From: Brumimicrobium mesophilum
GTDB lineage: Bacteria > Bacteroidota > Bacteroidia > Flavobacteriales_D > Crocinitomicaceae
DNA length: 64,000 bases
Assembly: GCF_003025005.1 (NCBI RefSeq)
Contig: NZ_PVSS01000001.1
Span: 248,001 to 312,000 of the forward strand
Reading direction: 5' to 3'
Shown: piece after piece, positions 1-64,000 of the stretch
Numbering within the stretch: the first letter of the stretch is position 1
Layout: each line of letters opens with the position of its first letter
The notes under the pieces: model-generated
Seen by the model: the letters and a program-made list of their open reading frames with translations, nothing else
Databases searched by the model: none
Told to the model about the DNA's origin: nothing
Position numbers and translations under genes: made by a program

Positions 1-483
1 TCAAGACGAGGAGGTGCTGAAGCAAGCGAATATAAAAGAATCAATGCAGCGAAAGCTTTACTTGCCAAAACGGACTCAATTCGCAATAAAAATACAGATG
101 CAAAAATCATCATTATGGGAGACTTCAATGATTATCCAAACAACAATTCCATCTTCGAAACTTTAGGCGCTGGATTAGCATCTAACGCAACTAATTTCGT
201 GAATCTAATGTTGCCCATGCACGAAAATGGTGAAGGAAGTTACAACTACCGAGGAGAATGGGGAATGCTGGATCAATTTATTGTTTCACCAAGCTTAGTT
301 GCTCCAGAAAAAGGACTGCACATAAAGGAAAGCAAAGCGTACTTGGTAAACGATGATAAATTTATGCACATCTTTGATAATGGTGAAAAAACACCAGGAA
401 AAACTTATGGCGGACCTCAGTATTATGGAGGGTATTCAGACCATTTGGCGATTTACGGGTACTTGAAGATGATTGGTGAGTAA
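1..483 (+). CDS. endonuclease/exonuclease/phosphatase family protein, C-terminal part
   Basis: This is the 3' part of a gene cut by the left edge; the frame is open from base 1 to the TAA at 481-483. Family hallmarks are visible: IIMGDFND (the GDFN metal/catalytic motif), GMLDQFIVS (the D-Q/H motif near the end) and YSDHLAIYGYL (the SDH motif that supplies the catalytic His). Proteins of this DNase I-like fold hydrolyse phosphodiester or phosphoester bonds; in Bacteroidota many are secreted, but the N-terminus needed to judge export is outside the window. Substrate cannot be told from the sequence. It points toward the UbiA-like gene on the other strand, so the two are convergent. Confidence 0.85.
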   Translation, partial: SRRGGAEASEYKRINAAKALLAKTDSIRNKNTDAKIIIMGDFNDYPNNNSIFETLGAGLASNATNFVNLMLPMHENGEGSYNYRGEWGMLDQFIVSPSLVAPEKGLHIKESKAYLVNDDKFMHIFDNGEKTPGKTYGGPQYYGGYSDHLAIYGYLKMIGE

Positions 484-587
484 AAGTTTTATGCTCTGAA
501 TAAAAAAGTAATGAAGGGACGACGTAATTCAAAAGTCATACTTTCATCAAGCAAAGTTATATGCTACATTCAGGCTATTCCCCCTTT

Positions 588-1409
588 TCATATAAAATAA
601 ATAACCAAGGCATAAACAATTATCCAACCGTCAATAATTCCGGAATAATACATTTCGTGTCTGTCGGTTCGGCTCCCAACGATTAGAATTCCCAAACCCA
701 AATAGCAGAGATAAAACAACCATAAATGGCTAACAATTGGGAAGAAAAGATATAAACTTAAAGCACTAAGTACAGCAAAAATAACAGCCATAAACTTCGC
801 TCCTTTCACACCAAATATTTGAGGAATTGTAGACTTTTGTTTTCTGTCATACACCAAATCACGGATATCAAAAGGAACGGTTGCAGCTAGAATGAAGAAG
901 AAAATTGACAATCCCAAACCAATTGGGAAATCCGTTGAATCTGCAATTCTCATATATGGCCAATACACTGAAACAAGCGCCCATTGAGCTGCAATCAAAT
1001 AAATCTTAGCATAAGGAACATCGCGCAGAGCCATAGATTTCGGATGAATTTTCATGGCATAAAGCACTCCGATAATGGCACTAAAAGCAAGAAACCAAAA
1101 ATCAATATTCCAACCTAAAACTGCGAAATAGATTGTTACTGAGCCGATAATTCCAATTCCAGCGAGAATTTTGATTAAAAAAGTATGATTTTCCAACCAA
1201 TGATGACGATCTGAAGATTTTACTTTTATTTCTCCTAAGCGAAGAATGCGTTGAATGTTGTAGATAAAAAGAGTGGCGAAGAAAACGGTGAAGCCAATTC
1301 CAATATAGTGTGGACTTCCTAGTTTAATCGCACAAGAATAGGCTAGTAAACCGGCTGAAAGGCTTACGAGAATGTTACTGTATATTAGATATTGGAGAAA
1401 TCGCATCAT
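588..1409 (-). CDS. UbiA-like prenyltransferase family membrane protein
   Basis: Very hydrophobic protein with about eight predicted membrane segments. It carries a DIRDLVYDRK segment (D181, D184, D188 counted from the chosen start) that fits the second Asp-rich motif of UbiA-type prenyltransferases, which attach prenyl chains to aromatic or sugar acceptors. The first Asp-rich motif is degenerate (YNIQRILR around residue 51), so catalytic activity is uncertain. The frame is open upstream to 1568, but the extra 53 residues are not membrane-like, and a TAATTTTG promoter box lies 6 nt before the double ATG at 1409/1406. I therefore chose the start that gives MMRFLQYLIYSNILVSL, typical of flavobacterial homologues. 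Exact substrate unknown. Confidence 0.7.
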   Translation of the reverse strand: MMRFLQYLIYSNILVSLSAGLLAYSCAIKLGSPHYIGIGFTVFFATLFIYNIQRILRLGEIKVKSSDRHHWLENHTFLIKILAGIGIIGSVTIYFAVLGWNIDFWFLAFSAIIGVLYAMKIHPKSMALRDVPYAKIYLIAAQWALVSVYWPYMRIADSTDFPIGLGLSIFFFILAATVPFDIRDLVYDRKQKSTIPQIFGVKGAKFMAVIFAVLSALSLYLFFPIVSHLWLFYLCYLGLGILIVGSRTDRHEMYYSGIIDGWIIVYALVIYFI

Positions 1410-1415
1410 GAATCG

Positions 1416-1423
1416 CAAAATTA
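1416..1423 (-). promoter_or_regulatory. Bacteroidetes -7 box of the UbiA-like gene
   Basis: TAATTTTG on the minus strand matches TAnnTTTG. Only 6 nt separate it from the ATG at 1409, so transcription should begin at or next to the start codon (leaderless mRNA). No convincing -33 TTTG was found. Confidence 0.45.
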
Positions 1424-1554
1424 CGGGAAAATTCATGCTAAATTTGATAAATACAGTAAAATATGAACTTATTGGAAAGCTTTTCAACCGAATAAAAGAA
1501 AGTGCATCGCGTGAATCTACCGCCGTTGATTTACAAAGATTTTTATAGTTAAAA

Positions 1555-1848
1555 CTACACTTTTTCAATGGTTTTCTGCTTACCTTTCAATCTTGCAAGG
1601 GTAAAATTACGATTAACTTCATTTGCCAACTCATAAGGACGATTAAATGCTTCTTGTGTAAGTTTGAAAAAGATTGAAAGTTTACGAATTACCTCTTTTG
1701 CTAAACCCTTCTGATAATTAAGGATTTTAGAAGCTATTCCTTTTGATAAATCTATAATGTTTACTAAGTCATTGGCTTTTAAATCGTGGTCCTCCATCAA
1801 ATATTTCAAGAGTTCAATTGGATTTAATTCAAGAAATGTAGTGTGTTC
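1555..1848 (-). pseudogene. higA: higA antitoxin remnant, N-terminus deleted
   Basis: The reading frame encodes the HTH half of a HigA/XRE antitoxin: EHTTFLELNPIELLKYL, then a helix-turn-helix with SKGIASKILNYQKGL and VIRKLSIFFK, then the usual AFNRPYELANEVNR tail. Flavobacterial HigA proteins normally have about 50 more N-terminal residues; here the frame runs upstream straight into the end of the higB remnant. The only usable internal start is a TTG at 1809 (residues LKYLMEDHD), so a short HTH protein might still be made. Known family role: DNA-binding antitoxin that represses higBA and neutralises HigB. Inference: inactive remnant. Confidence 0.75.
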
Positions 1849-2116
1849 CCATCCACTTTACAAATAAATGAGCTTTGGTTCAACCAAAATTATACTTACA
1901 AATAACACGATACTTATTTCCTCCAATATTGAAGATCACTCTTTGTGAACTTTTACCTAAAATATCTGCGGTATTAAAAGTGAAAAACATATCAATCGGA
2001 AAGTTCCAATCTGCCATTTCAAGGGTAAACAACCATTTTTCAAAAGGTACTTTACTTTGCGTATTGTTATTGACATATTCTTCAATGGATTGCTTCTAAA
2101 TCAGATGAACTCTCAT
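1841..2116 (-). pseudogene. higB: higB toxin remnant with two stops and lost C-terminus
   Basis: Reading the minus strand from the ATG at 2116 gives MRVHLI, a TAG stop at 2098-2096, then KQSIEEYVNNNTQSKVPFEK, then a segment ending DWNFPIDMFFTFNTADILG and RVIFNIGGNKYRVICKYNFG, a TGA at 1882-1880, and TKAHLFVKWMGTH. This is the HigB (RelE-superfamily mRNA interferase) pattern in the usual toxin-first order, with ADIL, VFNI-GNKYR and WMGTH landmarks. After GTH the sequence becomes higA in another frame. Two nonsense codons and the lost tail make it a pseudogene. The plus-strand 74-codon ORF over it is a shadow. Confidence 0.75.
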
Positions 2117-2404
2117 ATATTTAGGTTATAGGTACAACATTTGTTTCACCAAGGGAAACTTTTTTTAGGTGATAATTAAAAAAACTATATTTAAATTAAT
2201 AAAAAATGTTGAGTGCAAAAAACTGTCGCGATCATTCTTTTCATCCGAATTAAGAATTCAACAACTATTTGTATTGCTTACAGTTCGCTTGAATTTAACA
2301 TTGCAGGCTTGCCCAACTAACGAGCAAAATCAACTGGTCAAATAGAAAACAAATTACATACATCATATTAACCTAAAATATTCTATTCTCAGAACTATAT
2401 ATCT
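2117..2404. other. intergenic region upstream of gcvP
   Basis: About 290 bases of AT-rich sequence between the higB remnant and the gcvP promoter. I see no ORF, no clear hairpin and no glycine-riboswitch-like sequence. Confidence 0.5.
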
Positions 2405-2412
2405 TATATTTG
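2405..2412 (+). promoter_or_regulatory. -7 box of gcvP
   Basis: TATATTTG matches the Bacteroidetes TAnnTTTG consensus; the gcvP ATG is 23 nt after its last base. No clear -33 element is visible. Confidence 0.55.
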
Positions 2413-2435
2413 CAGTCTCAAAAAAACTGTAATAA

Positions 2436-5321
2436 ATGAGCGCATTTTCTAAACGTCACATAGGTCCTTCTGAGGACGAGAAATCAGCAATGTTAGCTGA
2501 GATCGGAGTAGGTTCAATTGATGAATTGATGGAGCTAACTGTTCCTAAAGACATTCGACTACAAAATGAATTAAGAATTGATACTGCCCTAACGGAAAAG
2601 CAGTATTTAGATCACATTGGTGAACTAGCTGTGAAAAACAGAGTATTCAAATCTTACATAGGATTGGGTTACAGTGAAACTAACGTGCCTCCAGTTATCC
2701 AAAGAAATGTATTGGAAAATCCAGGATGGTACACTGCTTACACTCCATACCAAGCTGAAATTTCGCAAGGAAGATTAGAGGCATTGTTGAATTTTCAAAC
2801 AATGATCGTTGATTTGACTGGTTTAGAATTGGCAAACGCTTCTTTATTAGACGAGTCAACTGCAGCAGCAGAGGCTATGATTATGTTCTTCAATGCAAGA
2901 TCACGATCTGATGTAAAAGCAGAAAAAAACAAATTCTTTGTTTCTGAATTCGCTTATCCACAAACCATAGACGTAATTAAAGGAAGAGCTAACCATTTAG
3001 GAATCGAATTAGTTTTTGGTGACCCTACAAATTTCGATTTAACTGATGATAAGATTTTTGGTGCGTTAGTTCAATATCCAGATGTATATGGTCGTGTTAA
3101 AGACCTTAGAGGATTCGTTGAAAAACTATCAAAAAATGACGTAAAAGTTGCAGTTGCAGCGGACATCATGTCATTGGTATTGTTAGAGGCTCCTGGTAAA
3201 ATGGGAGTTGATGTTGTTTGTGGTTCTACACAACGTTTTGGTGTTCCAATGGGATACGGTGGACCTCACGCAGCATATTTTGCAACACGTGAAGAATACA
3301 AAAGACACATTCCAGGTAGAATTATCGGAGTATCGAAAGATGCAGATGGAAATACTGCATTAAGAATGGCGCTTCAAACACGTGAACAACACATCAAAAG
3401 AGCCAAAGCTACTTCAAATATTTGTACAGCTCAAGCATTATTGGCTGTAATGGCAGGAATGTATGCAGTATATCATGGCCCTGAAGGCATAAAATATATC
3501 GCACAAAACATTCATAACCAAACTGCAACAATCCACAAGTCTATTGAAAAAGTAGGTTTTAAAGTACTTCACGATGATTATTTCGATACTTTATGGGTTG
3601 AAACTCCAGAAGGTTTAACTTGCGAAGAATTGAAAGATGTTGCAGAAGATCACCGCATTAATTTACGTTACATCAATGAAAATCAATTTTCAATTAGCGT
3701 TGGAGAAAGAACAAATGATGCTGAGGTAAAAGAATTAGTGGCAATGCTTGAAAAAGCAATCAATGCAAAAGCTATCGAAGTGAAGTTTATTTCTTCTTTA
3801 GTAAATCAAGAATTGGCCCGTAAAACAGAAATTTTAACGCACGAAGTGTTTAACACTTATCATTCTGAAACAAAAATGATGCGCTACATGAAGTGGTTGG
3901 AAAACAAAGATCTTTCTTTGGTTCATTCCATGATTGCTTTGGGTTCATGTACAATGAAATTGAACGCAGCAGCGCAATTAATGCCAATTACTTGGCCAGA
4001 ATTCTCAAATCTTCATCCTTTCGCACCGGTAAATCAAGCAATTGGTTACCACGAAATGATCAAAGAATTAGAGAAAGATTTATGTGAAATTACTGGTTTC
4101 TATGCAATGTCTATGCAACCTAACTCAGGCGCGCAAGGAGAATATGCAGGATTGATGGTGATTAAAGCATATCATGAATCAAATGGAGATGAACAAAGAG
4201 ATATTTGTTTAATTCCATCTTCAGCACACGGAACAAACCCGGCTTCAGCAGTAATGGCTGGATTTAAAGTGGTGGTAACGAAATGTGATGACCAAGGAAA
4301 TATCGACATCGAAGATTTAAGAAGAAACGCTGAAAAATATTCTGATAAATTAGGTTGTGTTATGGTAACATACCCTTCTACACATGGAGTATTCGAAGCA
4401 GGAATTAGAGAAATTACACAAATCATTCACGATCACGGTGGTCAAGTTTATATGGATGGTGCGAACATGAATGCACAAGTTGGATTAACAAATCCAGGGA
4501 ATATTGGAGCAGACGTTTGTCACCTAAACTTACACAAAACATTTGCTATTCCTCACGGAGGTGGCGGACCAGGAATGGGACCTATTGGTGTAGCAGAACA
4601 CTTAGCACCTTTCATTCCAGGAAGTGAACTTATTGATGGAGTTGGTGGAAAGAATGCAATTCGTTCTATTTCAGGAGCACCTTACGGAAGTGCATTGATT
4701 TTATTGGTTTCTTATGCTTACATTAAGATGTTAGGAACAAAAGGATTAAAACATTCTACAGAAATGGCGATTGTTAATGCAAACTACATCAAAGCAAGAT
4801 TAAGCAAGCACTACCCAATTTTATATTCTGGAGAGAACAACACTGTTGGTCATGAAATGATTTTGGATTGTAGAGCTTTCAAAAGAACTGCTGGTGTTGA
4901 AGTAGCGGATATCGCAAAAAGATTAATCGATTATGGATTCCACTCTCCTACTGTTTCTTTCCCAGTTGCTGGAACATTAATGATTGAGCCAACTGAGTCT
5001 GAAGACAAAGCTGAGTTAGACCGTTTCTGTGAAGCAATGATCAACATTCGTAAAGAAATTCAATTTATTGAAGACGGACATGCAGATCAAGAATCAAACT
5101 TATTGAAAAATGCACCGCATACAGCTGAGTGTATCATCAACCAAGATTGGAAATATGATTACACACCTAAAGAAGCAGCATACCCATTAGACTATCTAGT
5201 GCGTAACAAGTTTTGGGTTTCTGTACGTCGTGTAGATGATGCTTTCGGAGATAGAAATTTAATCTGTTCTTGCCCTTCAATTGAATCTTACAATATCGAG
5301 GAAGAGGAAGCTTTAGCCTAA
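2436..5321 (+). CDS. gcvP: glycine dehydrogenase (decarboxylating), P protein
   Basis: Full-length single-chain P protein (961 aa, the usual size), with N-terminal FSKRHIGPSEDEK typical of the family. It decarboxylates glycine using pyridoxal phosphate and passes the aminomethyl group to the lipoyl arm of GcvH in the cytoplasmic glycine cleavage system. The PLP lysine is K701 in LNLHKTF, followed by the Gly-rich IPHGGGGPGMGPIGV stretch; SSAHGTNPASA and YMDGANMNAQ are also characteristic. The gene stands alone with its own -7 box and a strong terminator directly after it. Its partner gcvH is 57 kb away in this window, and gcvT is not in the window. Confidence 0.97.
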   Translation: MSAFSKRHIGPSEDEKSAMLAEIGVGSIDELMELTVPKDIRLQNELRIDTALTEKQYLDHIGELAVKNRVFKSYIGLGYSETNVPPVIQRNVLENPGWYTAYTPYQAEISQGRLEALLNFQTMIVDLTGLELANASLLDESTAAAEAMIMFFNARSRSDVKAEKNKFFVSEFAYPQTIDVIKGRANHLGIELVFGDPTNFDLTDDKIFGALVQYPDVYGRVKDLRGFVEKLSKNDVKVAVAADIMSLVLLEAPGKMGVDVVCGSTQRFGVPMGYGGPHAAYFATREEYKRHIPGRIIGVSKDADGNTALRMALQTREQHIKRAKATSNICTAQALLAVMAGMYAVYHGPEGIKYIAQNIHNQTATIHKSIEKVGFKVLHDDYFDTLWVETPEGLTCEELKDVAEDHRINLRYINENQFSISVGERTNDAEVKELVAMLEKAINAKAIEVKFISSLVNQELARKTEILTHEVFNTYHSETKMMRYMKWLENKDLSLVHSMIALGSCTMKLNAAAQLMPITWPEFSNLHPFAPVNQAIGYHEMIKELEKDLCEITGFYAMSMQPNSGAQGEYAGLMVIKAYHESNGDEQRDICLIPSSAHGTNPASAVMAGFKVVVTKCDDQGNIDIEDLRRNAEKYSDKLGCVMVTYPSTHGVFEAGIREITQIIHDHGGQVYMDGANMNAQVGLTNPGNIGADVCHLNLHKTFAIPHGGGGPGMGPIGVAEHLAPFIPGSELIDGVGGKNAIRSISGAPYGSALILLVSYAYIKMLGTKGLKHSTEMAIVNANYIKARLSKHYPILYSGENNTVGHEMILDCRAFKRTAGVEVADIAKRLIDYGFHSPTVSFPVAGTLMIEPTESEDKAELDRFCEAMINIRKEIQFIEDGHADQESNLLKNAPHTAECIINQDWKYDYTPKEAAYPLDYLVRNKFWVSVRRVDDAFGDRNLICSCPSIESYNIEEEEALA

Positions 5322-5392
5322 TTATTCTTTGCAAGAAAACTCTAATATAACAATTAGTTTGCTTATCAAAGAATTGAAATAAATATTTTAAT

Positions 5393-5428
5393 GTGAAGAA
5401 GGATGAAAGATTCCTTCTTCACTTTTTT
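5393..5428 (+). terminator. rho-independent terminator of gcvP
   Basis: A perfect 11-bp stem (GTGAAGAAGGA at 5393-5403 with TCCTTCTTCAC at 5412-5422), an 8-nt loop, then six T. It covers the ATG at 5403, which rules that codon out as the start of the next gene. Confidence 0.9.
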
Positions 5429-5438
5429 AAATAACAAA

Positions 5439-5834
5439 ATGGACTACGCAATAGAAATTAAATTTAAGAAATTACTAGCCGAGCTTGATGAAAGATTTGG
5501 TGGTGGATTAGATGTTCAATCTATTCTATTTCTTATTGGTGTTCAAGAATTGGGGAAAGGTTATCAGAATTTCAATAAGAGACAAAAAACAGAACTTATG
5601 CATGTTGCCGTTTGCACTGTTTTAGAACCTTACGGTTACTATAAAACCATTGGAAGAGATGAAGACAATTGGCCGCATTTTGAATTTTTAAAAGAATTAC
5701 CGCCACTCGACCAACCACAGCAGCAACACTTAATGAAAGAAGCAATTCTCACCTATTTCCAAGCGGAAAACAATGAAAGTATTGACAATATCGAGATTCC
5801 AGAGGTTTTGAGATATTATGATGAGGAAGAGTAG
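5439..5834 (+). CDS. conserved-looking hypothetical protein, 131 aa
   Basis: The frame is open from an ATG at 5403, but that codon lies inside the gcvP terminator, so the ATG at 5439 (MDYAIEIKFKKLLAELDERF) is the likely start. It is a soluble, acidic, mostly helical protein with no signal peptide or membrane segment. Landmarks are LDVQSILFLIGVQELGKGY, a KTELMHVAVCTVLEPYGYY segment, and an acidic tail ending RYYDEEE. I recognise the general type as a small uncharacterised Bacteroidetes protein but cannot assign a function. A weak stem (AGAAAT/ATTTCT) followed by a T run lies at about 5848-5874 and could terminate it. Confidence 0.75.
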   Translation: MDYAIEIKFKKLLAELDERFGGGLDVQSILFLIGVQELGKGYQNFNKRQKTELMHVAVCTVLEPYGYYKTIGRDEDNWPHFEFLKELPPLDQPQQQHLMKEAILTYFQAENNESIDNIEIPEVLRYYDEEE

Positions 5835-5925
5835 CGAGTAAGTTAAAGAAATTCCTCATTTCTGTGCTTTTTTCAGGTTGACAGATTAAGGGAGAGACAT
5901 GTCAAAAAAGTAGGAAAATAGGCAT

Positions 5926-6785
5926 TCACTGTTTGAAAGTAGCTTTGATCATTGGGAAGTTACTATTTGATCCAGATTTATTAGAATCAAATCCTATCGT
6001 ATAATCTTTCCCAACATAACCATGAACCCATAACAATGATTTATCATTCAAAAAATAGCTTATTGATTTATATTGAGCATGTGGTTTTTCAGTAAAAGAA
6101 AAATAGCTTGGAGCATCTTCAAAGTCAAAATTAGGAACAGTTTCAACACCAATAAATACTTTTCCTTTTATAAAAATGCCTAAAGAATCTAGATTAATTT
6201 TAGACCAGCCTTCAATAGAATCGTCAAAAAAACTTTTTCCATTAATAATGATTCTTTTGGAATGTCTGTTAAATCAGTAACAGAATATATCATTAATGAA
6301 AATTTCGTTCGGGAGGAATCCTCTTTATTTTCAATATAGAGTTCTACATTTTCTAATCGAGAATCTTCAACAATATCCATTACTATACCTTCTCTATATC
6401 CAATATATCCCCCTCGTGATCTAGATTTAAAAAAAGTTTTTCTCGTTACCCCATAAGTGTTTCTTTCATACTCACTTTTTATGGTGAATTCCTCAAAGTC
6501 GATTGTTTTAATATTTAAAATAATAGTATCTGAAATTTCAGATACTACTATTAATTTTTCTTCATACCCAGAAGATTTAATGCGTAAAGTGTCCTTTTTA
6601 TTTAAATCTTTTATAGTCAACTTACCATTCAAATCAGAATACCCTCCTGTCTTCGTACTAGTGCAATATACATTAGCAAAAGGAATAGCCTTCTGTTCTT
6701 CATTCAGTATCGTAAACTCAACGCTATTTTGCGAGTATAAATTAAAGGTGGAAATCGATAATATGAATATAAAATATCTTATCAT
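5926..6785 (-). pseudogene. frameshifted secreted protein with carboxypeptidase-like regulatory domain
   Basis: The N-terminal part starts at MIRYFIFILSISTFNLYSQ (ATG at 6785), a signal peptide. It is followed by a CarboxypepD_reg-like fold: VEFTILNEEQKAIPFANVYC, GGYSDLNGKLTI, DTLRIKSSGYEE, residues about 20-105. The frame goes out near 6250: in the other frame the sequence continues as INGKSFFDDSIEGWSKINLD and stays open, with similar composition, to a TGA at 5926-5928. A single missing base after ...PKES explains it. The family is common in Bacteroidota surface proteins; the function is unknown. It could also be a sequencing error, in which case the gene is intact at about 286 aa. Confidence 0.75.
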
Positions 6786-6916
6786 GTACAAAATTAACGC
6801 TATGATGTCCATTTTATAATTGGACAAAATTGAATAGATGCTAAGTTGTTGATTTTTTTAGTAAAATACCATTTATCAGCAGTATAATTCCGAGTTCGGA
6901 TTACTTTCTTTTAGTA

Positions 6917-7618
6917 TCAGCCCTGCTTCTTCATTTCATTTCCAGCTTCCCAACTACTCGCAAAGTTCAAAAATCCACTAATCAAAGGATGAGGATCTTC
7001 TTTAGTACTACATACTTGCGGTAAGCTCATCGAAGCTACACAAAATGGTCTAGATTTTAAACTAACGATTTCTGGGTCTTCAAATTGGTTCACAGCTTCA
7101 ACATCCAAGACTTCAGATTTCAAAATTTCTAATATATGCGGATAAACAGAGAACCTTGCGTTGGTTAATTCAATGCGTTTCTTTTCATTATAAAGTGAAA
7201 TTAAAGATTGTGATGAAGGATGAACTTCAACTTTTTCAAAAACATCTTCCACAGCCAGGTTTTTAGAAATAACTTTTTCGTGATTTTCATTGAGATTATA
7301 CATCTTAACAATGACTTCTAAAAATGTTTTAAAAGATTCTCCAGTAATTAAAAGAGCTACTTGTGAAGCTAGAATTGACTTTATAATTCCATTGAGAAAA
7401 AACGCATTATCATAAGGACCAGGTGCGATGATAACGCCATTGAATTTGCTGAATTTAGCTGGTTTCAAGGTTGCGGCTTCGTGCGTTCGCATCCAATAGT
7501 AATTCACTTCGATGTCTAGTAATGCCGCTGAATGTTCAATCGCCATGTTGGTGGCATGATGGGCATTGAAAGTGAAGTTAAAATCTCCTATTATTACAAT
7601 TTTTAAAGCTTCAGACAT
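6917..7618 (-). CDS. CTP synthase C-terminal region-like GATase protein lacking the nucleophile
   Basis: A class I glutamine-amidotransferase-like protein of 233 aa. It resembles the stand-alone proteins related to the CTP synthase C-terminal region: IVIIGDFNFTFNAHHATNMA at the N-terminus, FNGVIIAPGPYDN near residue 60, and ASMSLPQ with PHPLISGFL at the end. In those relatives the nucleophile elbow reads like GTCGGFQ; here the aligned stretch is ITGESFK, with Gly (about G93) where Cys belongs. It should not hydrolyse glutamine by the usual mechanism. I chose MSEALK (7618); the upstream 16 residues of the open frame overlap a neighbouring terminator. The role is unknown; binding or regulation is possible. 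Confidence 0.7.
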   Translation of the reverse strand: MSEALKIVIIGDFNFTFNAHHATNMAIEHSAALLDIEVNYYWMRTHEAATLKPAKFSKFNGVIIAPGPYDNAFFLNGIIKSILASQVALLITGESFKTFLEVIVKMYNLNENHEKVISKNLAVEDVFEKVEVHPSSQSLISLYNEKKRIELTNARFSVYPHILEILKSEVLDVEAVNQFEDPEIVSLKSRPFCVASMSLPQVCSTKEDPHPLISGFLNFASSWEAGNEMKKQG

Positions 7619-7650
7619 AGTACAAAACAAGGATTGCTGCGAAAAGATAT

Positions 7651-7688
7651 AAAAAAAAATGGTCATTCCGACTAAGAATGACCATTTT
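7651..7688 (-). terminator. terminator of the 210-aa lipoprotein gene
   Basis: Perfect 13-bp stem: AAAATGGTCATTC at 7656-7668 with GAATGACCATTTT at 7676-7688, followed on the minus strand by a run of T. It lies just downstream of the lipoprotein gene and upstream of the GATase-like gene. Confidence 0.85.
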
Positions 7689-7705
7689 GTATAATTTTAT
7701 AATTT

Positions 7706-8338
7706 TTATTGTCTTTTGAAATAACCTACAAACACTGCATTTTCCATCTGAACTGTATCTGCTAACAGAGGATCCACATTAGAATATAAGGACAAGTTAA
7801 ACCTCGCAACGAATTTCATGTATTCACCATTTTCATCTTGATCACTCACTAAATCTGTGATTTCAAAATCTTGAGGGTCAACAGCCGTTTCAGAACTGGT
7901 GTAAACTATTCCTTGACTATCACGATAAACAATTTCTACTCCGTCATCAGCATCAGTTTTATACTGAATTGGCATGGTGATATCATCTGTAAAGAACTCA
8001 TTAAATTCATCAACAGTTGGTGTTTGACCTTGACCACCGCTAAACAACAACTTTCCTAATCTAATTTCAACCATATCTTGTACGCTTCCACTTTTTAAAG
8101 TAGAATAATATGTAATTGACGAAGGTTGTGGTGAAGGTAAAATCTCTTTTGCTTGAGTTGCTTGAAGTGAATACCCTTCAAAGTCTTTGATGATCTCCAA
8201 TCTAGCTCCCTCAACATCACCTTCAAAAGATACCGGTAAAGTTGCTTCATAAGAAGGCTTTGGTATAACTTCATGTTTAATGCAAGAACTTAAAGCAGCT
8301 ACACCTAATATTATCGTTAATGATTTAATGTATTTCAT
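7706..8338 (-). CDS. lipoprotein of unknown function
   Basis: 210 aa with a lipoprotein signal peptide (MKYIKSLTIILGVAALSSC, lipid-modified Cys19). The mature part is polar, with acidic patches and a probable beta-rich fold (VEIRLGKLLFSGGQ, MKFVARFNLSLYS). No Lol-avoidance or surface-export signal can be judged, and no catalytic motif is seen. I do not recognise the family. It is monocistronic: a strong hairpin terminator follows 17 nt after the stop. It sits next to the T9SS gene cluster on the same strand, but 110 nt of non-coding DNA separates them. Confidence 0.8.
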   Translation of the reverse strand: MKYIKSLTIILGVAALSSCIKHEVIPKPSYEATLPVSFEGDVEGARLEIIKDFEGYSLQATQAKEILPSPQPSSITYYSTLKSGSVQDMVEIRLGKLLFSGGQGQTPTVDEFNEFFTDDITMPIQYKTDADDGVEIVYRDSQGIVYTSSETAVDPQDFEITDLVSDQDENGEYMKFVARFNLSLYSNVDPLLADTVQMENAVFVGYFKRQ

Positions 8339-8449
8339 AATTCTATATAGTTTCTAGGGCTAATATACGTAAAGTAAGGGTAAAAGGTTGCCTAAAATAT
8401 GAGAAAATATTTTCTTCTAAAAATCGAATTTATAAATCCACAAGAATTC

Positions 8450-10027
8450 TTACTCCACAACTAACTTCGAAGTATATTTTTTTCCAGCATCATACATTTG
8501 CAAAGTATACATTCCCGGACTTAGCGAATTAACATCTACACTATTATTAGTCTCACTAACTGTAGAGTTAAGAACTGTTCTTCCCGTCATATCAACAACA
8601 CTAATTTCAAGCTTTTCTCCTGCTGGTAAATTTGAAATTTTAAATGTGTTTGATGTTGGATTTGGATAGATTGAAAGTGATTCTTGTTTTTGGAAGTTAA
8701 ATGTGCTGAGGTCTGATGAAATATCTAACAACCAATAATCATCACCTCCTCTACTTGCTATAGTTTTATCTCCTCCAATATCAGAGTTTGATTGAATAAG
8801 AATATTGAATGAATTATTATTCTCTAAAATATTAGGGAATCCTTCAGAATCATCACCTCCAAACATAAACTGATATTTCAAAGACAAATCACTGGTATCT
8901 AAAACGAGTGTCCAAATATCCTTAGAGTTATTATAGGTTGACAATTCAACCTCCCCAGAAACATCACTATTTGTAGAGCCAGTAACAATCAAGTCTCCAA
9001 AAGATGAAATTAAACCATCATTGATTTCGTCATCATTATTTCCACCATAAGTTTTATCCAATATAACATTACCACCTTCATCCAATTTTGTTATCCAATA
9101 GTCACGCCCTCCTCTTGAAGGTTCTGTTTTTGTTCCTGAGTCATTAGAAAATGAACTCGATAAAACAAAAATTCGATTTTCTGAAACAATCAACTTTTTA
9201 GGCAAATCCGCATTATCTCCACCTAAAGTTCTATCCCACAAAACATTTCCGTCACCATCTAGCTTAACCAACCAGTTGTCAGACACTCCAAAGTTAACTT
9301 CTGTTTTATCTTGTGATATTGGTGAACTAGAATACCCAAGAATAACGACATTTCCAGATGTATCAATAGCTGCATCTTGCGTATGATCCCCTCCAGAACC
9401 TCCAATAACTTTATCCCACAGAACATTTCCATTAGCATCGATATTAACAATCCAATAATCAACACTACCAATTGTTGGCTCTGTTTTATCACCTGAAATA
9501 GGAGAGTTTGAAGAACCAATTATTAAGAAAGACCCGTCAGATTTTTCTAATAAATTTATAGCATAGTCTCCTCCGGAACCACCATAACTTTTTTGCCAAA
9601 TTTCATTTCCTTGCAAATCTAATTTTATGAGCCAAATATCATTCCCCCCTTTATTTGTCGTGGTTTTATTTCCATCATTTCCGGAGTCTGAAGTAGCTAA
9701 AACCATAAGATGGTTATCTGAGGTATGAATAATTTTATTCAGCGTTTCAACCATGCTACCTCCATAACCAACTTGCCACTCTACGTCTTTATTATCATCC
9801 AAAGAAATTAACCATAAATCAACAAAACCATTATTTGCGGTTAATTTATCTCCGGAAATATCTGAAAAAGAATGTCCACCTAAAATTAAATGATCATCTG
9901 CTTTTAGCATAGCCCTTGGAATATCTCCAGCACTCCCACCAAAAACATATTGATCAGCAATTTGAAGAGTCTGGCTTGTTGAGATAAAAGTAAAAAGTAA
10001 AGTAAAACTGAGTAATATTTTTTTCAT
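8450..10027 (-). CDS. T9SS-sorted secreted repeat protein, copy 1
   Basis: 525 aa with a signal peptide (MKKILLSFTLLFTFISTSQ) and a C-terminal type A sorting domain of about 75 residues (SIYPNPTSNTFKISNLPAGE ... GMYTLQMYDAGKKYTSKLVVE), so it should cross the outer membrane through the type IX system. Between them are about seven units of 50-60 residues with the pattern SGDKTxxxxGxxDxWixKxDxxGNxxWxKxxGGSxxD, a beta-propeller-like arrangement. No catalytic motif is seen. It is the downstream member of a tandem trio: its 5' end is closest to copy 3 and its 3' end to copy 2, a mosaic. The function is unknown; adhesion or carbohydrate binding is only a guess. Confidence 0.88.
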   Translation of the reverse strand: MKKILLSFTLLFTFISTSQTLQIADQYVFGGSAGDIPRAMLKADDHLILGGHSFSDISGDKLTANNGFVDLWLISLDDNKDVEWQVGYGGSMVETLNKIIHTSDNHLMVLATSDSGNDGNKTTTNKGGNDIWLIKLDLQGNEIWQKSYGGSGGDYAINLLEKSDGSFLIIGSSNSPISGDKTEPTIGSVDYWIVNIDANGNVLWDKVIGGSGGDHTQDAAIDTSGNVVILGYSSSPISQDKTEVNFGVSDNWLVKLDGDGNVLWDRTLGGDNADLPKKLIVSENRIFVLSSSFSNDSGTKTEPSRGGRDYWITKLDEGGNVILDKTYGGNNDDEINDGLISSFGDLIVTGSTNSDVSGEVELSTYNNSKDIWTLVLDTSDLSLKYQFMFGGDDSEGFPNILENNNSFNILIQSNSDIGGDKTIASRGGDDYWLLDISSDLSTFNFQKQESLSIYPNPTSNTFKISNLPAGEKLEISVVDMTGRTVLNSTVSETNNSVDVNSLSPGMYTLQMYDAGKKYTSKLVVE

Positions 10028-10092
10028 AGCGTTTAATGTTCATTTGATTATAATAAAAAGTCCTGAGTTCAGAAAGCCTGAATGAAAGAACT

Positions 10093-11667
10093 TTACTCCA
10101 CAACTAACTTCGAAGTATATTTTTTTCCACCATCATACATCTGTAAAGTGTACATTCCAGGACATAGCGAATTAACATCTACACTATTATTTGTTTCACT
10201 AACTGTAAAATTAATAACCGTTTTACCCATCATATCAACAACACTAATTTCTAGCTTTTCTCCTGCTGGTAAATTTGATATTTTGAAAGTGTTTGAAGTT
10301 GGATTTGGATAGATTGAAAGTGATTCTTCTTTTAGGACGTTTAAAGTGCTTAAATCTGTTGAAAGTTCTAGAATCCAAAAATCTGAAAGTCCTTTACTTG
10401 CAATAGTCTTATCACCTGAAATATCTGAATCAGAAGCTCCAAAAAGTAACAATGAATTGTTTTCAGCCTCCATAATAGTAGGTGTATACTCTTGTTGACC
10501 CCCTCCAAATTTAAATTGACTTTTTAAGCTTAAATCATTCGGATTTAAAATTAAAATCCAATAGTCTAAAGAATTACTGTAGGATGGAATTGAAACATCT
10601 CCTGAAACATCACTATCTGAGATTCCTGCCAAAACTAAATCACCCGAAGCCATTAATTTAACATCTGTTAATTGGTCTAAATCATTACCTCCATAAGTTT
10701 TATCCATTAAAATGGAACCGCTATAATCTAGCATGGTGATATAATAATCGTCAAACCCTCTAGATTCCTCTGTTTTAGAACCTGAAATACTAGAGGAAGA
10801 GTTTCCAAAAGCAAAAATTCGATTATTTAATAGTATTAAATCACTTAAACTTTCATATTGATCACCCCCAAGTGTTTTATCCCATACTAAAGCACCACTG
10901 CTATCAAGCTTTAGTATCCAAATGTCCAAACCTCCATAAATACCTTCTGACTTATTTCCTGAAATCGGAGAGTTTGAAGTTCCTCCAACTATAATATTAT
11001 CATCCAGAACAATTGAATTTGCTCCATCAATTGCGCTGCCGCCAAAAGTTTTATCCCATAAAACATTGCCATTGTGGTCAATCTTAACTATCCAAAAATC
11101 GGATTGGCCTAATGAAGCTTCGGTTTTGTCTCCAGATATTGGTGAGTCAGAACTACCAGCCAATATGAAGGAACCATCAGACAATTCTACGATATCGCTT
11201 AAATAATCATCTCCTGAGCCTCCGTAGGTTTTTTGCCAAAGTTCATTTCCTTGTTCATCCACTTTAATTACCCAAAAATCTACACCTCCACGACTAGTTA
11301 CTGTTTTATTACCACTAATATCAGATTCAGAATCGACACCGATTAATAAATTCCCGTCAGATGTTGTTAAAAGTTTAGAAACAAAATCAACTGAACTCCC
11401 ACCAAAACTCTTTTGCCATTCTATGGAATTATTTACATCCAAAGCAACTATCCAAACATCATAACTTCCATATTTTATTGTAGTTTTATCGCCAGATATT
11501 TCTGAATTTGAATCTCCTCCAATTAATGATTTATTATTAAGTCTAACTCCATCTCGAGCGAAATCACCAAAATCTCCCCCAAAAACATACTGATCAGTAA
11601 TTTGAAGTGTTTGACTGTTTGAAAATATGATGAAAAAAAACGTAGATAATAATAGTGATAGTTTCAT
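10093..11667 (-). CDS. T9SS-sorted secreted repeat protein, copy 2
   Basis: 524 aa, paralogue of the two flanking genes. The signal peptide differs from the other copies (MKLSLLLSTFFFIIFSNSQ), while the mature start TLQITDQYVFGGDFGDFARD is shared. It has the same seven or so GGS/SGDKT repeats and the same C-terminal type A sorting domain, nearly identical to copy 1 (SIYPNPTSNTFKISNLPAGE) but with Cys in place of Ser in VNSLCPGMYTL. At the DNA level the last 230 bases closely match those of copy 1. The 65-bp gap to copy 1 has no clear terminator, so co-transcription is possible. Function unknown. Confidence 0.88.
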   Translation of the reverse strand: MKLSLLLSTFFFIIFSNSQTLQITDQYVFGGDFGDFARDGVRLNNKSLIGGDSNSEISGDKTTIKYGSYDVWIVALDVNNSIEWQKSFGGSSVDFVSKLLTTSDGNLLIGVDSESDISGNKTVTSRGGVDFWVIKVDEQGNELWQKTYGGSGDDYLSDIVELSDGSFILAGSSDSPISGDKTEASLGQSDFWIVKIDHNGNVLWDKTFGGSAIDGANSIVLDDNIIVGGTSNSPISGNKSEGIYGGLDIWILKLDSSGALVWDKTLGGDQYESLSDLILLNNRIFAFGNSSSSISGSKTEESRGFDDYYITMLDYSGSILMDKTYGGNDLDQLTDVKLMASGDLVLAGISDSDVSGDVSIPSYSNSLDYWILILNPNDLSLKSQFKFGGGQQEYTPTIMEAENNSLLLFGASDSDISGDKTIASKGLSDFWILELSTDLSTLNVLKEESLSIYPNPTSNTFKISNLPAGEKLEISVVDMMGKTVINFTVSETNNSVDVNSLCPGMYTLQMYDGGKKYTSKLVVE

Positions 11668-11706
11668 ATTTGAAAGTTTGAAAAAAATTTAATGATGTTT
11701 TATGAA

Positions 11707-13287
11707 TTACTCCACAATCAATTTGGAAGTGTATTTAGTAATTCCGTCATACATGTGCAAAGTGTACATTCCTGGACTTAACGAATTCACATCTACAGAA
11801 TTATTTGATGAACTTACTTTAGATAGTAACACAGTTCTTCCCGTCATGTCCAAAATATTCAATTCATAACTTTCTCCTGATGGCAAATTTGAAATTACAA
11901 ACTTGTTTGATGTTGGATTTGGATAGATTGAAAGCGATTCTTCATTTTGGAAGTTCGAGGTGCTAAGATTGGTTGAAAGTTCAAGAATCCAGTAATCTAA
12001 ACCCCCATTACTAGGTACGGTTTTATCACCTGAAATATTTGCCTCAGTACTACCATAAAGTAATAAAGAATTATTTTCAATTTCTAAAATCCCAGGCGAA
12101 AAATCACCTAAATCACTTCCAATTTTATATTGATTTTTTATTGACAAGTCACTGGTGTCATTCACCAAAATCCAAAAATCTGCTGAGTTATTATGAGAGG
12201 CTATTGTGACTTCTACTGAGATATCACTATCTGAAGTTCCAACCATAACGAGTTCTCCTGATTCAGTGATTATTGGTCCAGTAACTTTGTCAAAGTAATT
12301 TCCTCCAATAGTTTTATCCATCAAAACTTCTCCGTTTTGATTCAATTTAGCAATCCATATGTCTATAGCGCCCCTCGACGTTTCAGTCTTGGTCCCTGAA
12401 ACATCAGAAGTTGAATGCCCTATAACAAAAAGTCTATTATCAGAATAAATCAAATAATGGCTGAATTCTGCTCCACTTCCTCCTAAAGTTTTGTCCCAAA
12501 GAATATTTCCATTTTGATCAAGCTTTAACACCCAATAATCATATCCTCCAAAACTATCCTCTGTTTTAACGCCAGATATAGACGATTCAGAAGATCCTGA
12601 AAAATAAATATTATCATTGTCATCTAGAGCTATAGATACTAAGGCATCTCCTGCATTCCCTCCTATCGTTTTATCCCAAAGTAAATTCCCTTGGGCATCA
12701 ATTTTCACGATCCAAGCATCAGATTCACCAAATGAACTTTCGGTTTTATCGCCAGATATCGGAGAGGTAGACCCTCCAACTAATAAAACTGAGCCATCGT
12801 TAAGTTCAACCATATCTCCCAAAAACTCATCATCTTCACCTCCGTAAGATTTTTGCCATAGTTCATTTCCTTGATTATCCATTTTAATCAACCAAAAATC
12901 AGACATTCCTTTATTGGGCGAAGTTTTATTTCCATTAACCCCTGAACCACTAGAACCTCCAATTAAAATATTGCCATCCGAAGTTTCAATAATTTTCACT
13001 AAATCATCCAAACCTGTTCCTCCAAAACTTTTTTGCCAAACTATGGAATTTGTATTATCAACTGAGATTATCCATAAATCCAAATCTCCAAAATTTGATG
13101 TGGTTTTATCTCCTGAAATACCTGATGATGATACTCCACCAACAATAGTCTGATTATTTATAACAAGAGCATCACGAGGACTATCATTAGCACTCCCTCC
13201 AAAAACATATTGATCAGAAATTTGGAGTGTTTGACTTGTTGTGATAAAAGTAAAAAGTAAAGTAAAACTGAGTAGTATTTTTTTCAT
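11707..13287 (-). CDS. T9SS-sorted secreted repeat protein, copy 3
   Basis: 526 aa and the first of the trio in transcription order. The signal peptide MKKILLSFTLLFTFITTSQ is almost the same as that of copy 1, and so is the sequence around the ATG. The repeats follow the same pattern (WQKSFGGTGLDDLVKIIETS, GNLLWDKTIGG). The C-terminal sorting domain is the most diverged of the three (SIYPNPTSNKFVISNLPSGE ... KYTSKLIVE). The 39-bp gap to copy 2 suggests an operon read 3-2-1. Family knowledge: the sorting domain is cleaved after export and the protein is released or attached to A-type lipopolysaccharide. Function unknown. Confidence 0.88.
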   Translation of the reverse strand: MKKILLSFTLLFTFITTSQTLQISDQYVFGGSANDSPRDALVINNQTIVGGVSSSGISGDKTTSNFGDLDLWIISVDNTNSIVWQKSFGGTGLDDLVKIIETSDGNILIGGSSGSGVNGNKTSPNKGMSDFWLIKMDNQGNELWQKSYGGEDDEFLGDMVELNDGSVLLVGGSTSPISGDKTESSFGESDAWIVKIDAQGNLLWDKTIGGNAGDALVSIALDDNDNIYFSGSSESSISGVKTEDSFGGYDYWVLKLDQNGNILWDKTLGGSGAEFSHYLIYSDNRLFVIGHSTSDVSGTKTETSRGAIDIWIAKLNQNGEVLMDKTIGGNYFDKVTGPIITESGELVMVGTSDSDISVEVTIASHNNSADFWILVNDTSDLSIKNQYKIGSDLGDFSPGILEIENNSLLLYGSTEANISGDKTVPSNGGLDYWILELSTNLSTSNFQNEESLSIYPNPTSNKFVISNLPSGESYELNILDMTGRTVLLSKVSSSNNSVDVNSLSPGMYTLHMYDGITKYTSKLIVE

Positions 13288-13449
13288 AGCGTTTTTTTGA
13301 AAAGGATTCTTGTACGAATCTAAGCAAGATAAGCAATCTATGCAAGAAAAATATTCAGAATTTATAAACCTCTAAATAATAATATTTCGTCACGATTTTT
13401 ATTCAAAAATACGCGCCAAAATAGAAGACTTCCGCTATTCTACTATTAA

Positions 13450-13467
13450 CACGGTTTGAAACCTGTG
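13450..13467. repeat. REP-like palindrome
   Basis: CACGGTTTGAAACCTGTG is a near-perfect palindrome in the spacer between the T9SS trio and the rnd gene. Similar motifs recur between genes in Bacteroidetes (from memory, not searched). Confidence 0.35.
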
Positions 13468-13518
13468 CCAATAGTTCGTTCTACAATAGGATCATGGTTT
13501 GGTAAAAATTCTAAACTC

Positions 13519-14688
13519 CTAATCCACCATAAACTGTGGCAACTCCAAATTCAACTTCTTCGCCGTATTTAAAATGATCTCTTTTTGATAAGGCAGTAAA
13601 ACTTGTTCTCTACCCACATATTCCACCATTTTTCTATTGGAAAGGAAATAATTACTGTAGTTTTCTCCCAATTCTTCCTTGATTTCTTCTTTAATGGGTT
13701 TAAAGAAATTTTCCTTTACACTTTCGATACGATTTCTACGCTTGTTCATGGTAAGCCTTTGCTCATTTGACATTGGAGGAATACTCGATTGACCCATCGT
13801 GATTTTATTCTCCTGAATCTCCATTTCCGCTTCTTCAAGTAGAGCTTCCACATCACTTTGAAACTTTGGTGTCTTCAATTTCGGGTGTAAGCCTTTCATG
13901 TTTGCCCAATCTTTCACCTTTTCTGGTGAAGAAGCTAAAGTCAAAGCGATTTTCTTGTCCATTACCTTGTAAGTTGGTCTGCTTAAAAACGCTCCTAATT
14001 CTTCTCGGTAATCCATGATTTTTTCAAAACGAATCCACTCTCTCAAAGAAAGTAATTTTTGATCCTTCTTTGTCAAATAGGCTACCTTATCACCTCCCGA
14101 CCAGTCATACTTTTCAAAAGCCTCCATTTCTTCAACAAACCAATCGCTTCTGTTTTCCTCTTCTAATTTCTGAATTAATTCTTCTTTTAAAGCAGGCAAA
14201 TGGAAAACATCCTCCGCTGCATAAATATGTTGTTGTTCTGTTAATGGACGTTGAAACCAGTTGCTTTTTTGTTGACTAGATTTGGTATCGATAGGGTAAT
14301 CTTCTCCTAAAACAGACAATAAAGAATTGTTTAACGAAAGTGTTTCATAATTCAATAAACGCATAGCAACTCCTAAGTCAACGATATTATTTGGTCGAGC
14401 TCCTAAATGATGCAACAATCGCATATCTTCATTAAAGGCAAAACATACTATTTGAATTTCAGGGTTTTCTATAATTGGGAAAATCAGCTCGATATCTAAT
14501 CCTTTCAATGGGTCAATTAAGTAACAGACTTCTCCGTCAAAAACCTGCATCAAACAGAGATTGAACCCATAACGATAATGGTTTTTATCAAATTCTAAAT
14601 CAATACAAATTTCACTTTTGGTTGATAAAGTTTTTACTACTTCCGTAAAATCAGAAGTATTGTCTATGTATTGAATTGTTGATTTCAT
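13519..14688 (-). CDS. rnd: ribonuclease D
   Basis: 389 aa, the usual RNase D size. The DEDDy 3'-5' exonuclease sites are present: D30 and E32 in ICIDLEFD (Exo I), D88 in FAFNEDMRLLH (Exo II), and Y156 and D160 in YAAEDVFHL (Exo III). A helical HRDC-like region follows at about 205-290, and the C-terminal part is Lys-rich. It trims the 3' ends of tRNA precursors and other structured RNAs in the cytoplasm. It starts 3 nt after the polyprenyl synthase stop codon, so the two are surely co-transcribed and probably translationally coupled. Confidence 0.93.
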   Translation of the reverse strand: MKSTIQYIDNTSDFTEVVKTLSTKSEICIDLEFDKNHYRYGFNLCLMQVFDGEVCYLIDPLKGLDIELIFPIIENPEIQIVCFAFNEDMRLLHHLGARPNNIVDLGVAMRLLNYETLSLNNSLLSVLGEDYPIDTKSSQQKSNWFQRPLTEQQHIYAAEDVFHLPALKEELIQKLEEENRSDWFVEEMEAFEKYDWSGGDKVAYLTKKDQKLLSLREWIRFEKIMDYREELGAFLSRPTYKVMDKKIALTLASSPEKVKDWANMKGLHPKLKTPKFQSDVEALLEEAEMEIQENKITMGQSSIPPMSNEQRLTMNKRRNRIESVKENFFKPIKEEIKEELGENYSNYFLSNRKMVEYVGREQVLLPYQKEIILNTAKKLNLELPQFMVD

Positions 14689-14691
14689 GAA

Positions 14692-15663
14692 TTAGTGATC
14701 TCGTGACATTAGGTATTTGGCTAAATCTAAAAGCTCTCTTTTATTTTCTTCAGGAACATTAATTTCCTTCATATTTAAAATTGCTTTTTGATAAAATATC
14801 TCTTTTTGCTCTTCTGCTTTTTGTCGCACACCTAATTGCTCGAAAATAGTTTTTGCATTGTCTACTTTCTCTTGACCGTTTTGATTCATCAACATGTCAT
14901 CCAATTTGGATTTTGTATTATCGTCTGCCATTTCATAGGCTTTCAGCAAAAGATAAGTTTTTTTATTCGAAAGAATATCTCCTCCTACTTGTTTCCCGAA
15001 TTTCTCAGGATCAGCATAAAGGTCAAGAATATCGTCGTGCATTTGGAATGCTAAACCCACGTTAACACCAAAATTATATATACTTCTAATATCTTTTTCG
15101 TCTTCTGCTCCTCCAATTAATGCTCCCATTTCTAAGGCAGCTCCTAAAAGAACAGATGTTTTCAAACGAATCATTTCGATATAGTCATCAATCTTAATAT
15201 TGTCCATAGATTCATAATCCATGTCCATTTGTTGCCCTTCGCAAACTTCTCTTGCAGTGCGTGTGAATACATTCAATAATTTTGGCAAAACAACTGTATC
15301 GTGTTTTGCTAAAAGTGAATAAGCTTCTACAAATAAAACATCTCCTGAAAGAATCGCGATATCCCTATCCCATTTTTCATGAACGGTTGTTTTCCCTCTT
15401 CTCAAAGGTGCATCGTCCATAATATCATCATGAATTAATGTGAAATTATGAAACAATTCAACCGCCAAGGCTGCATTTACAGCTTTTATTCCAGGTGCTC
15501 CAAATAAATGACAACCCAGCATTGTTAAACAAGGTCTAGTTCTTTTCCCTCCTAATGTTAGGAAATATCGAAGTGGATCATATAAATTCTTTGGCTCCTT
15601 AGGCAATTCCAATTTCTGGATTCGCTTTTCTAACAACTGTTGATACTCTTGAATATGCGGCAT
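14692..15663 (-). CDS. polyprenyl diphosphate synthase
   Basis: 323 aa trans-prenyltransferase. The first Asp-rich motif is D79-D80-x-x-D83-D84 in LIHDDIMDDAPLRRGKTTVH, the second is D210-D211-x-x-D214 in FQMHDDILDLY, and GGKRTRPCL is the diphosphate-binding region. It condenses isopentenyl diphosphate onto allylic diphosphates to make the long isoprenoid tail used for menaquinone. Residues before the first motif (ELFHNFTLIHDD) have bulky side chains; chain length cannot be fixed from this alone. It shares a 3-nt junction with rnd downstream. Possible names are ispB or a geranylgeranyl synthase gene; I leave the symbol blank. Confidence 0.9.
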   Translation of the reverse strand: MPHIQEYQQLLEKRIQKLELPKEPKNLYDPLRYFLTLGGKRTRPCLTMLGCHLFGAPGIKAVNAALAVELFHNFTLIHDDIMDDAPLRRGKTTVHEKWDRDIAILSGDVLFVEAYSLLAKHDTVVLPKLLNVFTRTAREVCEGQQMDMDYESMDNIKIDDYIEMIRLKTSVLLGAALEMGALIGGAEDEKDIRSIYNFGVNVGLAFQMHDDILDLYADPEKFGKQVGGDILSNKKTYLLLKAYEMADDNTKSKLDDMLMNQNGQEKVDNAKTIFEQLGVRQKAEEQKEIFYQKAILNMKEINVPEENKRELLDLAKYLMSRDH

Positions 15664-15722
15664 TGAAAATTCTATTTGTAGTTTTTGAAATTCTTATGAA
15701 ATTGAAAAGTGTTTATTGTGAA

Positions 15723-18662
15723 CTAACTTTTTAAATCTTCACTTTCATCTGTATCTTCTTCATCTCCATGAGGATTGTTAGGATCGTAATCAATACGTGT
15801 TCTAGGATCAATTTCTAATTCTGACAATTCGATATCAATTTCTTCATCGTATATATTAATGAAAGGTTCACGGAATGCCTTCGTAGCAATTCTATTTTCC
15901 AAGCTCAATAATAATGAAGGAAGTACCGTTAAATTAGTTAACATTGCTACCAACATTGTTAAAGAGACAAGTAAACCTAATGCTTTTGTTCCACCAAATT
16001 GAGAGAAAGCAAACATTGAGAACCCAAAGAACAATACAATTGAAGTATAGAACATACTTAAACCCGTTTCGTAAAGTGCATTAATTACACAAGCTCTTTG
16101 ATCGTAACTTCTCACCTTAAGTTCTTGTCGGTATTTGGCCAAGAAGTGAATCGTATCATCAACAGAAATACCAAACGCAATACTAAATACAAGCAAGGTT
16201 GAAGGTTTAATTGGAATAGCGAATAATCCCATGATTCCTGCAGTTACCAACAATGGAATAAAGTTAGGAACTAGTGAAATCACAACCATTCTCCAAGAAC
16301 GGAACAAGAATGCCATCAAAATTGCAATAATGAAAATGGCGATAATTAAACTTGTCATCAAGTTTTTAATCAAGTATTGAGTTCCTTCGGCAGCTACAAC
16401 AGAAGTTCCTGTAATTAAATAGCTTAATTCTTCGTCGTCAATTGCTTTTTCTAATGCTACTTTAAATTCATTTTTATCATAATAAGTAGCCAACAAAGTA
16501 GGATCTAAATCAAATTGGAACAATAAAGAATCGTTACCATCTGCAATATTAGCAGCTGTATTGTTTCGGAATGAATTAGAAAGATCAAAAATTGAATCGG
16601 CATAAGAAGTTTCTCCTGCTTCAAATTTTTCTAGGTAAGCATCCACTTGATCGCCATAAGGATTTAAAATAGTATCCAACATTGCTGAAACACTTTTGAT
16701 TTTCGTATCAATTTCATATGATCCTAAATCTATTACCTGCATCCTTAAACGGTAAGTTGTGTTTGCGGTATCAATTAGCTCCTTAAGCGATAGTCCAACC
16801 GCAGTTTGAGGATAAATCTTCATTGAAGCCTCTAAAACTTCTGCTGACCTATCCGTATTATTAATAAAGTCCTTTATTTCGTTTTGAGAAGGATATTGCG
16901 CTGGAGGAATAGAGTCTGCAGAGGAAGTGTCCGCTTCGTAATTCATTACCTGCTTGGCTATTTTAGGATAATTCAGCATTAAAGAATCACTGTAGAAGGT
17001 TTTCTTAGCACGCAAAGAATCTTGGTATTCATAAACCAATTGGGTTTTCGCCATGTCTTCTTGGAATCCATCAACATAACCTTTCAAACGCAACATGTCT
17101 TTTCGTTCAATCAATTTGTACATATCTGGATTATTTCCATAATATGACATATTGATTAATTTCATAAAGTTAACAATAGAAATAGTTTTACTAAAAATAG
17201 TGTCCTCGTTTAAGTTAGCCTGAATAGCTTCTACCTTCTCAAGTGTTTTCTTATCGAATTTTCTACCATCTTTTTTATAGTCAATGAGTATTTCAAAAGG
17301 GATAGCACCATTAAAATTATCCTGAATAAATAAAATATCTTGTAAGATCGGATCTGAATCTGGCAAATCACTGGTTAGATTTCCAGTAGCTTCCATTTTT
17401 GTAGCTCCAAAAATTGCTACACCAACAACTATAACAGTCACTAAGTAAATACGTTTTCTGTGTGTAGTTGTGATGTAAACTAGTTTATTTACAATGTTTT
17501 TAGCAAAATTCTTTTCTAAATGTTTTAAGTGTCTAGATTTTGGAATTTTGGTCAAAGAAAATAATATCGGAATGATTGTGATTGAGATTACAAAGACAAA
17601 CATTATGTTGAGCGAAGCGGTAACACCAAATTCGACTAATTTTTCAGAATTGGTAAATGCAAAAGTTGAGAATCCTAATGCTGTTGTAAGATTCGTTAGG
17701 AATGTTGCATTTCCAACTTTAGAAATAACCCTTGAGAGTGCTTTTGTTTTATTTCCATGATCTTTAACTTCTCGATGGAATTTTGTGAGCAGAAAAATAC
17801 AATTAGGAATTCCAATTACAATCATTAATGGCGGAATTAATGCCATTAAAATAGAAAGTTTAAAGCCCATTAATCCAATACTACCTAAAGACCAAATTAC
17901 GGCAATAAATACAACCAAAATACTAAATCCTACAACCCTAAATGATCTAAAGAAAATATAAAGAAGTAGAGATGTTACAGCAATAGCTAATCCAATAAAA
18001 ATATACATTTCGCTCACTACACGTTTCCCCATAACCACCCGAATATGTGGTAAACCAGCAAAATGCATTTTTCCAAAAACATGTTCATACCCTAAAGCAA
18101 TCGCCTCAGCATCAAGCACAACTCCAGACTTATTCTGATCACTTAAGTATGCCTCATCGATGGATATCATCATTAATGAAACGTTTGTAGAGTCGTTATA
18201 TAAAACTCCATTATATAAAGGAACTTGCCTAATTTCTTTGCGAATTTCTTCTATCGATTTACTTTTAAAAGTTTCATCTGAAAAAATAGGTTCAGCCTGA
18301 AATTTACCTTCAGAAGTATTGTTTTTAATTGTGAAAAGATCAGCTTCAGACAAAACGGATTTTATACCATCCAACTTAGCAATAGAATCACCAAGATGTT
18401 TCCACATCAAAAAGTTTTCCTCTGTGTAAAGCTTGTCTGTTTTAATGGCCAAAACTAAGGCTCCACCATCTTCTCCAAACATATTCTTTAACTGCATATA
18501 ATCATCCTGAGCAGGAGATTTTTTTGGCAACATATTTCCATACTTATTGTCCATTTCTAGACTCGTTAAAGCGAAATAGCCAAAAAATATAGTTAAAGCT
18601 GTTATTAAGGAGATGATAAGTATCCTATTTCTTAATATCAGTTGAGAAAGTTTAAACCACAT
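15723..18662 (-). CDS. MMPL/RND-superfamily membrane transporter
   Basis: 979 aa with the two-fold RND plan. A first membrane helix (about 12-32) is followed by a large periplasmic loop, a block of five or six helices (about 215-390), a second single helix near 400, a second long loop (about 420-760), and a final helix block (about 770-930). The acidic tail is cytoplasmic. Each block has a GIxxD-type sequence (FGISVDDTIHFLAKY near residue 840) where the proton-relay Asp of this family lies. Members export lipids or hydrophobic compounds using the proton gradient; the substrate is unknown. It is not a tripartite HAE pump, since it is shorter and has no adaptor gene nearby. It has its own -7 box. 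Confidence 0.85.
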   Translation of the reverse strand: MWFKLSQLILRNRILIISLITALTIFFGYFALTSLEMDNKYGNMLPKKSPAQDDYMQLKNMFGEDGGALVLAIKTDKLYTEENFLMWKHLGDSIAKLDGIKSVLSEADLFTIKNNTSEGKFQAEPIFSDETFKSKSIEEIRKEIRQVPLYNGVLYNDSTNVSLMMISIDEAYLSDQNKSGVVLDAEAIALGYEHVFGKMHFAGLPHIRVVMGKRVVSEMYIFIGLAIAVTSLLLYIFFRSFRVVGFSILVVFIAVIWSLGSIGLMGFKLSILMALIPPLMIVIGIPNCIFLLTKFHREVKDHGNKTKALSRVISKVGNATFLTNLTTALGFSTFAFTNSEKLVEFGVTASLNIMFVFVISITIIPILFSLTKIPKSRHLKHLEKNFAKNIVNKLVYITTTHRKRIYLVTVIVVGVAIFGATKMEATGNLTSDLPDSDPILQDILFIQDNFNGAIPFEILIDYKKDGRKFDKKTLEKVEAIQANLNEDTIFSKTISIVNFMKLINMSYYGNNPDMYKLIERKDMLRLKGYVDGFQEDMAKTQLVYEYQDSLRAKKTFYSDSLMLNYPKIAKQVMNYEADTSSADSIPPAQYPSQNEIKDFINNTDRSAEVLEASMKIYPQTAVGLSLKELIDTANTTYRLRMQVIDLGSYEIDTKIKSVSAMLDTILNPYGDQVDAYLEKFEAGETSYADSIFDLSNSFRNNTAANIADGNDSLLFQFDLDPTLLATYYDKNEFKVALEKAIDDEELSYLITGTSVVAAEGTQYLIKNLMTSLIIAIFIIAILMAFLFRSWRMVVISLVPNFIPLLVTAGIMGLFAIPIKPSTLLVFSIAFGISVDDTIHFLAKYRQELKVRSYDQRACVINALYETGLSMFYTSIVLFFGFSMFAFSQFGGTKALGLLVSLTMLVAMLTNLTVLPSLLLSLENRIATKAFREPFINIYDEEIDIELSELEIDPRTRIDYDPNNPHGDEEDTDESEDLKS

Positions 18663-18685
18663 AAACTAAATTAAAATTAAACATA

Positions 18686-18693
18686 CAAAGTTA
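18686..18693 (-). promoter_or_regulatory. -7 box of the MMPL-type transporter gene
   Basis: TAACTTTG on the minus strand matches TAnnTTTG, 23 nt before the ATG at 18662. Confidence 0.5.
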
Positions 18694-18749
18694 AACAAAA
18701 TGATAAAAGAGGATGGAAATGGCAACTATTTAACGTCCTGTTAATTAAT

Positions 18750-19166
18750 TTATGTCGTAGCAGAACATTTTCCACAGATTCCTTTGGCTTGAATTTCCTG
18801 TTTCTCAATAATAAACCCAGGAACCTTTATCTTAGGTAATTCATCTATTTCCACACAAAAAACTTCCTGGCATTGGCGACATTGAAAGTGAATATGATTG
18901 TGCTCATGTAATCCTTCATCGTGATTACAAACCACGTCACATAGCGCTAATTTTTTTACATCACCTGGCATTACGATTTCATGAATAACCCCATTATTGA
19001 TAAAGGATTTGATCGTTCTGTACAAGGTAATTCTATCAAAATCTTTCAACTCATCTTCAATATCTTGAGTCGATACAGCGTGATCATTTCTTATAAAAAT
19101 ATCAAGAACTTCCTTTCTAAAAGGAGTAACACGTAAATTCTTTTTTTTTAAAATATCAACATTCAT
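18750..19166 (-). CDS. Fur-family metalloregulator, Zur-like
   Basis: 138 aa. The N-terminal winged helix is RVTPFRKEVLDIF ... RITLYRTIKSFINNGVIHEI. It is followed by a metal-binding dimerisation domain with a His/Cys-rich stretch (CDVVCNHDEGLHEHNHIHF, about 76-94) and two CxxC pairs (C96/C99 and C131/C134) for structural zinc. Fur-family proteins repress target genes when loaded with their metal. The gene is divergent from a ZnuD-like TonB receptor, and a perfect palindrome lies 2 nt beyond its own ATG, so self-regulation and control of the receptor are likely. That context favours zinc (Zur) over iron, but metal identity is inference. Confidence 0.88.
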   Translation of the reverse strand: MNVDILKKKNLRVTPFRKEVLDIFIRNDHAVSTQDIEDELKDFDRITLYRTIKSFINNGVIHEIVMPGDVKKLALCDVVCNHDEGLHEHNHIHFQCRQCQEVFCVEIDELPKIKVPGFIIEKQEIQAKGICGKCSATT

Positions 19167-19168
19167 AG

Positions 19169-19185
19169 ATGCAATATTGTTGCAT
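19169..19185. promoter_or_regulatory. candidate Fur/Zur operator
   Basis: ATGCAATATTGTTGCAT is a 17-bp inverted repeat (perfect 6-bp arms, 5-bp centre). It sits 2 nt from the fur-like ATG and 6 nt upstream of the receptor's -7 box, so a bound repressor would block both directions. Confidence 0.6.
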
Positions 19186-19191
19186 TTGTAT

Positions 19192-19199
19192 TATATTTG
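19192..19199 (+). promoter_or_regulatory. -7 box of the TonB receptor gene
   Basis: TATATTTG, 17 nt before the chosen ATG at 19217, just beyond the palindrome. Confidence 0.55.
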
Positions 19200-19216
19200 T
19201 GCCAGATTCAAATTCA

Positions 19217-21472
19217 ATGAAAGCAAAAATAGTCATTTTTCTTTACTTTATTTTCTCTTTTCAACTCTATTCTCAAGAGGTTGCTGGAAAGGTTATCAAT
19301 TCCGAATCTAAGGAAGTTATCACTTTCGCAAAAGTAGGTTTTCCCGATATAAACAACTATACCAGCACGGATGTAAATGGAGATTTTTCCTTCGATAACC
19401 TTCCAAAAACTGTTTTAAGAATTAAAGCAACTGCATTTGATTATAAAGTACTTGTTAAGGAAGTAGATATATCAAAAGGAGGACCATTAATTATAGAAAT
19501 GACTCCTTTACACACCGTTTTTGAAGAAGTTAAAATTACAGCTTCGGAAGGTCGTATTGAAAGAGAGAACATCACTTCTGTAGAAGTGGCTACAAAAGAT
19601 GAGTTGTTCCAAACAGGTGCTACCACTTTGGGAGAATCATTGTCATTAATTCCCGGAGTTCAATCGAGTTCTGTAGGAATGGGAATTAGCAAACCTATAA
19701 TTCGAGGACTTTCAGGAATGCGCGTTGTGACCTATAACAACGGTTTACGAATAGAAAATCAGCAATGGGGAAGCGATCATGGAATGGCAGCATCCGAGTT
19801 AGGTTTAGGAAAAGTTGAAGTCGTTAAAGGACCTTCCTCCCTACTCTATGGAGCAGATGCTTTGGGTGGAGTAATTCATTTCATCGATGAGCCTTATTTG
19901 CAAAAAGGTAAAAGCGACGCATATTTTTCTACCAAGTTTGAATCTAATTCTATGGGAACAACAAACGAATTAGGGTTTAGAATTCATAAAGGTAAATGGC
20001 GCGCAAACATTCATGCAAACTATGAAAACCATGCCGATTTTCAACTACCAGGTGGGAATTTCATTAAAAACTCAAGATTCTGGGGAACTAATTTCAAAAC
20101 AAGTTTAGGCTTCCGAAATAAAAATTATCAATTAAATATTCGTTATCAGCTTGGTTACAAAAGATTAGGTATTCCAGGACATTCTCACAACGAGAATCCA
20201 CAAGCCATTGATTTTATTTCGAATGACAGAAAACGAGAAGGAACACTTCCTGCTCAATTTAATTTTAACAACTTCCTTTTAATTGAAAACACAATTTTCT
20301 TTAATCGCTCAAGTTTATTGATTCAATTAGGAAACACCAATAGTGATCTACAGGAATACGATGAAAAAGTAACATTGCCGTTTACACATTTAAATGTAAA
20401 CAATACAACTTATAACATTCGTTACACTTATAAAGTGACAGAGAAAATTGGATTAAAAACAGGAGTTCAAGGAATGGCGAAAATCAACAAGAATCGTTTT
20501 CCAAGTTCAGCATTATTAATTCCAGACGCCAACACATTCGACAATGGAATTTACGCCCTAGCCGATTATGAAACAGGAAAATGGCGTTTCCAAGGAGGTT
20601 TAAGATATGATATTCGTTCACTTTCTGTGCTGAGTTCACAAGATTTAGATTCTACTTTGACCACAAATATCAACACAAGTGCAACAAATAAAACCTTCCA
20701 AGGTATAAATTACTCTGCAGGATTTGTAAGAAATACTAAGCTTACTTCAATCAGATTTAATGCATCGAGTGGATACCGAGCTCCTCATGTTGCAGAATTA
20801 AAAGTTGATGGATTCCATCATGGTTCTTTACGCTATGAACGAGGTGATGAAAATTTAAAATCGGAACATGCCATCCAACTTGACGCTGCTTTGGAATTGC
20901 ATTTTGAACATATTGAAATTATTATAAATCCATATTATAATCGCATTTCAAATTTTATATTCTTGAATCAAACAGAAGATTTTGCAGGTAGTTTTCCAAT
21001 TTTTGAATATGGACAAACCGACCTTGCCCATTTGTATGGTGGAGAAGTTGGAATTCATTATCACCCACACAAAATTCACCGTTTACATATAAATAGTAAT
21101 TTCTCGGCCACGATCGCAGAAACACAAGATGGCTCTCCAATTAGCTTAATACCTCAACCCAATTTAAACACTTCCATTCGAATTGATATTAACAACAAGC
21201 ATAAAATTAGAATTAAAAATATTATTCTAGAACACGCTTACTATCTTCCTCAAAATAGAGTTGGGCTAAATGAAACTACTTCTGTAGATTATCACTTATT
21301 GAATTTAGCAGCTCATCTATCAATAGGACAACAAGAAAGTTTAGATATTTCAATTGGAGTTCGAAATTTATTAAACACCAATTATAGAGGGCATTTATCC
21401 TCATTAAAAAACCTTGGTCTTTCACAACCAGGAATTAATGCTTTTGTAGCATTAAAATATAAAATCCAGTAA
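19217..21472 (+). CDS. TonB-dependent receptor, ZnuD-like, with CarboxypepD_reg N-domain
   Basis: 751 aa from the ATG at 19217 (MKAKIVIFLYFIFSF signal peptide). The frame is also open from 19169, but that ATG is inside the operator and upstream of the promoter box. Order: carboxypeptidase-like domain (EVAGKVINSESKEVITFAKV), plug (GESLSLIPGVQ ... KPIIRGLSGMRVVTYNNGLR ... VEVVKGPSSLLYGADALGGV), then a 22-strand-type barrel ending in AFVALKYKIQ. Extracellular loops are His-rich: GIPGHSHNE near residue 330, DGFHHGSLRYERGDEN, HYHPHKIHRLH. This is the pattern of zinc receptors such as ZnuD. Its neighbours, a Fur-like regulator and a Cys/His-rich lipoprotein, support metal uptake across the outer membrane. 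Confidence 0.9.
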   Translation: MKAKIVIFLYFIFSFQLYSQEVAGKVINSESKEVITFAKVGFPDINNYTSTDVNGDFSFDNLPKTVLRIKATAFDYKVLVKEVDISKGGPLIIEMTPLHTVFEEVKITASEGRIERENITSVEVATKDELFQTGATTLGESLSLIPGVQSSSVGMGISKPIIRGLSGMRVVTYNNGLRIENQQWGSDHGMAASELGLGKVEVVKGPSSLLYGADALGGVIHFIDEPYLQKGKSDAYFSTKFESNSMGTTNELGFRIHKGKWRANIHANYENHADFQLPGGNFIKNSRFWGTNFKTSLGFRNKNYQLNIRYQLGYKRLGIPGHSHNENPQAIDFISNDRKREGTLPAQFNFNNFLLIENTIFFNRSSLLIQLGNTNSDLQEYDEKVTLPFTHLNVNNTTYNIRYTYKVTEKIGLKTGVQGMAKINKNRFPSSALLIPDANTFDNGIYALADYETGKWRFQGGLRYDIRSLSVLSSQDLDSTLTTNINTSATNKTFQGINYSAGFVRNTKLTSIRFNASSGYRAPHVAELKVDGFHHGSLRYERGDENLKSEHAIQLDAALELHFEHIEIIINPYYNRISNFIFLNQTEDFAGSFPIFEYGQTDLAHLYGGEVGIHYHPHKIHRLHINSNFSATIAETQDGSPISLIPQPNLNTSIRIDINNKHKIRIKNIILEHAYYLPQNRVGLNETTSVDYHLLNLAAHLSIGQQESLDISIGVRNLLNTNYRGHLSSLKNLGLSQPGINAFVALKYKIQ

Positions 21473-21492
21473 CCAAACAATAATAAATAAAT

Positions 21493-21696
21493 ATGAAAAA
21501 GAGACTATTTTTAAGCGCATTAGTGGCAGTAGGACTATCCTTCACATCATGTAAAAAATGTTCAGAGTGTCATTATGATGGACCAAATGGTGAAATCGAA
21601 TTAGGTGAATACTGTGGTGATGATTTAGAAGAGCTAGAAGGTTCTGGAACAGAAATTAATGGTGTGAAATACGAAGTTCATTGCCACGAACACTAG
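21493..21696 (+). CDS. small Cys/His-rich lipoprotein, putative metal binding
   Basis: 67 aa with a lipoprotein signal peptide (MKKRLFLSALVAVGLSFTSC, Cys20). The roughly 47-residue mature part holds CKKCSECHYD at the start, a lone Cys in GEYCGDDLEELEG, and VHCHEH at the very end, giving many possible metal ligands in a tiny acidic protein. The gene begins 20 nt after the receptor's stop codon on the same strand, so it is almost certainly in the same operon. Inference: periplasmic or outer-membrane-attached metal binder working with the TonB receptor. No characterised family is recognised, and binding is unproven. Confidence 0.82.
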   Translation: MKKRLFLSALVAVGLSFTSCKKCSECHYDGPNGEIELGEYCGDDLEELEGSGTEINGVKYEVHCHEH

Positions 21697-21865
21697 GTTA
21701 TAGATGGAAAAAGAGAATGGAGAATGAGTGAAAATTAGCGAAATATTAATAATTTTCTTCTAAATTTCATTCATTCTCTTATTCAACTCATCTTTTAGGC
21801 AACCCTATTTAGAAAATGCAAAATTAACAATTGTTAATTGTTAATTCTCAATTCTCATTTATCCC

Positions 21866-21873
21866 TATCTTTG
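21866..21873 (+). promoter_or_regulatory. -7 box of the 715-aa secreted protein gene
   Basis: TATCTTTG matches TAnnTTTG and lies 20 nt before the ATG at 21894. It falls within the open frame upstream of that ATG, supporting the shorter start. Confidence 0.5.
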
Positions 21874-21893
21874 CAATTAAAAAACAATTTAAA

Positions 21894-24041
21894 ATGCAAT
21901 TTGGATTTCATAAAGTTATTGCTACAAAACTTATTCTTCTGGTATTTTTGATCAGTTCTTTTAGCTTCAATAGTAACACTGTCAATGCACAATACAATTT
22001 ATTCTCAAGTTTTTCAGAAGTTCAATTACGTATAGACACTAATATCTATAAATTCACTTTGGATAGAATTTTTGTGCAAAACGAATGGCAAATTCCTTTT
22101 GAATATCAAGAAGTGGATCCAATTGTAGAATTTCGAATATTTCCAAAAAACAAAGATATTATTCCAAATTCTTGGATATTAAAACCAGCCAGTGAATATA
22201 AAATTGTAGACTCTCTAACTTTGCGAGTAGATGGATATCTTCATTTCAAAGTCCAATTCAACGACCTTTCTCAAACTGATTTTTTAAATATTGTACTGGA
22301 AGAAGAAGGCAAAACAATAGCACTTCCAATATTTCCATACTCCAACACTTTTGCTACAATTTACCCTGGAGAAGGAGATTTGTATATTGGAGATGAAAAG
22401 ACTTTTGAACTGGTGACCAATCGTCCTGAAAACATTGTAATTGATCCTATTTGGAAACAAAATGAGAATTACGAATATCGTATTCATCGCGAAAAAGATA
22501 AAATTTGGTTTACGATAATCCCTTTAGAAACTGGAAATATTGATGTTGATTTCTTGATTCAATTGTACAGGCCTAACATGAAAAACAATAGACCGCAATA
22601 CTTTTTGGACAGACAGTCATTCACTTTTAATGTAAAAGGTTCTCGTTTAAAGTTCCTAACATTTGAAAATCGTGAAGTTATTTGGGAAACCCAAAACCCT
22701 AAAGGAGTTGAACTTCAGATTGACAACCACAGACTTCTGGCGATTAACAAAACATATAGGTTAGAAGCAACTGATGAAAGTGGAGGCCCACTTATAGCTG
22801 AAATGTACACTGTAAGAAGATTGAGTAATGACAAAATTCTTGTGATGTTCAGGCCATACAATTATCATAAAATTTCGTCGGGCTATTTATTCATAAAAGA
22901 TGGAGACGCTCCAAAATTCATCACCAATATCAACATCCTTCCCGAGCCTAAAATCAGTGAAATAAGTATTCTACGTCAAGGAGGAAGTTGGGTAAAATCT
23001 AAACAAGTTTATCCCGGTGAAACAGTTGAAATTCGATTAGAAGGAGAAGGAATGAGTCGAACGGACATTAAATTTGAAGATTTAATTGATGTATCCAACG
23101 ACAGTTTAATTAGAAATGAATCTGTAGCCAGTTACTTATTGAAAGTTCCAATCGACATTCGAAAAAAGAGTGTCAATATCTACTTTGGAGATACAAAAAC
23201 GGGAGTAATGCTAGATATAATTGAATACCAACGACCTAAAGAGTTGGATTTTGTTATTGTCGAATATGGTGGAACGCCCATAGTAGCAAACACCGCCTCA
23301 CAACCAATTCTTCACGAAAAAACGATTGGTGATGTTAATATCCAATTTGACAATTTATATATTGATGATGCTTTTAGGCTTTATGGTAAACAATATTTGG
23401 AAATAGAAATCCGGATTACAGACAATAACAACAAGCTTATTGAGAAACAAACTATCGACGATATTGAGATTTGCCCTGGATCTAATTCACCAAGAAGTTT
23501 TGCATATACAAGTGCAAATGGCTGCATGAACGAGCCTATATCTATTAACGATTATATTTCTAACAAAACCCACAGTATGGGTGATTGGTCTAAAATCGAA
23601 TTAATCATAAAACATCGAAAAAATTTATACGGCGGTCAAGGTTATACAAGTCGTGTGGAAATTATTAAAGCTAAATACATTGCTTTTGATGTGGACCTTT
23701 CTATTCCAGCGGGTTTAATTATTAAAACTGTAGGCGAGCCAGGATTCCCTGGATTAAGTGGTATTTCACATTCTATGTTGGCTCAATTTTCTTTCTATAA
23801 AAGAGATGAAATTCAAAAGATTCGTCCTTTTAAAATTGGTGCTGGTTTCTTGGCAAAAAACGCATTTAACTTTAACTCCGATGCTGAAGATAGAGATTTA
23901 GGAATTGTAGTATTAGGTTCAGTTTATCCTACAGGAAAAAAACGAAGATTCTCATTCCCTCTCTATGCTGGAATGGGCTATTTTTTAAATAATGAGAAGT
24001 TCTTTTTCTTAATTGGACCTGGAGTTAGGATTAATTTTTAG
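21894..24041 (+). CDS. large secreted or outer-membrane protein of unknown function
   Basis: 715 aa from the ATG at 21894; an ATG at 21831 precedes the promoter box and is rejected. An N-terminal signal (about residues 12-35, ending NTVNAQ) leads into a long beta-rich region with several Ig-like units (GSRLKFLTFENREVIWETQ; KQVYPGETVEIRLEGEG). The C-terminal 100 residues (VDLSIPAGLIIKTVGEPGFP ... AGMGYFLNNEKFFFLIGPGV) have the alternating pattern of a small beta barrel ending in a terminal aromatic/hydrophobic strand. I do not recognise the family. A multi-domain surface protein anchored by a barrel is plausible. No T9SS sorting domain is visible. Confidence 0.8.
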   Translation: MQFGFHKVIATKLILLVFLISSFSFNSNTVNAQYNLFSSFSEVQLRIDTNIYKFTLDRIFVQNEWQIPFEYQEVDPIVEFRIFPKNKDIIPNSWILKPASEYKIVDSLTLRVDGYLHFKVQFNDLSQTDFLNIVLEEEGKTIALPIFPYSNTFATIYPGEGDLYIGDEKTFELVTNRPENIVIDPIWKQNENYEYRIHREKDKIWFTIIPLETGNIDVDFLIQLYRPNMKNNRPQYFLDRQSFTFNVKGSRLKFLTFENREVIWETQNPKGVELQIDNHRLLAINKTYRLEATDESGGPLIAEMYTVRRLSNDKILVMFRPYNYHKISSGYLFIKDGDAPKFITNINILPEPKISEISILRQGGSWVKSKQVYPGETVEIRLEGEGMSRTDIKFEDLIDVSNDSLIRNESVASYLLKVPIDIRKKSVNIYFGDTKTGVMLDIIEYQRPKELDFVIVEYGGTPIVANTASQPILHEKTIGDVNIQFDNLYIDDAFRLYGKQYLEIEIRITDNNNKLIEKQTIDDIEICPGSNSPRSFAYTSANGCMNEPISINDYISNKTHSMGDWSKIELIIKHRKNLYGGQGYTSRVEIIKAKYIAFDVDLSIPAGLIIKTVGEPGFPGLSGISHSMLAQFSFYKRDEIQKIRPFKIGAGFLAKNAFNFNSDAEDRDLGIVVLGSVYPTGKKRRFSFPLYAGMGYFLNNEKFFFLIGPGVRINF

Positions 24042-24150
24042 CATGGAACCTCAAACTCGTGATAGCACTCTAAAACTTGCAGTGCGAGAATAACTGAATA
24101 AAGGAGGCTTAAAGCTGATAGCTGTTTTTAATAATTGAAATTAACCTCAT

Positions 24151-25953
24151 TTAAATATCCAATAACTCTAGAATTTCGAATGAGCCATTTTTAATACTGA
24201 AATTTTCATTTTTGCGATTTCTTATGTAGAGCGAAATTTCATTTGCATTGGCATCAAGTTGCTCAATTGCATAATTAAAATTCACAGGAAATGATTTTCG
24301 TGTCCCTTTATTCCATCTTAAGTTATGAAATCTATAATCCAAAGAATTGGAGGAATTGTCAATTATATTAAAATTAAAAGATGCAAATTCCCTATAAGTA
24401 TTGTCAGCTTCCATATCAGCATGAAAATGAAATTGCAACTTTCGATTTCTTAATGAATCAGGAATAATGCTTTTGAAAATCAAAATGTAATTTTCTTTAG
24501 AATTTCTAACATTTACCGATTTTTGGAAAATTAGTTTCTTTAAATAAAGTGATTTTCTTTTGTAGGCAACATGTGTAGCCAATGGATTATGGGCGATAAC
24601 ATTATAATCATCTAAGAATTCTTGATCACTAAACAAAGTGGATTTAGTAAAAACTATTTCTGAGGTGCGATTAAAATCTCTTTGAGAAATCATGAAATTA
24701 TCTGACTCTAACCCCCTAGAAAGATAGGCCCAAGTCAATTGCTGAATGGGATAAATAGAAATGGTAGTATATGGATCTAATTCTTTAACAACTTGATTAA
24801 AAAAAGATTTTGAAATTCTATCGTCTGGCGAGAAAACAGAAGTTGATAAATTTATTCGAGGAATCATTGTGATTGGAAAGAACAACATTACAACCATAAG
24901 CCAACTAATTTTTTTGATCTGATTTAAGACAAATCCCATCATCAAAAGAAATAGAATTACGAGGTGCATACCCACTCTATCCTCTGGATAATTCACTCCT
25001 AACACCTTAGCCATCAAAAGAATTGCTATACAGTTTCCAAAAAGAAACCAAGCCAAAACAGTAGAAGATTCACTAAAAAAATTGAAAGCACCCAATTTGA
25101 TCCACCGTTTAATAAAATAAAAAATCAACAGTGCTATAATAATTAACGATCCATATTTCAACCAAACTAAATCATGGAAAATGGTGTATTTGGCCAATGT
25201 TTTACCTGTAACTTCCCAGAAACCATCTAAACTTCCATAATACAAGGCTCCATTTGCCCTAAGAATATGTGCATAATAGAGATTAGGCAAATTTAAAACA
25301 CCAAGCAGAGCGTAATTCAGAAATAAAAGAAAATGCTGTTTTCTACTAAATGCCTCCTTATACATCCATTGAATAAGTACAAACAACAAAGCCATCAAAA
25401 TCAAAGTCAGAATAAAATTCAAATTCGCATAAACAGCAATACAGAGCAATAGAGAACTGATATAGGCTGACTTAATACTTTTAGATTCGATGAAATTTCG
25501 GATATAATGCAAGGAGAAAACAAATAGTCCAATTGATATTCCATACCCCCTTGTGTAGGCAAAATATTCTAAAATAAAAGGAATGCAAGTAGTACCTAGA
25601 AGAATAAACGACTTATATAATGAAGAGCCTATAGGTTTAATAAAACGATAAATACCCCAAAAATAAAAAGCAAAAGCAAAGACGTTTGGTAACCTTAAGA
25701 AAAAAAAGTGTTCCCCGAAAATTAGATATATTAAATGACAAATAGCACTATTCAACAAGTGATTATTTGCGTCCAACATCATATTTTCTCCCCAAATAGA
25801 GCCAGACTCAATATAATGAAAGAATGTTGCTGCTTCATCATGTAAAGGCTCCAAAAAATAAGCCCGCAGAAGAAGGTATAAAATCAAAAGTCCAAAAATT
25901 ACCCAAGTGAATAAAGGATAAAATTTGGACATTTTGCGTTCCAAGAAAGTCAT
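24151..25953 (-). CDS. GT-C-like polytopic membrane protein, putative glycosyltransferase
   Basis: 600 aa with roughly ten membrane segments in the first 370 residues, then a soluble periplasmic-type domain. Near the first helix is HDEAATFFHYIE, resembling the acidic loop motif of GT39/ArnT-type GT-C enzymes that use lipid-linked sugars; FLRLPN and a YFAYTRGYG segment are also typical of this superfamily. Acceptor and donor are unknown. The ATG at 25953 overlaps the TAA of the CoA-transferase gene by one base (TAATG), so translation is probably coupled; MSKFYPLF (codon 8) is an alternative start. The coupling is odd, as the functions look unrelated. Confidence 0.75.
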   Translation of the reverse strand: MTFLERKMSKFYPLFTWVIFGLLILYLLLRAYFLEPLHDEAATFFHYIESGSIWGENMMLDANNHLLNSAICHLIYLIFGEHFFFLRLPNVFAFAFYFWGIYRFIKPIGSSLYKSFILLGTTCIPFILEYFAYTRGYGISIGLFVFSLHYIRNFIESKSIKSAYISSLLLCIAVYANLNFILTLILMALLFVLIQWMYKEAFSRKQHFLLFLNYALLGVLNLPNLYYAHILRANGALYYGSLDGFWEVTGKTLAKYTIFHDLVWLKYGSLIIIALLIFYFIKRWIKLGAFNFFSESSTVLAWFLFGNCIAILLMAKVLGVNYPEDRVGMHLVILFLLMMGFVLNQIKKISWLMVVMLFFPITMIPRINLSTSVFSPDDRISKSFFNQVVKELDPYTTISIYPIQQLTWAYLSRGLESDNFMISQRDFNRTSEIVFTKSTLFSDQEFLDDYNVIAHNPLATHVAYKRKSLYLKKLIFQKSVNVRNSKENYILIFKSIIPDSLRNRKLQFHFHADMEADNTYREFASFNFNIIDNSSNSLDYRFHNLRWNKGTRKSFPVNFNYAIEQLDANANEISLYIRNRKNENFSIKNGSFEILELLDI

Positions 25954-26651
25954 TAAACCTTCTTCCTAACCGTTAACTGTTCAATTCTTTTCTCGAATTT
26001 ATCTCCTTGGAAAATGCGTTGAACAAAGATTCCTGGAGTGTGAATTTCATTTGGATCCAACTCTCCAGCTTCAACTAATTCTTCTACCTCTGCGATAGTT
26101 ATTTTCCCAGCCATTGCCATCACTGGATTGAAGTTTCTTGCTGTTCCTTTATAAATCAAGTTACCCTCTGTATCCCCTTTCCATGCTTTAACAATTGCAT
26201 AATCTGCAGTAAGGGCAGTTTCCAAAATATGTGGTTTTCCGTTAAAATCACGTACTTCCTTTCCTTCAGCAACTTCAGTTCCAAAACCTGCTGGTGTAAA
26301 AAATGCTGGAATTCCAGCTCCACCAGCGCGACAACGTTCTGCTAAAGAACCTTGAGGAATTAAATCAACCTCCAGTTCACCAGAAAGCATTTGACGTTCG
26401 AATTCGTCATTTTCTCCAACATAAGAAGAAATCATCTTCTTAATTTGTTTTTTTTGAAGCAATAAACCTAATCCAAAATCATCAACTCCTGCGTTATTAG
26501 AAATACAAGTCAAATCTTTAACTCCAGACTTTACAAGTTCAGCAATCGAATTTTCGGGAATTCCACACAATCCAAATCCTCCTAACATTAAAGTCATTCC
26601 TGATTCTATACCTTCACAGGCTTTCTCAACATTATCTACTGTTTTTCTCAT
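25953..26651 (-). CDS. scoA: 3-oxoacid (succinyl-CoA) CoA-transferase subunit A
   Basis: 232 aa class I CoA-transferase alpha subunit. Landmarks: [15 protein letters not shown], the loop [38 protein letters not shown], and [21 protein letters not shown]. The enzyme moves CoA between succinyl-CoA and acetoacetate; the catalytic Glu is in subunit B. No B-subunit gene follows here, although A and B usually sit side by side: the next gene is the GT-C-like protein, coupled by a TAATG overlap. It lies 11 nt after the pbp1A stop, so it is likely part of the same transcript. An active enzyme requires a scoB elsewhere. Confidence 0.93.
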
Positions 26652-26662
26652 ACTACTTTTCT

Positions 26663-29194
26663 TTAAAAATTTATGAAGTCGGGTGTATCATCGGTACCTG
26701 TACCAGATTTACTTTTCGAATTATACATCGAATTTGCATAACCATAAGGTACTTCAAACTCACCTTGCGAGATATGAATTTTAGGATCCTTATAAACTTC
26801 CTGCATCATATAACCATAAATTGGCAAAGCCAATCTTGCACCTTGTCCCCATGTCATAGAACGGAAACGAACTGCCATATCCTCAGCTCCAACCCATACT
26901 CCTGTTACTAAATCGGGTGTTAATGCCATAAACCAACCATCAGAGTTGTTTTGAGTAGTTCCCGTTTTACCTGCAGTTGGTTGTGTAATACCACCCCAGT
27001 CACCTCTCCAAGTTCCTCTCAAACTGGCACCTGTTCCTTGAGTAACTACTTTCTGCATCATACTTAAAGTTGCATAAGCTAATTCCTCAGACATTGCCTC
27101 TCTAGAAACAGGTTGATGTTCAAAAATCACATTTCCATTCCTGTCTTCTATCCTAATAATTGAAGTTGGTTCAGTAAAAATACCACCGTTAACAAAAGCA
27201 GATTGCGCACCTACAATCTCTAATAAAGACAAGTCCATTACCCCAAGGCACATTGCTGGAACCACGTCTTCCTCTCTTAAATTGATATTCAAATTACTCA
27301 ATAATTTTGCCACTGCACGCGGACCTGCTACTCCTCCCATTTTCGACATCACAGCAACTGTTATGTTGTTCATAGAATTTGCCAATCCTTTTTCAAAAGG
27401 AATAGGCTCTCCATGCATTTTACTACCTGAGTTTTTAGGACACCATTGCTTCATGTCTTCTGGTCTAGATCCTGTTTGCACATCCACACAATAAGAAATA
27501 TTAGGTGTTGTTTCAGCGGGTGTGATTACACCAAATTGCATACCGGCAGAATAAATAAAAGGTTTGATTGTCGAACCAACCTGACGTTTTCCTTGTGCAA
27601 CATGGTCATATGAAAAATGGTTAATATCCGGACCTCCAACCCAGGCTTTAATAAACCCAGTTTGTGGTTCGATAGAAACTAAACCTGCTCTCATTATATT
27701 TTTATAATAACGAATTGAATCATTTGGTGTCATTACCGTATCAATATCTCCATTCCAAGAAAAGACTTTCATTGAAACTGGTTTATCAAAACTTGCAACC
27801 GCTTCTTTAACTGAAGCACCATTTTTTCTCATGCTTCTAAAACGAATTGAGCGCTTTCTTGCACTATTCATCAAGGACGCTATGCTTTCATCTTTGATAT
27901 TGTATGCAAATGGATACTTATCTGTTCTGTGGTTATTTTTCGTAAATGGTTCTTGGATATTTTTCTTCAAATGCTTCACCAAAGCATTTTCAGCATGCTT
28001 TTGGATATCAACATTTATTGTGGTGTAAATTTTTAAACCATCATTATAAATACTGTACCCTTCACCATTTGTCTTAGTGTATCTTAACTTACCATTGTCT
28101 AGTTTTTCGCTTAAAATATCAGCAATTTTTCCACGTAGAGACTCTCTAAAGTAAGGAGCTAAACCTTCCTTATGATCAACTGACTGATAATTCGTAACTA
28201 TTGGTAAAGCTTTCAAACTATCATACTGTTCTTTAGTGATTGTACTCGTTAAAGAAACATTTTCTTTTTTCGAATTTTCGTACCATTTGAAAAGTACAGT
28301 ATTTCTTCTATTAATTGCGCGCAAAGAATCACTAGCTCTTTCTTCGGCCATTGCTTCCTCAGTAACTTGATCTTTCGAAATGTTATTCCTTGCTGAAAGT
28401 CGGTCTGAATAATCTTTAACCGTAAAACTGTACGGATTGTAAAGTCCTGGATTTTTACACATCCCTACCAGTATAGCAGCTTCTTCTCTTGACAAATCCG
28501 AAGCGCTTTTATTGAAATAAACTCTTGCAGCGCTTGATATACCGACAGCATTTTGCAAAAAATCAAATTGATTTAAATACATTGTTAAGATTTCATTCTT
28601 GGTATATCTTTTTTCAAGACGAAGCGCAATAACGTTTTCTTTTACTTTCTCGTAAAGTCTACGTTCAATACCATTCATATTGGCAATACGTTTTTCTTCA
28701 TCAGATGGTCCATCGCCATCAGCTCTTGAAGCTCTTCTTTCGTCTCGTTCTTTTAAGGTAAAGATTAGTTTGGCTAATTGTTGAGTAATAGTTGATGCAC
28801 CACCAGCTTCACCCATGTTTGCTAAAGCACGACCAACAGCCTTTGCGTCAATACCTGAATGATCTTCAAATCGTTCATCCTCTGTTGAAATTAATGCAGA
28901 AATTACGTAAGGTGAAATTTCATTATAAGGCACACTTGTTCTGTTGATTGTCCAATATTTCCCCAATTCCGTCATTCCATCATCAGCGAAAATTGTTGTC
29001 GCCAATAATTCTTCTTGGTTTTCAAGCATAGAAACAGAAGGCAAAGACTCGCTGTCTGTCTGAACATAACGTAAATAAAGAATAAATAAGAATGGAACCA
29101 GACCAACAATCCACAATAAAATGATAAAAATTCTGGCTACCGGTTTCTTAAAGTGAGTATCCTCCTTTTTTGCTTTTGCTACTTTTTTTGACAT
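26663..29194 (-). CDS. class A penicillin-binding protein 1A
   Basis: 843 aa bifunctional peptidoglycan synthase. A cytoplasmic Lys-rich start is followed by one membrane helix (about 21-43), then the GT51 glycosyltransferase (catalytic Glu in [21 protein letters not shown], about residue 105; [22 protein letters not shown]). The transpeptidase has the SxxK box [10 protein letters not shown] (about 540), the SxN box SMNN and the KTG box [14 protein letters not shown] (about 742). It polymerises and cross-links peptidoglycan on the periplasmic side. The start follows a TAAATTTA box about 24 nt upstream. scoA follows 11 nt after the stop. Symbols mrcA or ponA are used for homologues. Confidence 0.95.
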
Positions 29195-29393
29195 TAGAAA
29201 TCTTTATGAAAGGTAAATTTAATCATAATTGCGACAATGGATTAGAGTTAAAGATAGAATTATAATTTTTTATGTAAAGAAAAAGGCATTCCTATATTGC
29301 GAACTCATTAACACTGATGTGTTACGATTGTCGATTTAGCGGCCTCATCACATGAAGAAAAACATTTAAATTTTCAACCCTATGATTTTAACC

Positions 29394-29421
29394 AAAAAAA
29401 TCGCCTCATTTTCACGAGACG
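29394..29421 (-). terminator. terminator of hemD
   Basis: On the minus strand a CGTCTC/GAGGCG stem (29421-29416 with 29407-29402) has an 8-nt loop and is followed by A and seven T. It lies 21 nt past the hemD stop. Confidence 0.65.
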
Positions 29422-29442
29422 AATTCTTAAATAGTTTAGAAG

Positions 29443-30195
29443 TTACTTTTTCTTCTTTTTATTATCTTTTATAAAATGCTCAATGGCCATTGACATAGAA
29501 GGTAATTGCGGTTGTGGTGCGTTAATATCTAACCTTAAGTTATTATCCACTACTGCTTTAGCCGTTGTTGGTCCAAATGCAGCAATCAATGTATTATTTT
29601 GCTTAAAATCAGGGAAATTCTTCAACAAAGATTCTATTCCTGAAGGAGAGAAAAATACTAAAACATCATATTGTACACTTTCTAAGTCAGACAAATCTGA
29701 AGCTACAGTACGGTATAAAACAACTTTAGAGTAATTGATTTTATCTTTATCTAAAGCCATCGGTATACTGTCCCTCAAAATATCTGAACATGGCAACAAA
29801 TATTTTTCCTTTTTATGTTTTTTTATTGAATCCATTAAGTCTTCAATAGTTTGCTTCCCATGAAAAATCTTTCTTTTTCTATAGGTAACATACTTCTGTA
29901 AATAATATGCAACAGCTTCTGATATACAAAAATATTTCATTGAAGCAGGAACCTCAAATCGGCACTCCTCAGCCATACGAAAATAATGATCAACTGCTGT
30001 TTTTGAAGTCAAAATTACAGCGGAATGATCAGAAAAGTTCACTTTTTGATTCCTAAACTCAGCTTTATCAACTCCTTCTACATGAATAAAAGGTCTGAAA
30101 TCAACTTGAAGTTTATGAGACTCAGCAAGAGAGAGATACGGATTTTTGTTGGTTTCCGGTTCTGGTTGCGATACTAAAATGGTTCGAATACTCAA
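29443..30195 (-). CDS. hemD: uroporphyrinogen-III synthase
   Basis: 250 aa. The two-domain HemD pattern is visible: N-terminal RTILVSQPEPETNKNPYLSL, SAVILTSKTAVDHYF, then YLLPCSDILRDSIPMAL, VVLYRTVASDL, VLVFFSPSGIESLLKNFP and IAAFGPTTAKAVVDNN. It cyclises hydroxymethylbilane to uroporphyrinogen III in haem synthesis. The start is unusual: TTG at 30195, since a stop codon lies two codons upstream and no in-frame ATG fits the family N-terminus. The DUF4271 gene precedes it by 37 nt, a pairing common in Flavobacteriia. The C-terminus is a run of Lys residues. Confidence 0.9.
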   Translation of the reverse strand: MSIRTILVSQPEPETNKNPYLSLAESHKLQVDFRPFIHVEGVDKAEFRNQKVNFSDHSAVILTSKTAVDHYFRMAEECRFEVPASMKYFCISEAVAYYLQKYVTYRKRKIFHGKQTIEDLMDSIKKHKKEKYLLPCSDILRDSIPMALDKDKINYSKVVLYRTVASDLSDLESVQYDVLVFFSPSGIESLLKNFPDFKQNNTLIAAFGPTTAKAVVDNNLRLDINAPQPQLPSMSMAIEHFIKDNKKKKK

Positions 30196-30232
30196 AATTT
30201 AGCAGTACTTTAGTTCTTAAATACAATACGAA

Positions 30233-30886
30233 TTATCCAATGAAATCAAGCCTTAGAAGCATATATCCTACTACTATAGGCCAGATTTCCAAGCCGCAAA
30301 GGTACAAAATTATATAGTACCACAATACTTTATTTCGAATAGCCAAAAACATTCCTCTTAATAATCTTATAAAATATATCAATAAAAATGCTGAAAAGAG
30401 AGTGATGACCATGTATTCAGACAAATGAGGATTCAATAACCAAATCAATAAAATCGGTATTAAAATAATTCCTAGAATGTGTGTCGAGAAATTCAACAAT
30501 AAAATATTCTCACGCACTTTTTTGAATTCTCCACTCAGGCCAATAACTAATAATAAACTTAACATTTGAAAAAGATAGATTGCCGCTGGTAAAACAACCA
30601 TCCAATAGTCAGATTTTTCATAATAGACCAGCAGCATATAAATCGCTATCCCACCTACAACAAAATAGTTAAGCAGCATCAAAAAATTAATTATACTGTT
30701 AAAACTCAAACTTTCTTTGGCCTCAGGAAGTGATGACGGGGGTTTAACAAAAGTGGTTTTAATGTTAGAAAAAACCAATTCCTTTTGAGATTTCAATACT
30801 GATAGCAAGACAATGGTCATGAGCAATACATAAACTATCCAGTTTGGAAACAATTCTTCTCGCAATGTCAGCTCCATTTCTTCCAT
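30233..30886 (-). CDS. DUF4271-family membrane protein
   Basis: 217 aa with about six membrane segments: residues about 15-32, 66-86, 92-115, 133-152, 160-180 and 190-212. The layout, short size, FVKPP loop, and position directly upstream of hemD match the DUF4271 family of Bacteroidota. The function is unknown; the conserved pairing with hemD hints at a link to haem metabolism or a shared promoter only. No catalytic motif is seen. Confidence 0.8.
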   Translation of the reverse strand: MEEMELTLREELFPNWIVYVLLMTIVLLSVLKSQKELVFSNIKTTFVKPPSSLPEAKESLSFNSIINFLMLLNYFVVGGIAIYMLLVYYEKSDYWMVVLPAAIYLFQMLSLLLVIGLSGEFKKVRENILLLNFSTHILGIILIPILLIWLLNPHLSEYMVITLFSAFLLIYFIRLLRGMFLAIRNKVLWYYIILYLCGLEIWPIVVGYMLLRLDFIG

Positions 30887-31012
30887 TAAAACTACTATAT
30901 CTGATTTTTAAAATTTAACTGAATTGATATACTTTATGCTCACAAAAATACAAATATACAAGATGATAGCTTTCTGTTCACTTTATTCATTGAAAAAACA
31001 AGAAAATTTAGC

Positions 31013-31020
31013 TAAATTTA
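31013..31020 (+). promoter_or_regulatory. -7-like box of the acyl-CoA dehydrogenase gene
   Basis: TAAATTTA matches TAnnTTTG except the last base; the ATG is 21 nt downstream. Confidence 0.35.
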
Positions 31021-31041
31021 CGTCGAATTAAAAAGCAAAAA

Positions 31042-32241
31042 ATGAAGTCAGATTTATATACGCACCCCGATTATTATGGAATGGATGATTTATTATCCGA
31101 TGAACAAAAATTAATTCGTGACACTGCCAGAGACTGGGTTAAGAAAGAAATGTCTCCAATTATTGATGAACATTACGAGAATGCTACTTTCCCAATGCAT
31201 ATTTTAAGTGGATTAGGAGAAATCGGAGCATTTGGACCATACATACCAGAAGAATACGGAGGGCCAGGATTAGACCAAATTTCATACGGTTTAATCATGC
31301 AAGAGTTAGAGCGTTGTGACAGTGGATTAAGATCTACAGCATCTGTTCAAAGTTCTTTGGTTATGTACCCAATCTGGAAATACGGATCAGAAGAACACAA
31401 ACAGAAATTTCTACCTAAGTTAGCTTCTGGAGAAATGATGGGTTGTTTTGGTTTAACTGAACCAGACCATGGGTCAGATCCCGGAGGAATGACAACCAAC
31501 TTCAAGGACATGGGAGACCACTACTTGCTAAATGGAGCAAAGATGTGGATTTCAAATGCACCTTTCGCTGATGTTGCTGTTGTTTGGGCAAAAGACGAAT
31601 CTGGAAGAATTCACGGGCTTCTTGTAGAAAGAGGAATGGAAGGATTTTCTACACCAGAAATGCATGGAAAACTATCATTAAGAGCTTCTTCAACGGGAGA
31701 ATTAATTTTCGATAATGTGAAGGTTCCCAAGGACAACTTACTTCCAGGAAGAAGTGGACTTGGAGCTCCGTTATCATGTTTAGATTCTGCTCGATTTGGA
31801 ATAGCTTGGGGTGCTTTAGGTGCTGCAATGGATTGTTATGATCAAGCTTTGCGTTACTCAAAAGAAAGAACTCAATTTAATGTTCCAATCGGTGCTTTCC
31901 AATTGATGCAAAAGAAATTGGCTGAAATGATTACAGAAATCACCAAAGCCCAATTGTTAACTTTCCGTTTGGGTCAGCTAAGAAATGAAGGAAAAGCAAC
32001 TTCTGCACAAATTTCAATGGCTAAACGTAACAATGTTGAAATCGCATTGAACATCGCAAGAGAAGCAAGACAAATGCACGGTGGAATGGGAATTACTTCT
32101 GAATACTCAATGATGCGTCACATGGCCAATCTTGAATCAGTGGTAACCTATGAAGGAACCCATGATATTCACTTGTTGATTACAGGAATGGATGTTACTG
32201 GAATTCCAGCGTTTACTCGCGAGATGCCAAACAAAAAATAA
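31042..32241 (+). CDS. acyl-CoA dehydrogenase, glutaryl-CoA dehydrogenase-like
   Basis: 399 aa, the full family length. The FAD-binding segment is MMGCFGLTEPDHGSDPGGMT, then KMWISNAPFADVAVVWAK and a C-terminal helical domain with MHGGMGITSEYSMMRHMAN. The catalytic base is E371 in VTYEGTHDIHLLI, the position used by glutaryl-CoA dehydrogenase, and the overall sequence resembles that subfamily (lysine and tryptophan breakdown, glutaryl-CoA to crotonyl-CoA) more than short-chain enzymes. It transfers electrons to ETF. It is monocistronic, with its own promoter-like box and a strong terminator downstream. Confidence 0.92.
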   Translation: MKSDLYTHPDYYGMDDLLSDEQKLIRDTARDWVKKEMSPIIDEHYENATFPMHILSGLGEIGAFGPYIPEEYGGPGLDQISYGLIMQELERCDSGLRSTASVQSSLVMYPIWKYGSEEHKQKFLPKLASGEMMGCFGLTEPDHGSDPGGMTTNFKDMGDHYLLNGAKMWISNAPFADVAVVWAKDESGRIHGLLVERGMEGFSTPEMHGKLSLRASSTGELIFDNVKVPKDNLLPGRSGLGAPLSCLDSARFGIAWGALGAAMDCYDQALRYSKERTQFNVPIGAFQLMQKKLAEMITEITKAQLLTFRLGQLRNEGKATSAQISMAKRNNVEIALNIAREARQMHGGMGITSEYSMMRHMANLESVVTYEGTHDIHLLITGMDVTGIPAFTREMPNKK

Positions 32242-32387
32242 TACTTTGATAGAAAACGATAAAATCTTCGTTATGCTTGTTTAAAATTATAGTCATTTAT
32301 GAAAATAAACTCCTGACAATTTTAAACTTCACAAGCCTTGCTTTTAACGATTTCTCATCAAAGTTTCAGATAATATTTAAACCCAAG

Positions 32388-32418
32388 GAGTGGAACAATT
32401 GTTTCACTCTTTTTTTTT
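32388..32418 (+). terminator. terminator downstream of the acyl-CoA dehydrogenase gene
   Basis: GAGTGGAACAATTGTTTCACTC (32388-32409) forms a long stem with one G-T pair, followed by nine T. It lies about 145 nt past the stop codon; the intervening short ORF (32277-32471) is not credible. Confidence 0.8.
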
Positions 32419-32535
32419 GGTATACATTGAGTGAAAAAGACCTTTTTTTACTTCATATTTACAGCAGGTGAAAGTCCCAACTAAATTTAAAAAACAAATT
32501 TTTCATTTATTATTGCAATTAATAAAGTATAATAC

Positions 32536-32543
32536 TATTTTTG
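32536..32543 (+). promoter_or_regulatory. promoter of the tRNA gene
   Basis: TATTTTTG fits TAnnTTTG; a TATTG at 32511-32515 gives a -33-like element with a 20-bp spacer. The tRNA starts 43 nt after the box. Confidence 0.5.
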
Positions 32544-32586
32544 CAATCGCTTTGAGGTAATCTCATGGCTTTTAGGTAGAAATACC

Positions 32587-32660
32587 GGTCCTATAACTCA
32601 GTTGGTTAGAGTATCTGACTCATAATCAGAAAGTCCCTGGTTCGAGCCCAGGTGGGACCA
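32587..32660 (+). tRNA. tRNA with CAT anticodon (Met, or Ile2)
   Basis: A complete cloverleaf can be folded: acceptor GGTCCTA/TGGGACC, D-arm ACTC..GAGT, anticodon stem TCTGA/TCAGA with loop CTCATAA (anticodon CAT), and T-arm CCTGG TTCGAGC CCAGG. The discriminator is A and no CCA is encoded. Elongator Met and lysidine-modified Ile2 both use CAT and cannot be separated here with certainty. Confidence 0.93.
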
Positions 32661-32681
32661 CAAAACAGAATTGAGAGAAGA

Positions 32682-32714
32682 GAGTGAGTGCGAAGGCGTT
32701 CACTCTTTTTTTTT
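32682..32714 (+). terminator. terminator after the tRNA
   Basis: A 10-bp stem (32682-32691 with 32696-32705, two wobble pairs), a four-base loop, and nine T. Confidence 0.8.
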
Positions 32715-32749
32715 GCGCTAATGTTTCTGGGCGAGAAGTTTATTCTGAG

Positions 32750-32764
32750 CGACTAAAGGAGTCG
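32750..32764. repeat. REP-like short hairpin
   Basis: CGACTAAAGGAGTCG, a 5-bp stem inside TTCTGAGCGACTAAAGGAG; similar sequences are scattered through flavobacterial genomes (from memory, unverified). It lies between the tRNA and the repeated tRNA end. Confidence 0.35.
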
Positions 32765-32771
32765 AGGTAAA

Positions 32772-32785
32772 CCCAGGTGGGACCA
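32772..32785 (+). repeat. second copy of the tRNA 3' end (possible attachment-site scar)
   Basis: CCCAGGTGGGACCA is identical to the last 14 bases of the tRNA (32647-32660), 125 bp downstream. TCGAG precedes both copies at slightly different spacing. The interval is too small for an element, so this could be a leftover of an excised one or of a lost tRNA copy. Confidence 0.5.
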
Positions 32786-32797
32786 AAGTTTAAAAAG

Positions 32798-32830
32798 AAG
32801 ACTTTACTTAATTGTAAGGTCTTTTTTTTT
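32798..32830 (+). terminator. terminator after the repeated tRNA end
   Basis: A 10-bp stem (32798-32807 with 32814-32823, one wobble pair), a 6-nt loop and seven further T. Confidence 0.75.
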
Positions 32831-33004
32831 AAATAAAGCCGCGAACGAGATGAAATCTAAAGCGAGCAGCGCAACTCTACTATTCCACTTTCACCTCAGC
32901 CGAATAAAATTCATTTTTGTTAATTTTCTGATAAAATATCCAAATAAGTTGGATTAATTAATTCTATTCCGACATTTGTAACTGATCAAATATCAGTAGA
33001 TAAG

Positions 33005-33361
33005 GTGAAACTTTTTTTAGGATACATATTTGCATTATTTTTTGTAATCAGTTCAGGTGTTTCTGAATATTCAAAAAATCAACTTGTTAATCAAGTGGAT
33101 ACTAACTTGCAATTGGATTCTAATTCAAATAAACTTGACGCTTCATTCTCGCCTTATCACAAATACGTTCATCATAATTTAGGAGTTGATTTTCAGGAAA
33201 AAAATGAAAAATTCAAGAAATTTATCATTTTTACAAAGTCTACAGCAGTAAACTTTAGTTCTTTCCCTAAAAATGTCGATAAGTTTGACTCCACCTACTT
33301 TTCAAAATTCATTATTCCATCTGTTTCCAAACATATTCTTTTGGAAACTTTCAGGATATAG
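33005..33361 (+). CDS. small hypothetical protein with N-terminal signal/membrane segment
   Basis: 118 codons starting at GTG. The first 20 residues (MKLFLGYIFALFFVISSGVS) would serve as a signal peptide or anchor; the rest is polar with many Ser/Asn/Phe and no recognisable motif. It lies about 195 nt upstream of the efflux adaptor gene on the same strand. The DNA between (33362-33555) shows fragments of hydrophobic coding-like sequence in other frames but no gene I can support. No homologue is recognised; it could be a spurious ORF or a small membrane protein linked to the efflux operon. Confidence 0.4.
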   Translation: MKLFLGYIFALFFVISSGVSEYSKNQLVNQVDTNLQLDSNSNKLDASFSPYHKYVHHNLGVDFQEKNEKFKKFIIFTKSTAVNFSSFPKNVDKFDSTYFSKFIIPSVSKHILLETFRI

Positions 33362-33555
33362 AATACTCCCCTCTTTTTAATAATTGGTCTATTTAAAGAA
33401 ATCTTTAGATACAGTTTCTTATATCTACCAATTTGGTTTAGTGCAAGCTAGTGAATCAGTTCACCTGTACGAAATCACACCGTTTACTATTTATTCAAAT
33501 TTTATTTACTTGATTTTAGGTTTATTAGACCAAAATCACAAAACTCATTATTGTA

Positions 33556-34641
33556 ATGAAAAAATCACTTATTCATTTAAGTTTGATTGCAGCGTTATTT
33601 ACAACAAGCTGTAATTCTGAAAGTCACGAAAAGAAAACTGAACACACGACTTACTCGGTGACTTCTCCATTGGTAAAAGACACCACGACCCTACAAGAAT
33701 ATGTTTGTCAAATTCGTTCAATTCAACATATTGAACTTCGAGCACTCGAAAAAGGTTATCTAAAAGACATTTATGTTGACGAAGGTCAATACATCAAAAA
33801 AGGTCAATTGATGTTTCAAATTATGCCAAAACTCTATAAAGCAGAGGCTAAAAAGGCAGAAGCTGAAGCACAATTTGCTAAAATTGAATACTTAAACACA
33901 AAAGCATTAGCCGACAGTAACATTGTTTCTCAAAATGAACTGGCTTTAGCTAAAGCAACATATGACCAAGCCCTAGCAGAACTTGAGCTTGCAAATGTTC
34001 ACCTTGGGTTTACCGAAATTCGTGCACCCTTTACAGGAATGATGGGACGATTTAACGTTAGACAAGGAAGTTTATTAGATGAAGGAGAATTACTTACTGA
34101 ACTTTCAGACAACTCAAAAGTTTGGGTTTATTTCAATGTTTCGGAAGCTGAATACTTGAATTATTCAACAAAAATTGACAAGAACAATTTACAGAAAGTT
34201 CATCTTCAAATGGCCAACAATAAAATTTTCAATCATCAGGGTGAGATAGAAACTATAGAGGCCGACTTCAATAATGAAACTGGAAACATTGCTTTCAGAG
34301 CAACTTTCCCTAACCCAGAAGGATTGCTTAGACATGGAGAAACAGGAAACATATTAATCCCTACAGATTTTAAAGATGCACTGATTATTCCTCAGAAGGC
34401 AACTTTCGAAATTCTCGACAAGAAATATGTATATGTTGTTGGTGATGACAATGTTGTGAGATCTAAAAGCATCACTATTGAAAAAGAATTGGCACATATT
34501 TATATTGTAAAATCTGGTTTAACCAAGGATGACAAAATTTTAATCGATGGATTAAGAACAATTAAAGGTGGAGATAAAATTTCATATAAGAAAATTGCCC
34601 CACCCGAAGTGATTTCCAATTTGAATTTATACGCTGAATAA
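33556..34641 (+). CDS. RND efflux periplasmic adaptor lipoprotein (MFP)
   Basis: 361 aa with a lipoprotein signal (MKKSLIHLSLIAALFTTSC, Cys19). The layout is that of AcrA/MexA: a lipoyl half-motif (IELRALEKGYLKDIYVDEGQ), a coiled-coil hairpin (about 85-135: KAEAKKAEAEAQFAKIEYLN), the second lipoyl half (FTEIRAPFTGMMGRFNVRQG), then beta-barrel and membrane-proximal domains. It bridges the inner-membrane pump and the outer-membrane channel. First gene of a three-gene operon; 21 nt before the pump gene. Confidence 0.93.
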   Translation: MKKSLIHLSLIAALFTTSCNSESHEKKTEHTTYSVTSPLVKDTTTLQEYVCQIRSIQHIELRALEKGYLKDIYVDEGQYIKKGQLMFQIMPKLYKAEAKKAEAEAQFAKIEYLNTKALADSNIVSQNELALAKATYDQALAELELANVHLGFTEIRAPFTGMMGRFNVRQGSLLDEGELLTELSDNSKVWVYFNVSEAEYLNYSTKIDKNNLQKVHLQMANNKIFNHQGEIETIEADFNNETGNIAFRATFPNPEGLLRHGETGNILIPTDFKDALIIPQKATFEILDKKYVYVVGDDNVVRSKSITIEKELAHIYIVKSGLTKDDKILIDGLRTIKGGDKISYKKIAPPEVISNLNLYAE

Positions 34642-34662
34642 TCTTATTAAAAATTAGAAATA

Positions 34663-37600
34663 ATGCTCAAAAAAATAATTCAAAGACCAGTATTGGCTAT
34701 TGTCATATCAATAGTCATCGTATTCACAGGGACTTTGGCGATAAAGCAATTGCCTATTTCCCAATTCCCTCAAATTTCCCCTACAACAGTCAACATCTTC
34801 GTTGCCTACCCTGGAGCTAGTGCAGATGCACTGGTAAAATCGACATTAATTCCACTAGAACAATCCATAAACGGGGTTGAAGGAATGAGATATATCGCTT
34901 CTGATGCAACAAGTGCAGGAGAGGCAACCATAAGAATAATATTTGAACCTGGAACAGATCCAAATCAAGCGGTGGTTCGGGTAAAAACGCGAGTCGATCA
35001 AGTAATGCCTTTACTCCCTCCTCTGGTTCAAAGGGAAGGAGTTGTAATTACGCCAATTCAACCCAGTATGTTGATGTATGTCAACCTATACAGTAAAGAC
35101 AAAGAAGCGGATCAAAAATTCCTCTACAATTACGCCAATGTAAAAATGATTCCCGAAATCAAAAGGGTAAAAGGAATTGTTCGTGCGAGTATACTGGGAA
35201 GTCGTCAATATGCAATGCGTGTTTGGCTAAAACCTGATAGATTAAGAGCGTACAATATTTCAGCTGAAGAAGTATTAGAAGTAATGGAAGACCAAAGTAT
35301 TATTGGTCGACCAGGTAGACTAGGTAGAAGTTCTGGACAAGCAGCACAATCCTTGGAATATGTATTGACTTATCAAGGAAGATACAGTACGCCAGAACAA
35401 TATGGCGATATCATTGTAAAAGCAAATGAAGAAGGTGAGATCATTCACTTAAGTGATGTTGCCAACGTAGAGTTGGGTACAGAATTCATGGATATTTATT
35501 CCAATTTGGATGGCTACCCTTCTGCAGCAATTGTCCTCAAACAATCCATGGGTAGTAATGCCAGCGAGGTTATCGAAAAAGTAAAAGAAGAATTAGAAGT
35601 CATGAAGGCAGACTTCCCTGAAGGAATGGACTACAAAATTAGTTATGACGTTTCAAAATTCCTAGATGCCTCCATCGAACAAGTAACCCATACATTAAGA
35701 GATGCTTTCATTTTGGTTGCCCTGGTTGTATTCCTCTTCTTAGGAGATTGGAGGTCCACTTTAATTCCAATTTTAGCTGTCCCAGTTTCCTTAATAGGTG
35801 CATTCTTCGTTCTTCAATTGTTTGGATTATCCATCAATTTAGTCACATTATTTGCCTTGGTACTCGCCATAGGAATTGTCGTCGATGATGCCATTGTTGT
35901 GGTGGAAGCTGTTCACGCAAAAATGCATGGGACCGATTTAACGCCCTATCAAGCAGTAAAAAGTGTGATGGGAGAAATTGGAGGTGCCATTATAGCAATC
36001 ACCCTTGTGATGGTCTCCGTATTCTTACCTATAGCCTTTATATCTGGACCTGTTGGTGTTTTCTATCGTCAATTCTCCATCACCATGGTGAGTTCTATCA
36101 TTCTTTCGGCAGTCGTTGCGCTTACCTTAACACCCGTGCTTTGTGCCATGCTTTTGAAAAATGATCATGGAAAGGAAAGAAGAAGATCTCCTGTCAATAA
36201 ATTCGTTGATTGGTTCAACAGAAGATTCGACAAGTTAACAGGAAGATATGTGAGTTTATTGAACATAATTGTAAACAGAAGATTCATCACTATCGGAATC
36301 CTAATGCTCTTTGGATTTGGAATTTTTGGTGTAAACACTGTCTTACCATCTGGATTTATTCCTAATGAAGACCAAGGAACAATTTACGCTATCATTCAAA
36401 CACCACCTGGAGCCACGCTAGAAAGAACGAATCAAGTGGCCATGCAATTGCAGAAGATATGTGAGGAAACCGAAGGGATTGAAACTGTTTCTTCCTTGGC
36501 AGGTTACGAAATCATGACTGAAGGACGTGGTTCTAATGCAGGAACATGTTTAATTAACCTTAAACCCTGGTCGGAACGTGAACACACCGTTCATGAAATC
36601 ATGGAAGAATTAGAAGAAAAGTCTAAAGAAATCGGAGACGGTATTGTCGAATTCTTTGAACCTCCTGCTGTTCCAGGATTTGGTTCATCTGGAGGTTTTG
36701 CAATGCGATTAATTGATAAAAATAACGCGACAGAATATGCTGAATTTGAAAAAATAAATAATGAATTCTTGGACAAATTAAAAGAGCGAAAAGAACTTTC
36801 AGGAATCTTCACTTTTTTCGCAGCTAACTATCCGCAATATGAAATTAAAATTGACAATAAAGCGGCAATGCAGAAAGGTGTTTCCATAGATAAAGCGATG
36901 GAAAACTTAAACATTTTGATTGGAAGTACTTATGAACAAGGGTTCATTCGTTTTGGACAATTCTATAAAGTTTACACCCAAGCAGCTCCAGAATACAGAA
37001 GATATCCTTCAGATTTATTAAAGTTATTCGTAAAAAATGAAGAAGGAGAAATGGTTCCTTATTCATCATTTATGACTTTAGAGAAAAAACAAGGTCCAAA
37101 TGAGGTCACAAGGTACAACTTGTATAATTCAGCTGCTATTAGAGGACTTCCCGCGAAAGGCTACACTTCAGGAGATGCAATTGAAGCCATAAAAGAAGTA
37201 GCGGCAGAAACATTGCCCAAAGGATATGACATCGCTTGGGAAGGACTTTCTTACGATGAAGCATCACGTAGAAATGAAGCATTATATGTTTTCATCGTCG
37301 TTCTCATCTTCGTTTACTTGGTTCTTGCGGCACAATATGAGAGTTTCTTATTGCCTCTTGCAATCATTTTCTCTTTACCTGTCGGGATTTTCGGTTCTTT
37401 CTTGTTGTTAAAAATGATGGGATTAGCCAACGACGTTTATGCTCAAGTTGGACTGATTATGTTGGTAGGACTACTGGGTAAAAACGCCGTCCTTATTGTC
37501 GAATTTGCGGTAATGAAGCATGAACAGGGAGCTACTATTTTAGAAGCAGCTATCGAAGGTGCTAGGGTTCGTTTTAGACCAATTTTAATGACTTCTTTTG

Positions 37601-37872
37601 CCTTTATCGCAGGATTAATTCCTTTGGTAATGGCCCATGGAGCAGGTGCAATTGGTAATAAAACCATTGGTGGATCAGCATTGGGAGGAATGATTTTTGG
37701 AACTATATTCGGGGTAATTATTATTCCTGGCTTATACTACATTTTCGGTAGAATGAGTGAAGGACGTCAACTTCTAAAAAATGAGAAAGATGCTCCATTA
37801 TCCGAAGAACTTTACTTCGAAGAAAACCCAAAAGAAATTCCTACCGACGATAAAAATAAAAACCAGAACTAA
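34663..37872 (+). CDS. HAE1-type RND efflux pump, AcrB/MexB-like
   Basis: 1069 aa, the usual length. Hallmarks: the start LKKIIQRPVLAIVISIVIV, PISQFPQISPTTVNIFVAYPG, GLSINLVTLFALVLAIGIVV with the proton-relay pair D408/D409, a second half with LPSGFIPNEDQGTIYAIIQT, and the terminal helices GLLGKNAVLIVEFAV and MTSFAFIAGLIPLVMAHGAG. Twelve membrane helices and two periplasmic porter loops. It exports drugs, bile-like compounds or metabolites driven by protons; the substrate cannot be predicted. Its stop codon overlaps the ATG of the channel gene (37872). Confidence 0.95.
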   Translation: MLKKIIQRPVLAIVISIVIVFTGTLAIKQLPISQFPQISPTTVNIFVAYPGASADALVKSTLIPLEQSINGVEGMRYIASDATSAGEATIRIIFEPGTDPNQAVVRVKTRVDQVMPLLPPLVQREGVVITPIQPSMLMYVNLYSKDKEADQKFLYNYANVKMIPEIKRVKGIVRASILGSRQYAMRVWLKPDRLRAYNISAEEVLEVMEDQSIIGRPGRLGRSSGQAAQSLEYVLTYQGRYSTPEQYGDIIVKANEEGEIIHLSDVANVELGTEFMDIYSNLDGYPSAAIVLKQSMGSNASEVIEKVKEELEVMKADFPEGMDYKISYDVSKFLDASIEQVTHTLRDAFILVALVVFLFLGDWRSTLIPILAVPVSLIGAFFVLQLFGLSINLVTLFALVLAIGIVVDDAIVVVEAVHAKMHGTDLTPYQAVKSVMGEIGGAIIAITLVMVSVFLPIAFISGPVGVFYRQFSITMVSSIILSAVVALTLTPVLCAMLLKNDHGKERRRSPVNKFVDWFNRRFDKLTGRYVSLLNIIVNRRFITIGILMLFGFGIFGVNTVLPSGFIPNEDQGTIYAIIQTPPGATLERTNQVAMQLQKICEETEGIETVSSLAGYEIMTEGRGSNAGTCLINLKPWSEREHTVHEIMEELEEKSKEIGDGIVEFFEPPAVPGFGSSGGFAMRLIDKNNATEYAEFEKINNEFLDKLKERKELSGIFTFFAANYPQYEIKIDNKAAMQKGVSIDKAMENLNILIGSTYEQGFIRFGQFYKVYTQAAPEYRRYPSDLLKLFVKNEEGEMVPYSSFMTLEKKQGPNEVTRYNLYNSAAIRGLPAKGYTSGDAIEAIKEVAAETLPKGYDIAWEGLSYDEASRRNEALYVFIVVLIFVYLVLAAQYESFLLPLAIIFSLPVGIFGSFLLLKMMGLANDVYAQVGLIMLVGLLGKNAVLIVEFAVMKHEQGATILEAAIEGARVRFRPILMTSFAFIAGLIPLVMAHGAGAIGNKTIGGSALGGMIFGTIFGVIIIPGLYYIFGRMSEGRQLLKNEKDAPLSEELYFEENPKEIPTDDKNKNQN

Positions 37873-39314
37873 TGTTGAAAAAAACGAAATATATAAGCAT
37901 TTTTCTCTTCGCATCGCTGTCATTGACTTCTTGTAAAAGTCTTCAGCTCGTGAAGAGAGAGGAAAACAAAACTGTACCCGAAGGATTTACGTCAACCGAA
38001 CAAAATTCAAAAGACACCTTAAATTCTGCTTCATTAAAATGGAAAGAATTCTTCACTGATGCACAATTGATAAATTTAATTGACACTGCATTACGCAACA
38101 ATCAAGAACTCAATATCATCCTTCAAGAAATTGAAATTTCTAAGTATGAAATTGGCGCTAAAAAGGGAGAATACCTCCCTACAGTGTCAGGGTATGTTGG
38201 CGCGGGTGTAGACAAAGTAAGTCGTTATACAAGAGACGGTGCAGTTGAAGCAACTACAGATATTATTCCCGGAAAGGAATTTCCCGAACCATTACAAGAT
38301 TACGTTGTAGGAGTTCGTGCAGAATGGGAAGTCGATATTTGGAAGAAATTAAGAAATGGAAAGAAAGCAGCTGTTTCGAGGTATCTTTCGAGTGTTTCTG
38401 GTAAGAATTTCATAGTAACTCATCTTGTCTCTGAAATAGCCAGTGAATACTATGAGTTATTGGCGTTGGATAAACAGTTAATTCGAGTGAATCAAAACAT
38501 CGATTTACAAACCAATGCGTTGAGAATTGTGAAACAACAAAAAGAATCAGCTAAAGTTACAGAACTCGCCGTAAGAAGGTTTGAAGCACAGTTGTACAGC
38601 ACTCAAAGTTTAAGATTCGAAATTGAACAAAGTATAGTTGAAACAGAGAATAAAATTAATTTTTTAGTTGGAAGATTCCCACAACCTGTTTTAAGAAATG
38701 CGAGTACATTCAACGATTCTATTACAAGAGTGATTAGTGACGGACTACCCTCTCAATTGTTAGACAATAGAATGGATATTAAACAAGCTGAGCTAGAACT
38801 TGCATCAAACAAATTGGATGTGAAAATTGCAAAAGCACAGTTTTATCCTTCACTAGGTTTATCGGCTGGAATAGGTTTACAAGCTTTTGACCCGACTTTT
38901 ATCGTCAAAAATCCTGAATCCATATTATTTTCATTGGCTGGTGATTTAGTCGCTCCATTGATCAATCGAGCAGGAATTAAAGCACAATATTACAGTGCAA
39001 ATGCCAGACAACTTCAATCGATTTATGAATATGAGAAAACGATTCTTACCGCTTATATTGAAGTAAGGAATCAACTATCTAAAATTGAAAACTTAAATAA
39101 ATCATACGAATTCAAAGCCAAGGAAGTTGATGCATTAAATGAATCAATTAAAATTTCTAATACCCTTTTTAAATCTGCAAGAGCTGATTATTTAGAAATT
39201 CTATTGACCCAAGAAGAAACAATAGATGCTCAATTTGAATTAATCGAAATCAAAAAAGCACAACTAAATGCTATGGTGAATACCTATGTGGCACTTGGTG
39301 GAGGGTGGAATTAA
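37872..39314 (+). CDS. outer-membrane efflux channel lipoprotein, OprM/NodT family
   Basis: 480 aa lipoprotein (MLKKTKYISIFLFASLSLTSC, Cys21) with two repeated OEP domains of about 200 residues: LINLIDTALRNNQELNIILQEIEISKYEIGAKKGEYLPTV and, later, RMDIKQAELELASNKLDVKIAKAQFYPSLGL. The last helices end VNTYVALGGGWN, typical of the family. It forms the trimeric channel that completes the tripartite pump. The start overlaps the pump gene's stop codon by one base, so the operon is translationally coupled. Two hairpin terminators follow within 110 nt. Confidence 0.94.
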   Translation: MLKKTKYISIFLFASLSLTSCKSLQLVKREENKTVPEGFTSTEQNSKDTLNSASLKWKEFFTDAQLINLIDTALRNNQELNIILQEIEISKYEIGAKKGEYLPTVSGYVGAGVDKVSRYTRDGAVEATTDIIPGKEFPEPLQDYVVGVRAEWEVDIWKKLRNGKKAAVSRYLSSVSGKNFIVTHLVSEIASEYYELLALDKQLIRVNQNIDLQTNALRIVKQQKESAKVTELAVRRFEAQLYSTQSLRFEIEQSIVETENKINFLVGRFPQPVLRNASTFNDSITRVISDGLPSQLLDNRMDIKQAELELASNKLDVKIAKAQFYPSLGLSAGIGLQAFDPTFIVKNPESILFSLAGDLVAPLINRAGIKAQYYSANARQLQSIYEYEKTILTAYIEVRNQLSKIENLNKSYEFKAKEVDALNESIKISNTLFKSARADYLEILLTQEETIDAQFELIEIKKAQLNAMVNTYVALGGGWN

Positions 39315-39340
39315 AGGATGTTCCGTGTAAATTGTTAAAG

Positions 39341-39373
39341 AAAGGACTTTACGTAATTGTGAAGTCCTTTTTT
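39341..39373 (+). terminator. first terminator of the efflux operon
   Basis: AAAGGACTT (39341-39349) pairs with AAGTCCTTT (39362-39370); a T run follows. Confidence 0.8.
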
Positions 39374-39388
39374 GATTGGCTAAAAGAG

Positions 39389-39422
39389 AAAAGGCTCACA
39401 TGTTTCCATGTAAGCCTTTTTA
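39389..39422 (+). terminator. second terminator of the efflux operon
   Basis: AAAAGGCTCACATG pairs with CATGTAAGCCTTTT (one mismatch) around a TTTC loop. The stem ends in a T run one way and starts with an A run the other way, so it may work in both directions. Confidence 0.75.
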
Positions 39423-39581
39423 ATTCTTTTTTTAGAGTGCACCTATATATCAAGTATATAAAGGCACTATGGTGTGCAAATATAATACTTTTTTTTAAAC
39501 TTTTGCTTTTATTCGGTTTAATCCGTCGTTAAAGGTTGTTAACCGTCGCAAAAGGGCGTTTTTTTTTTAGTGTAAAGAACT

Positions 39582-40463
39582 CTAGAACAAATCTAATTGG
39601 GACTGATCATAATAAATACCGTAGGCCTTTGGAGAGCTGTGTTTAAATTTGGAAAGACAGCCATTTATTTCATTAAAAAAATCGTTTTTCCTGTTTTCTG
39701 AAATATGACTTAGCACATAAGCAACTACCTGAACAACTACTCTTAGATTGTTTCTCTTATCATCTTTGTACTCGATCAATGGAATAGTTGGTAGACTCTT
39801 AGGTAAATAGAAATTATATAAAATTGCTCCATGTGCGCATCTATTCCTAATATGCACTAAACCTTTAAAAACTTGCTCAAATTTTTGAAATGGTTTAATA
39901 CCTAGATTTTCTGAAATTCTCAATTTGATACTTTCGTCTTTTGCACATTCATAAATTTTAAAAATAGATCCGAAAGGAAAATTCTCTAAAGTTTTCCATG
40001 AAGGTGCATATTTACATTCTGGATATTTCTTATGGTGGTTCTTGATTACATAGTGTTTTTGAATAAAATCATTATTATAGTGTCTAGGAAATTTTTCAAT
40101 AAAAACTTCAGCCATTGCATCCTTATTCACAAACCAAATAGGGTCATCTTTATACTTCATCGACATGAAATAAACTAAATTGGTTCTAAAATTAATTTCA
40201 ATCCGATTGAGGTATTTAATTAGAATATATCGAATATCGTTATCAAGATAATATAAATCAATTATTGTTTTAAAATTTGTTCCTTCTTCAAAGTTGTTTG
40301 AACCATCATTTTTCTTTAAGTCAAACCAATAAAAACCGAGTCGGTAATAACCAATATCAAGTAGGATTTCCTTTATTTTTTTATTTTCAAAACCTTCAAA
40401 ATTCATTCCTCTTTCTCTGAGTAATTTAATTTGTTTGTCTATTGATATTGCAATGCCTCCCAT
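39582..40463 (-). CDS. Abi_2-family (AbiD/F-like) abortive infection protein
   Basis: 293 aa. The N-terminus ISIDKQIKLLRERGMNFEGF and the following GYYRLGFYW, YLDNDIRYILIKYLNRIEIN fit the Abi_2 family of phage-resistance proteins. A HEPN-type R-x4-H motif is present (IRNRCAHG, R206 to H211), the expected RNase centre, within a mostly helical protein. Abi proteins stop phage spread by damaging the infected cell's RNA or translation. It lies 63 nt downstream of a type IIG restriction-modification gene on the same strand, which suggests a small defence operon. Confidence 0.85.
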   Translation of the reverse strand: MGGIAISIDKQIKLLRERGMNFEGFENKKIKEILLDIGYYRLGFYWFDLKKNDGSNNFEEGTNFKTIIDLYYLDNDIRYILIKYLNRIEINFRTNLVYFMSMKYKDDPIWFVNKDAMAEVFIEKFPRHYNNDFIQKHYVIKNHHKKYPECKYAPSWKTLENFPFGSIFKIYECAKDESIKLRISENLGIKPFQKFEQVFKGLVHIRNRCAHGAILYNFYLPKSLPTIPLIEYKDDKRNNLRVVVQVVAYVLSHISENRKNDFFNEINGCLSKFKHSSPKAYGIYYDQSQLDLF

Positions 40464-40526
40464 ATTTATACTTTTAATTCCAAATGCAATCGAACGTTTT
40501 CCGATTTCCTAATTCAACCAAATCCC

Positions 40527-43500
40527 CTAACTCTCCTCAACAATCTTTATCTCCTCTTCCGTCAATTCATAAAGTTCATAAACCATCTGGTCTATCTCCT
40601 TATCCGTTTGATCTATCTGTGCTTTTAACGCCAAAGCTTTTTCTTGCTCTGCGATAAAGTAATCTTCCCACTCTGCTTTTTGACCCAAAGACAAAACCAC
40701 TTTTTTCTTTTTCAATTCCTTTAAAAAATCTGCATAAGTAAGTTCATACCAACTCTCTAACTTTTTAGTGAGTTTGTCTATTTCTACAAATTCCCGCTGG
40801 AGCGTGCGGTGGAATTTTTGAGAAAAATCCTGAAAATCTCTTATCAAATTATTAATGGTTATAGAATAGCTTGACAACTGATTTGTGAATTCTAAATTTG
40901 CATTTTTAATAGGTAAATTTTTCAATTCGTTTACTTTTATTTTAGGGAATAAATCGTCTTCTTCCGAATAGTATTTTCTGAAATAAAAACCATACAATTT
41001 ACTATTTAAAAGTGCAGTATAATATTCTAAACTTTCATTTTCACCCTCAAAGTTTGTGCAAACATACAAGGACTGATCTGCATAATATTTTTCATTATCT
41101 AAGTAGGCAAATAGATAATCGCTTATAACTTGGCGCAAAAGTATTTTAGGTTTTTCAAAATAATGTTCACTTTTAGAAGACATCAACCATTTCCCCCATT
41201 TTATGTAGCTCTCCTCCCATTGGAAACTATACCTTTTCACACCTTTCCCTTTAATTTCTTTTTTATAACTATTATCAACTAAAGTGTCGGAATGGTAAAT
41301 TCTATTTTTAACATCATCAGAAGTAAGAGGTAAACCATCCAAATTGATTCCATATTTGGCTTGATAGGGTTTAAAACCATTTGAAATATCTAGTTTTTGA
41401 AATAATTTATATTCCGCAGAGTTGATCTTTTTTAAAATTGTGTCAATTTTATGATTTGAAGCAAAAGAGATTAAAAAATTGTCATTCTCTAACCATTCAT
41501 TTTGATTGAAACTATATTGAATATCCAGATCTTGTCCAACTTGTACCTCATTTGAAATTTGAGGAATATTATTTCTTAAAATAAAAATAGAAGTTTCAAC
41601 ATTAGCATCTTCGAAAATTATTTTTCTATTGAAATTAATAAGATTATTAATAGAAGTTTCTGTTAGAAGTATCTCTCTTAGTTTTCTAGCGTATTTATTT
41701 GACAACCAAGCATTCGGTATTATATATCCAATAATCCCTTGTTTCTTACATAATGTTTTAATTGCCTTTTCTGAAAAGATATAATACACTTCTGAATGTC
41801 CAATTACTGAATCATAATTAGCTCTATAAAACCTGATGGTTTCATCATCAAGTTTTGCCCCATAAGGCGGATTCCCAATCACCACATCAAAACCACCTTT
41901 ATCGAAAATATGCGGAAATTCCTTCTCCCAATTAAAAGCTTTTTCGCCTGCAACTTCTGGATCATCAATTAAACTGTTTCCGCATTTAATGTTGTTACTT
42001 AAATCGTTGAGTTTTCTATTGGGAACTGCTGTTCTTAACCACAAAGAGAGTTTGGCTATTTCAACACTTTCTTCGTTTAAATCTACTCCAAAAAGATTGT
42101 TTTCTAGGATGCTTTTTTCTACGTCACTCAATACCATCGCATCACCAAACAATTTGGCTTGTAATTCGTCGATGTAACCGTGTTCCAAAATTAGAAAATC
42201 TAACGCTTGGTTTAAGAAAGCTCCAGAACCACAAGCAGGATCACAAATCGTTAATTGAATTAACCAATCTCTATAATTGGTTAATTTATCCAATAATATT
42301 TTAGTGGTTTTCTTCTGTCTCTTTTTGTCGGTAGCGTAATCGTCTTCATGAATTTCAAGCTCAACTTTCTTTTCATTACACAATTTTCCTACTGTGTTTT
42401 CGACAATGTATTTTGTGATGTATTTCGGCGTATAGAAAACACCGTCTTTCTTTCTTTTCGTATTTCCTTTGTCTACTTCCTTCCCTTCAATTTCTGCTTT
42501 TACTTCATCGATTTCGTTTAAGGAATTTTCAAAAATATGGCCTAAAATATTTACGTCAACTTCGCTATCAAAGTCATATTCCGAAAGTTTTAGCGTGTGT
42601 TTGTACAATAACTCATCATCGATTTGTACAGCATCTAATACTTCATTCGGCTTAAACAATCCGCCATTATAAGCAAAAACATCATAGTTTTTACCTTTAA
42701 AACCTGTATTTAAATACCCAAAGTATTTTTTATAGCGATCAAAAAGAGGAGAATATGCATCAAGGTCTTGGAGTTTTTTCCATTGGCTTAAAACCAGTCT
42801 CACAGAATTCGGAGGCAACAAATGTCTGTCTTCGGCAAAGAACAAAAACAAAAATCGATCGAGTAAAGTTTGAGATTGTTTGAACAAGGTTAACTTATCA
42901 AACTGCGGATTGAGTTTAACTAAATTCTGATATAATTCCTTTTTAAAAAGAGAGTAATCTTTATAAAGTTCTTTGGTAATCACATCTTCTTGGCTTAACG
43001 AATCCTTTTTAATTTTAGAAGGAATATCCTTTTTGATATTTTCGTAAGCCAAACATAAAACCATCAAATCAAACTCCTCTTTATTGAGTGTAAACAAATT
43101 AAACTCGATATGTTCTATGGCATTATCGATGTAAAACCTTAGTTTTTCAAAATTCGAAGTGATTACATACGTACATTTCGGTTGATTGTTTTTATAACCA
43201 AAAGCTTGAATCTCAATCTTACTTAAATCAGTAGTATTTGTTCCTTTTAACTCGATGACAGCTTTCACTTCATCATTTACGAGAATAGCTCCATCGGCTT
43301 TTTTACTGTCCTTTACGTTTTTTTGTTCTGTGGTCAGGTTAAAATTCGGTTGAGGATTTAAAGTATAATCAAAAATATTCACGAACAATTCCCTTAAAAA
43401 TCCTTCTTGAAACTGTTCTTCTTTACTACTCCTGATGTTCTCTTGAATTTCAGGATTATGGAAATAGGATTTAAATAGCTCCCATTTGATATTAATCCAC

Positions 43501-43556
43501 TCCTGGTTTTGAGACTTTAAATGTTTTGTAATTACTGTATTTTGAAATAATGGCAT
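40527..43556 (-). CDS. type IIG restriction-modification enzyme (nuclease-methyltransferase fusion)
   Basis: 1009 aa single-chain enzyme. An N-terminal PD-(D/E)xK nuclease has D88 in KKADGAILVND and E102/K104 in AVIELKGTN. A helical linker leads to an N6-adenine methyltransferase with KDGVFYTPKYITKYIVENTV, motif I CDPACGSGAFLNQA (about residue 440) and motif IV NPPYG (about 560). The C-terminal target-recognition region and helical tail (about 690-1009) specify the site. Such Eco57I-like enzymes cut unmethylated foreign DNA and protect their own. The recognition sequence cannot be read out here. Partner Abi_2 gene downstream; the pair lies between the efflux operon and tonB. Confidence 0.93.
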   Translation of the reverse strand: MPLFQNTVITKHLKSQNQEWINIKWELFKSYFHNPEIQENIRSSKEEQFQEGFLRELFVNIFDYTLNPQPNFNLTTEQKNVKDSKKADGAILVNDEVKAVIELKGTNTTDLSKIEIQAFGYKNNQPKCTYVITSNFEKLRFYIDNAIEHIEFNLFTLNKEEFDLMVLCLAYENIKKDIPSKIKKDSLSQEDVITKELYKDYSLFKKELYQNLVKLNPQFDKLTLFKQSQTLLDRFLFLFFAEDRHLLPPNSVRLVLSQWKKLQDLDAYSPLFDRYKKYFGYLNTGFKGKNYDVFAYNGGLFKPNEVLDAVQIDDELLYKHTLKLSEYDFDSEVDVNILGHIFENSLNEIDEVKAEIEGKEVDKGNTKRKKDGVFYTPKYITKYIVENTVGKLCNEKKVELEIHEDDYATDKKRQKKTTKILLDKLTNYRDWLIQLTICDPACGSGAFLNQALDFLILEHGYIDELQAKLFGDAMVLSDVEKSILENNLFGVDLNEESVEIAKLSLWLRTAVPNRKLNDLSNNIKCGNSLIDDPEVAGEKAFNWEKEFPHIFDKGGFDVVIGNPPYGAKLDDETIRFYRANYDSVIGHSEVYYIFSEKAIKTLCKKQGIIGYIIPNAWLSNKYARKLREILLTETSINNLINFNRKIIFEDANVETSIFILRNNIPQISNEVQVGQDLDIQYSFNQNEWLENDNFLISFASNHKIDTILKKINSAEYKLFQKLDISNGFKPYQAKYGINLDGLPLTSDDVKNRIYHSDTLVDNSYKKEIKGKGVKRYSFQWEESYIKWGKWLMSSKSEHYFEKPKILLRQVISDYLFAYLDNEKYYADQSLYVCTNFEGENESLEYYTALLNSKLYGFYFRKYYSEEDDLFPKIKVNELKNLPIKNANLEFTNQLSSYSITINNLIRDFQDFSQKFHRTLQREFVEIDKLTKKLESWYELTYADFLKELKKKKVVLSLGQKAEWEDYFIAEQEKALALKAQIDQTDKEIDQMVYELYELTEEEIKIVEES

Positions 43557-43633
43557 GTTTCGAAGTAAAGGTTATAAAATGAAAGTTAAACTTAATATTT
43601 TTAAATGAAATAACGCGTTGGAAATCATAGAAA

Positions 43634-43662
43634 CCAAAAAAAGCAAGACCTCAGCCTTGCTT
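43634..43662 (-). terminator. terminator of tonB copy 1
   Basis: The minus strand has AAGCAAG ... CTTGCTT with an 8-nt loop followed by a T run. It lies about 65 nt past the tonB stop. Confidence 0.75.
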
Positions 43663-43726
43663 CTCCACTTCTAATTTACGATTTAAATAGTTAGCAGTAA
43701 GTAGCGGTTGTATTTTTTTAAAATAA

Positions 43727-44431
43727 CTATTGAAGAATAAAGTTAATCTTCACATTTTTAGTTGAGCGAACATATTCACCGTTCTTAACTCCTGGCTTCC
43801 ATTTTGGCGACGCTTCAATCACACGAATTGCTTCTTCTTGTAAACTTTTTGAAAGTGATTTGTTTCTCACTTGAACATCTGTTACGCTACCATCGATTTC
43901 TACTACGAAAACCATGTAAGCTGTTCCAGATTCTTTAAAATAGACACTCTCTTCTGGATACTTCACTGTGTTTTTCAAATAGCCCAACCAACTTCCTTGA
44001 AATTGCGCATCTACATCCGGAAATTCTACAAGAACTACATCAGGTGCTTCTCCTAAATCTACACTGAAATTTCCAGAAGTCACATTTTTTAATTCACTTG
44101 ATGTAACCGCTAATTGCTGATTCTTATTTGTGCTTTTAGTTACGTCAATATGATTCAATAAATCGATTGAAAAAATTGGTGTAGATGGCTCTGATTTTTG
44201 TGGTGATTTTTGTACTTCTGGAATTTCAATCACTGGTGGAATCTCCTTTTCAACCAACATCACTGGAATATCAATTTCTACTTGATCATATACTTTCTTT
44301 TCTGACAAGTAAATAGGAGATTTATAGCTAAATGCCATCAAAGTAGCTGAACCTACAATAAATAATCCCAACTGGAAAAACACTTTTCTGCTGGATTCTA
44401 GTTCAAGTTTCGGATTTTTCTTCTTCATCAT
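43727..44431 (-). CDS. TonB-family energy transducer, copy 1
   Basis: 234 aa. The short cytoplasmic start MMKKKNPKLELESSRKVFF is followed by one membrane helix (about 19-37), a Pro/Glu-rich periplasmic stretch (VEKEIPPVIEIPEVQKSPQK), and the C-terminal TonB domain (about 145-234: WLGYLKNTVKYPEESVYFKE, GSVTDVQVRNKS, SPKWKPGVKNGEYVRS, NFIL). It carries proton-motive energy from ExbB/ExbD to outer-membrane receptors. No exbBD genes are adjacent. It shares the KKNP start and overall plan with a second TonB at about 61.3-62.0 kb. Confidence 0.9.
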   Translation of the reverse strand: MMKKKNPKLELESSRKVFFQLGLFIVGSATLMAFSYKSPIYLSEKKVYDQVEIDIPVMLVEKEIPPVIEIPEVQKSPQKSEPSTPIFSIDLLNHIDVTKSTNKNQQLAVTSSELKNVTSGNFSVDLGEAPDVVLVEFPDVDAQFQGSWLGYLKNTVKYPEESVYFKESGTAYMVFVVEIDGSVTDVQVRNKSLSKSLQEEAIRVIEASPKWKPGVKNGEYVRSTKNVKINFILQ

Positions 44432-44472
44432 AATATTAAGTTTTTAGTGATGCCTAGGAATTAACAATTTTT

Positions 44473-44498
44473 ATACCAATTCCGAAACCTATTGGTAT
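44473..44498. promoter_or_regulatory. inverted repeat upstream of tonB copy 1
   Basis: ATACCAAT (44473-44480) and ATTGGTAT (44491-44498) are perfect 8-bp arms 10 bp apart, 42 nt upstream of the tonB ATG. Operator or leader hairpin; unproven. Confidence 0.35.
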
Positions 44499-44664
44499 GA
44501 CTATTGGCTATCAAGGTTTTATAACCATTGTTAATTGTATTAATAGATAGTAGAATTCAAATAGAGTTACAAAAAAATGGGAATTGGCTAATTTCTAATT
44601 CACATTCAGGCTGTTTGGATATTGGTTAAAGCCTTTTCAATAAATCTAAAAAATCACCACCAAA
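44499..44664. other. rest of the spacer between tonB and the response regulator
   Basis: AT-rich spacer; apart from the inverted repeat and the terminator of the response regulator I see no gene or site. Confidence 0.4.
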
Positions 44665-44698
44665 AACAAAAAAGGTCCGCTCCAATGGAACGAACCTT
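44665..44698 (-). terminator. terminator of the two-component operon
   Basis: The minus strand reads AAGGTTCGTTCCATTGGAGC and then GGACCTT with a T run: a long imperfect stem (44672-44698). It lies about 85 nt after the response regulator stop. Confidence 0.65.
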
Positions 44699-44784
44699 CT
44701 GATAAGTATCAAATATTAATCAAAATGACTTAAAATGAAATCACCTCTGAACGCGTTAATAATTAAACCATAATCATTAAAAAA

Positions 44785-45474
44785 TTATTGGTCTAACAAT
44801 TTGAATCCTTTACCATGAATATTCATAATTTCAATTTTCTCGTCAGCCTTTAAGATTTTACGCAATTTTGCGATGTAAACATCCATGCTTCGTCCGTTGA
44901 AATAGTTATCATCTCCCCAAATAGCACGCAATGCTGCTTGACGGTCGAGCACTTGGTTTTTATTTTTCGCCAACAATTTAAGTAATTGACTTTCTTTAGT
45001 TGTTAATTTATTTTCTTCGCCATCGATATCGATAACACGTTTCATCGGATCGAAAGTAAACCTCCCAATTGTATACGTATCGTCTTGTACATCATCCGCG
45101 TCTGTTGAACGTTTCAAAATAGCTTCGATACGTGCAACCAATTCCTCCATGCTAAAAGGTTTTGTTAGGTAATCATCAGCACCCAGTGCAAAAGCCTCCA
45201 ACTTATCTTCTTTCATAGATTTCGCTGTAAGAAAAAGAATAGGAATCTTTTTATCGATTAATCTAATTTCTTTTGCGACAGTAAATCCATCCATTTCTGG
45301 CATCATTACATCCAGAATAGCAAAGTGATAGTTTCCATTGTTAAATTTCTCCAAGGCTTGTTTCCCGTCTCTTGCTAAGTCCACTTCATAACCTTTTGCT
45401 TTGATGTATGATTCCAACAACATTCCTAAATTGTTATCATCTTCGCTCAATAGTATTCTTAATTTATCACTCAT
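44785..45474 (-). CDS. OmpR/PhoB-type response regulator
   Basis: 229 aa from the ATG at 45474 (MSDKLRILLSEDDNN). The receiver domain has the phosphoacceptor D55 in FAILDVMMPEMDGF, the acidic pair ED (11-12), T in FLTAKS and K in LTKPFSMEELVARI. A winged-helix DNA-binding domain follows (about 130-225: TKESQLLKLLAKNK, NYFNGRSMDVYIAKLRKIL). It is activated by the histidine kinase whose stop codon overlaps this start by eight bases. The sensed signal is unknown. The frame is open six codons further upstream inside the kinase, but MSDKLR fits the family. Confidence 0.94.
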   Translation of the reverse strand: MSDKLRILLSEDDNNLGMLLESYIKAKGYEVDLARDGKQALEKFNNGNYHFAILDVMMPEMDGFTVAKEIRLIDKKIPILFLTAKSMKEDKLEAFALGADDYLTKPFSMEELVARIEAILKRSTDADDVQDDTYTIGRFTFDPMKRVIDIDGEENKLTTKESQLLKLLAKNKNQVLDRQAALRAIWGDDNYFNGRSMDVYIAKLRKILKADEKIEIMNIHGKGFKLLDQ

Positions 45475-47098
45475 TTTCTTTAGATTTATCAATTAATAAA
45501 ACGAAGCTAGATCCTTCGCCAAACTTACTTTTCACACTAATATTCCAACCTTGTACTTCGGCTATGGCTTTAACATAATTAAGTCCTAGACCATAACCTT
45601 TTACATTATGAACATTTCCGGTTGGAACACGATAAAGTTTATCAAAAATTTTATCTAAATGCTCATTTTTTATTCCTATTCCTTTATCAATAACAGATAA
45701 CCTGTATTTATCTGCAGATATTTTCTCCGTTTTCACTAAAATATCAACTTCTTCTTTACTGTATTTAATTGCGTTATCGACTAAATTCGAAACCAAATTA
45801 TTGGTGTGAACAGCATCGCCAATAAAAGGCATCAATCCTGGAGCTTGCTCTAAACGAATTCCTCCTTTTGGAATTCGTATTTTCGATTTAGCGACTACTT
45901 TAGAAACGATTTCATTCAACTCTAAGTTGTCACGTTTCATTTTAATGTCACCTTTATCTAAAACCGCAGTTTTTAATATTTGTTCTACCAAAACCCCCAA
46001 TCTCTTGTTTTCTTCATCAATCATTTTAATGAAAGGAGAAACGCTACCCAAATCATTTTTGGTCATGTCCGAATCCGACATTGCTTCACAAGCCAAAGAA
46101 ATCGTACTAATTGGTGTTTTAAATTCATGTGTCATATTTGAAATAAAGTCACTTTTCACCTCAGCCAACCTTCTTTGATGAAGAATGGTTTTGAACATAA
46201 CATAGAACGATAAAACAACTAATAAAACCAATAAAATACTCACCGTTAAAGTTAACCACATTTCATTAAACAGCACCGAGTTCTTTTGTGGAAATGCAAC
46301 ATGTAAAGTCAACTCCTCATCAAATAAATTACCAGGGAATAGTCTAACAGATTTCGTTATTGCTGTGTCAATTTTTAAATTATATCTATCCGTGTAAGAA
46401 GGAAAACTAACTATCTCATCGTCCTCATTAAAAATAGCATAATTAAAGGTAGTTGTCAAGTCTTCCACCTCAAAAGTTTTAGAAATCATAGAATCCAAAA
46501 ATGCCAAATTCACACGTTCTGACGGCAATATTTCATTGGTTTGACGGAATGCTGAAACCATCATCTCACTGATGTATTTCGACTTGTTGAACAAACTATT
46601 TAACACGCGCTTATCCAATTGAAATGCTAAATCATCTATATCTTTTTGAGAAGCTCCTGATTTGAGTCCTTGATTCATATATGAAGACAATTCGCTAACA
46701 TCTCTAGCTAAAACACTGTGAGTTGCTTTTACATGAGTTAGAGAATCATAAGAATCTCCCGTTATGTGCAGGTAATTAATATCCTTACCGTTTTCATAAA
46801 TCAATGTATCTCGAATAGAAACAGACTCACTAACTGGAACTAAATTCTGAAATTCTTGCTTTAAAGCTTGTTTATATTGACCGCTGAAATCATTTCCGAA
46901 AAATGAAGTATATCTTTGCAGATCCGAAGCTTTTTCATGCCGAATTACCACTTTGGATAAAACATTTTCCATTTGAGTACTTAACTCTTCTGACTTCTTT
47001 TCATATAGCTGAAAGGCTTGATATAATTGAAGGATAACCAGTGCTACCAAAGCTGTACTGATTAATATTACGATATGTTTTAATTGAAATTTTCTCAC
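45467..47098 (-). CDS. membrane sensor histidine kinase
   Basis: 543 aa. There are two membrane helices (about 8-27 and 281-301) flanking a roughly 250-residue periplasmic sensor domain of unknown fold. A HisKA dimer follows with the phosphorylated H324 in SNMTHEFKTPIST, then a HATPase domain: N box LVSNLVDNAIKYS, G1 VIDKGIGIKNE, F box IFDKLYR, G2 KGYGLGLNYVKA. It phosphorylates the response regulator encoded next (ATGAGTGA overlap). Kinases of this class in Bacteroidota respond to envelope conditions; nothing here shows the ligand. Confidence 0.94.
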   Translation of the reverse strand: MRKFQLKHIVILISTALVALVILQLYQAFQLYEKKSEELSTQMENVLSKVVIRHEKASDLQRYTSFFGNDFSGQYKQALKQEFQNLVPVSESVSIRDTLIYENGKDINYLHITGDSYDSLTHVKATHSVLARDVSELSSYMNQGLKSGASQKDIDDLAFQLDKRVLNSLFNKSKYISEMMVSAFRQTNEILPSERVNLAFLDSMISKTFEVEDLTTTFNYAIFNEDDEIVSFPSYTDRYNLKIDTAITKSVRLFPGNLFDEELTLHVAFPQKNSVLFNEMWLTLTVSILLVLLVVLSFYVMFKTILHQRRLAEVKSDFISNMTHEFKTPISTISLACEAMSDSDMTKNDLGSVSPFIKMIDEENKRLGVLVEQILKTAVLDKGDIKMKRDNLELNEIVSKVVAKSKIRIPKGGIRLEQAPGLMPFIGDAVHTNNLVSNLVDNAIKYSKEEVDILVKTEKISADKYRLSVIDKGIGIKNEHLDKIFDKLYRVPTGNVHNVKGYGLGLNYVKAIAEVQGWNISVKSKFGEGSSFVLLIDKSKENE

Positions 47099-47352
47099 TT
47101 CTGCAAACTAAAATACTGTTATAGATGATTTGCGGCTGATGCTTAACCTTTTTTAACACCCCTGTGACCACCTTTCACTAGCTCTCTTACGATTTAATTA
47201 AATTTTAACTCAAGTTTCAAGAATCCTAAATAGCACCGAATATTGATCTAAAAAAAGTATTCTTAAAATTATTCGAGAAACAAAATTAATATCTAAAACA
47301 ACTTTATAAAATTAGAAAATCATTTTAATATTTCATTTCTTTTGAGCAACAT
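47099..47352. other. intergenic region between the kinase and the radical SAM gene
   Basis: 254 AT-rich bases holding the kinase promoter region. A weak TTAGTTTG lies near 47100; no gene or clear hairpin is seen. Confidence 0.4.
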
Positions 47353-48366
47353 TTAAGTCCAAACTTTAGCTCCTTCGGAACAATTTTTACAAATATCAAT
47401 TTTTGATCTATCCAAAAAAACTTGCTTTCTAAATGATTGATATGCCTTAGATTTCCAAATGGTTTTAAAATCACTATTTAAAACGTCACCCAGCACATGT
47501 TGCGCATCTTTATCAAAGCAGCATGGCACAACTTTCCCATCCCAAGTAAGCACCGTAGAAGACCACATTCTCCAGCAATGATTACTCAATGAATACTTGC
47601 TTTTGTACGTCCCATCTTTCATTTTTTTGTAACGGGCATATTTTTCGTTCTCTGGCATCAAAGAATTCCCATTCTTGTAATCGTAAAGTTGAGCAGTTTT
47701 TAATCTTACCTCATCCACTCCTAGACTTTTCCCAAGTTTAAAAACATCGTCAATTTCGTGTTCATTTGGGCGCACCACTAAGAATTGGAAAATCAAATGA
47801 GGTGTATTGCTTTTGGCTTTATTCTTCGCCGCAATCATGTGTTTTGTTCCTTCAATTACCTTTTCTAGCTTGCCACGTTTTCTGTATTGCTCATAGGTTT
47901 CCTGGGTTAATCCGTCAATGGAAATAATCAGTCGGTCTAACCCCGAAGCCACAATTTCTTCAGCCTTCGATTCATTGATAAAATGTGCGTTTGTAGATGT
48001 AGCAGTATAAATTTTTCTTTGATGAGCAGCTTTAATCAACTCCAAAAAATCAGGATGAAGAAATGGTTCTCCTTGAAAGTAATAGTTGACATAAAAAAGT
48101 TGTTTTCCTAATTGCTCTAACATCAACAGATGCTCTTCCACATCTAACCTCCCAGTTGCTCTAGTGAATTGCTTGAGACCACTCGGACATTCTGGACATC
48201 CTAAATTACAAGCCGTGGTAGGTTCGATGCTCGCTGCGTAGGGCATTCCTTTAGAAATAACTTTCTTGAAATTTTTGGCCAATAAATAGGAATAATATAA
48301 CCTTAACACGTTCCAAATTCTGGAAAATGATAATTTGGCGAGAATATTTCTTTGATCTCTAAACAT
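47353..48366 (-). CDS. radical SAM/SPASM domain protein
   Basis: 337 aa from the ATG at 48366 (MFRDQRNILAKLSFSRIWNV). The frame is open to 48483, but the extra 39 residues look unlike homologues. The radical SAM cluster motif is C53-x3-C57-x2-C60 in TTACNLGCPECPSG. C-terminal SPASM cysteines (NHCWRMW, VPCCFDKD, CKNCSEG) bind auxiliary clusters. The region YYFQGEPFLHPDFLELIKAA is the SAM-binding GxPxL-like motif. Such enzymes modify peptides or small molecules; no precursor peptide gene is visible nearby. It is on the same strand as DUF5686, separated by 160 nt. Confidence 0.88.
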   Translation of the reverse strand: MFRDQRNILAKLSFSRIWNVLRLYYSYLLAKNFKKVISKGMPYAASIEPTTACNLGCPECPSGLKQFTRATGRLDVEEHLLMLEQLGKQLFYVNYYFQGEPFLHPDFLELIKAAHQRKIYTATSTNAHFINESKAEEIVASGLDRLIISIDGLTQETYEQYRKRGKLEKVIEGTKHMIAAKNKAKSNTPHLIFQFLVVRPNEHEIDDVFKLGKSLGVDEVRLKTAQLYDYKNGNSLMPENEKYARYKKMKDGTYKSKYSLSNHCWRMWSSTVLTWDGKVVPCCFDKDAQHVLGDVLNSDFKTIWKSKAYQSFRKQVFLDRSKIDICKNCSEGAKVWT

Positions 48367-48526
48367 CTCGAACAAAGGTAAACCGATTATTTTGATAATT
48401 GTAAATACTAGACCACGAGTTTTTCCTGCATGCTGCCGTGATTTTTCAACGCGTAGTCTTACTTGGAAAACTGGCGAAAGCAAACACTAGATCAGTGTTG
48501 AACTTCGTGAGCACTTTTTAATATTC

Positions 48527-50929
48527 CTACATAAAACTTAACCTTACAGACAACTTATAGAAAAAGTTATTCTTCATTTCATCGAACTCGTAAGTTCCAT
48601 ATCGGTAGAAAGTTCCTAGACCAAATCCTAGAGGACCCAGTTTTACCAAATAATCAGCAATAATTCCAGATTCAAAGTACCCTTTATCTGGGGTTTGAAA
48701 ATTAAAGTTTTGATGGTCTCCTCTATTGCTCATTTCTCCATAACCTGCGGCACTATGAAAAATAAACACTGGTTCCGACCAAAAAGTCTCATTCTTCATT
48801 GGTAAGAAGCTAAATCTAAAAAATAGAGATGAGAATTTATCGCTAAAAAATTCTGATGGCCCCATAGTTTCAAAAGTGTTGGCTACAGAAAGTGTGTAAT
48901 TTATACCAGTTCCTTCATGAATTTGCAATAAAGTAAGGGGTACATCACCGATAGTCAATCCATTTTTACTCACCAAATTTATATTCCCAACTCCTCGAAT
49001 AGCGAAATCTTGATGAATTTGAAAGTTGAAACGATAATAATCATAATTAGAGTCAAATATTCCATTCATTCCTTTTACCGCCTTAAAAGTCAACTTAGGC
49101 CATTTAGTACCTAATGAAACTCTCCTATTTTCAAGCATCATTATATTTTCACGAATATTCCAATTGATTACAACTCCTGCTTCTGCCACATCAAATTGAT
49201 CAGTAGCTCCGTTATTCACGTTTATAGGGGCATACGCATAATCATCAATAAAAGTAAATCGTTTGTAGTTTGCAAAAACTTGAACTTTCAAATTTTGCCG
49301 AACTAGTCCACTCAAATTGATTCCTGCAAAGCGTTCTCTATCGGCTAAACTCACAAAGAAATCTCTATAAATTCCTTGATTCGTTAAATTAAAGGCGTCA
49401 TCATAAAAATTGGTATTTCCTCTTTCGTGGATATCATCTTGATAAAGCAATTTTAAGTTGACCATTCGTTTCTGATTCAAATTAAAATTAACATTACCAC
49501 CCCATTTCCATTCTTTGTCTTTCAGACCATAAGCGGCATATCCAGCAGCTCCAACCACTTTACTAAGGCGAGAATTTGTTTCTAATCCTAAACCAACACG
49601 AAGTCCTTCCTGACGATTAAAATAAGCGAGCTGCCACACGGGTAGATTAAAGATTCCTGCTGGAATTTTACCAGTAGAAGCTACTTTAGCAAAAAACAAT
49701 AATTTGTCTAAGTTCGCGTCTTTAGCAATACTATCAACTACAACATAAGTTTCGCCCTCTTTTCCAGATGCCGTTTCACCTCGTAATTCTTTTAATGCTA
49801 TTGAATCTCTCAGTGCACCCTCATCCACTTCTACCGACACAGGATTAAATGCACGAAAGCTAGGTTCTTGAAAGGCGACATTACTAATATAAACCGTACT
49901 TCGGCCTATTATTGCAGTGTTTCTTTGCAATTGAATTCCTTGAAAATCAAGTTCTGTACTAATTTTAGTTGGAAACCATTTTTTATCAGCCGTATAGCTA
50001 TACTCTTGAATAATTTTGGCATTCATCACTAATTTCTCAGGATAAGGAGAAGCAATAACACGTTCAATTGCCCAAGCTCCAGTTCTCACGAATAAATAAC
50101 CTGACAATCCATCAAATATTTTTCCTTTTCGTGGTCGAAACTTAATGGTAAAAGTTGTGTCTTGAGTTGCAGAATGCACCAGAGTATCCTCTAAAATGAA
50201 TAAATATCTTCTCAACCCTCCTGGAGCAATAGGATTAATATAAGCATCTTGATTTAACTCAAAATTATTATCATAGAAAGAAAAAGACTGAAATTGCTTC
50301 ACTAAAGTTGCAAAAATTGGATCTTTAACCCCGGAAACGTTATATGCCGTAACTACTTCCTTATCATAATTTGGAGGTGAGAATGTTCGATTGGCTTTTG
50401 TTTCGGTCAAAAACAAATATTGTTTATCAAAAAACTCCATTGTTTTAATGGTCGAAGTGTCTGTAATGGTATCTCTCTGTACTCCCTCGTTCAATTCTCC
50501 AGTAAAATACAGTTTTGAATAGGAATCATAAGTGAACGCATCGTTTCTTAGGGGATCATTATCCTTCTTGTAATCCATCACATTTTGTATGATTCTATGT
50601 GCAGGATTTTCCCCTGGTCGAATCTCTACTTCATCATACACTTGTGCATCAGGAAATAAAAAAACACGCGGCTGTTCAATTAAGTCTGAACCTCTCACTA
50701 CGGTGTCCTTATAATCAAAAAAACGAAAAGAATACAAATGAGTTTCAACTATTAAAATTGAAGCCTTCCCATCAATATCCGTGATGACAGCTTTATTTAT
50801 ACCGTCTGATACTTTTGCAAAAGCAACAGGATTATTAGTCTGTGCATCTATAACTTGAATTTCTGTTTCTTGCGCTTCTAAAAGTTGTGAAAAAAGCAAC
50901 ACAGCAAGAAGCAATAGGATTTTTCTCAT
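48527..50929 (-). CDS. DUF5686 outer-membrane protein with carboxypeptidase-like domain
   Basis: 800 aa. A signal peptide (MRKILLLLAVLLFSQLLEAQ) precedes a CarboxypepD_reg-like domain (IQVIDAQTNNPVAFAKVSDG, about 22-95), then the DUF5686 region with GENPAHRIIQNVMDYKKDND and GLSGYLFVRTGAWAIERVIA, and a long C-terminal beta barrel ending YKLSVRLSFM. It is common in Bacteroidota, placed in the outer membrane; the function is unknown. The ATG overlaps the peptidylprolyl isomerase stop codon (TAATG), so the two are translated together, hinting at a folding helper next to a client protein (inference). Confidence 0.88.
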   Translation of the reverse strand: MRKILLLLAVLLFSQLLEAQETEIQVIDAQTNNPVAFAKVSDGINKAVITDIDGKASILIVETHLYSFRFFDYKDTVVRGSDLIEQPRVFLFPDAQVYDEVEIRPGENPAHRIIQNVMDYKKDNDPLRNDAFTYDSYSKLYFTGELNEGVQRDTITDTSTIKTMEFFDKQYLFLTETKANRTFSPPNYDKEVVTAYNVSGVKDPIFATLVKQFQSFSFYDNNFELNQDAYINPIAPGGLRRYLFILEDTLVHSATQDTTFTIKFRPRKGKIFDGLSGYLFVRTGAWAIERVIASPYPEKLVMNAKIIQEYSYTADKKWFPTKISTELDFQGIQLQRNTAIIGRSTVYISNVAFQEPSFRAFNPVSVEVDEGALRDSIALKELRGETASGKEGETYVVVDSIAKDANLDKLLFFAKVASTGKIPAGIFNLPVWQLAYFNRQEGLRVGLGLETNSRLSKVVGAAGYAAYGLKDKEWKWGGNVNFNLNQKRMVNLKLLYQDDIHERGNTNFYDDAFNLTNQGIYRDFFVSLADRERFAGINLSGLVRQNLKVQVFANYKRFTFIDDYAYAPINVNNGATDQFDVAEAGVVINWNIRENIMMLENRRVSLGTKWPKLTFKAVKGMNGIFDSNYDYYRFNFQIHQDFAIRGVGNINLVSKNGLTIGDVPLTLLQIHEGTGINYTLSVANTFETMGPSEFFSDKFSSLFFRFSFLPMKNETFWSEPVFIFHSAAGYGEMSNRGDHQNFNFQTPDKGYFESGIIADYLVKLGPLGFGLGTFYRYGTYEFDEMKNNFFYKLSVRLSFM

Positions 50930-52023
50930 TATTTTTTATCAAGTTTTAATACTTCAATCTTGAAAATTAAATCTGCATATTGAGGAATTGTAGGTTGACG
51001 ACCAGCTTTTCCATAGCCTAAAAAGTAAGGAATATATAAATCAATTTTTGTTCCTTGCTTACTCAAACCAACACCTTCGTTGAAACCTGGAATTAATCCC
51101 ATTTCCAAATAACTGAAATCTAAAGGATGGTTTCTATCATAAGAAGAATCAAATTTCCCTCCGTAAACTAATTCACCTAAATAATGTAAACTTACTTGGT
51201 CTCCACGCGCTGCAACTTCTCCTTCTCCTTCTTCATGCATAACGTATACCAATCCTGATTCTGTTTGAATCGCATCTGGTTCCATTTCTTTGATGATTTC
51301 ATAGAAATATTTTTTATATTCTTCTTCTGATTTAGCTTTTGCCTCAACCAAACGAACGGTATTTTGTGCTTTCAATTTTTCCATTCTCAAACGCTCTACT
51401 TCAAAAATTGCTTCTTGTTTTTCATATTCTTTTTTGAAGACTTTAGATGCATTGTAAAACCATTTGTATTTCAAACCTTTCTTTACGATATCAATAGAAA
51501 CTATTTTATCTCCTTGCTCAATGGCATCAACAACATCCTGTCCCTCCAAAACTTGACCAAAAACAGTGTGTTTTCCGTTTAAATGCGGAGTTGGCAAATG
51601 AGTTATAAAAAACTGACTTCCATTTGTATTCGGTCCAGAATTCGCCATTGAAAGCGATCCTTTTGTATGAGGAACTTCAATATCAGTTTCATCCCAAAAA
51701 CGGTAACCAGGATTTCCCGAACCATTACCATCAGGGTCTCCACCTTGAATCATGAAATTATTGATTACTCTGTGAAAATTCAATCCATCATAAAAAGGCT
51801 CTTTGATTTTAATTGTATCAAAAACTTTGAGCTTCCCTTCTGCCAAACCAACAAAATTAGCAACAGTTAAAGGTGATTTTTCATCATGTAATTTAACGAA
51901 TATGTCTCCTTTCGAAGTAGAAATATTTGCATATAAACCTTTTTCTAATTTTAACTCCTTGCTTTGTGCAATTGATGTAAGAGCAAAAAACATGATTGAA
52001 ATAACAGCGTAAAATATTCTCAT
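50929..52023 (-). CDS. dual-family immunophilin: cyclophilin-FKBP fusion (CFBP-type)
   Basis: 364 aa with a signal peptide (MRIFYAVISIMFFALTSIAQ). The cyclophilin domain spans about residues 33-185: FYDGLNFHRVINNFMIQGGD, KGSLSMANSGPNTNGSQFFI, HLNGKHTVFGQVLEG. A charged helical linker (about 195-255) joins it to an FKBP-type domain (about 262-362: VSLHYLGELVYGGKFDSSYD, GLIPGFNEGVGLSKQGTKID, YGKAGRQPTIPQYADLIFKI). Both domains catalyse prolyl cis-trans isomerisation. Fusions in one chain are known in a few lineages including flavobacteria. It is secreted to the periplasm, and its end overlaps the DUF5686 start. Confidence 0.92.
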   Translation of the reverse strand: MRIFYAVISIMFFALTSIAQSKELKLEKGLYANISTSKGDIFVKLHDEKSPLTVANFVGLAEGKLKVFDTIKIKEPFYDGLNFHRVINNFMIQGGDPDGNGSGNPGYRFWDETDIEVPHTKGSLSMANSGPNTNGSQFFITHLPTPHLNGKHTVFGQVLEGQDVVDAIEQGDKIVSIDIVKKGLKYKWFYNASKVFKKEYEKQEAIFEVERLRMEKLKAQNTVRLVEAKAKSEEEYKKYFYEIIKEMEPDAIQTESGLVYVMHEEGEGEVAARGDQVSLHYLGELVYGGKFDSSYDRNHPLDFSYLEMGLIPGFNEGVGLSKQGTKIDLYIPYFLGYGKAGRQPTIPQYADLIFKIEVLKLDKK

Positions 52024-52283
52024 AATATAAATTTAATTGTCCAAAAATAATAAAACTCTTTGTTTATTCAATACATTTAATTTTGGGTGGAATTTAGGAG
52101 GTTCAAATGGACTTCTTGGATGTTGCGCTTTAATGAAACGCTGACACATCGACAAGATTAGCAGAATTGCAAGCAACGAGGATAATCACAATTTTTCAGA
52201 TAAGTGAAGCGTGAAATGAAGATCATTTTTATTTGCAACCAGCTTTGATTCTTCAACTCATCGGAAAATGCACTTGAAATAAT

Positions 52284-52291
52284 TACTTTTG
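52284..52291 (+). promoter_or_regulatory. -7 box directly before the GT4 gene
   Basis: TACTTTTG fits TAnnTTTG; only 5 nt separate it from the ATG at 52297, implying a leaderless transcript. Confidence 0.45.
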
Positions 52292-52296
52292 TAGCA

Positions 52297-53412
52297 ATGA
52301 AAGCCAAAAGAATTATTGTTTCTGTGACGAACGACTTATACACTGACCAACGTGTGCATAAAGTTTGTTCTTTTCTCCATGAGAATAATTATGAAGTGCT
52401 TTTAGTGGGGCGAAAGTTAGAAAATAGTCAACCAATCAATGACAGAACTTACGCCATTAAGAGGTTTAAATTATTATTTACGAAAGGCGCACTGTTCTAT
52501 GCGAATTACAATTTACGTCTGTTTTTCTTCCTAATTTTCAATCGTTTTGATGTTTTATTGAGTAATGATTTAGATTCTTTATTGGCGAATTATTGTGCTC
52601 ATAAAATCAAGGGGAAATCAAGATTAGTTTACGACACTCATGAATTATTTACTGAAGTTCCAGAATTAACTGCCAGACCAAAAGTGAGAAAAGTTTGGCT
52701 CAAAATTGAGGAATGGATTTTTCCAAATCTGGAGGCTGTTTACACCGTAAATGAATCTATTGCGACTATTTACTCCAAAAAATACAACAAAAACGTTCGA
52801 ATAGTACGCAATGTATCCAAACTTTGGAAACCAAAAATGATTTTAAGTAAATCGGAATTAAACTTACCTGAAGACAAAAACATTATCATTTTACAAGGTT
52901 CTGGAATCAACGTTGACAGAGGTGCTGAAGAAGCGGTTTTAGCCATGAAGGAAATAGAAAACGCATTATTCCTAATCGTTGGAAGTGGCGATGTTATTCC
53001 AGAACTAAAAACCATGGTTAGCGAAAACTATCTTGAAGAAAAAGTTCGATTTATTGGGAGAGTACCCTACGACACCATGATGAATTATACTTTTCATGCA
53101 GATATTGGATTAAGCTTAGACAAAGACACCAATTCAAATTATAAATATTCATTACCGAATAAAATTTTCGATTATATCCATACCACAACGCCTGTGATTA
53201 GTTCAGATTTAGTAGAATTGAAGCGTGTTATTAATAAACACGATGTTGGAAGAATTATTCCAGAACACAGTGCGAAAGGAGTGGCCAAGGCAATTAATTC
53301 GATTTTAAATGACCCAGCACTTCTAAAAACTTTAAAAGACAATTGCAAAAAAGCGGCTGAAATTGAAAACTGGGAAGAAGAAAGTAAGGTCTTGGAGGAG
53401 GTTTATTTGTAA
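52297..53412 (+). CDS. GT4-type glycosyltransferase
   Basis: 371 aa GT-B fold enzyme. The N-terminal Rossmann half has RIIVSVTNDLYTDQRVHKVC; the C-terminal donor-binding half has IILQGSGINVDRGAEEAVLA, FLIVGSGDVIPEL, VRFIGRVPYDTMMNYTFHAD and GLSLDKDTNSNYKYSLPNKI, where the usual family Glu region is. It transfers a nucleotide sugar to an unknown acceptor, probably in polysaccharide or lipid glycosylation. It has no membrane segment beyond a hydrophobic patch (about 66-90). It stands alone on the plus strand between minus-strand operons. Confidence 0.88.
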   Translation: MKAKRIIVSVTNDLYTDQRVHKVCSFLHENNYEVLLVGRKLENSQPINDRTYAIKRFKLLFTKGALFYANYNLRLFFFLIFNRFDVLLSNDLDSLLANYCAHKIKGKSRLVYDTHELFTEVPELTARPKVRKVWLKIEEWIFPNLEAVYTVNESIATIYSKKYNKNVRIVRNVSKLWKPKMILSKSELNLPEDKNIIILQGSGINVDRGAEEAVLAMKEIENALFLIVGSGDVIPELKTMVSENYLEEKVRFIGRVPYDTMMNYTFHADIGLSLDKDTNSNYKYSLPNKIFDYIHTTTPVISSDLVELKRVINKHDVGRIIPEHSAKGVAKAINSILNDPALLKTLKDNCKKAAEIENWEEESKVLEEVYL

Positions 53413-53427
53413 TGATAAATTTCTTCT

Positions 53428-53469
53428 TTGCGGAACTTTGCGAAAACTCCGCGTAGCTCTGCGTAAACT
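53428..53469. repeat. TTTGCG-rich intergenic repeat-like sequence
   Basis: A short stretch with repeated TTTGCG/TCTGCG-type words between the GT4 and OmpA genes. It resembles dispersed intergenic repeats of Flavobacteria (from memory, not searched). Confidence 0.25.
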
Positions 53470-53577
53470 TTCCTTCCTGAATAGTACACAATGCACTGTT
53501 TAAAATTATCACTCTTTCACTAAAAAAACCATCTAAACATTCTCGAACTTTACATGAAATGAATCAATAGAGAAATT

Positions 53578-54540
53578 ATGAGATTATTATTTGGTGCTTT
53601 ACTATTAGCTATAACCCTTGGATCTTGTGTTCCAGCAAAAACATACAATGATTTAGTCGCAAAAGAAAAAAATTGTGCTGAAGAATTAAAACGTTATAAA
53701 ACTTCCTCTTTAGATTATGAAGCACAATTAAAGACCGTTCAGGCACGAGCGGATTTAATGCAAAAAGACATTGTAAAATTAAAAGCAGATACTTCGGCAT
53801 TAGGAAATCAATTCCGTTCATTACAAGCAAAATATAATAATTCTGTTTCAATGGGAGCCTCTTTTGAAGAGCAACTCGACAAAATAAAAGACAGCGATGC
53901 AAAGCATTTGGCACGTTTGCGTTCAGATTTAGAAGCGAAAATTATCGAAACACAACGCAAAGAGGACGCTTTAATGGCTGCTGAAAAAGAATTAAAAGAA
54001 AAGCAAATTCTTTTAGCAGACCGTGAAAAACGTGTAGCAGAACTGGAAGAAATAATTTCTCGTCAAGAGATGGCAGTAAAAGCATTGGAAATGAAAATTT
54101 CTCAAGCCTTAAGAGGATTTGAAAACAAGGGACTTAAAGTTGAAGAACGCAACGGGAAAATTTATGTGAGTTTGGAAGCCAAATTATTATTCGCATCTGG
54201 AAGCACAAAAGTTGAAGCAGAAGGAAGAAAAGCAATTATAGAATTGGCAAAAGCTGTTCAAGGAGACGAAGAATTAGAAATCATTGTTGAAGGACACACA
54301 GACTCTGATGCACTTTCAAGTGCTTCTCACCCAAAAAACAATTGGGAACTTTCTGTTTTAAGGTCAACTTCTGTTGTATCGATTATGATGGACAATTCAT
54401 CAATTAACCCAAAGATTCTTTCAGCTTCAGGTCGTTCATCTTATCACCCAGTTGATCAGAATGACAAAGCTAAAAATCGTCGTATTGAGGTGATTATTGC
54501 ACCGAGGCTAGACGCCTTATTTGAATTGATTTCTAAGTAG
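53578..54540 (+). CDS. OmpA-family lipoprotein with coiled coil
   Basis: 320 aa. Lipoprotein signal MRLLFGALLLAITLGSC (Cys17), then a long heptad-like coiled coil (about 25-180, rich in Lys/Glu, EELKRYKTSSLDYEAQLKTV). The C-terminal OmpA domain that binds peptidoglycan contains KLLFASGSTKVEAEGRKAII, LEIIVEGHTDSDALSS, NWELSVLRSTSVV and SASGRSSYHPVDQN with NRRIEVII. It tethers the outer membrane to the wall. Related proteins in Bacteroidota take part in envelope stability. It is monocistronic, followed by a palindrome. Confidence 0.92.
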   Translation: MRLLFGALLLAITLGSCVPAKTYNDLVAKEKNCAEELKRYKTSSLDYEAQLKTVQARADLMQKDIVKLKADTSALGNQFRSLQAKYNNSVSMGASFEEQLDKIKDSDAKHLARLRSDLEAKIIETQRKEDALMAAEKELKEKQILLADREKRVAELEEIISRQEMAVKALEMKISQALRGFENKGLKVEERNGKIYVSLEAKLLFASGSTKVEAEGRKAIIELAKAVQGDEELEIIVEGHTDSDALSSASHPKNNWELSVLRSTSVVSIMMDNSSINPKILSASGRSSYHPVDQNDKAKNRRIEVIIAPRLDALFELISK

Positions 54541-54595
54541 TGATTAGTTGGAAAAGCTGAAAATTCTTTACTGAAATTTTCCCACGCACTGGTAA

Positions 54596-54615
54596 GGACG
54601 TTTTGCAAAACGTCC
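54596..54615. repeat. perfect 20-bp palindrome
   Basis: GGACGTTTTGCAAAACGTCC, flanked by GTAA/TTAC that nearly extend the stem. It sits between convergent genes and may be a REP-type element or act as a transcription terminator, though no T run is present. Confidence 0.5.
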
Positions 54616-54688
54616 ATTACTAGTCGCCTAATCTGAAACAACAAAAAACTCCACAAATATCCTTTTTTATGACTATTTATAGTTTGTT

Positions 54689-55492
54689 TTACAAATCACG
54701 CCTCTTCAATGTGAAATAAGTAATCATAAAGAAAAGTAACATATAAGCTAAACAGATCGCAATGTTTATTGGAGTATCTAAAATTACTGGAGGATGACCA
54801 TTTCTTTCTTGACCAGCTTTAATCATTTCTTTTAAGATTGGAAATGGTGTTAATTTTGAAAACGAATTCAAAGGCATGTAGGCATAAAAGGTTTGAAAAC
54901 CACCCAATGTAACGGAAATACCAATAATAGTTTCAGCTAAAAAAGAAAGAATAAAGATAGTAATTGACACTGCTGTTTTCTTTACCAATACAGCGATTAA
55001 AAATGCAAAACTGAAGTAACACATTGTTTGTAAAAAGTATAATCCTATACTGTCAATTCCTGAATAAAAAGACGCTCCATTCGTTGTTCCGACCAAACCA
55101 AATAATAGTCCAGTGAGGAAGGTGTATGCCGTGATTATTAAAGAAAATGATAATAGCACAAGGAACTTTCCAATAATTGCCTTTTTAATCGACAGTCCAT
55201 CAATCACATGCTGTCTAAATGTTTTGTAGGTATATTCATTTGTAATTACTATCACTGCTAAAATCCCCATCATAATATTGAAATAACTAGCGGAATACGT
55301 AGCTACTGCCCAAACATCTGGAAATTGCAATGCTGACCAATCCTTAGGTAAAAATGGTCCCATAAAATTGGTAATAAATTCAGAAATCGCATAAATTGCA
55401 ACAGGAGAAATTACTGCATAAATTAAAAAGATGACCAATAAAGATTTAAGCTTTCTCAGCTTAATAAATTCGATATAAATTAATTGTTTCAT
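54689..55492 (-). CDS. ABC-2 type permease
   Basis: 267 aa with six membrane segments (about 14-36, 60-82, 104-128, 142-165, 172-195, 240-262). The cytoplasmic loop TYKTFRQHVIDGLSIKKAII is the coupling element usual for ABC-2 permeases. The start overlaps the ATPase stop codon by four bases. Together they form a complete exporter; the substrate is unknown, and no outer-membrane or adaptor gene is nearby. Confidence 0.88.
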   Translation of the reverse strand: MKQLIYIEFIKLRKLKSLLVIFLIYAVISPVAIYAISEFITNFMGPFLPKDWSALQFPDVWAVATYSASYFNIMMGILAVIVITNEYTYKTFRQHVIDGLSIKKAIIGKFLVLLSFSLIITAYTFLTGLLFGLVGTTNGASFYSGIDSIGLYFLQTMCYFSFAFLIAVLVKKTAVSITIFILSFLAETIIGISVTLGGFQTFYAYMPLNSFSKLTPFPILKEMIKAGQERNGHPPVILDTPINIAICLAYMLLFFMITYFTLKRRDL

Positions 55493-56385
55493 TTGTTGAC
55501 GATTTCTAAGAATGTAGATTCTAAATTTTTCTTGTAAGGCATTATTGTGTTCAAGTAAACTCCTTTTTCAGCGAGCATTTTATTGACCATGGCATTGGAT
55601 ATATTTTCCTCTACTCCAATCAAAATGTTTGGAGAAATATCTCTAACAAACTTCATTTGAGGAATAGTTTCCAAAGCTAATTTTAGTTCATCATTTGAAT
55701 CTGCTCCAATGCATAAGAGCTTGTCTTGCGTCATTATTTCCTCTAAAGTAGCTTCTCTAATCAACTCACCATTCTTTAAAATGGCTACATGAGTACACAT
55801 TTTTTCTATTTCATCTAAAATATGAGATGCGATAATAATGGTCTTACCATCCTCTGCGATATCCAAAATTAATGAACGTATTTCAGCAATTCCCTGAGGA
55901 TCTAAACCGTTTGTAGGTTCGTCTAAAACTAAAATATCTGGATCCGCCAAAATTGCACTGGCAATCGCCAATCGCTGTTTCATTCCCAAAGAGTATGTTT
56001 TAAAAGCAGCGTCTTTTCTTTTCCATAAATCAACTCTACGCAGCACTTTTTCAATTCTTAACTTGGTATTATCTAATGATTTTATTGTTGAAACAATTTT
56101 TAGATTGTCTACCGCATTTAAATAAGGATAAAAATTTGGTGTTTCTAGTAAAGAACCGATGTTACTTCGATTTTCGTCAATTTCACCTTTACCAAACCAA
56201 CTATAGGTCCCACTATCTTGTTTGATTACACCTAATAAAATACCAAGAGTTGTGGTTTTCCCACTTCCATTTGGACCTAAAAGACCATAAATCTGCCCCT
56301 GTTTCACGTTAATACTTAATCCCTTGAGGGCGTCAAGTTTTTTATAGGATTTACGTAAATTTTGTGTTGTAAGAATTTCAACCAT
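55489..56385 (-). CDS. ABC transporter ATPase
   Basis: 298 aa. Walker A GPNGSGKTT (37-45), signature YSLGMKQRLAIA, Walker B DILVLDEPTNGLDPQG, H-loop SHILDEIEKM. The C-terminal 80 residues form an added domain common in ABC-2 subfamily ATPases. It drives export through the permease encoded next (4-bp overlap). The gene arrangement is ATPase first, permease second, with no other partner. Confidence 0.94.
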   Translation of the reverse strand: MVEILTTQNLRKSYKKLDALKGLSINVKQGQIYGLLGPNGSGKTTTLGILLGVIKQDSGTYSWFGKGEIDENRSNIGSLLETPNFYPYLNAVDNLKIVSTIKSLDNTKLRIEKVLRRVDLWKRKDAAFKTYSLGMKQRLAIASAILADPDILVLDEPTNGLDPQGIAEIRSLILDIAEDGKTIIIASHILDEIEKMCTHVAILKNGELIREATLEEIMTQDKLLCIGADSNDELKLALETIPQMKFVRDISPNILIGVEENISNAMVNKMLAEKGVYLNTIMPYKKNLESTFLEIVNK

Positions 56386-56585
56386 TATTTATAATGTTTA
56401 CTCTAAAAGTAAAAGGAAATTATGAATTTTAGGATAAAAACTAAGTTTTCTAATGGGGAAGGGATAAAAAACCTCAGTTTACTTTAAATATTATGGTCTA
56501 TAATAAAAAAGAATGATAACAATCGTTACTAAAAGAGATGCTTTAGTTTATGGAAAGAATGCTTCTTTGAATAAAGGAAGTAATT

Positions 56586-58100
56586 CTAAAAACTAAAACT
56601 CCTTTCATTCCAAAGACTTGTTCTTATTCCTCCGAAAACCATAAAGTGAGTATTATAATTTTTTTGAGCCATATTGTTTAATTCTACACCAGGACGAATA
56701 AAAGCATCTATCATCAGTTTTTCTGAAATTCTGTAACTTCCTTCAACAGAAAAATGAAAGCGATTCACTTGTCCATCTCCACCAATTTTATAACCGTATT
56801 CTTTTGGACGATCTGTGTATGATTGATAAACATCTGAACCGTAAGATATAGAATCATTTCCATCTGCTCCACCTTGTTGAACGAAGAAGAATCTTCCCGT
56901 TAATGTAAAGTTTGAATTGAAATGCATACTCGATTGTGTGTATATTTCAACAAAATTTGAACCTAAAGGATGAGCTAAAGGACGTCCTTGATTTCCATAA
57001 TTTGTACTTTCATTGATATGAGAATAGGTAAATGGTCTTGCAAAATTCAATTCAGTTTGCCATCTCAGTTGACCTTTTGTTAAGTTTCTCTTACCTTTAA
57101 TTCCTATTTGACCACTGTATTTATTCGCCCACCACCGTGTACGATCAACCAATTCTTTAAGAACAAATTCATCCAATGCAAATTGACCATAAACCATGAA
57201 TCGATCAAATTGATAACTTGTGTTTAACCCAATTAATAAGCGATCTTGAGATCCCAAACCATATTCCGTTGGACGGTAAAACAAGAAAGGATTGAGGTAT
57301 TCGACTTCATATCCTCTATTTAATAAAGTGTCTTTTGGTGCAAAAACTACTGTTTCAAAAACACCAATTTGAAATCTATCAGTTGCATTGAAATTAAAGA
57401 AATGTGTTGATGCAAATTTCCGCGTGAGTTGTGTATTTTCATTCTCTTTGAAAAATTGATAAATATTGACCATTTCGAGCTTCCAAATCTTAGTTCTCAA
57501 TTGAACAAATGGATAGGGAGCGCCATAATCTCCTAATAACATTGAGCGATTTCCTTGACCAATAAAATGTTGATCTACCCCAGCTTGAATATTCAAAAAC
57601 TCATACGGCGAAAAACTCATTCTAAACCTTGGTTGAATAGAAAGTGTAGTAGAGTTATTAGATTCTTCCCAAAAATCACTTCTAAAAATACTAGAGTAAT
57701 CTAAATTACTTCCTTCTCGTTGAAAAGCGTTTCCCGTTAACAATAATCTGGCGTAAAATTTCTTTGATAATTGCGTTGTAATTCCCAGTCCAGCTCCAAA
57801 GTTTGCAGAATAAGTAGAGTTTCCATCATTTTTAAATGAGCCCAACACATTCACAACTGGAAAAATATGCAAGTAATTGTCCTTGTATTTTTCTTGTTTC
57901 GAAACCCATGGAAGTCGATATCCTGGCTGATATGGTTTCGATAAATTAGGCAAAACGGGGTTAACATTCAACTCATCACTTTCGAAAAAAGCATCATAGT
58001 TCAAATAATTGACCTCTGCGTTAATTTTTGGTTCAACCTCAGTTTGCGCAATGAAAAATGTCCATTGAAAAAGCAATAATATGGTGAGTAGGTTTTTCAT
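56586..58100 (-). CDS. RemB/Wzi-like outer-membrane barrel protein, copy B
   Basis: 504 aa with a signal peptide (MKNLLTILLLFQWTFFIAQ) and a barrel-rich pattern. The central IQAGVDQHFIGQGNRSMLLG segment matches the gliding-motility RemB/capsule-assembly Wzi-like group; the end ...GIRTSLWNERSFSF is a C-terminal beta signal. It is a paralogue of the gene upstream (shared FIGQG/YGWGYRSMLL region). The start overlaps the other copy's stop codon (TAATG). Known relatives act in polysaccharide attachment or gliding, but its substrate is unknown. Confidence 0.72.
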   Translation of the reverse strand: MKNLLTILLLFQWTFFIAQTEVEPKINAEVNYLNYDAFFESDELNVNPVLPNLSKPYQPGYRLPWVSKQEKYKDNYLHIFPVVNVLGSFKNDGNSTYSANFGAGLGITTQLSKKFYARLLLTGNAFQREGSNLDYSSIFRSDFWEESNNSTTLSIQPRFRMSFSPYEFLNIQAGVDQHFIGQGNRSMLLGDYGAPYPFVQLRTKIWKLEMVNIYQFFKENENTQLTRKFASTHFFNFNATDRFQIGVFETVVFAPKDTLLNRGYEVEYLNPFLFYRPTEYGLGSQDRLLIGLNTSYQFDRFMVYGQFALDEFVLKELVDRTRWWANKYSGQIGIKGKRNLTKGQLRWQTELNFARPFTYSHINESTNYGNQGRPLAHPLGSNFVEIYTQSSMHFNSNFTLTGRFFFVQQGGADGNDSISYGSDVYQSYTDRPKEYGYKIGGDGQVNRFHFSVEGSYRISEKLMIDAFIRPGVELNNMAQKNYNTHFMVFGGIRTSLWNERSFSF

Positions 58101-59659
58101 TAGAAATCAAAATATTGGTTACTTAAAGCAGTACGAATTCCTATGGAAACAGCTCCATAATTCAAATCATCTCCTAAATTCGAAACACTTGTTCTGTAAT
58201 TCAAATTAACAAACATACGCAATTGAGTTGCAGGGTTTAATTCATATCCTAATTCAACATTGGCATTCATAACTTCTGTTTCATTCATTATAGAAACAAA
58301 CTCTTTAGATTCAAAAAGTCGTGTTTTATTTTCAATTGGTTGTTCAGCAGTGTAATAAACTACTTTCCCATCAATAAAAACACCTTTCCATTGATAACTA
58401 GCTCTTGCAATTATTTCAGTAAAACCATTCCCTAGGGTGTGGGCCAATGGCAAATTATAATGCGTGTAAGCCATTCTTTCATTGTTGGCTGCATACAAAT
58501 TTGAAGTCGCAACATTGGCTTCTACTTGAAAAAACAAATCACTAATATTAAATGTATTTCCCGATCGATATCCCAGTTGTAAACCATATTCTTTATTGGT
58601 AATATCGTCACTTACGGCTTGCGCATACAACATGTGTTGCGGATGAAATTGCCACGCCAAATTCAACCCAAAAAGATTTTTCATATCTCCATTTTCAGCA
58701 CCATTGGCTATGGTATTTACTCCAATCATTGGGTTGTAAAAATAGGGATTCACCCGTTGACTACTTGTAGCATCATCTCGTAAATAAACTGTGGATTCGA
58801 AAAGTCCTATCGACAGAGATGGAGTTGGTTTGTAGCTTAAATAATGAACCCCAATTCCTTTTCTTTCATAAGGAGCTTCAACTAAATTCGTATATAATTT
58901 TCGCTGAAGGTTTAACTGTTTACCACGCATAAATGTGTAAGATAATCCATCAATAATTTCCCAATCGATAGTTAAATGTGTGTAATTAAAGGAATTATCG
59001 GAAAGTAACATTGATCTATATCCCCAACCATAAAAACGTGGTGCATTACCGAATTGGATAGCCAATTTATCTATTGGAGTAAGCCGAATATAGCTTACAG
59101 ATGAAGAGTAATCGTAACCATTGGTTTTAAATGGTTTTGTTCTTCCTCCTCCAGGAATAACAGCATTTTGTGGTCCAAAGGCAAGCGGAAATAATTCCCC
59201 TCTGTCATTAAAAAAATCACTTTGATATTTTACAAATCGTGCTTGGTTTTCATAAAACGCAGTATAGAAAGAAAATACCTCTTTGATTTGACCGAAAGCT
59301 TGTGCTCCCCGTGTATTTTGGAAGAGGTAGTCCGAAGAATTCTGAAGTTGCTCTTGCCCGATGGAAACATTCAGTAAAGGATCTACAGCAAAGAAGAAAT
59401 CCTTACCTGACTGTTGAATAAAATGTTCTGAAAATAATTTTCTCATCACCCAATTCCTGGAAGTATCTTTCGTTGGTAATTTGAAATTCGCCTCATTATA
59501 TGACACAGGAAAGAAACCATTTCCAACAATATTATTTGTTGAATCTGAGAATAAGGCATTATCTTTTATAGCACTTGAGGAAGGAATTAGTAATTCCTGT
59601 GCCCTAAATTGAGCGGAAAGAATAAGCAAAAAGCTTAATAACAAAGTTGATTGTTTCAA
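58100..59659 (-). CDS. RemB/Wzi-like outer-membrane barrel protein, copy A
   Basis: 519 aa with a signal peptide (MKQSTLLLSFLLILSAQFRAQ). The shared core FGNAPRFYGWGYRSMLLSDN and the following TIDWEIIDGLSYTFMRG have the Wzi/RemB look. It ends in ...GIRTALSNQYFDF, a typical outer-membrane C-terminal strand. The stop is 1 nt before the start codon region of copy B, and its own ATG is 1 nt after the cysQ stop. It is thus in the middle of a tightly packed four-gene unit deoC-cysQ-copy A-copy B. The role is inferred only from family resemblance. Confidence 0.72.
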   Translation of the reverse strand: MKQSTLLLSFLLILSAQFRAQELLIPSSSAIKDNALFSDSTNNIVGNGFFPVSYNEANFKLPTKDTSRNWVMRKLFSEHFIQQSGKDFFFAVDPLLNVSIGQEQLQNSSDYLFQNTRGAQAFGQIKEVFSFYTAFYENQARFVKYQSDFFNDRGELFPLAFGPQNAVIPGGGRTKPFKTNGYDYSSSVSYIRLTPIDKLAIQFGNAPRFYGWGYRSMLLSDNSFNYTHLTIDWEIIDGLSYTFMRGKQLNLQRKLYTNLVEAPYERKGIGVHYLSYKPTPSLSIGLFESTVYLRDDATSSQRVNPYFYNPMIGVNTIANGAENGDMKNLFGLNLAWQFHPQHMLYAQAVSDDITNKEYGLQLGYRSGNTFNISDLFFQVEANVATSNLYAANNERMAYTHYNLPLAHTLGNGFTEIIARASYQWKGVFIDGKVVYYTAEQPIENKTRLFESKEFVSIMNETEVMNANVELGYELNPATQLRMFVNLNYRTSVSNLGDDLNYGAVSIGIRTALSNQYFDF

Positions 59660-59660
59660 A

Positions 59661-60485
59661 TTAGTAAGTATTGAAAAAATTCATGGAAAGCTTCATACTT
59701 TCTTTTGAAGCGACAAAATACGGATTTCTAAGGTCTTTTTTATTGTAAGAAAGTGGTTTTCCTGTTTCCACTTCAAGAACTTCACCACCAAGAGCTTCAT
59801 AAATAGCCTGACCAGCAGCAATGTCCCACTCCATAGTTGGTGCAAATCTAGGGTATACATCGGCATTTCCGTTGACTAACTCAAAAAATTTCAATGCAGA
59901 ACCCATAGCAGTAGATCTTATTTCCCCATATTCTTTTTCGATATAATCTGCTAATTTCAAAAGATTCCCAGAATAGTGACTTCTCGAAGCAATAATATGA
60001 ACTGGGGAATTCACCGCTGATAATTGATTCAACTTTTTCCATTTTTCAGGATGTAATGCATCTTCATAACTCATTTGGAAGGCGCCATAACTTTTACCCC
60101 CAAGAATAATTTGTTGATTTACAGGTGAGGCAATCAATCCATAAACGGGTTTTTCATTTTCAATTAAAGCTATATTAATTACGAATTCTCCATTTTTCTT
60201 TATGAATTCCTTGGTTCCATCCAAAGGATCTACGCACCAAACTTTTTTCCAAGCTGAACGGATAGCGAATGGCTCCTTCTCAATTTCCTCTCCAGTAATT
60301 GGAATATTAGTTTGCTTCAGATAGCGGTCTATAATTTTCGAAGAATTCAAATCGGCTTTAGTTACGGGACTACCATCCTCTTTTTCTATTCTATCAAATT
60401 CTCCAGCATAAATATCCATAATTACTTTGGAAGCTTCCAAAGCAGCACGTATTGTTATACCATATTCTTTAAATAATTCAGTCAT
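59661..60485 (-). CDS. cysQ: 3'(2'),5'-bisphosphate nucleotidase
   Basis: 274 aa member of the lithium-sensitive inositol monophosphatase superfamily. Metal-binding motifs: ITGEEIEKE (about 64-71), WCVDPLDGTKEFIKKNGEF (D86, D89 region), and WDIAAGQAIYEALGGEVL. It removes the 3' phosphate from PAP, the by-product of sulfotransfer and of some carrier-protein reactions. The ATG overlaps the deoC stop by eight bases (ATGACTGA), so it is translationally coupled to deoC. Confidence 0.94.
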   Translation of the reverse strand: MTELFKEYGITIRAALEASKVIMDIYAGEFDRIEKEDGSPVTKADLNSSKIIDRYLKQTNIPITGEEIEKEPFAIRSAWKKVWCVDPLDGTKEFIKKNGEFVINIALIENEKPVYGLIASPVNQQIILGGKSYGAFQMSYEDALHPEKWKKLNQLSAVNSPVHIIASRSHYSGNLLKLADYIEKEYGEIRSTAMGSALKFFELVNGNADVYPRFAPTMEWDIAAGQAIYEALGGEVLEVETGKPLSYNKKDLRNPYFVASKESMKLSMNFFNTY

Positions 60486-61209
60486 TCATTAAATTTCTCA
60501 CTAATGAACTTGCACCGATCCGCAGATTCTCAGGTGTCATATAGTCTTTTCCTAAATACATCTCTATCATTTTAAAATAGCCTAAGGCATCTTCATATGT
60601 TTTTACACCACCACTTATTTTTAAGCCAACAGTTCTTTTTTCTTTGTATTCAGCTATTAATTTAGCCATGACCTCTACAGCTTCTTTAGTTGCTCCGGGA
60701 AATTCTTTTCCAGTTGAAGTTTTAATGAAATCTGCCCCACCTTCAATAGCCATTTCAGCGGCCAATCTTATCTTTTCTGAGCTCTTCAAGTAGCCAGTTT
60801 CAAGAATAACCTTCAATGTTTTATTCGGCATTATTCCCTTAAAAGCTTTTATTTCATTCACAACATGATCGTAGTTCTTATCTTCAAATTCACCTAAATT
60901 AAGGACAATATCTATTTCATCTGCACCTGCGTCTATTGCCAAGCTACATTCATTTAATTTTGTAGCTAAAAAACCTTGAGAATTTGGGAAATTACCTGAA
61001 ACCACAGCCACTTTAATTGAAGTATCTTTTAGCACTTCAACAGCTTGGGGTGCGAAATTGGGATAAAGACAAACTGCAGCGACTGGAAAACCTTTTTTTT
61101 CAAAACTCAAAGCATCATCCAAAAAAACCTTTACGCTTTTTGGGGAGTCAAATGAATTGAGAGATGTTAAATCAACAAAACTGCAAATCTCTTTTTTAGT
61201 CCATGTCAT
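60478..61209 (-). CDS. deoC: deoxyribose-phosphate aldolase
   Basis: 243 aa class I aldolase. The Schiff-base lysine is K163 in ADFIKTSTGKEF, with the partner lysine K197 in VGLKISGGV and the acidic residue D100 in GADEIDIVLN, all in the expected spacing. It splits deoxyribose 5-phosphate into acetaldehyde and glyceraldehyde 3-phosphate in nucleoside salvage. First gene of the tightly packed deoC-cysQ-barrel-barrel unit. A TonB gene lies upstream with a terminator between. Confidence 0.95.
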   Translation of the reverse strand: MTWTKKEICSFVDLTSLNSFDSPKSVKVFLDDALSFEKKGFPVAAVCLYPNFAPQAVEVLKDTSIKVAVVSGNFPNSQGFLATKLNECSLAIDAGADEIDIVLNLGEFEDKNYDHVVNEIKAFKGIMPNKTLKVILETGYLKSSEKIRLAAEMAIEGGADFIKTSTGKEFPGATKEAVEVMAKLIAEYKEKRTVGLKISGGVKTYEDALGYFKMIEMYLGKDYMTPENLRIGASSLVRNLMND

Positions 61210-61250
61210 AAAAACAATATTTAGGGTACAAGTTACAAATTTTAGGCTAT

Positions 61251-61277
61251 AAAAAAAGCCTACCCTAAGATAGACTT
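61251..61277 (-). terminator. terminator of tonB copy 2
   Basis: Minus strand AAGTCTA ... TAGGCTT (7-bp stem with one wobble pair, 8-nt loop), then a T run; located 25 nt past the stop. Confidence 0.7.
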
Positions 61278-61301
61278 TTCAAATATTTTTGTGACCGTAT
61301 T

Positions 61302-61970
61302 CTATTGTAAAATAAAGTTAATTGGAATACGACATCTTGCTCTTACTGGTTCACCATTTGCTTCAGCAGGCTCCCATTTAGGCATAGAACGTACAACACG
61401 ACGAGCTTCAGTGTCAATTTCACGAGAAACACCTCTTAAAATTTTCACTTGTTCTATCGAACCATCCTTATTCACAACGAATTCGATAAATACACGACCT
61501 TGATCACCTAATTCCATAGCGATTTCTGGAAATTTAATGTTGTCAGCTAAGAATTGCTTCATGGCAGCAGCACCACCAGGATAACCAGCCTCTTTATCTG
61601 GATAATCAACAATTGGCGCTTCTGGAGCAGGTGCTTCCACCGGTGTAATATCAATTGGAGGAGTCTCTACCTTAATAGGTTCATCCTTATCAACGTTTTG
61701 CTTAACTTCAATTTCTTCTGAAGGTGGTGGAGTCACTTCTGGCTCTACAATCTCTTGTACAACAATATCTTCCTTTTCTTCTTCAATAACTTCTAATTCT
61801 TCTGGGATGTCTGTTCTTTCACGTTGCTCATTTTCATTCGAAACGATTTCAACTTCTTGTTTAAAAGAAAATGAAAGTGTTACAAGACTTCCAACAATGA
61901 AAAAACCTAAAAATATAAGCGGTAATCTCAATCGCTCATTATCAACTTCCGGATTTTTTTTACTTTCCAT
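61302..61970 (-). CDS. TonB-family energy transducer, copy 2
   Basis: 222 aa from the ATG at 61970 (MESKKNPEVDNERLRLPLIF); the frame is open to 61991 but this start matches the KKNP-type N-terminus of copy 1. One membrane helix (about 17-36), a Glu/Pro/Val-rich region of about 85 residues (IPEELEVIEEEKEDIVVQEI, VEAPAPEAPIVDYPD), and the TonB C-domain (about 140-222: YPGGAAAMKQFLADNIKFPE, GSIEQVKILRGVS, PKWEPAEANGEPVRARCRI). It couples inner-membrane energy to receptors. No exbBD nearby; whether it pairs with the ZnuD-like receptor is unknown. Confidence 0.92.
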   Translation of the reverse strand: MESKKNPEVDNERLRLPLIFLGFFIVGSLVTLSFSFKQEVEIVSNENEQRERTDIPEELEVIEEEKEDIVVQEIVEPEVTPPPSEEIEVKQNVDKDEPIKVETPPIDITPVEAPAPEAPIVDYPDKEAGYPGGAAAMKQFLADNIKFPEIAMELGDQGRVFIEFVVNKDGSIEQVKILRGVSREIDTEARRVVRSMPKWEPAEANGEPVRARCRIPINFILQ

Positions 61971-62011
61971 AACTTTAATTTTTCTTTTCACTTACAAAAA
62001 CAATACCATGA

Positions 62012-62389
62012 TTATCTGTAAGAACCTTTATAAATAATTTTAAATAAGCCTATCCCAAAAATACAACCAATTCCATTAGCAATCAAGTCAAATATTTCAA
62101 ATGATCTCGTTTCTACGGCATAATCCTGCAGAAACTCAAGCAATACACCGATTAATAGTCCTCCAAAAAAACTAATTTGAAGTGCAAATCTTCGTATTCC
62201 AACAGAAATAAATTGCCTTTTTAAACCAATTGCCCAAAATAAACATAAAAAAGTATACATTAAAAAATGCGCAACTTTATCTACATTTTTAATTTGAAAG
62301 TCATTCAGGCTCACGTTTGAACTGGGAACAAGACTTAAAACTACAACAAGTGCTGTCCAAATTAGACTTGGAAAAATAAATCGAAGCAC
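62012..62389 (-). CDS. VanZ-like membrane protein
   Basis: 125 aa, small hydrophobic protein with four membrane segments (about 5-22, 42-57, 72-88, 100-118). The VanZ-type pattern is VDKVAHFLMYTFLCLFWA in the middle and LLEFLQDYAVETRSFEIFDL near the end. Start is GTG at 62389. It follows gcvH by 3 nt on the same strand, so it is co-transcribed and likely coupled; an unrelated neighbour is common. Family function unknown. Confidence 0.85.
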   Translation of the reverse strand: MLRFIFPSLIWTALVVVLSLVPSSNVSLNDFQIKNVDKVAHFLMYTFLCLFWAIGLKRQFISVGIRRFALQISFFGGLLIGVLLEFLQDYAVETRSFEIFDLIANGIGCIFGIGLFKIIYKGSYR

Positions 62390-62392
62390 GAC

Positions 62393-62773
62393 TTATTTCC
62401 CAATCAATTCTTTATAGTCAGCGCTACTTAACAATCCGTCTAGTCCTTCTTGATCAGTTGTTTTCACTTTAATCATCCAACCTTCACCATACGGATCTGA
62501 GTTTACCAACTCTGGATTTGACTCCAATTCTTCATTGAACTCTACCACTTCACCTGAAACAGGCATAAACAAATCTGAAACAGTTTTTACAGCTTCAATA
62601 GAACCAAAAACTTCTTCGCGCTCTAATTCTTCACCTTCGGTTTCAACTTCAACGAAAACGATATCACCAAGTTCACTTTGTGCGAATTCAGTAACACCGA
62701 TTGTCACCATATCACCTTCTACTAAACACCATTCGTGGTCTTTTGTATATTTTAAATTTTCAGGAATGTTCAT
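62393..62773 (-). CDS. gcvH: glycine cleavage system H protein
   Basis: 126 aa, typical size. The lipoate-bearing lysine is K63 in [13 protein letters not shown], with [20 protein letters not shown] at the N-terminus and GEGWMIKVK near the end. It carries the aminomethyl group between the P and T proteins. It has its own -7 box (62793-62800) and starts a two-gene unit with the VanZ-like protein. gcvP is in this window but far away, and gcvT is absent. Confidence 0.97.
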
Positions 62774-62792
62774 AGTTATTAAATTTTGGATT

Positions 62793-62800
62793 CAAATGTA
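62793..62800 (-). promoter_or_regulatory. -7 box of gcvH
   Basis: TACATTTG on the minus strand matches TAnnTTTG, 19 nt before the ATG at 62773. Confidence 0.5.
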
Positions 62801-63267
62801 AAATTTTTATGTGAAACTACTTGAGTTTTTATGAAAATATTCGACTTTACATATGCTTTCGATGGGAATATTGGATACTGACTTATGATTTCTATTTGAA
62901 AATCGAATTTTATTCCAATTTCATCAGCTTTTATATGTTACATGAATGCAAAGTAAGCTGGGATAAAAAGGCTCAAAATATTATTAAAAAATCTATGGTT
63001 TTTAATTAGCCATTTGCGTTCAAATAGTTCCAAAACTATAAGCCATTGAAACGGCTAGAACTTGAATGAATTAACTCTTTTGAATGTGGGATGAACCCCA
63101 CATCAATAGAGTTCTAATCAAAAAAACAATTCTTGTGAAAATCCAAAACTGGTTTCAACCACTTACCTTAAAAGATATATTAGGCTGAATTTGACAATAA
63201 ATCCAAGCATTTTAGGGCTTCTCATGCTAAAAATCTATAATTTACATGCTTAATACCGCCAAAATTT
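62801..63267. other. long intergenic region between gcvH and prfB
   Basis: About 470 AT-rich bases. A 62-codon plus-strand ORF (62821-63009) lacks any supporting signal and is not called. A strong hairpin lies at 63074-63112 and a -7-like box follows it; nothing else is recognised. Confidence 0.5.
63074..63112 (+). other. strong hairpin upstream of prfB
   Basis: ACTCTTTTGAATGTGGG pairs with CCCACATCAATAGAGT (one mismatch, one bulge) around a loop of about six bases; the stem is near 15-16 bp. No T run follows, so it is not a standard terminator. Confidence 0.5.
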
Positions 63268-63275
63268 TAATTTTG
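63268..63275 (+). promoter_or_regulatory. -7 box of prfB
   Basis: TAATTTTG fits TAnnTTTG; 5 nt before the ATG at 63281, so the transcript may be leaderless. Confidence 0.45.
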
Positions 63276-63280
63276 TGTTT

Positions 63281-64000
63281 ATGGTAAATAGCGACCAAAT
63301 AAAATCCCTAAATGAACGGATTAAAAACTTGTTCATCTACTTGTCTATTGACGAGAAAAAAAGAACTATCCATGAAAATGAACTGGCCGCACAAGACCCA
63401 AGTTTTTGGGACGATCCAAAAAAAGCTGAAGTGCTTTTAAAGAAAAATCGTCAACTGAAATTTTGGGTAGATTCTACTCATTCTTTAGAACAAAGAACAG
63501 AGGATTTAGAAGTGCTTATAGAATTTTATAATGATGGCTCAGGCACTGTCGAAGAAATTGAAGCCTTATACAAAAAGATAATAAGCGACCTAGAAAGTTT
63601 AGAATTAAAAAACATGCTTTCAGGAGAAGAAGATAACTTGAACGCTGTTTTACAAATCACGGCTGGAGCGGGTGGAACAGAAAGTTGCGACTGGGCAAAC
63701 ATGCTCTTACGCATGTATTTAATGTGGGGAGAAAAGAATGGTTATAAAATTAAGGAACTCAACTATCAAGAGGGCGAAGTTGCAGGAATAAAAACTGTAA
63801 CCATAGAATTCGATGGAGATTTTGCTTTTGGCTACCTTAAAGGAGAGAATGGAGTGCACAGATTAGTTCGAATTTCGCCTTTTGACTCAAATGCAAAAAG
63901 ACACACTTCTTTTGCATCTGTTTATGTATACCCACTTGTAGATGACACTATAGAAATTGACATCAATCCGGCAGACATATCTTTTGAAACATTTAGATCT
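63281..64000 (+). CDS. prfB: peptide chain release factor 2, N-terminal 240 codons
   Basis: Cut off by the right edge; open from the ATG at 63281 to base 64000. The PCRF domain is clear: ELAAQDPSFWDDPKKAEVLL, then ITAGAGGTESCDWANMLLRM, GYLKGENGVHRLVRISPFDS and KRHTSFASVYVYPL. RF2 recognises UGA and UAA and frees the finished peptide. The stop-recognition loop and the GGQ motif are outside the window or only just reached. The usual programmed frameshift after about codon 25 is absent: the frame runs on through IYLSIDEKKRTIHE with no in-frame stop. Promoter box 5 nt upstream of the ATG. Confidence 0.95.
   Translation, partial: MVNSDQIKSLNERIKNLFIYLSIDEKKRTIHENELAAQDPSFWDDPKKAEVLLKKNRQLKFWVDSTHSLEQRTEDLEVLIEFYNDGSGTVEEIEALYKKIISDLESLELKNMLSGEEDNLNAVLQITAGAGGTESCDWANMLLRMYLMWGEKNGYKIKELNYQEGEVAGIKTVTIEFDGDFAFGYLKGENGVHRLVRISPFDSNAKRHTSFASVYVYPLVDDTIEIDINPADISFETFRS

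Follow-up and report, generated by a model that had tools for sequence, protein, structure and literature searches.

In the Gram-negative bacterium Neisseria meningitidis, the TonB-dependent receptor ZnuD (solved structure 4rdr) takes up zinc under the control of Zur, and it is the best sequence match of the receptor described here, both genes lying under a Zur-type box. Zur of E. coli (4mtd) resembles the regulator of this locus in its FUR domain and its structural CxxC pairs, and the cysteine and histidines of its sensor site line up with candidate residues here; the E. coli Zur box differs from the TGCAACANTGTTGCA type of this locus. To our knowledge little is understood of the route that zinc takes in the periplasm after its entry through a TonB receptor, and no example known to us has been described of a step devoted to handing on the metal after such transport. 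A TonB receptor with a dedicated lipoprotein partner is known in the Bacteroidota from Bacteroides, where BtuG is described as the surface lid of its vitamin B12 receptor BtuB (PMC10404256). Zur sites from Actinobacteria, Bacilli and Proteobacteria are treated in PMC3087516, whose Zur passages give none for Bacteroidetes, and searches of open-licence PMC papers for Zur regulons of Bacteroidota, or for zinc lipoproteins next to TonB receptors, brought up no title or abstract opening that describes this module.

The window analysed in this work is a stretch of 64,000 nucleotides from a 3.88-Mb genome that is placed with the marine genus Brumimicrobium (Flavobacteriales). An initial annotation, made from the letters of the DNA, had read a Fur-family gene, a TonB receptor and a small Cys/His lipoprotein as a candidate zinc-uptake module. 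We propose, with a probability of about 0.7 and on the basis of gene order, the conservation and targets of the box, homology, conserved residues and gene linkage, all obtained by computation, that the locus encodes a module for zinc import which Zur represses and in which a zinc-binding lipoprotein is the partner of the receptor, i.e., a known kind of system with a new accessory part.

Gene organization of the locus

The regulator and receptor genes are divergent, with start codons 50 bp apart (19167-19216), and the gap contains a perfect palindrome; the lipoprotein gene starts 20 bp behind the receptor gene (Table 1). The mechanical open reading frame of the receptor runs from 19169, and its best start is further downstream. 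All four elements lie at the positions given in the initial annotation, and the motifs CKKCSECH and VHCHEH of the 67-aa lipoprotein were found as quoted there.

Table 1. Coordinates of genes, putative regulatory elements and conserved residues in the window
Feature	Position	Strand	Remarks
Zur-type Fur-family repressor gene	18750..19166	-	138 aa
Candidate Zur box ATGCAATATTGTTGCAT	19169..19185	.	2 bp before zur start codon, 31 bp before receptor start codon
TATATTTG	19192..19199	+	matches Bacteroidota -7 promoter element TAnnTTTG
ZnuD-like TonB-dependent receptor gene	19217..21472	+	751 aa; best start 19217
D187-H188	19775..19780	+	aligned with Asp-99, His-100 of buried zinc site of ZnuD; D 27/28, H 28/28
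GIPGHSHNE loop	20168..20194	+	H322, H324 align with H241/H243 of ZnuD, outer zinc site; 26/28 each
E380	20354..20356	+	invariant (28/28); position compatible with Glu-340 of ZnuD, which the alignment left unpaired
H534-H535	20816..20821	+	H534 aligned with His-499 of ZnuD; 28/28 and 27/28
HYHPHKIHRLH	21056..21088	+	five His (614, 616, 618, 621, 624), each 28/28; predicted periplasmic barrel turn
Cys/His lipoprotein gene	21493..21696	+	67 aa
Lipid Cys of lipoprotein	21550-21552	+	residue 20; mature part 48 residues
CSECH	21559..21573	+	invariant CxxCH
HCHEH, C-terminus	21679..21693	+	HCx(1-3)H invariant in 31 linked copies

The candidate Zur box and its targets

The palindrome at 19169-19185 has perfect 6-bp arms (ATGCAA and TTGCAT) around the spacer TATTG. 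As a stand-alone argument it was dropped: when the bases of the 50-bp gap were shuffled 20,000 times, 7.9% of the resulting sequences held an inverted repeat with perfect 6-bp arms and a spacer of 3-7 bp. It rises above chance because it is conserved: it is the sole perfect copy in the genome, and 13 of the 15 exact sites of the core TGCAANANTNTTGCA in ten genomes of the genus (6 sites for the reversed control pattern) fall at two promoters, that of zur/receptor (8) and that of a methyltransferase-ZIP operon (5). The core TGCAATATTGTTGCA is identical in the window and in six other compared loci (L011-L014, L017, L018), and the middle of the box differs in G005 and G008 of the same genus. A site that departs from TGCAACANTGTTGCA by no more than 2 mismatches is present in each of the 12 divergent zur-receptor gaps that were scored. 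Outside the genus, ten genomes (six from the same family; G037, G048, G055 and G057 from two further families) gave 29 sites versus 3 for the reversed control, 14 of them at zur/receptor. Two of these relatives carry a close form of the box upstream of genes for ZigA-like zinc-chaperone GTPases, FolE and a DsrE-ThrRS-dCTP deaminase operon. ZigA-like GTPases, FolE and ThrRS are classic Zur targets. The box motif lets zinc regulons of Flavobacteriales be read from sequence. Against the zinc reading, in G019 one box stands beside an MntR-like gene. The ZIP transporter was assigned by the Pfam Zip model (89 bits), and a ZIP protein of Riemerella anatipestifer, also of the Flavobacteriales, has been shown to import zinc (PMC11960050).

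In the genome itself, 14 sites differ from the box by one mismatch, and the six inspected are the ZIP site at C89 and five sites inside unrelated genes (C8, C11, C12:127121, C34, C45:4260). A wider consensus with 3 mismatches gave 33 sites versus 24 for the control and added nothing beyond the two known targets. ZnuABC was considered as inner-membrane partner and set aside: a ZnuA-type ABC operon is present in the genome, but its promoter has no good box. The sequence TAnnTTTG, the consensus of the Bacteroidota -7 promoter element, stands just behind the box in all receptor promoters (7/7) and ZIP-operon promoters (5/5) compared; a scan for sigma-70 promoters and terminators gave matches at chance level only.

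The regulator

The regulator scores above the cut-off of the Pfam FUR model (35.1 bits versus 23.1), and its best match among solved structures is E. coli Zur (E = 1.3e-6). Its best NCBIfam match is also a Zur model, PRK11639; because the score of 41.6 bits is far under the cut-off of 167, the protein lies outside that equivalog and is Zur-like in its putative function only. Residues H62, C76, H89, C96, C99, C131 and C134 line up with metal ligands of E. coli Zur. The two CxxC pairs of the structural zinc site (C96, C99, C131, C134) are invariant in the 19 aligned rows, and of the putative sensor-site residues H62, C76 and H89 the last is kept in only part of these rows. The genome encodes two more Fur paralogues with the same cysteines, and a sequence like the box (3 mismatches) lies at the start of one of them; ownership of the box by the regulator is therefore not exclusive. 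From such sequence relations, the regulator is linked to zinc genes through the boxes of the ZIP operon and of the ZigA-like GTPase and FolE genes of relatives, and would sense zinc.

The receptor

The receptor has an N-terminal CarbopepD_reg_2 domain, a plug and a 22-strand barrel (Pfam domains; AF2 model, pLDDT 86). Searched as a profile against solved structures it matched ZnuD best (148 bits) and PhuR next (76 bits); the identity with ZnuD in fold alignments is 18-19%. As a single sequence it scored higher with the NCBIfam TonB-hemin model (126.9 bits) than with the ZnuD model NF038289 (118.5 bits), both far under cut-off, and because it reaches 118.5 of 950 bits it is ZnuD-like and outside the NF038289 family. 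Foldseek placed PhuR first by E-value and gave ZnuD the highest TM-score among the 50 matches listed. A module that takes up iron or haem and is controlled by a ferric uptake regulator could account for the few bits by which TonB-hemin leads, for the rank of PhuR in Foldseek and for two boxes that lie upstream of a siderophore-type receptor in G011, but we hold it to be very improbable: the profile comparison favours ZnuD, the zinc ligands of ZnuD are conserved in the receptor, and the box is common to the ZIP operon and, in relatives, to the ZigA-like, FolE and ThrRS genes. ZnuD itself was at first misannotated as a haem receptor (PMC4557270).

The aligned and conserved ZnuD residues are Asp-99, His-100 and His-499 of the buried site and His-241/243; of the four residues of the buried site (Asp-99/His-100/Glu-340/His-499), three are matched and Glu-340 is unaligned, with the invariant E380 nearby. 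Both His-rich segments named in the initial annotation, GIPGHSHNE and HYHPHKIHRLH, are present as read, but the second, called a loop segment there, is probably not an extracellular loop, since the strand count from the AF2 model puts it on the periplasmic side of the predicted barrel. This invariant five-His turn, the extra CarbopepD_reg domain, the partner lipoprotein and the ZIP operon sharing the box set the system apart from that of ZnuD. With ZnuD and E. coli Zur as best solved matches, the zinc ligands of ZnuD conserved and the box common to zinc genes, the zinc-uptake reading of the locus is supported.

The lipoprotein

In 299 genomes of the order we found 105 copies of the lipoprotein, of which 96 immediately follow a receptor of this type, at a median distance of 27 bp; it holds this place in many related species. 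Among the nine others, five are immediately preceded by a receptor piece that is broken or cut by a contig edge, and three are split across the ends of contigs. The pair occurs in four families of Flavobacteriales. Of 116 receptor rows, 23 lack the lipoprotein behind the receptor: six stop at the edge of a contig, in G009 another small Cys/His lipoprotein stands there, and the remaining 16 are without such a gene. The receptor therefore does not depend on the lipoprotein in every genome. Small CxCH lipoproteins occupy the place of the lipoprotein in G009 and G011. G007, of the same genus, is without regulator and lipoprotein, and its receptor is only 32% identical.

The initial annotation recognised no characterised family for the lipoprotein and guessed at a new accessory factor, and the strong linkage to the receptor and the database searches support this. 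No Pfam or NCBIfam family was found over cut-off and no PDB chain; a 32-member alignment searched against Pfam gave five single-member matches, none credible (best E = 0.022); the sequence profile had no PDB match at E 1, nor did the model fold (pLDDT 87; best E = 1.1). The PG1828 family (NF050142) matched weakly (E = 0.0021, 18.7 bits versus a cut-off of 50) and over residues 1-22 only, i.e., the signal peptide and lipobox.

The CxxCH motif, the cysteines and the C-terminal HCxxH are invariant in the 31 receptor-linked copies. His 27, 63 and 67 are present in 31/31 of these copies versus 0/14 of the other CxxC relatives, which keep the cysteines. The three histidines, confined to the receptor-linked branch, are candidate zinc ligands, and the four cysteines C23, C26, C41 and C64 probably form disulfides. 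CxxCH is a haem-c motif too, and its presence in all 31 linked copies would suit a very small c-type cytochrome with haem on this motif. There is little to recommend such a protein, however, as the other relatives keep CxxC without the His together with later cysteines, which points to disulfides, the replacement lipoproteins of G009 and G011 carry CxCH rather than the haem motif, and the control is of Zur type. A partner that serves only folding or stability of the receptor and carries no metal is a less remote but still unlikely alternative: linkage alone is no proof of metal binding and the four cysteines look structural, but against such a role stand His 27, 63 and 67, which the receptor-linked branch retains and the 14 other relatives lack.

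Proposed mechanism

When zinc is plentiful, Zur would bind ATGCAATATTGTTGCAT, covering the receptor promoter and abutting its own start, and both genes would be off; it would act in the same way on the methyltransferase-ZIP operon, which lies at another place in the genome. Under zinc shortage, the receptor would take up external zinc by way of the GHSH loop and bring it to the buried site (D187, H188, H534 and probably E380), TonB would open the plug, and zinc would leave on the periplasmic side past the invariant five-His turn. The lipoprotein, probably on the transcript of the receptor and anchored beside it in the outer membrane, would bind zinc by the three histidines unique to the receptor-linked branch, on a small fold held by the four cysteines common to other small lipoproteins, probably as disulfides. 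The role that we favour, as a guess, is that the lipoprotein picks up zinc at the exit turn and keeps it in the periplasm, available to the ZIP importer.

Almost as likely as this periplasmic zinc-holder role is a position on the cell surface within the same zinc module, the lipoprotein being flipped outward as a capture lid on the receptor by analogy with BtuG on BtuB, which we consider a serious possibility at somewhat less than even odds. For this bacterial family, no export signal that has been characterised is known to us. A lysine at +3 is invariant (31/31 linked copies), and eight of the 31 start with C-X-K-(D/E)-(D/E), the surface export signal described for Capnocytophaga (PMC5080379), but the copy in the window starts CKKCSE, without two acids after the lysine, and so does not match the signal. 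Compared with BtuG, moreover, the mature lipoprotein has just 48 residues and its model is without a solved-structure match, and the predicted topology of the receptor places its invariant five-His cluster where zinc would leave into the periplasm. Returning to the periplasmic role, we suggest, tentatively, that the lipoprotein could be the first known member of a family of zinc carriers which are anchored in the outer membrane, dock at the five-His receptor exit and relay zinc to ZIP; at 48 residues, apparently Zur-controlled and with receptor-specific histidines, it offers a small, testable part for the zinc step that follows the receptor.

Gene organization at the locus

The initial annotation had proposed a Zur-controlled, ZnuD-like zinc-uptake module with a possibly new lipoprotein, and both the observation and its interpretation hold: the comparisons point to a zinc module with Zur-type control, a ZnuD-like receptor and a new lipoprotein that is consistently linked to the receptor. 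The positions of the three genes and the 50-bp divergent gap were the same when the ORF coordinates were rechecked. The module is of a known kind; the new parts are the lipoprotein family and the histidine turn at the receptor exit. The start at 19217, at which a signal peptide begins, is preferred for the receptor gene (the mechanical ORF from 19169 would read across the palindrome). The genome (3.88 Mb, 89 contigs) has Brumimicrobium glaciale, B. aurantiacum and B. oceani as its nearest relatives among the fetched public records. Behind the lipoprotein lies a gene for a 736-aa secreted-looking protein without Pfam or NCBIfam match; by eye, a similar gene occupies the same place in one other genome (G002, L087).

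Coordinates of the genes discussed and box sites elsewhere than at the regulator/receptor promoter in ten genomes outside the genus
Feature	Genome or locus	Position	Strand	Sites
Fur-family regulator gene	window	18750-19166	-	
Box	window	19169-19185		
Receptor gene	window	19217-21472	+	
Lipoprotein gene	window	21493-21696	+	
736-aa protein gene	window	21831-24041	+	
Fur paralogue	G000:C56, L113	2575-2985	-	
Third Fur gene with divergent oxidoreductase	G000:C23, L112	2862-4348		
His-rich CxxC gene	L015	3352-3684		
His-rich CxxC gene	L016	3412-3711		
His-rich CxxC gene	L019	3308-3637		
His-rich CxxC gene	L089	4381-4740		
His-rich CxxC gene	L099	2360-2683		
Tandem lipoprotein genes	L020	6001-6792		
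Tandem lipoprotein genes	G279:C2	30827-31703		
Tandem lipoprotein genes	G274:C3	313098-313615		
Duplicated receptor-lipoprotein region	G270:C1, L132	186500-192300		
Box before ZigA-like GTPase	G019			1
Box before FolE, then ZigA-like GTPase	G011			1
Box before run of DsrE-like, small protein, ThrRS, dCTP deaminase	G011, L163	4054-6970		1
Box before siderophore-type receptor	G011			2
Box between MntR-like gene and another receptor gene	G019			1
Box before putative MerC-like protein (our reading; no NCBIfam match)	G019			1
Box 48 bp before oxidoreductase gene	G019, L159			1
Box near unrelated genes	G055, G011			2
Box inside genes	G014, G013, G048 (two), G037			5

The regulator and its putative binding box

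The best solved match of the regulator is E. coli Zur, followed by PerR, and residues H62, C76, H89, C96, C99, C131 and C134 align with what we take to be the zinc ligand positions of E. coli Zur. Judged from the alignment, C76 does not single out Zur because two Fur paralogues of the same genome carry the same Cys. One paralogue (L113), approximately 38% identical to the window regulator, sits directly before an apparent cation diffusion facilitator efflux gene (our reading) and may control metal export. The third Fur gene (L112) is divergent from a thioredoxin-reductase-like oxidoreductase, which the box-preceded oxidoreductase of L159 resembles, and has a version of the box with three mismatches, ATGCGACTATGTTGCAA, at its start.

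The gap between the regulator and receptor genes contains ATGCAATATTGTTGCAT. Inverted repeats of such size occur in 7.9% of gap shuffles, and the palindrome alone means little; this one has a single perfect copy in the whole genome, and its core is identical at the window and six other loci compared. The core TGCAANANTNTTGCA was found at 15 sites in 10 genus genomes versus 6 for the reversed control: eight in the regulator/receptor gap, five before a two-gene operon of SAM methyltransferase and ZIP transporter genes (Pfam Zip, 89 bits) and two within unrelated genes. Both targets occur in the window's genome. In one genus genome (G007), no box site, regulator or lipoprotein was found. Directly behind the box in 7/7 receptor promoters and 5/5 ZIP promoters compared is TAnnTTTG, presumably the Bacteroidota -7 promoter element, and by this position the box is apparently placed to repress.

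Outside the genus, 10 pair-carrying genomes were chosen by hand, six from the same family and four from two other families. With at most one mismatch, TGCAACANTGTTGCA gave 29 sites versus 3 for the control, 14 of them at the regulator/receptor promoter (hand count) and 15 elsewhere (see table). FolE, ThrRS paralogues and the ZigA-like GTPases are genes that Zur classically controls. Such targets, present in two genomes, are the strongest evidence that the regulator would sense zinc; the GTPases score 553 and 550 bits against the ZigA model, below its cut-off of 600.

The ZnuD-like receptor

ZnuD was the top match in a single-sequence search (E 8e-16), and a profile of 28 receptor sequences scored 148 bits for ZnuD versus 76 for PhuR; among the 50 Foldseek matches listed, PhuR came first by E-value and ZnuD had the highest TM-score. 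PMC4557270 places Asp-99, His-100, Glu-340 and His-499 in the buried zinc site of ZnuD and includes His-241 and His-243 in the outer site. Chain numbering is the published numbering plus 14, and with this offset D99, H100, H241, H243, D246, H249, D251 and H499 all match the expected ZnuD residue. D187, H188, H534, H322 and H324 of the receptor occupy ZnuD zinc-ligand places and are kept in 26-28 of the 28 receptors; E380, invariant in all 28, lies near the place of Glu-340, which was itself left unaligned by the tool. The barrel of the AlphaFold model (pLDDT 86) consists of 22 strands. Numbered backwards from the final one, they put residues 616-622 in a turn on the periplasmic side, so that the invariant cluster H614, H616, H618, H621 and H624 lies, as modelled, at the receptor exit.

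Linkage and features of the lipoprotein

A profile search of 299 genomes drawn from the order found 105 lipoprotein copies in 101 genomes (families f1, f3, f9 and f13), 96 of them on the same strand and at most 1.5 kb behind a clade receptor (gap median 27 bp, largest 745). Nine copies are unlinked. In G270, G245, G101, G073 and G281, a piece of a receptor gene, broken or running into a contig edge, immediately precedes the lipoprotein; in G283, G061 and G114 the receptor runs to the end of one contig and the lipoprotein sits at the end of a different one, with the initial part of a lipoprotein gene visible behind the receptor in G283 and G061; and the G296 copy has a stop codon in the signal peptide, with no receptor within the preceding 3 kb. 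All ends of the 23/116 receptor rows without a copy behind were inspected. Six are contig edges (G283, G061, G114, G119, and split-gene front halves in G009 and G008), the G009 receptor is followed by a different small lipoprotein with CHCH, and at 16 no Cys/His lipoprotein was found behind the receptor; these 16 include G234 and G044, whose receptors are only 31% identical, with an unrelated 138-aa lipoprotein-like gene behind that of G044. G011, in the first sample only, has a CxCH lipoprotein behind the receptor. In that sample of 59 genomes, 25 receptors reach about 39% identity or more by hand count; 21/25 have the lipoprotein and 21/25 have the divergent regulator beside them.

The lipoprotein has an FTSC lipobox and 48 mature residues. 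C1, K3, C4, C7, H8, Y9, C22, H44, C45 and H48 (mature numbering) are invariant in 31 linked copies, an alignment without L060, which is not linked to a receptor, and L018, which is truncated at the end of its contig. No credible match was found in Pfam, NCBIfam or PDB, and the model (pLDDT 87; beta hairpin, helix, two short strands) had no PDB match. The same searches returned 14 small lipoproteins after L029, L030 and L056 had been dropped as longer unrelated proteins matched mainly via the signal peptide; no receptor immediately precedes any of the 14, the one in L015 coming after a linked copy. These relatives hold CxxC and later Cys without the His (CxxCH 0/14, HCx(1-3)H end 0/14). We read the Cys residues as two putative disulfides common to a wider family, and the His residues as a putative metal site of the receptor-linked branch; this reading also speaks against CxxCH serving as a haem-c motif here. 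L060, on a contig shared with a linked copy, has CxxCH and an altered HCx(1-3)H. C-X-K-(D/E)-(D/E), described in PMC5080379 as the surface export signal of Capnocytophaga, begins 8/31 linked copies, six of them near relatives; the window's lipoprotein begins CKKCSE and does not match it. We lean slightly to the periplasm rather than the surface, because the His turn of the receptor is predicted to be periplasmic and a clear export signal is missing.

Variants of the gene order

At 11 other loci (L015, L016, L019-L022, L024, L026, L089, L096 and L099), the receptor gene is immediately preceded by a gene for a His-rich CxxC protein of roughly 100-120 aa that carries a signal peptide and may be a second new accessory factor; 0/5 scanned had a Pfam match. 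Of these loci, L015, L016, L019, L089 and L099 belong to lineages without the divergent regulator; in L099 the His-rich gene is itself preceded by a Fur-family gene. TGCAACT(G/C)ACTTGCA lies 32 bp before the likely start of the His-rich gene in 4/11 (L020, L021, L024 and L026, near relatives), a score (3 mismatches) reached by 2/54 comparison stretches; no convincing box was found within 900 bp ahead of the receptor in the other seven. In three genomes of family f3 (G101, L134; G061, L175; G114, L176), a Fur-family gene of this type lies behind the lipoprotein on the same strand and does not face the receptor. Two or three lipoprotein copies stand in tandem behind one receptor at three places, which suggests that dosage matters. 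In L132 the receptor-lipoprotein region is duplicated approximately 4.7 kb apart; one receptor copy is split into two frames and both lipoprotein copies are identical.
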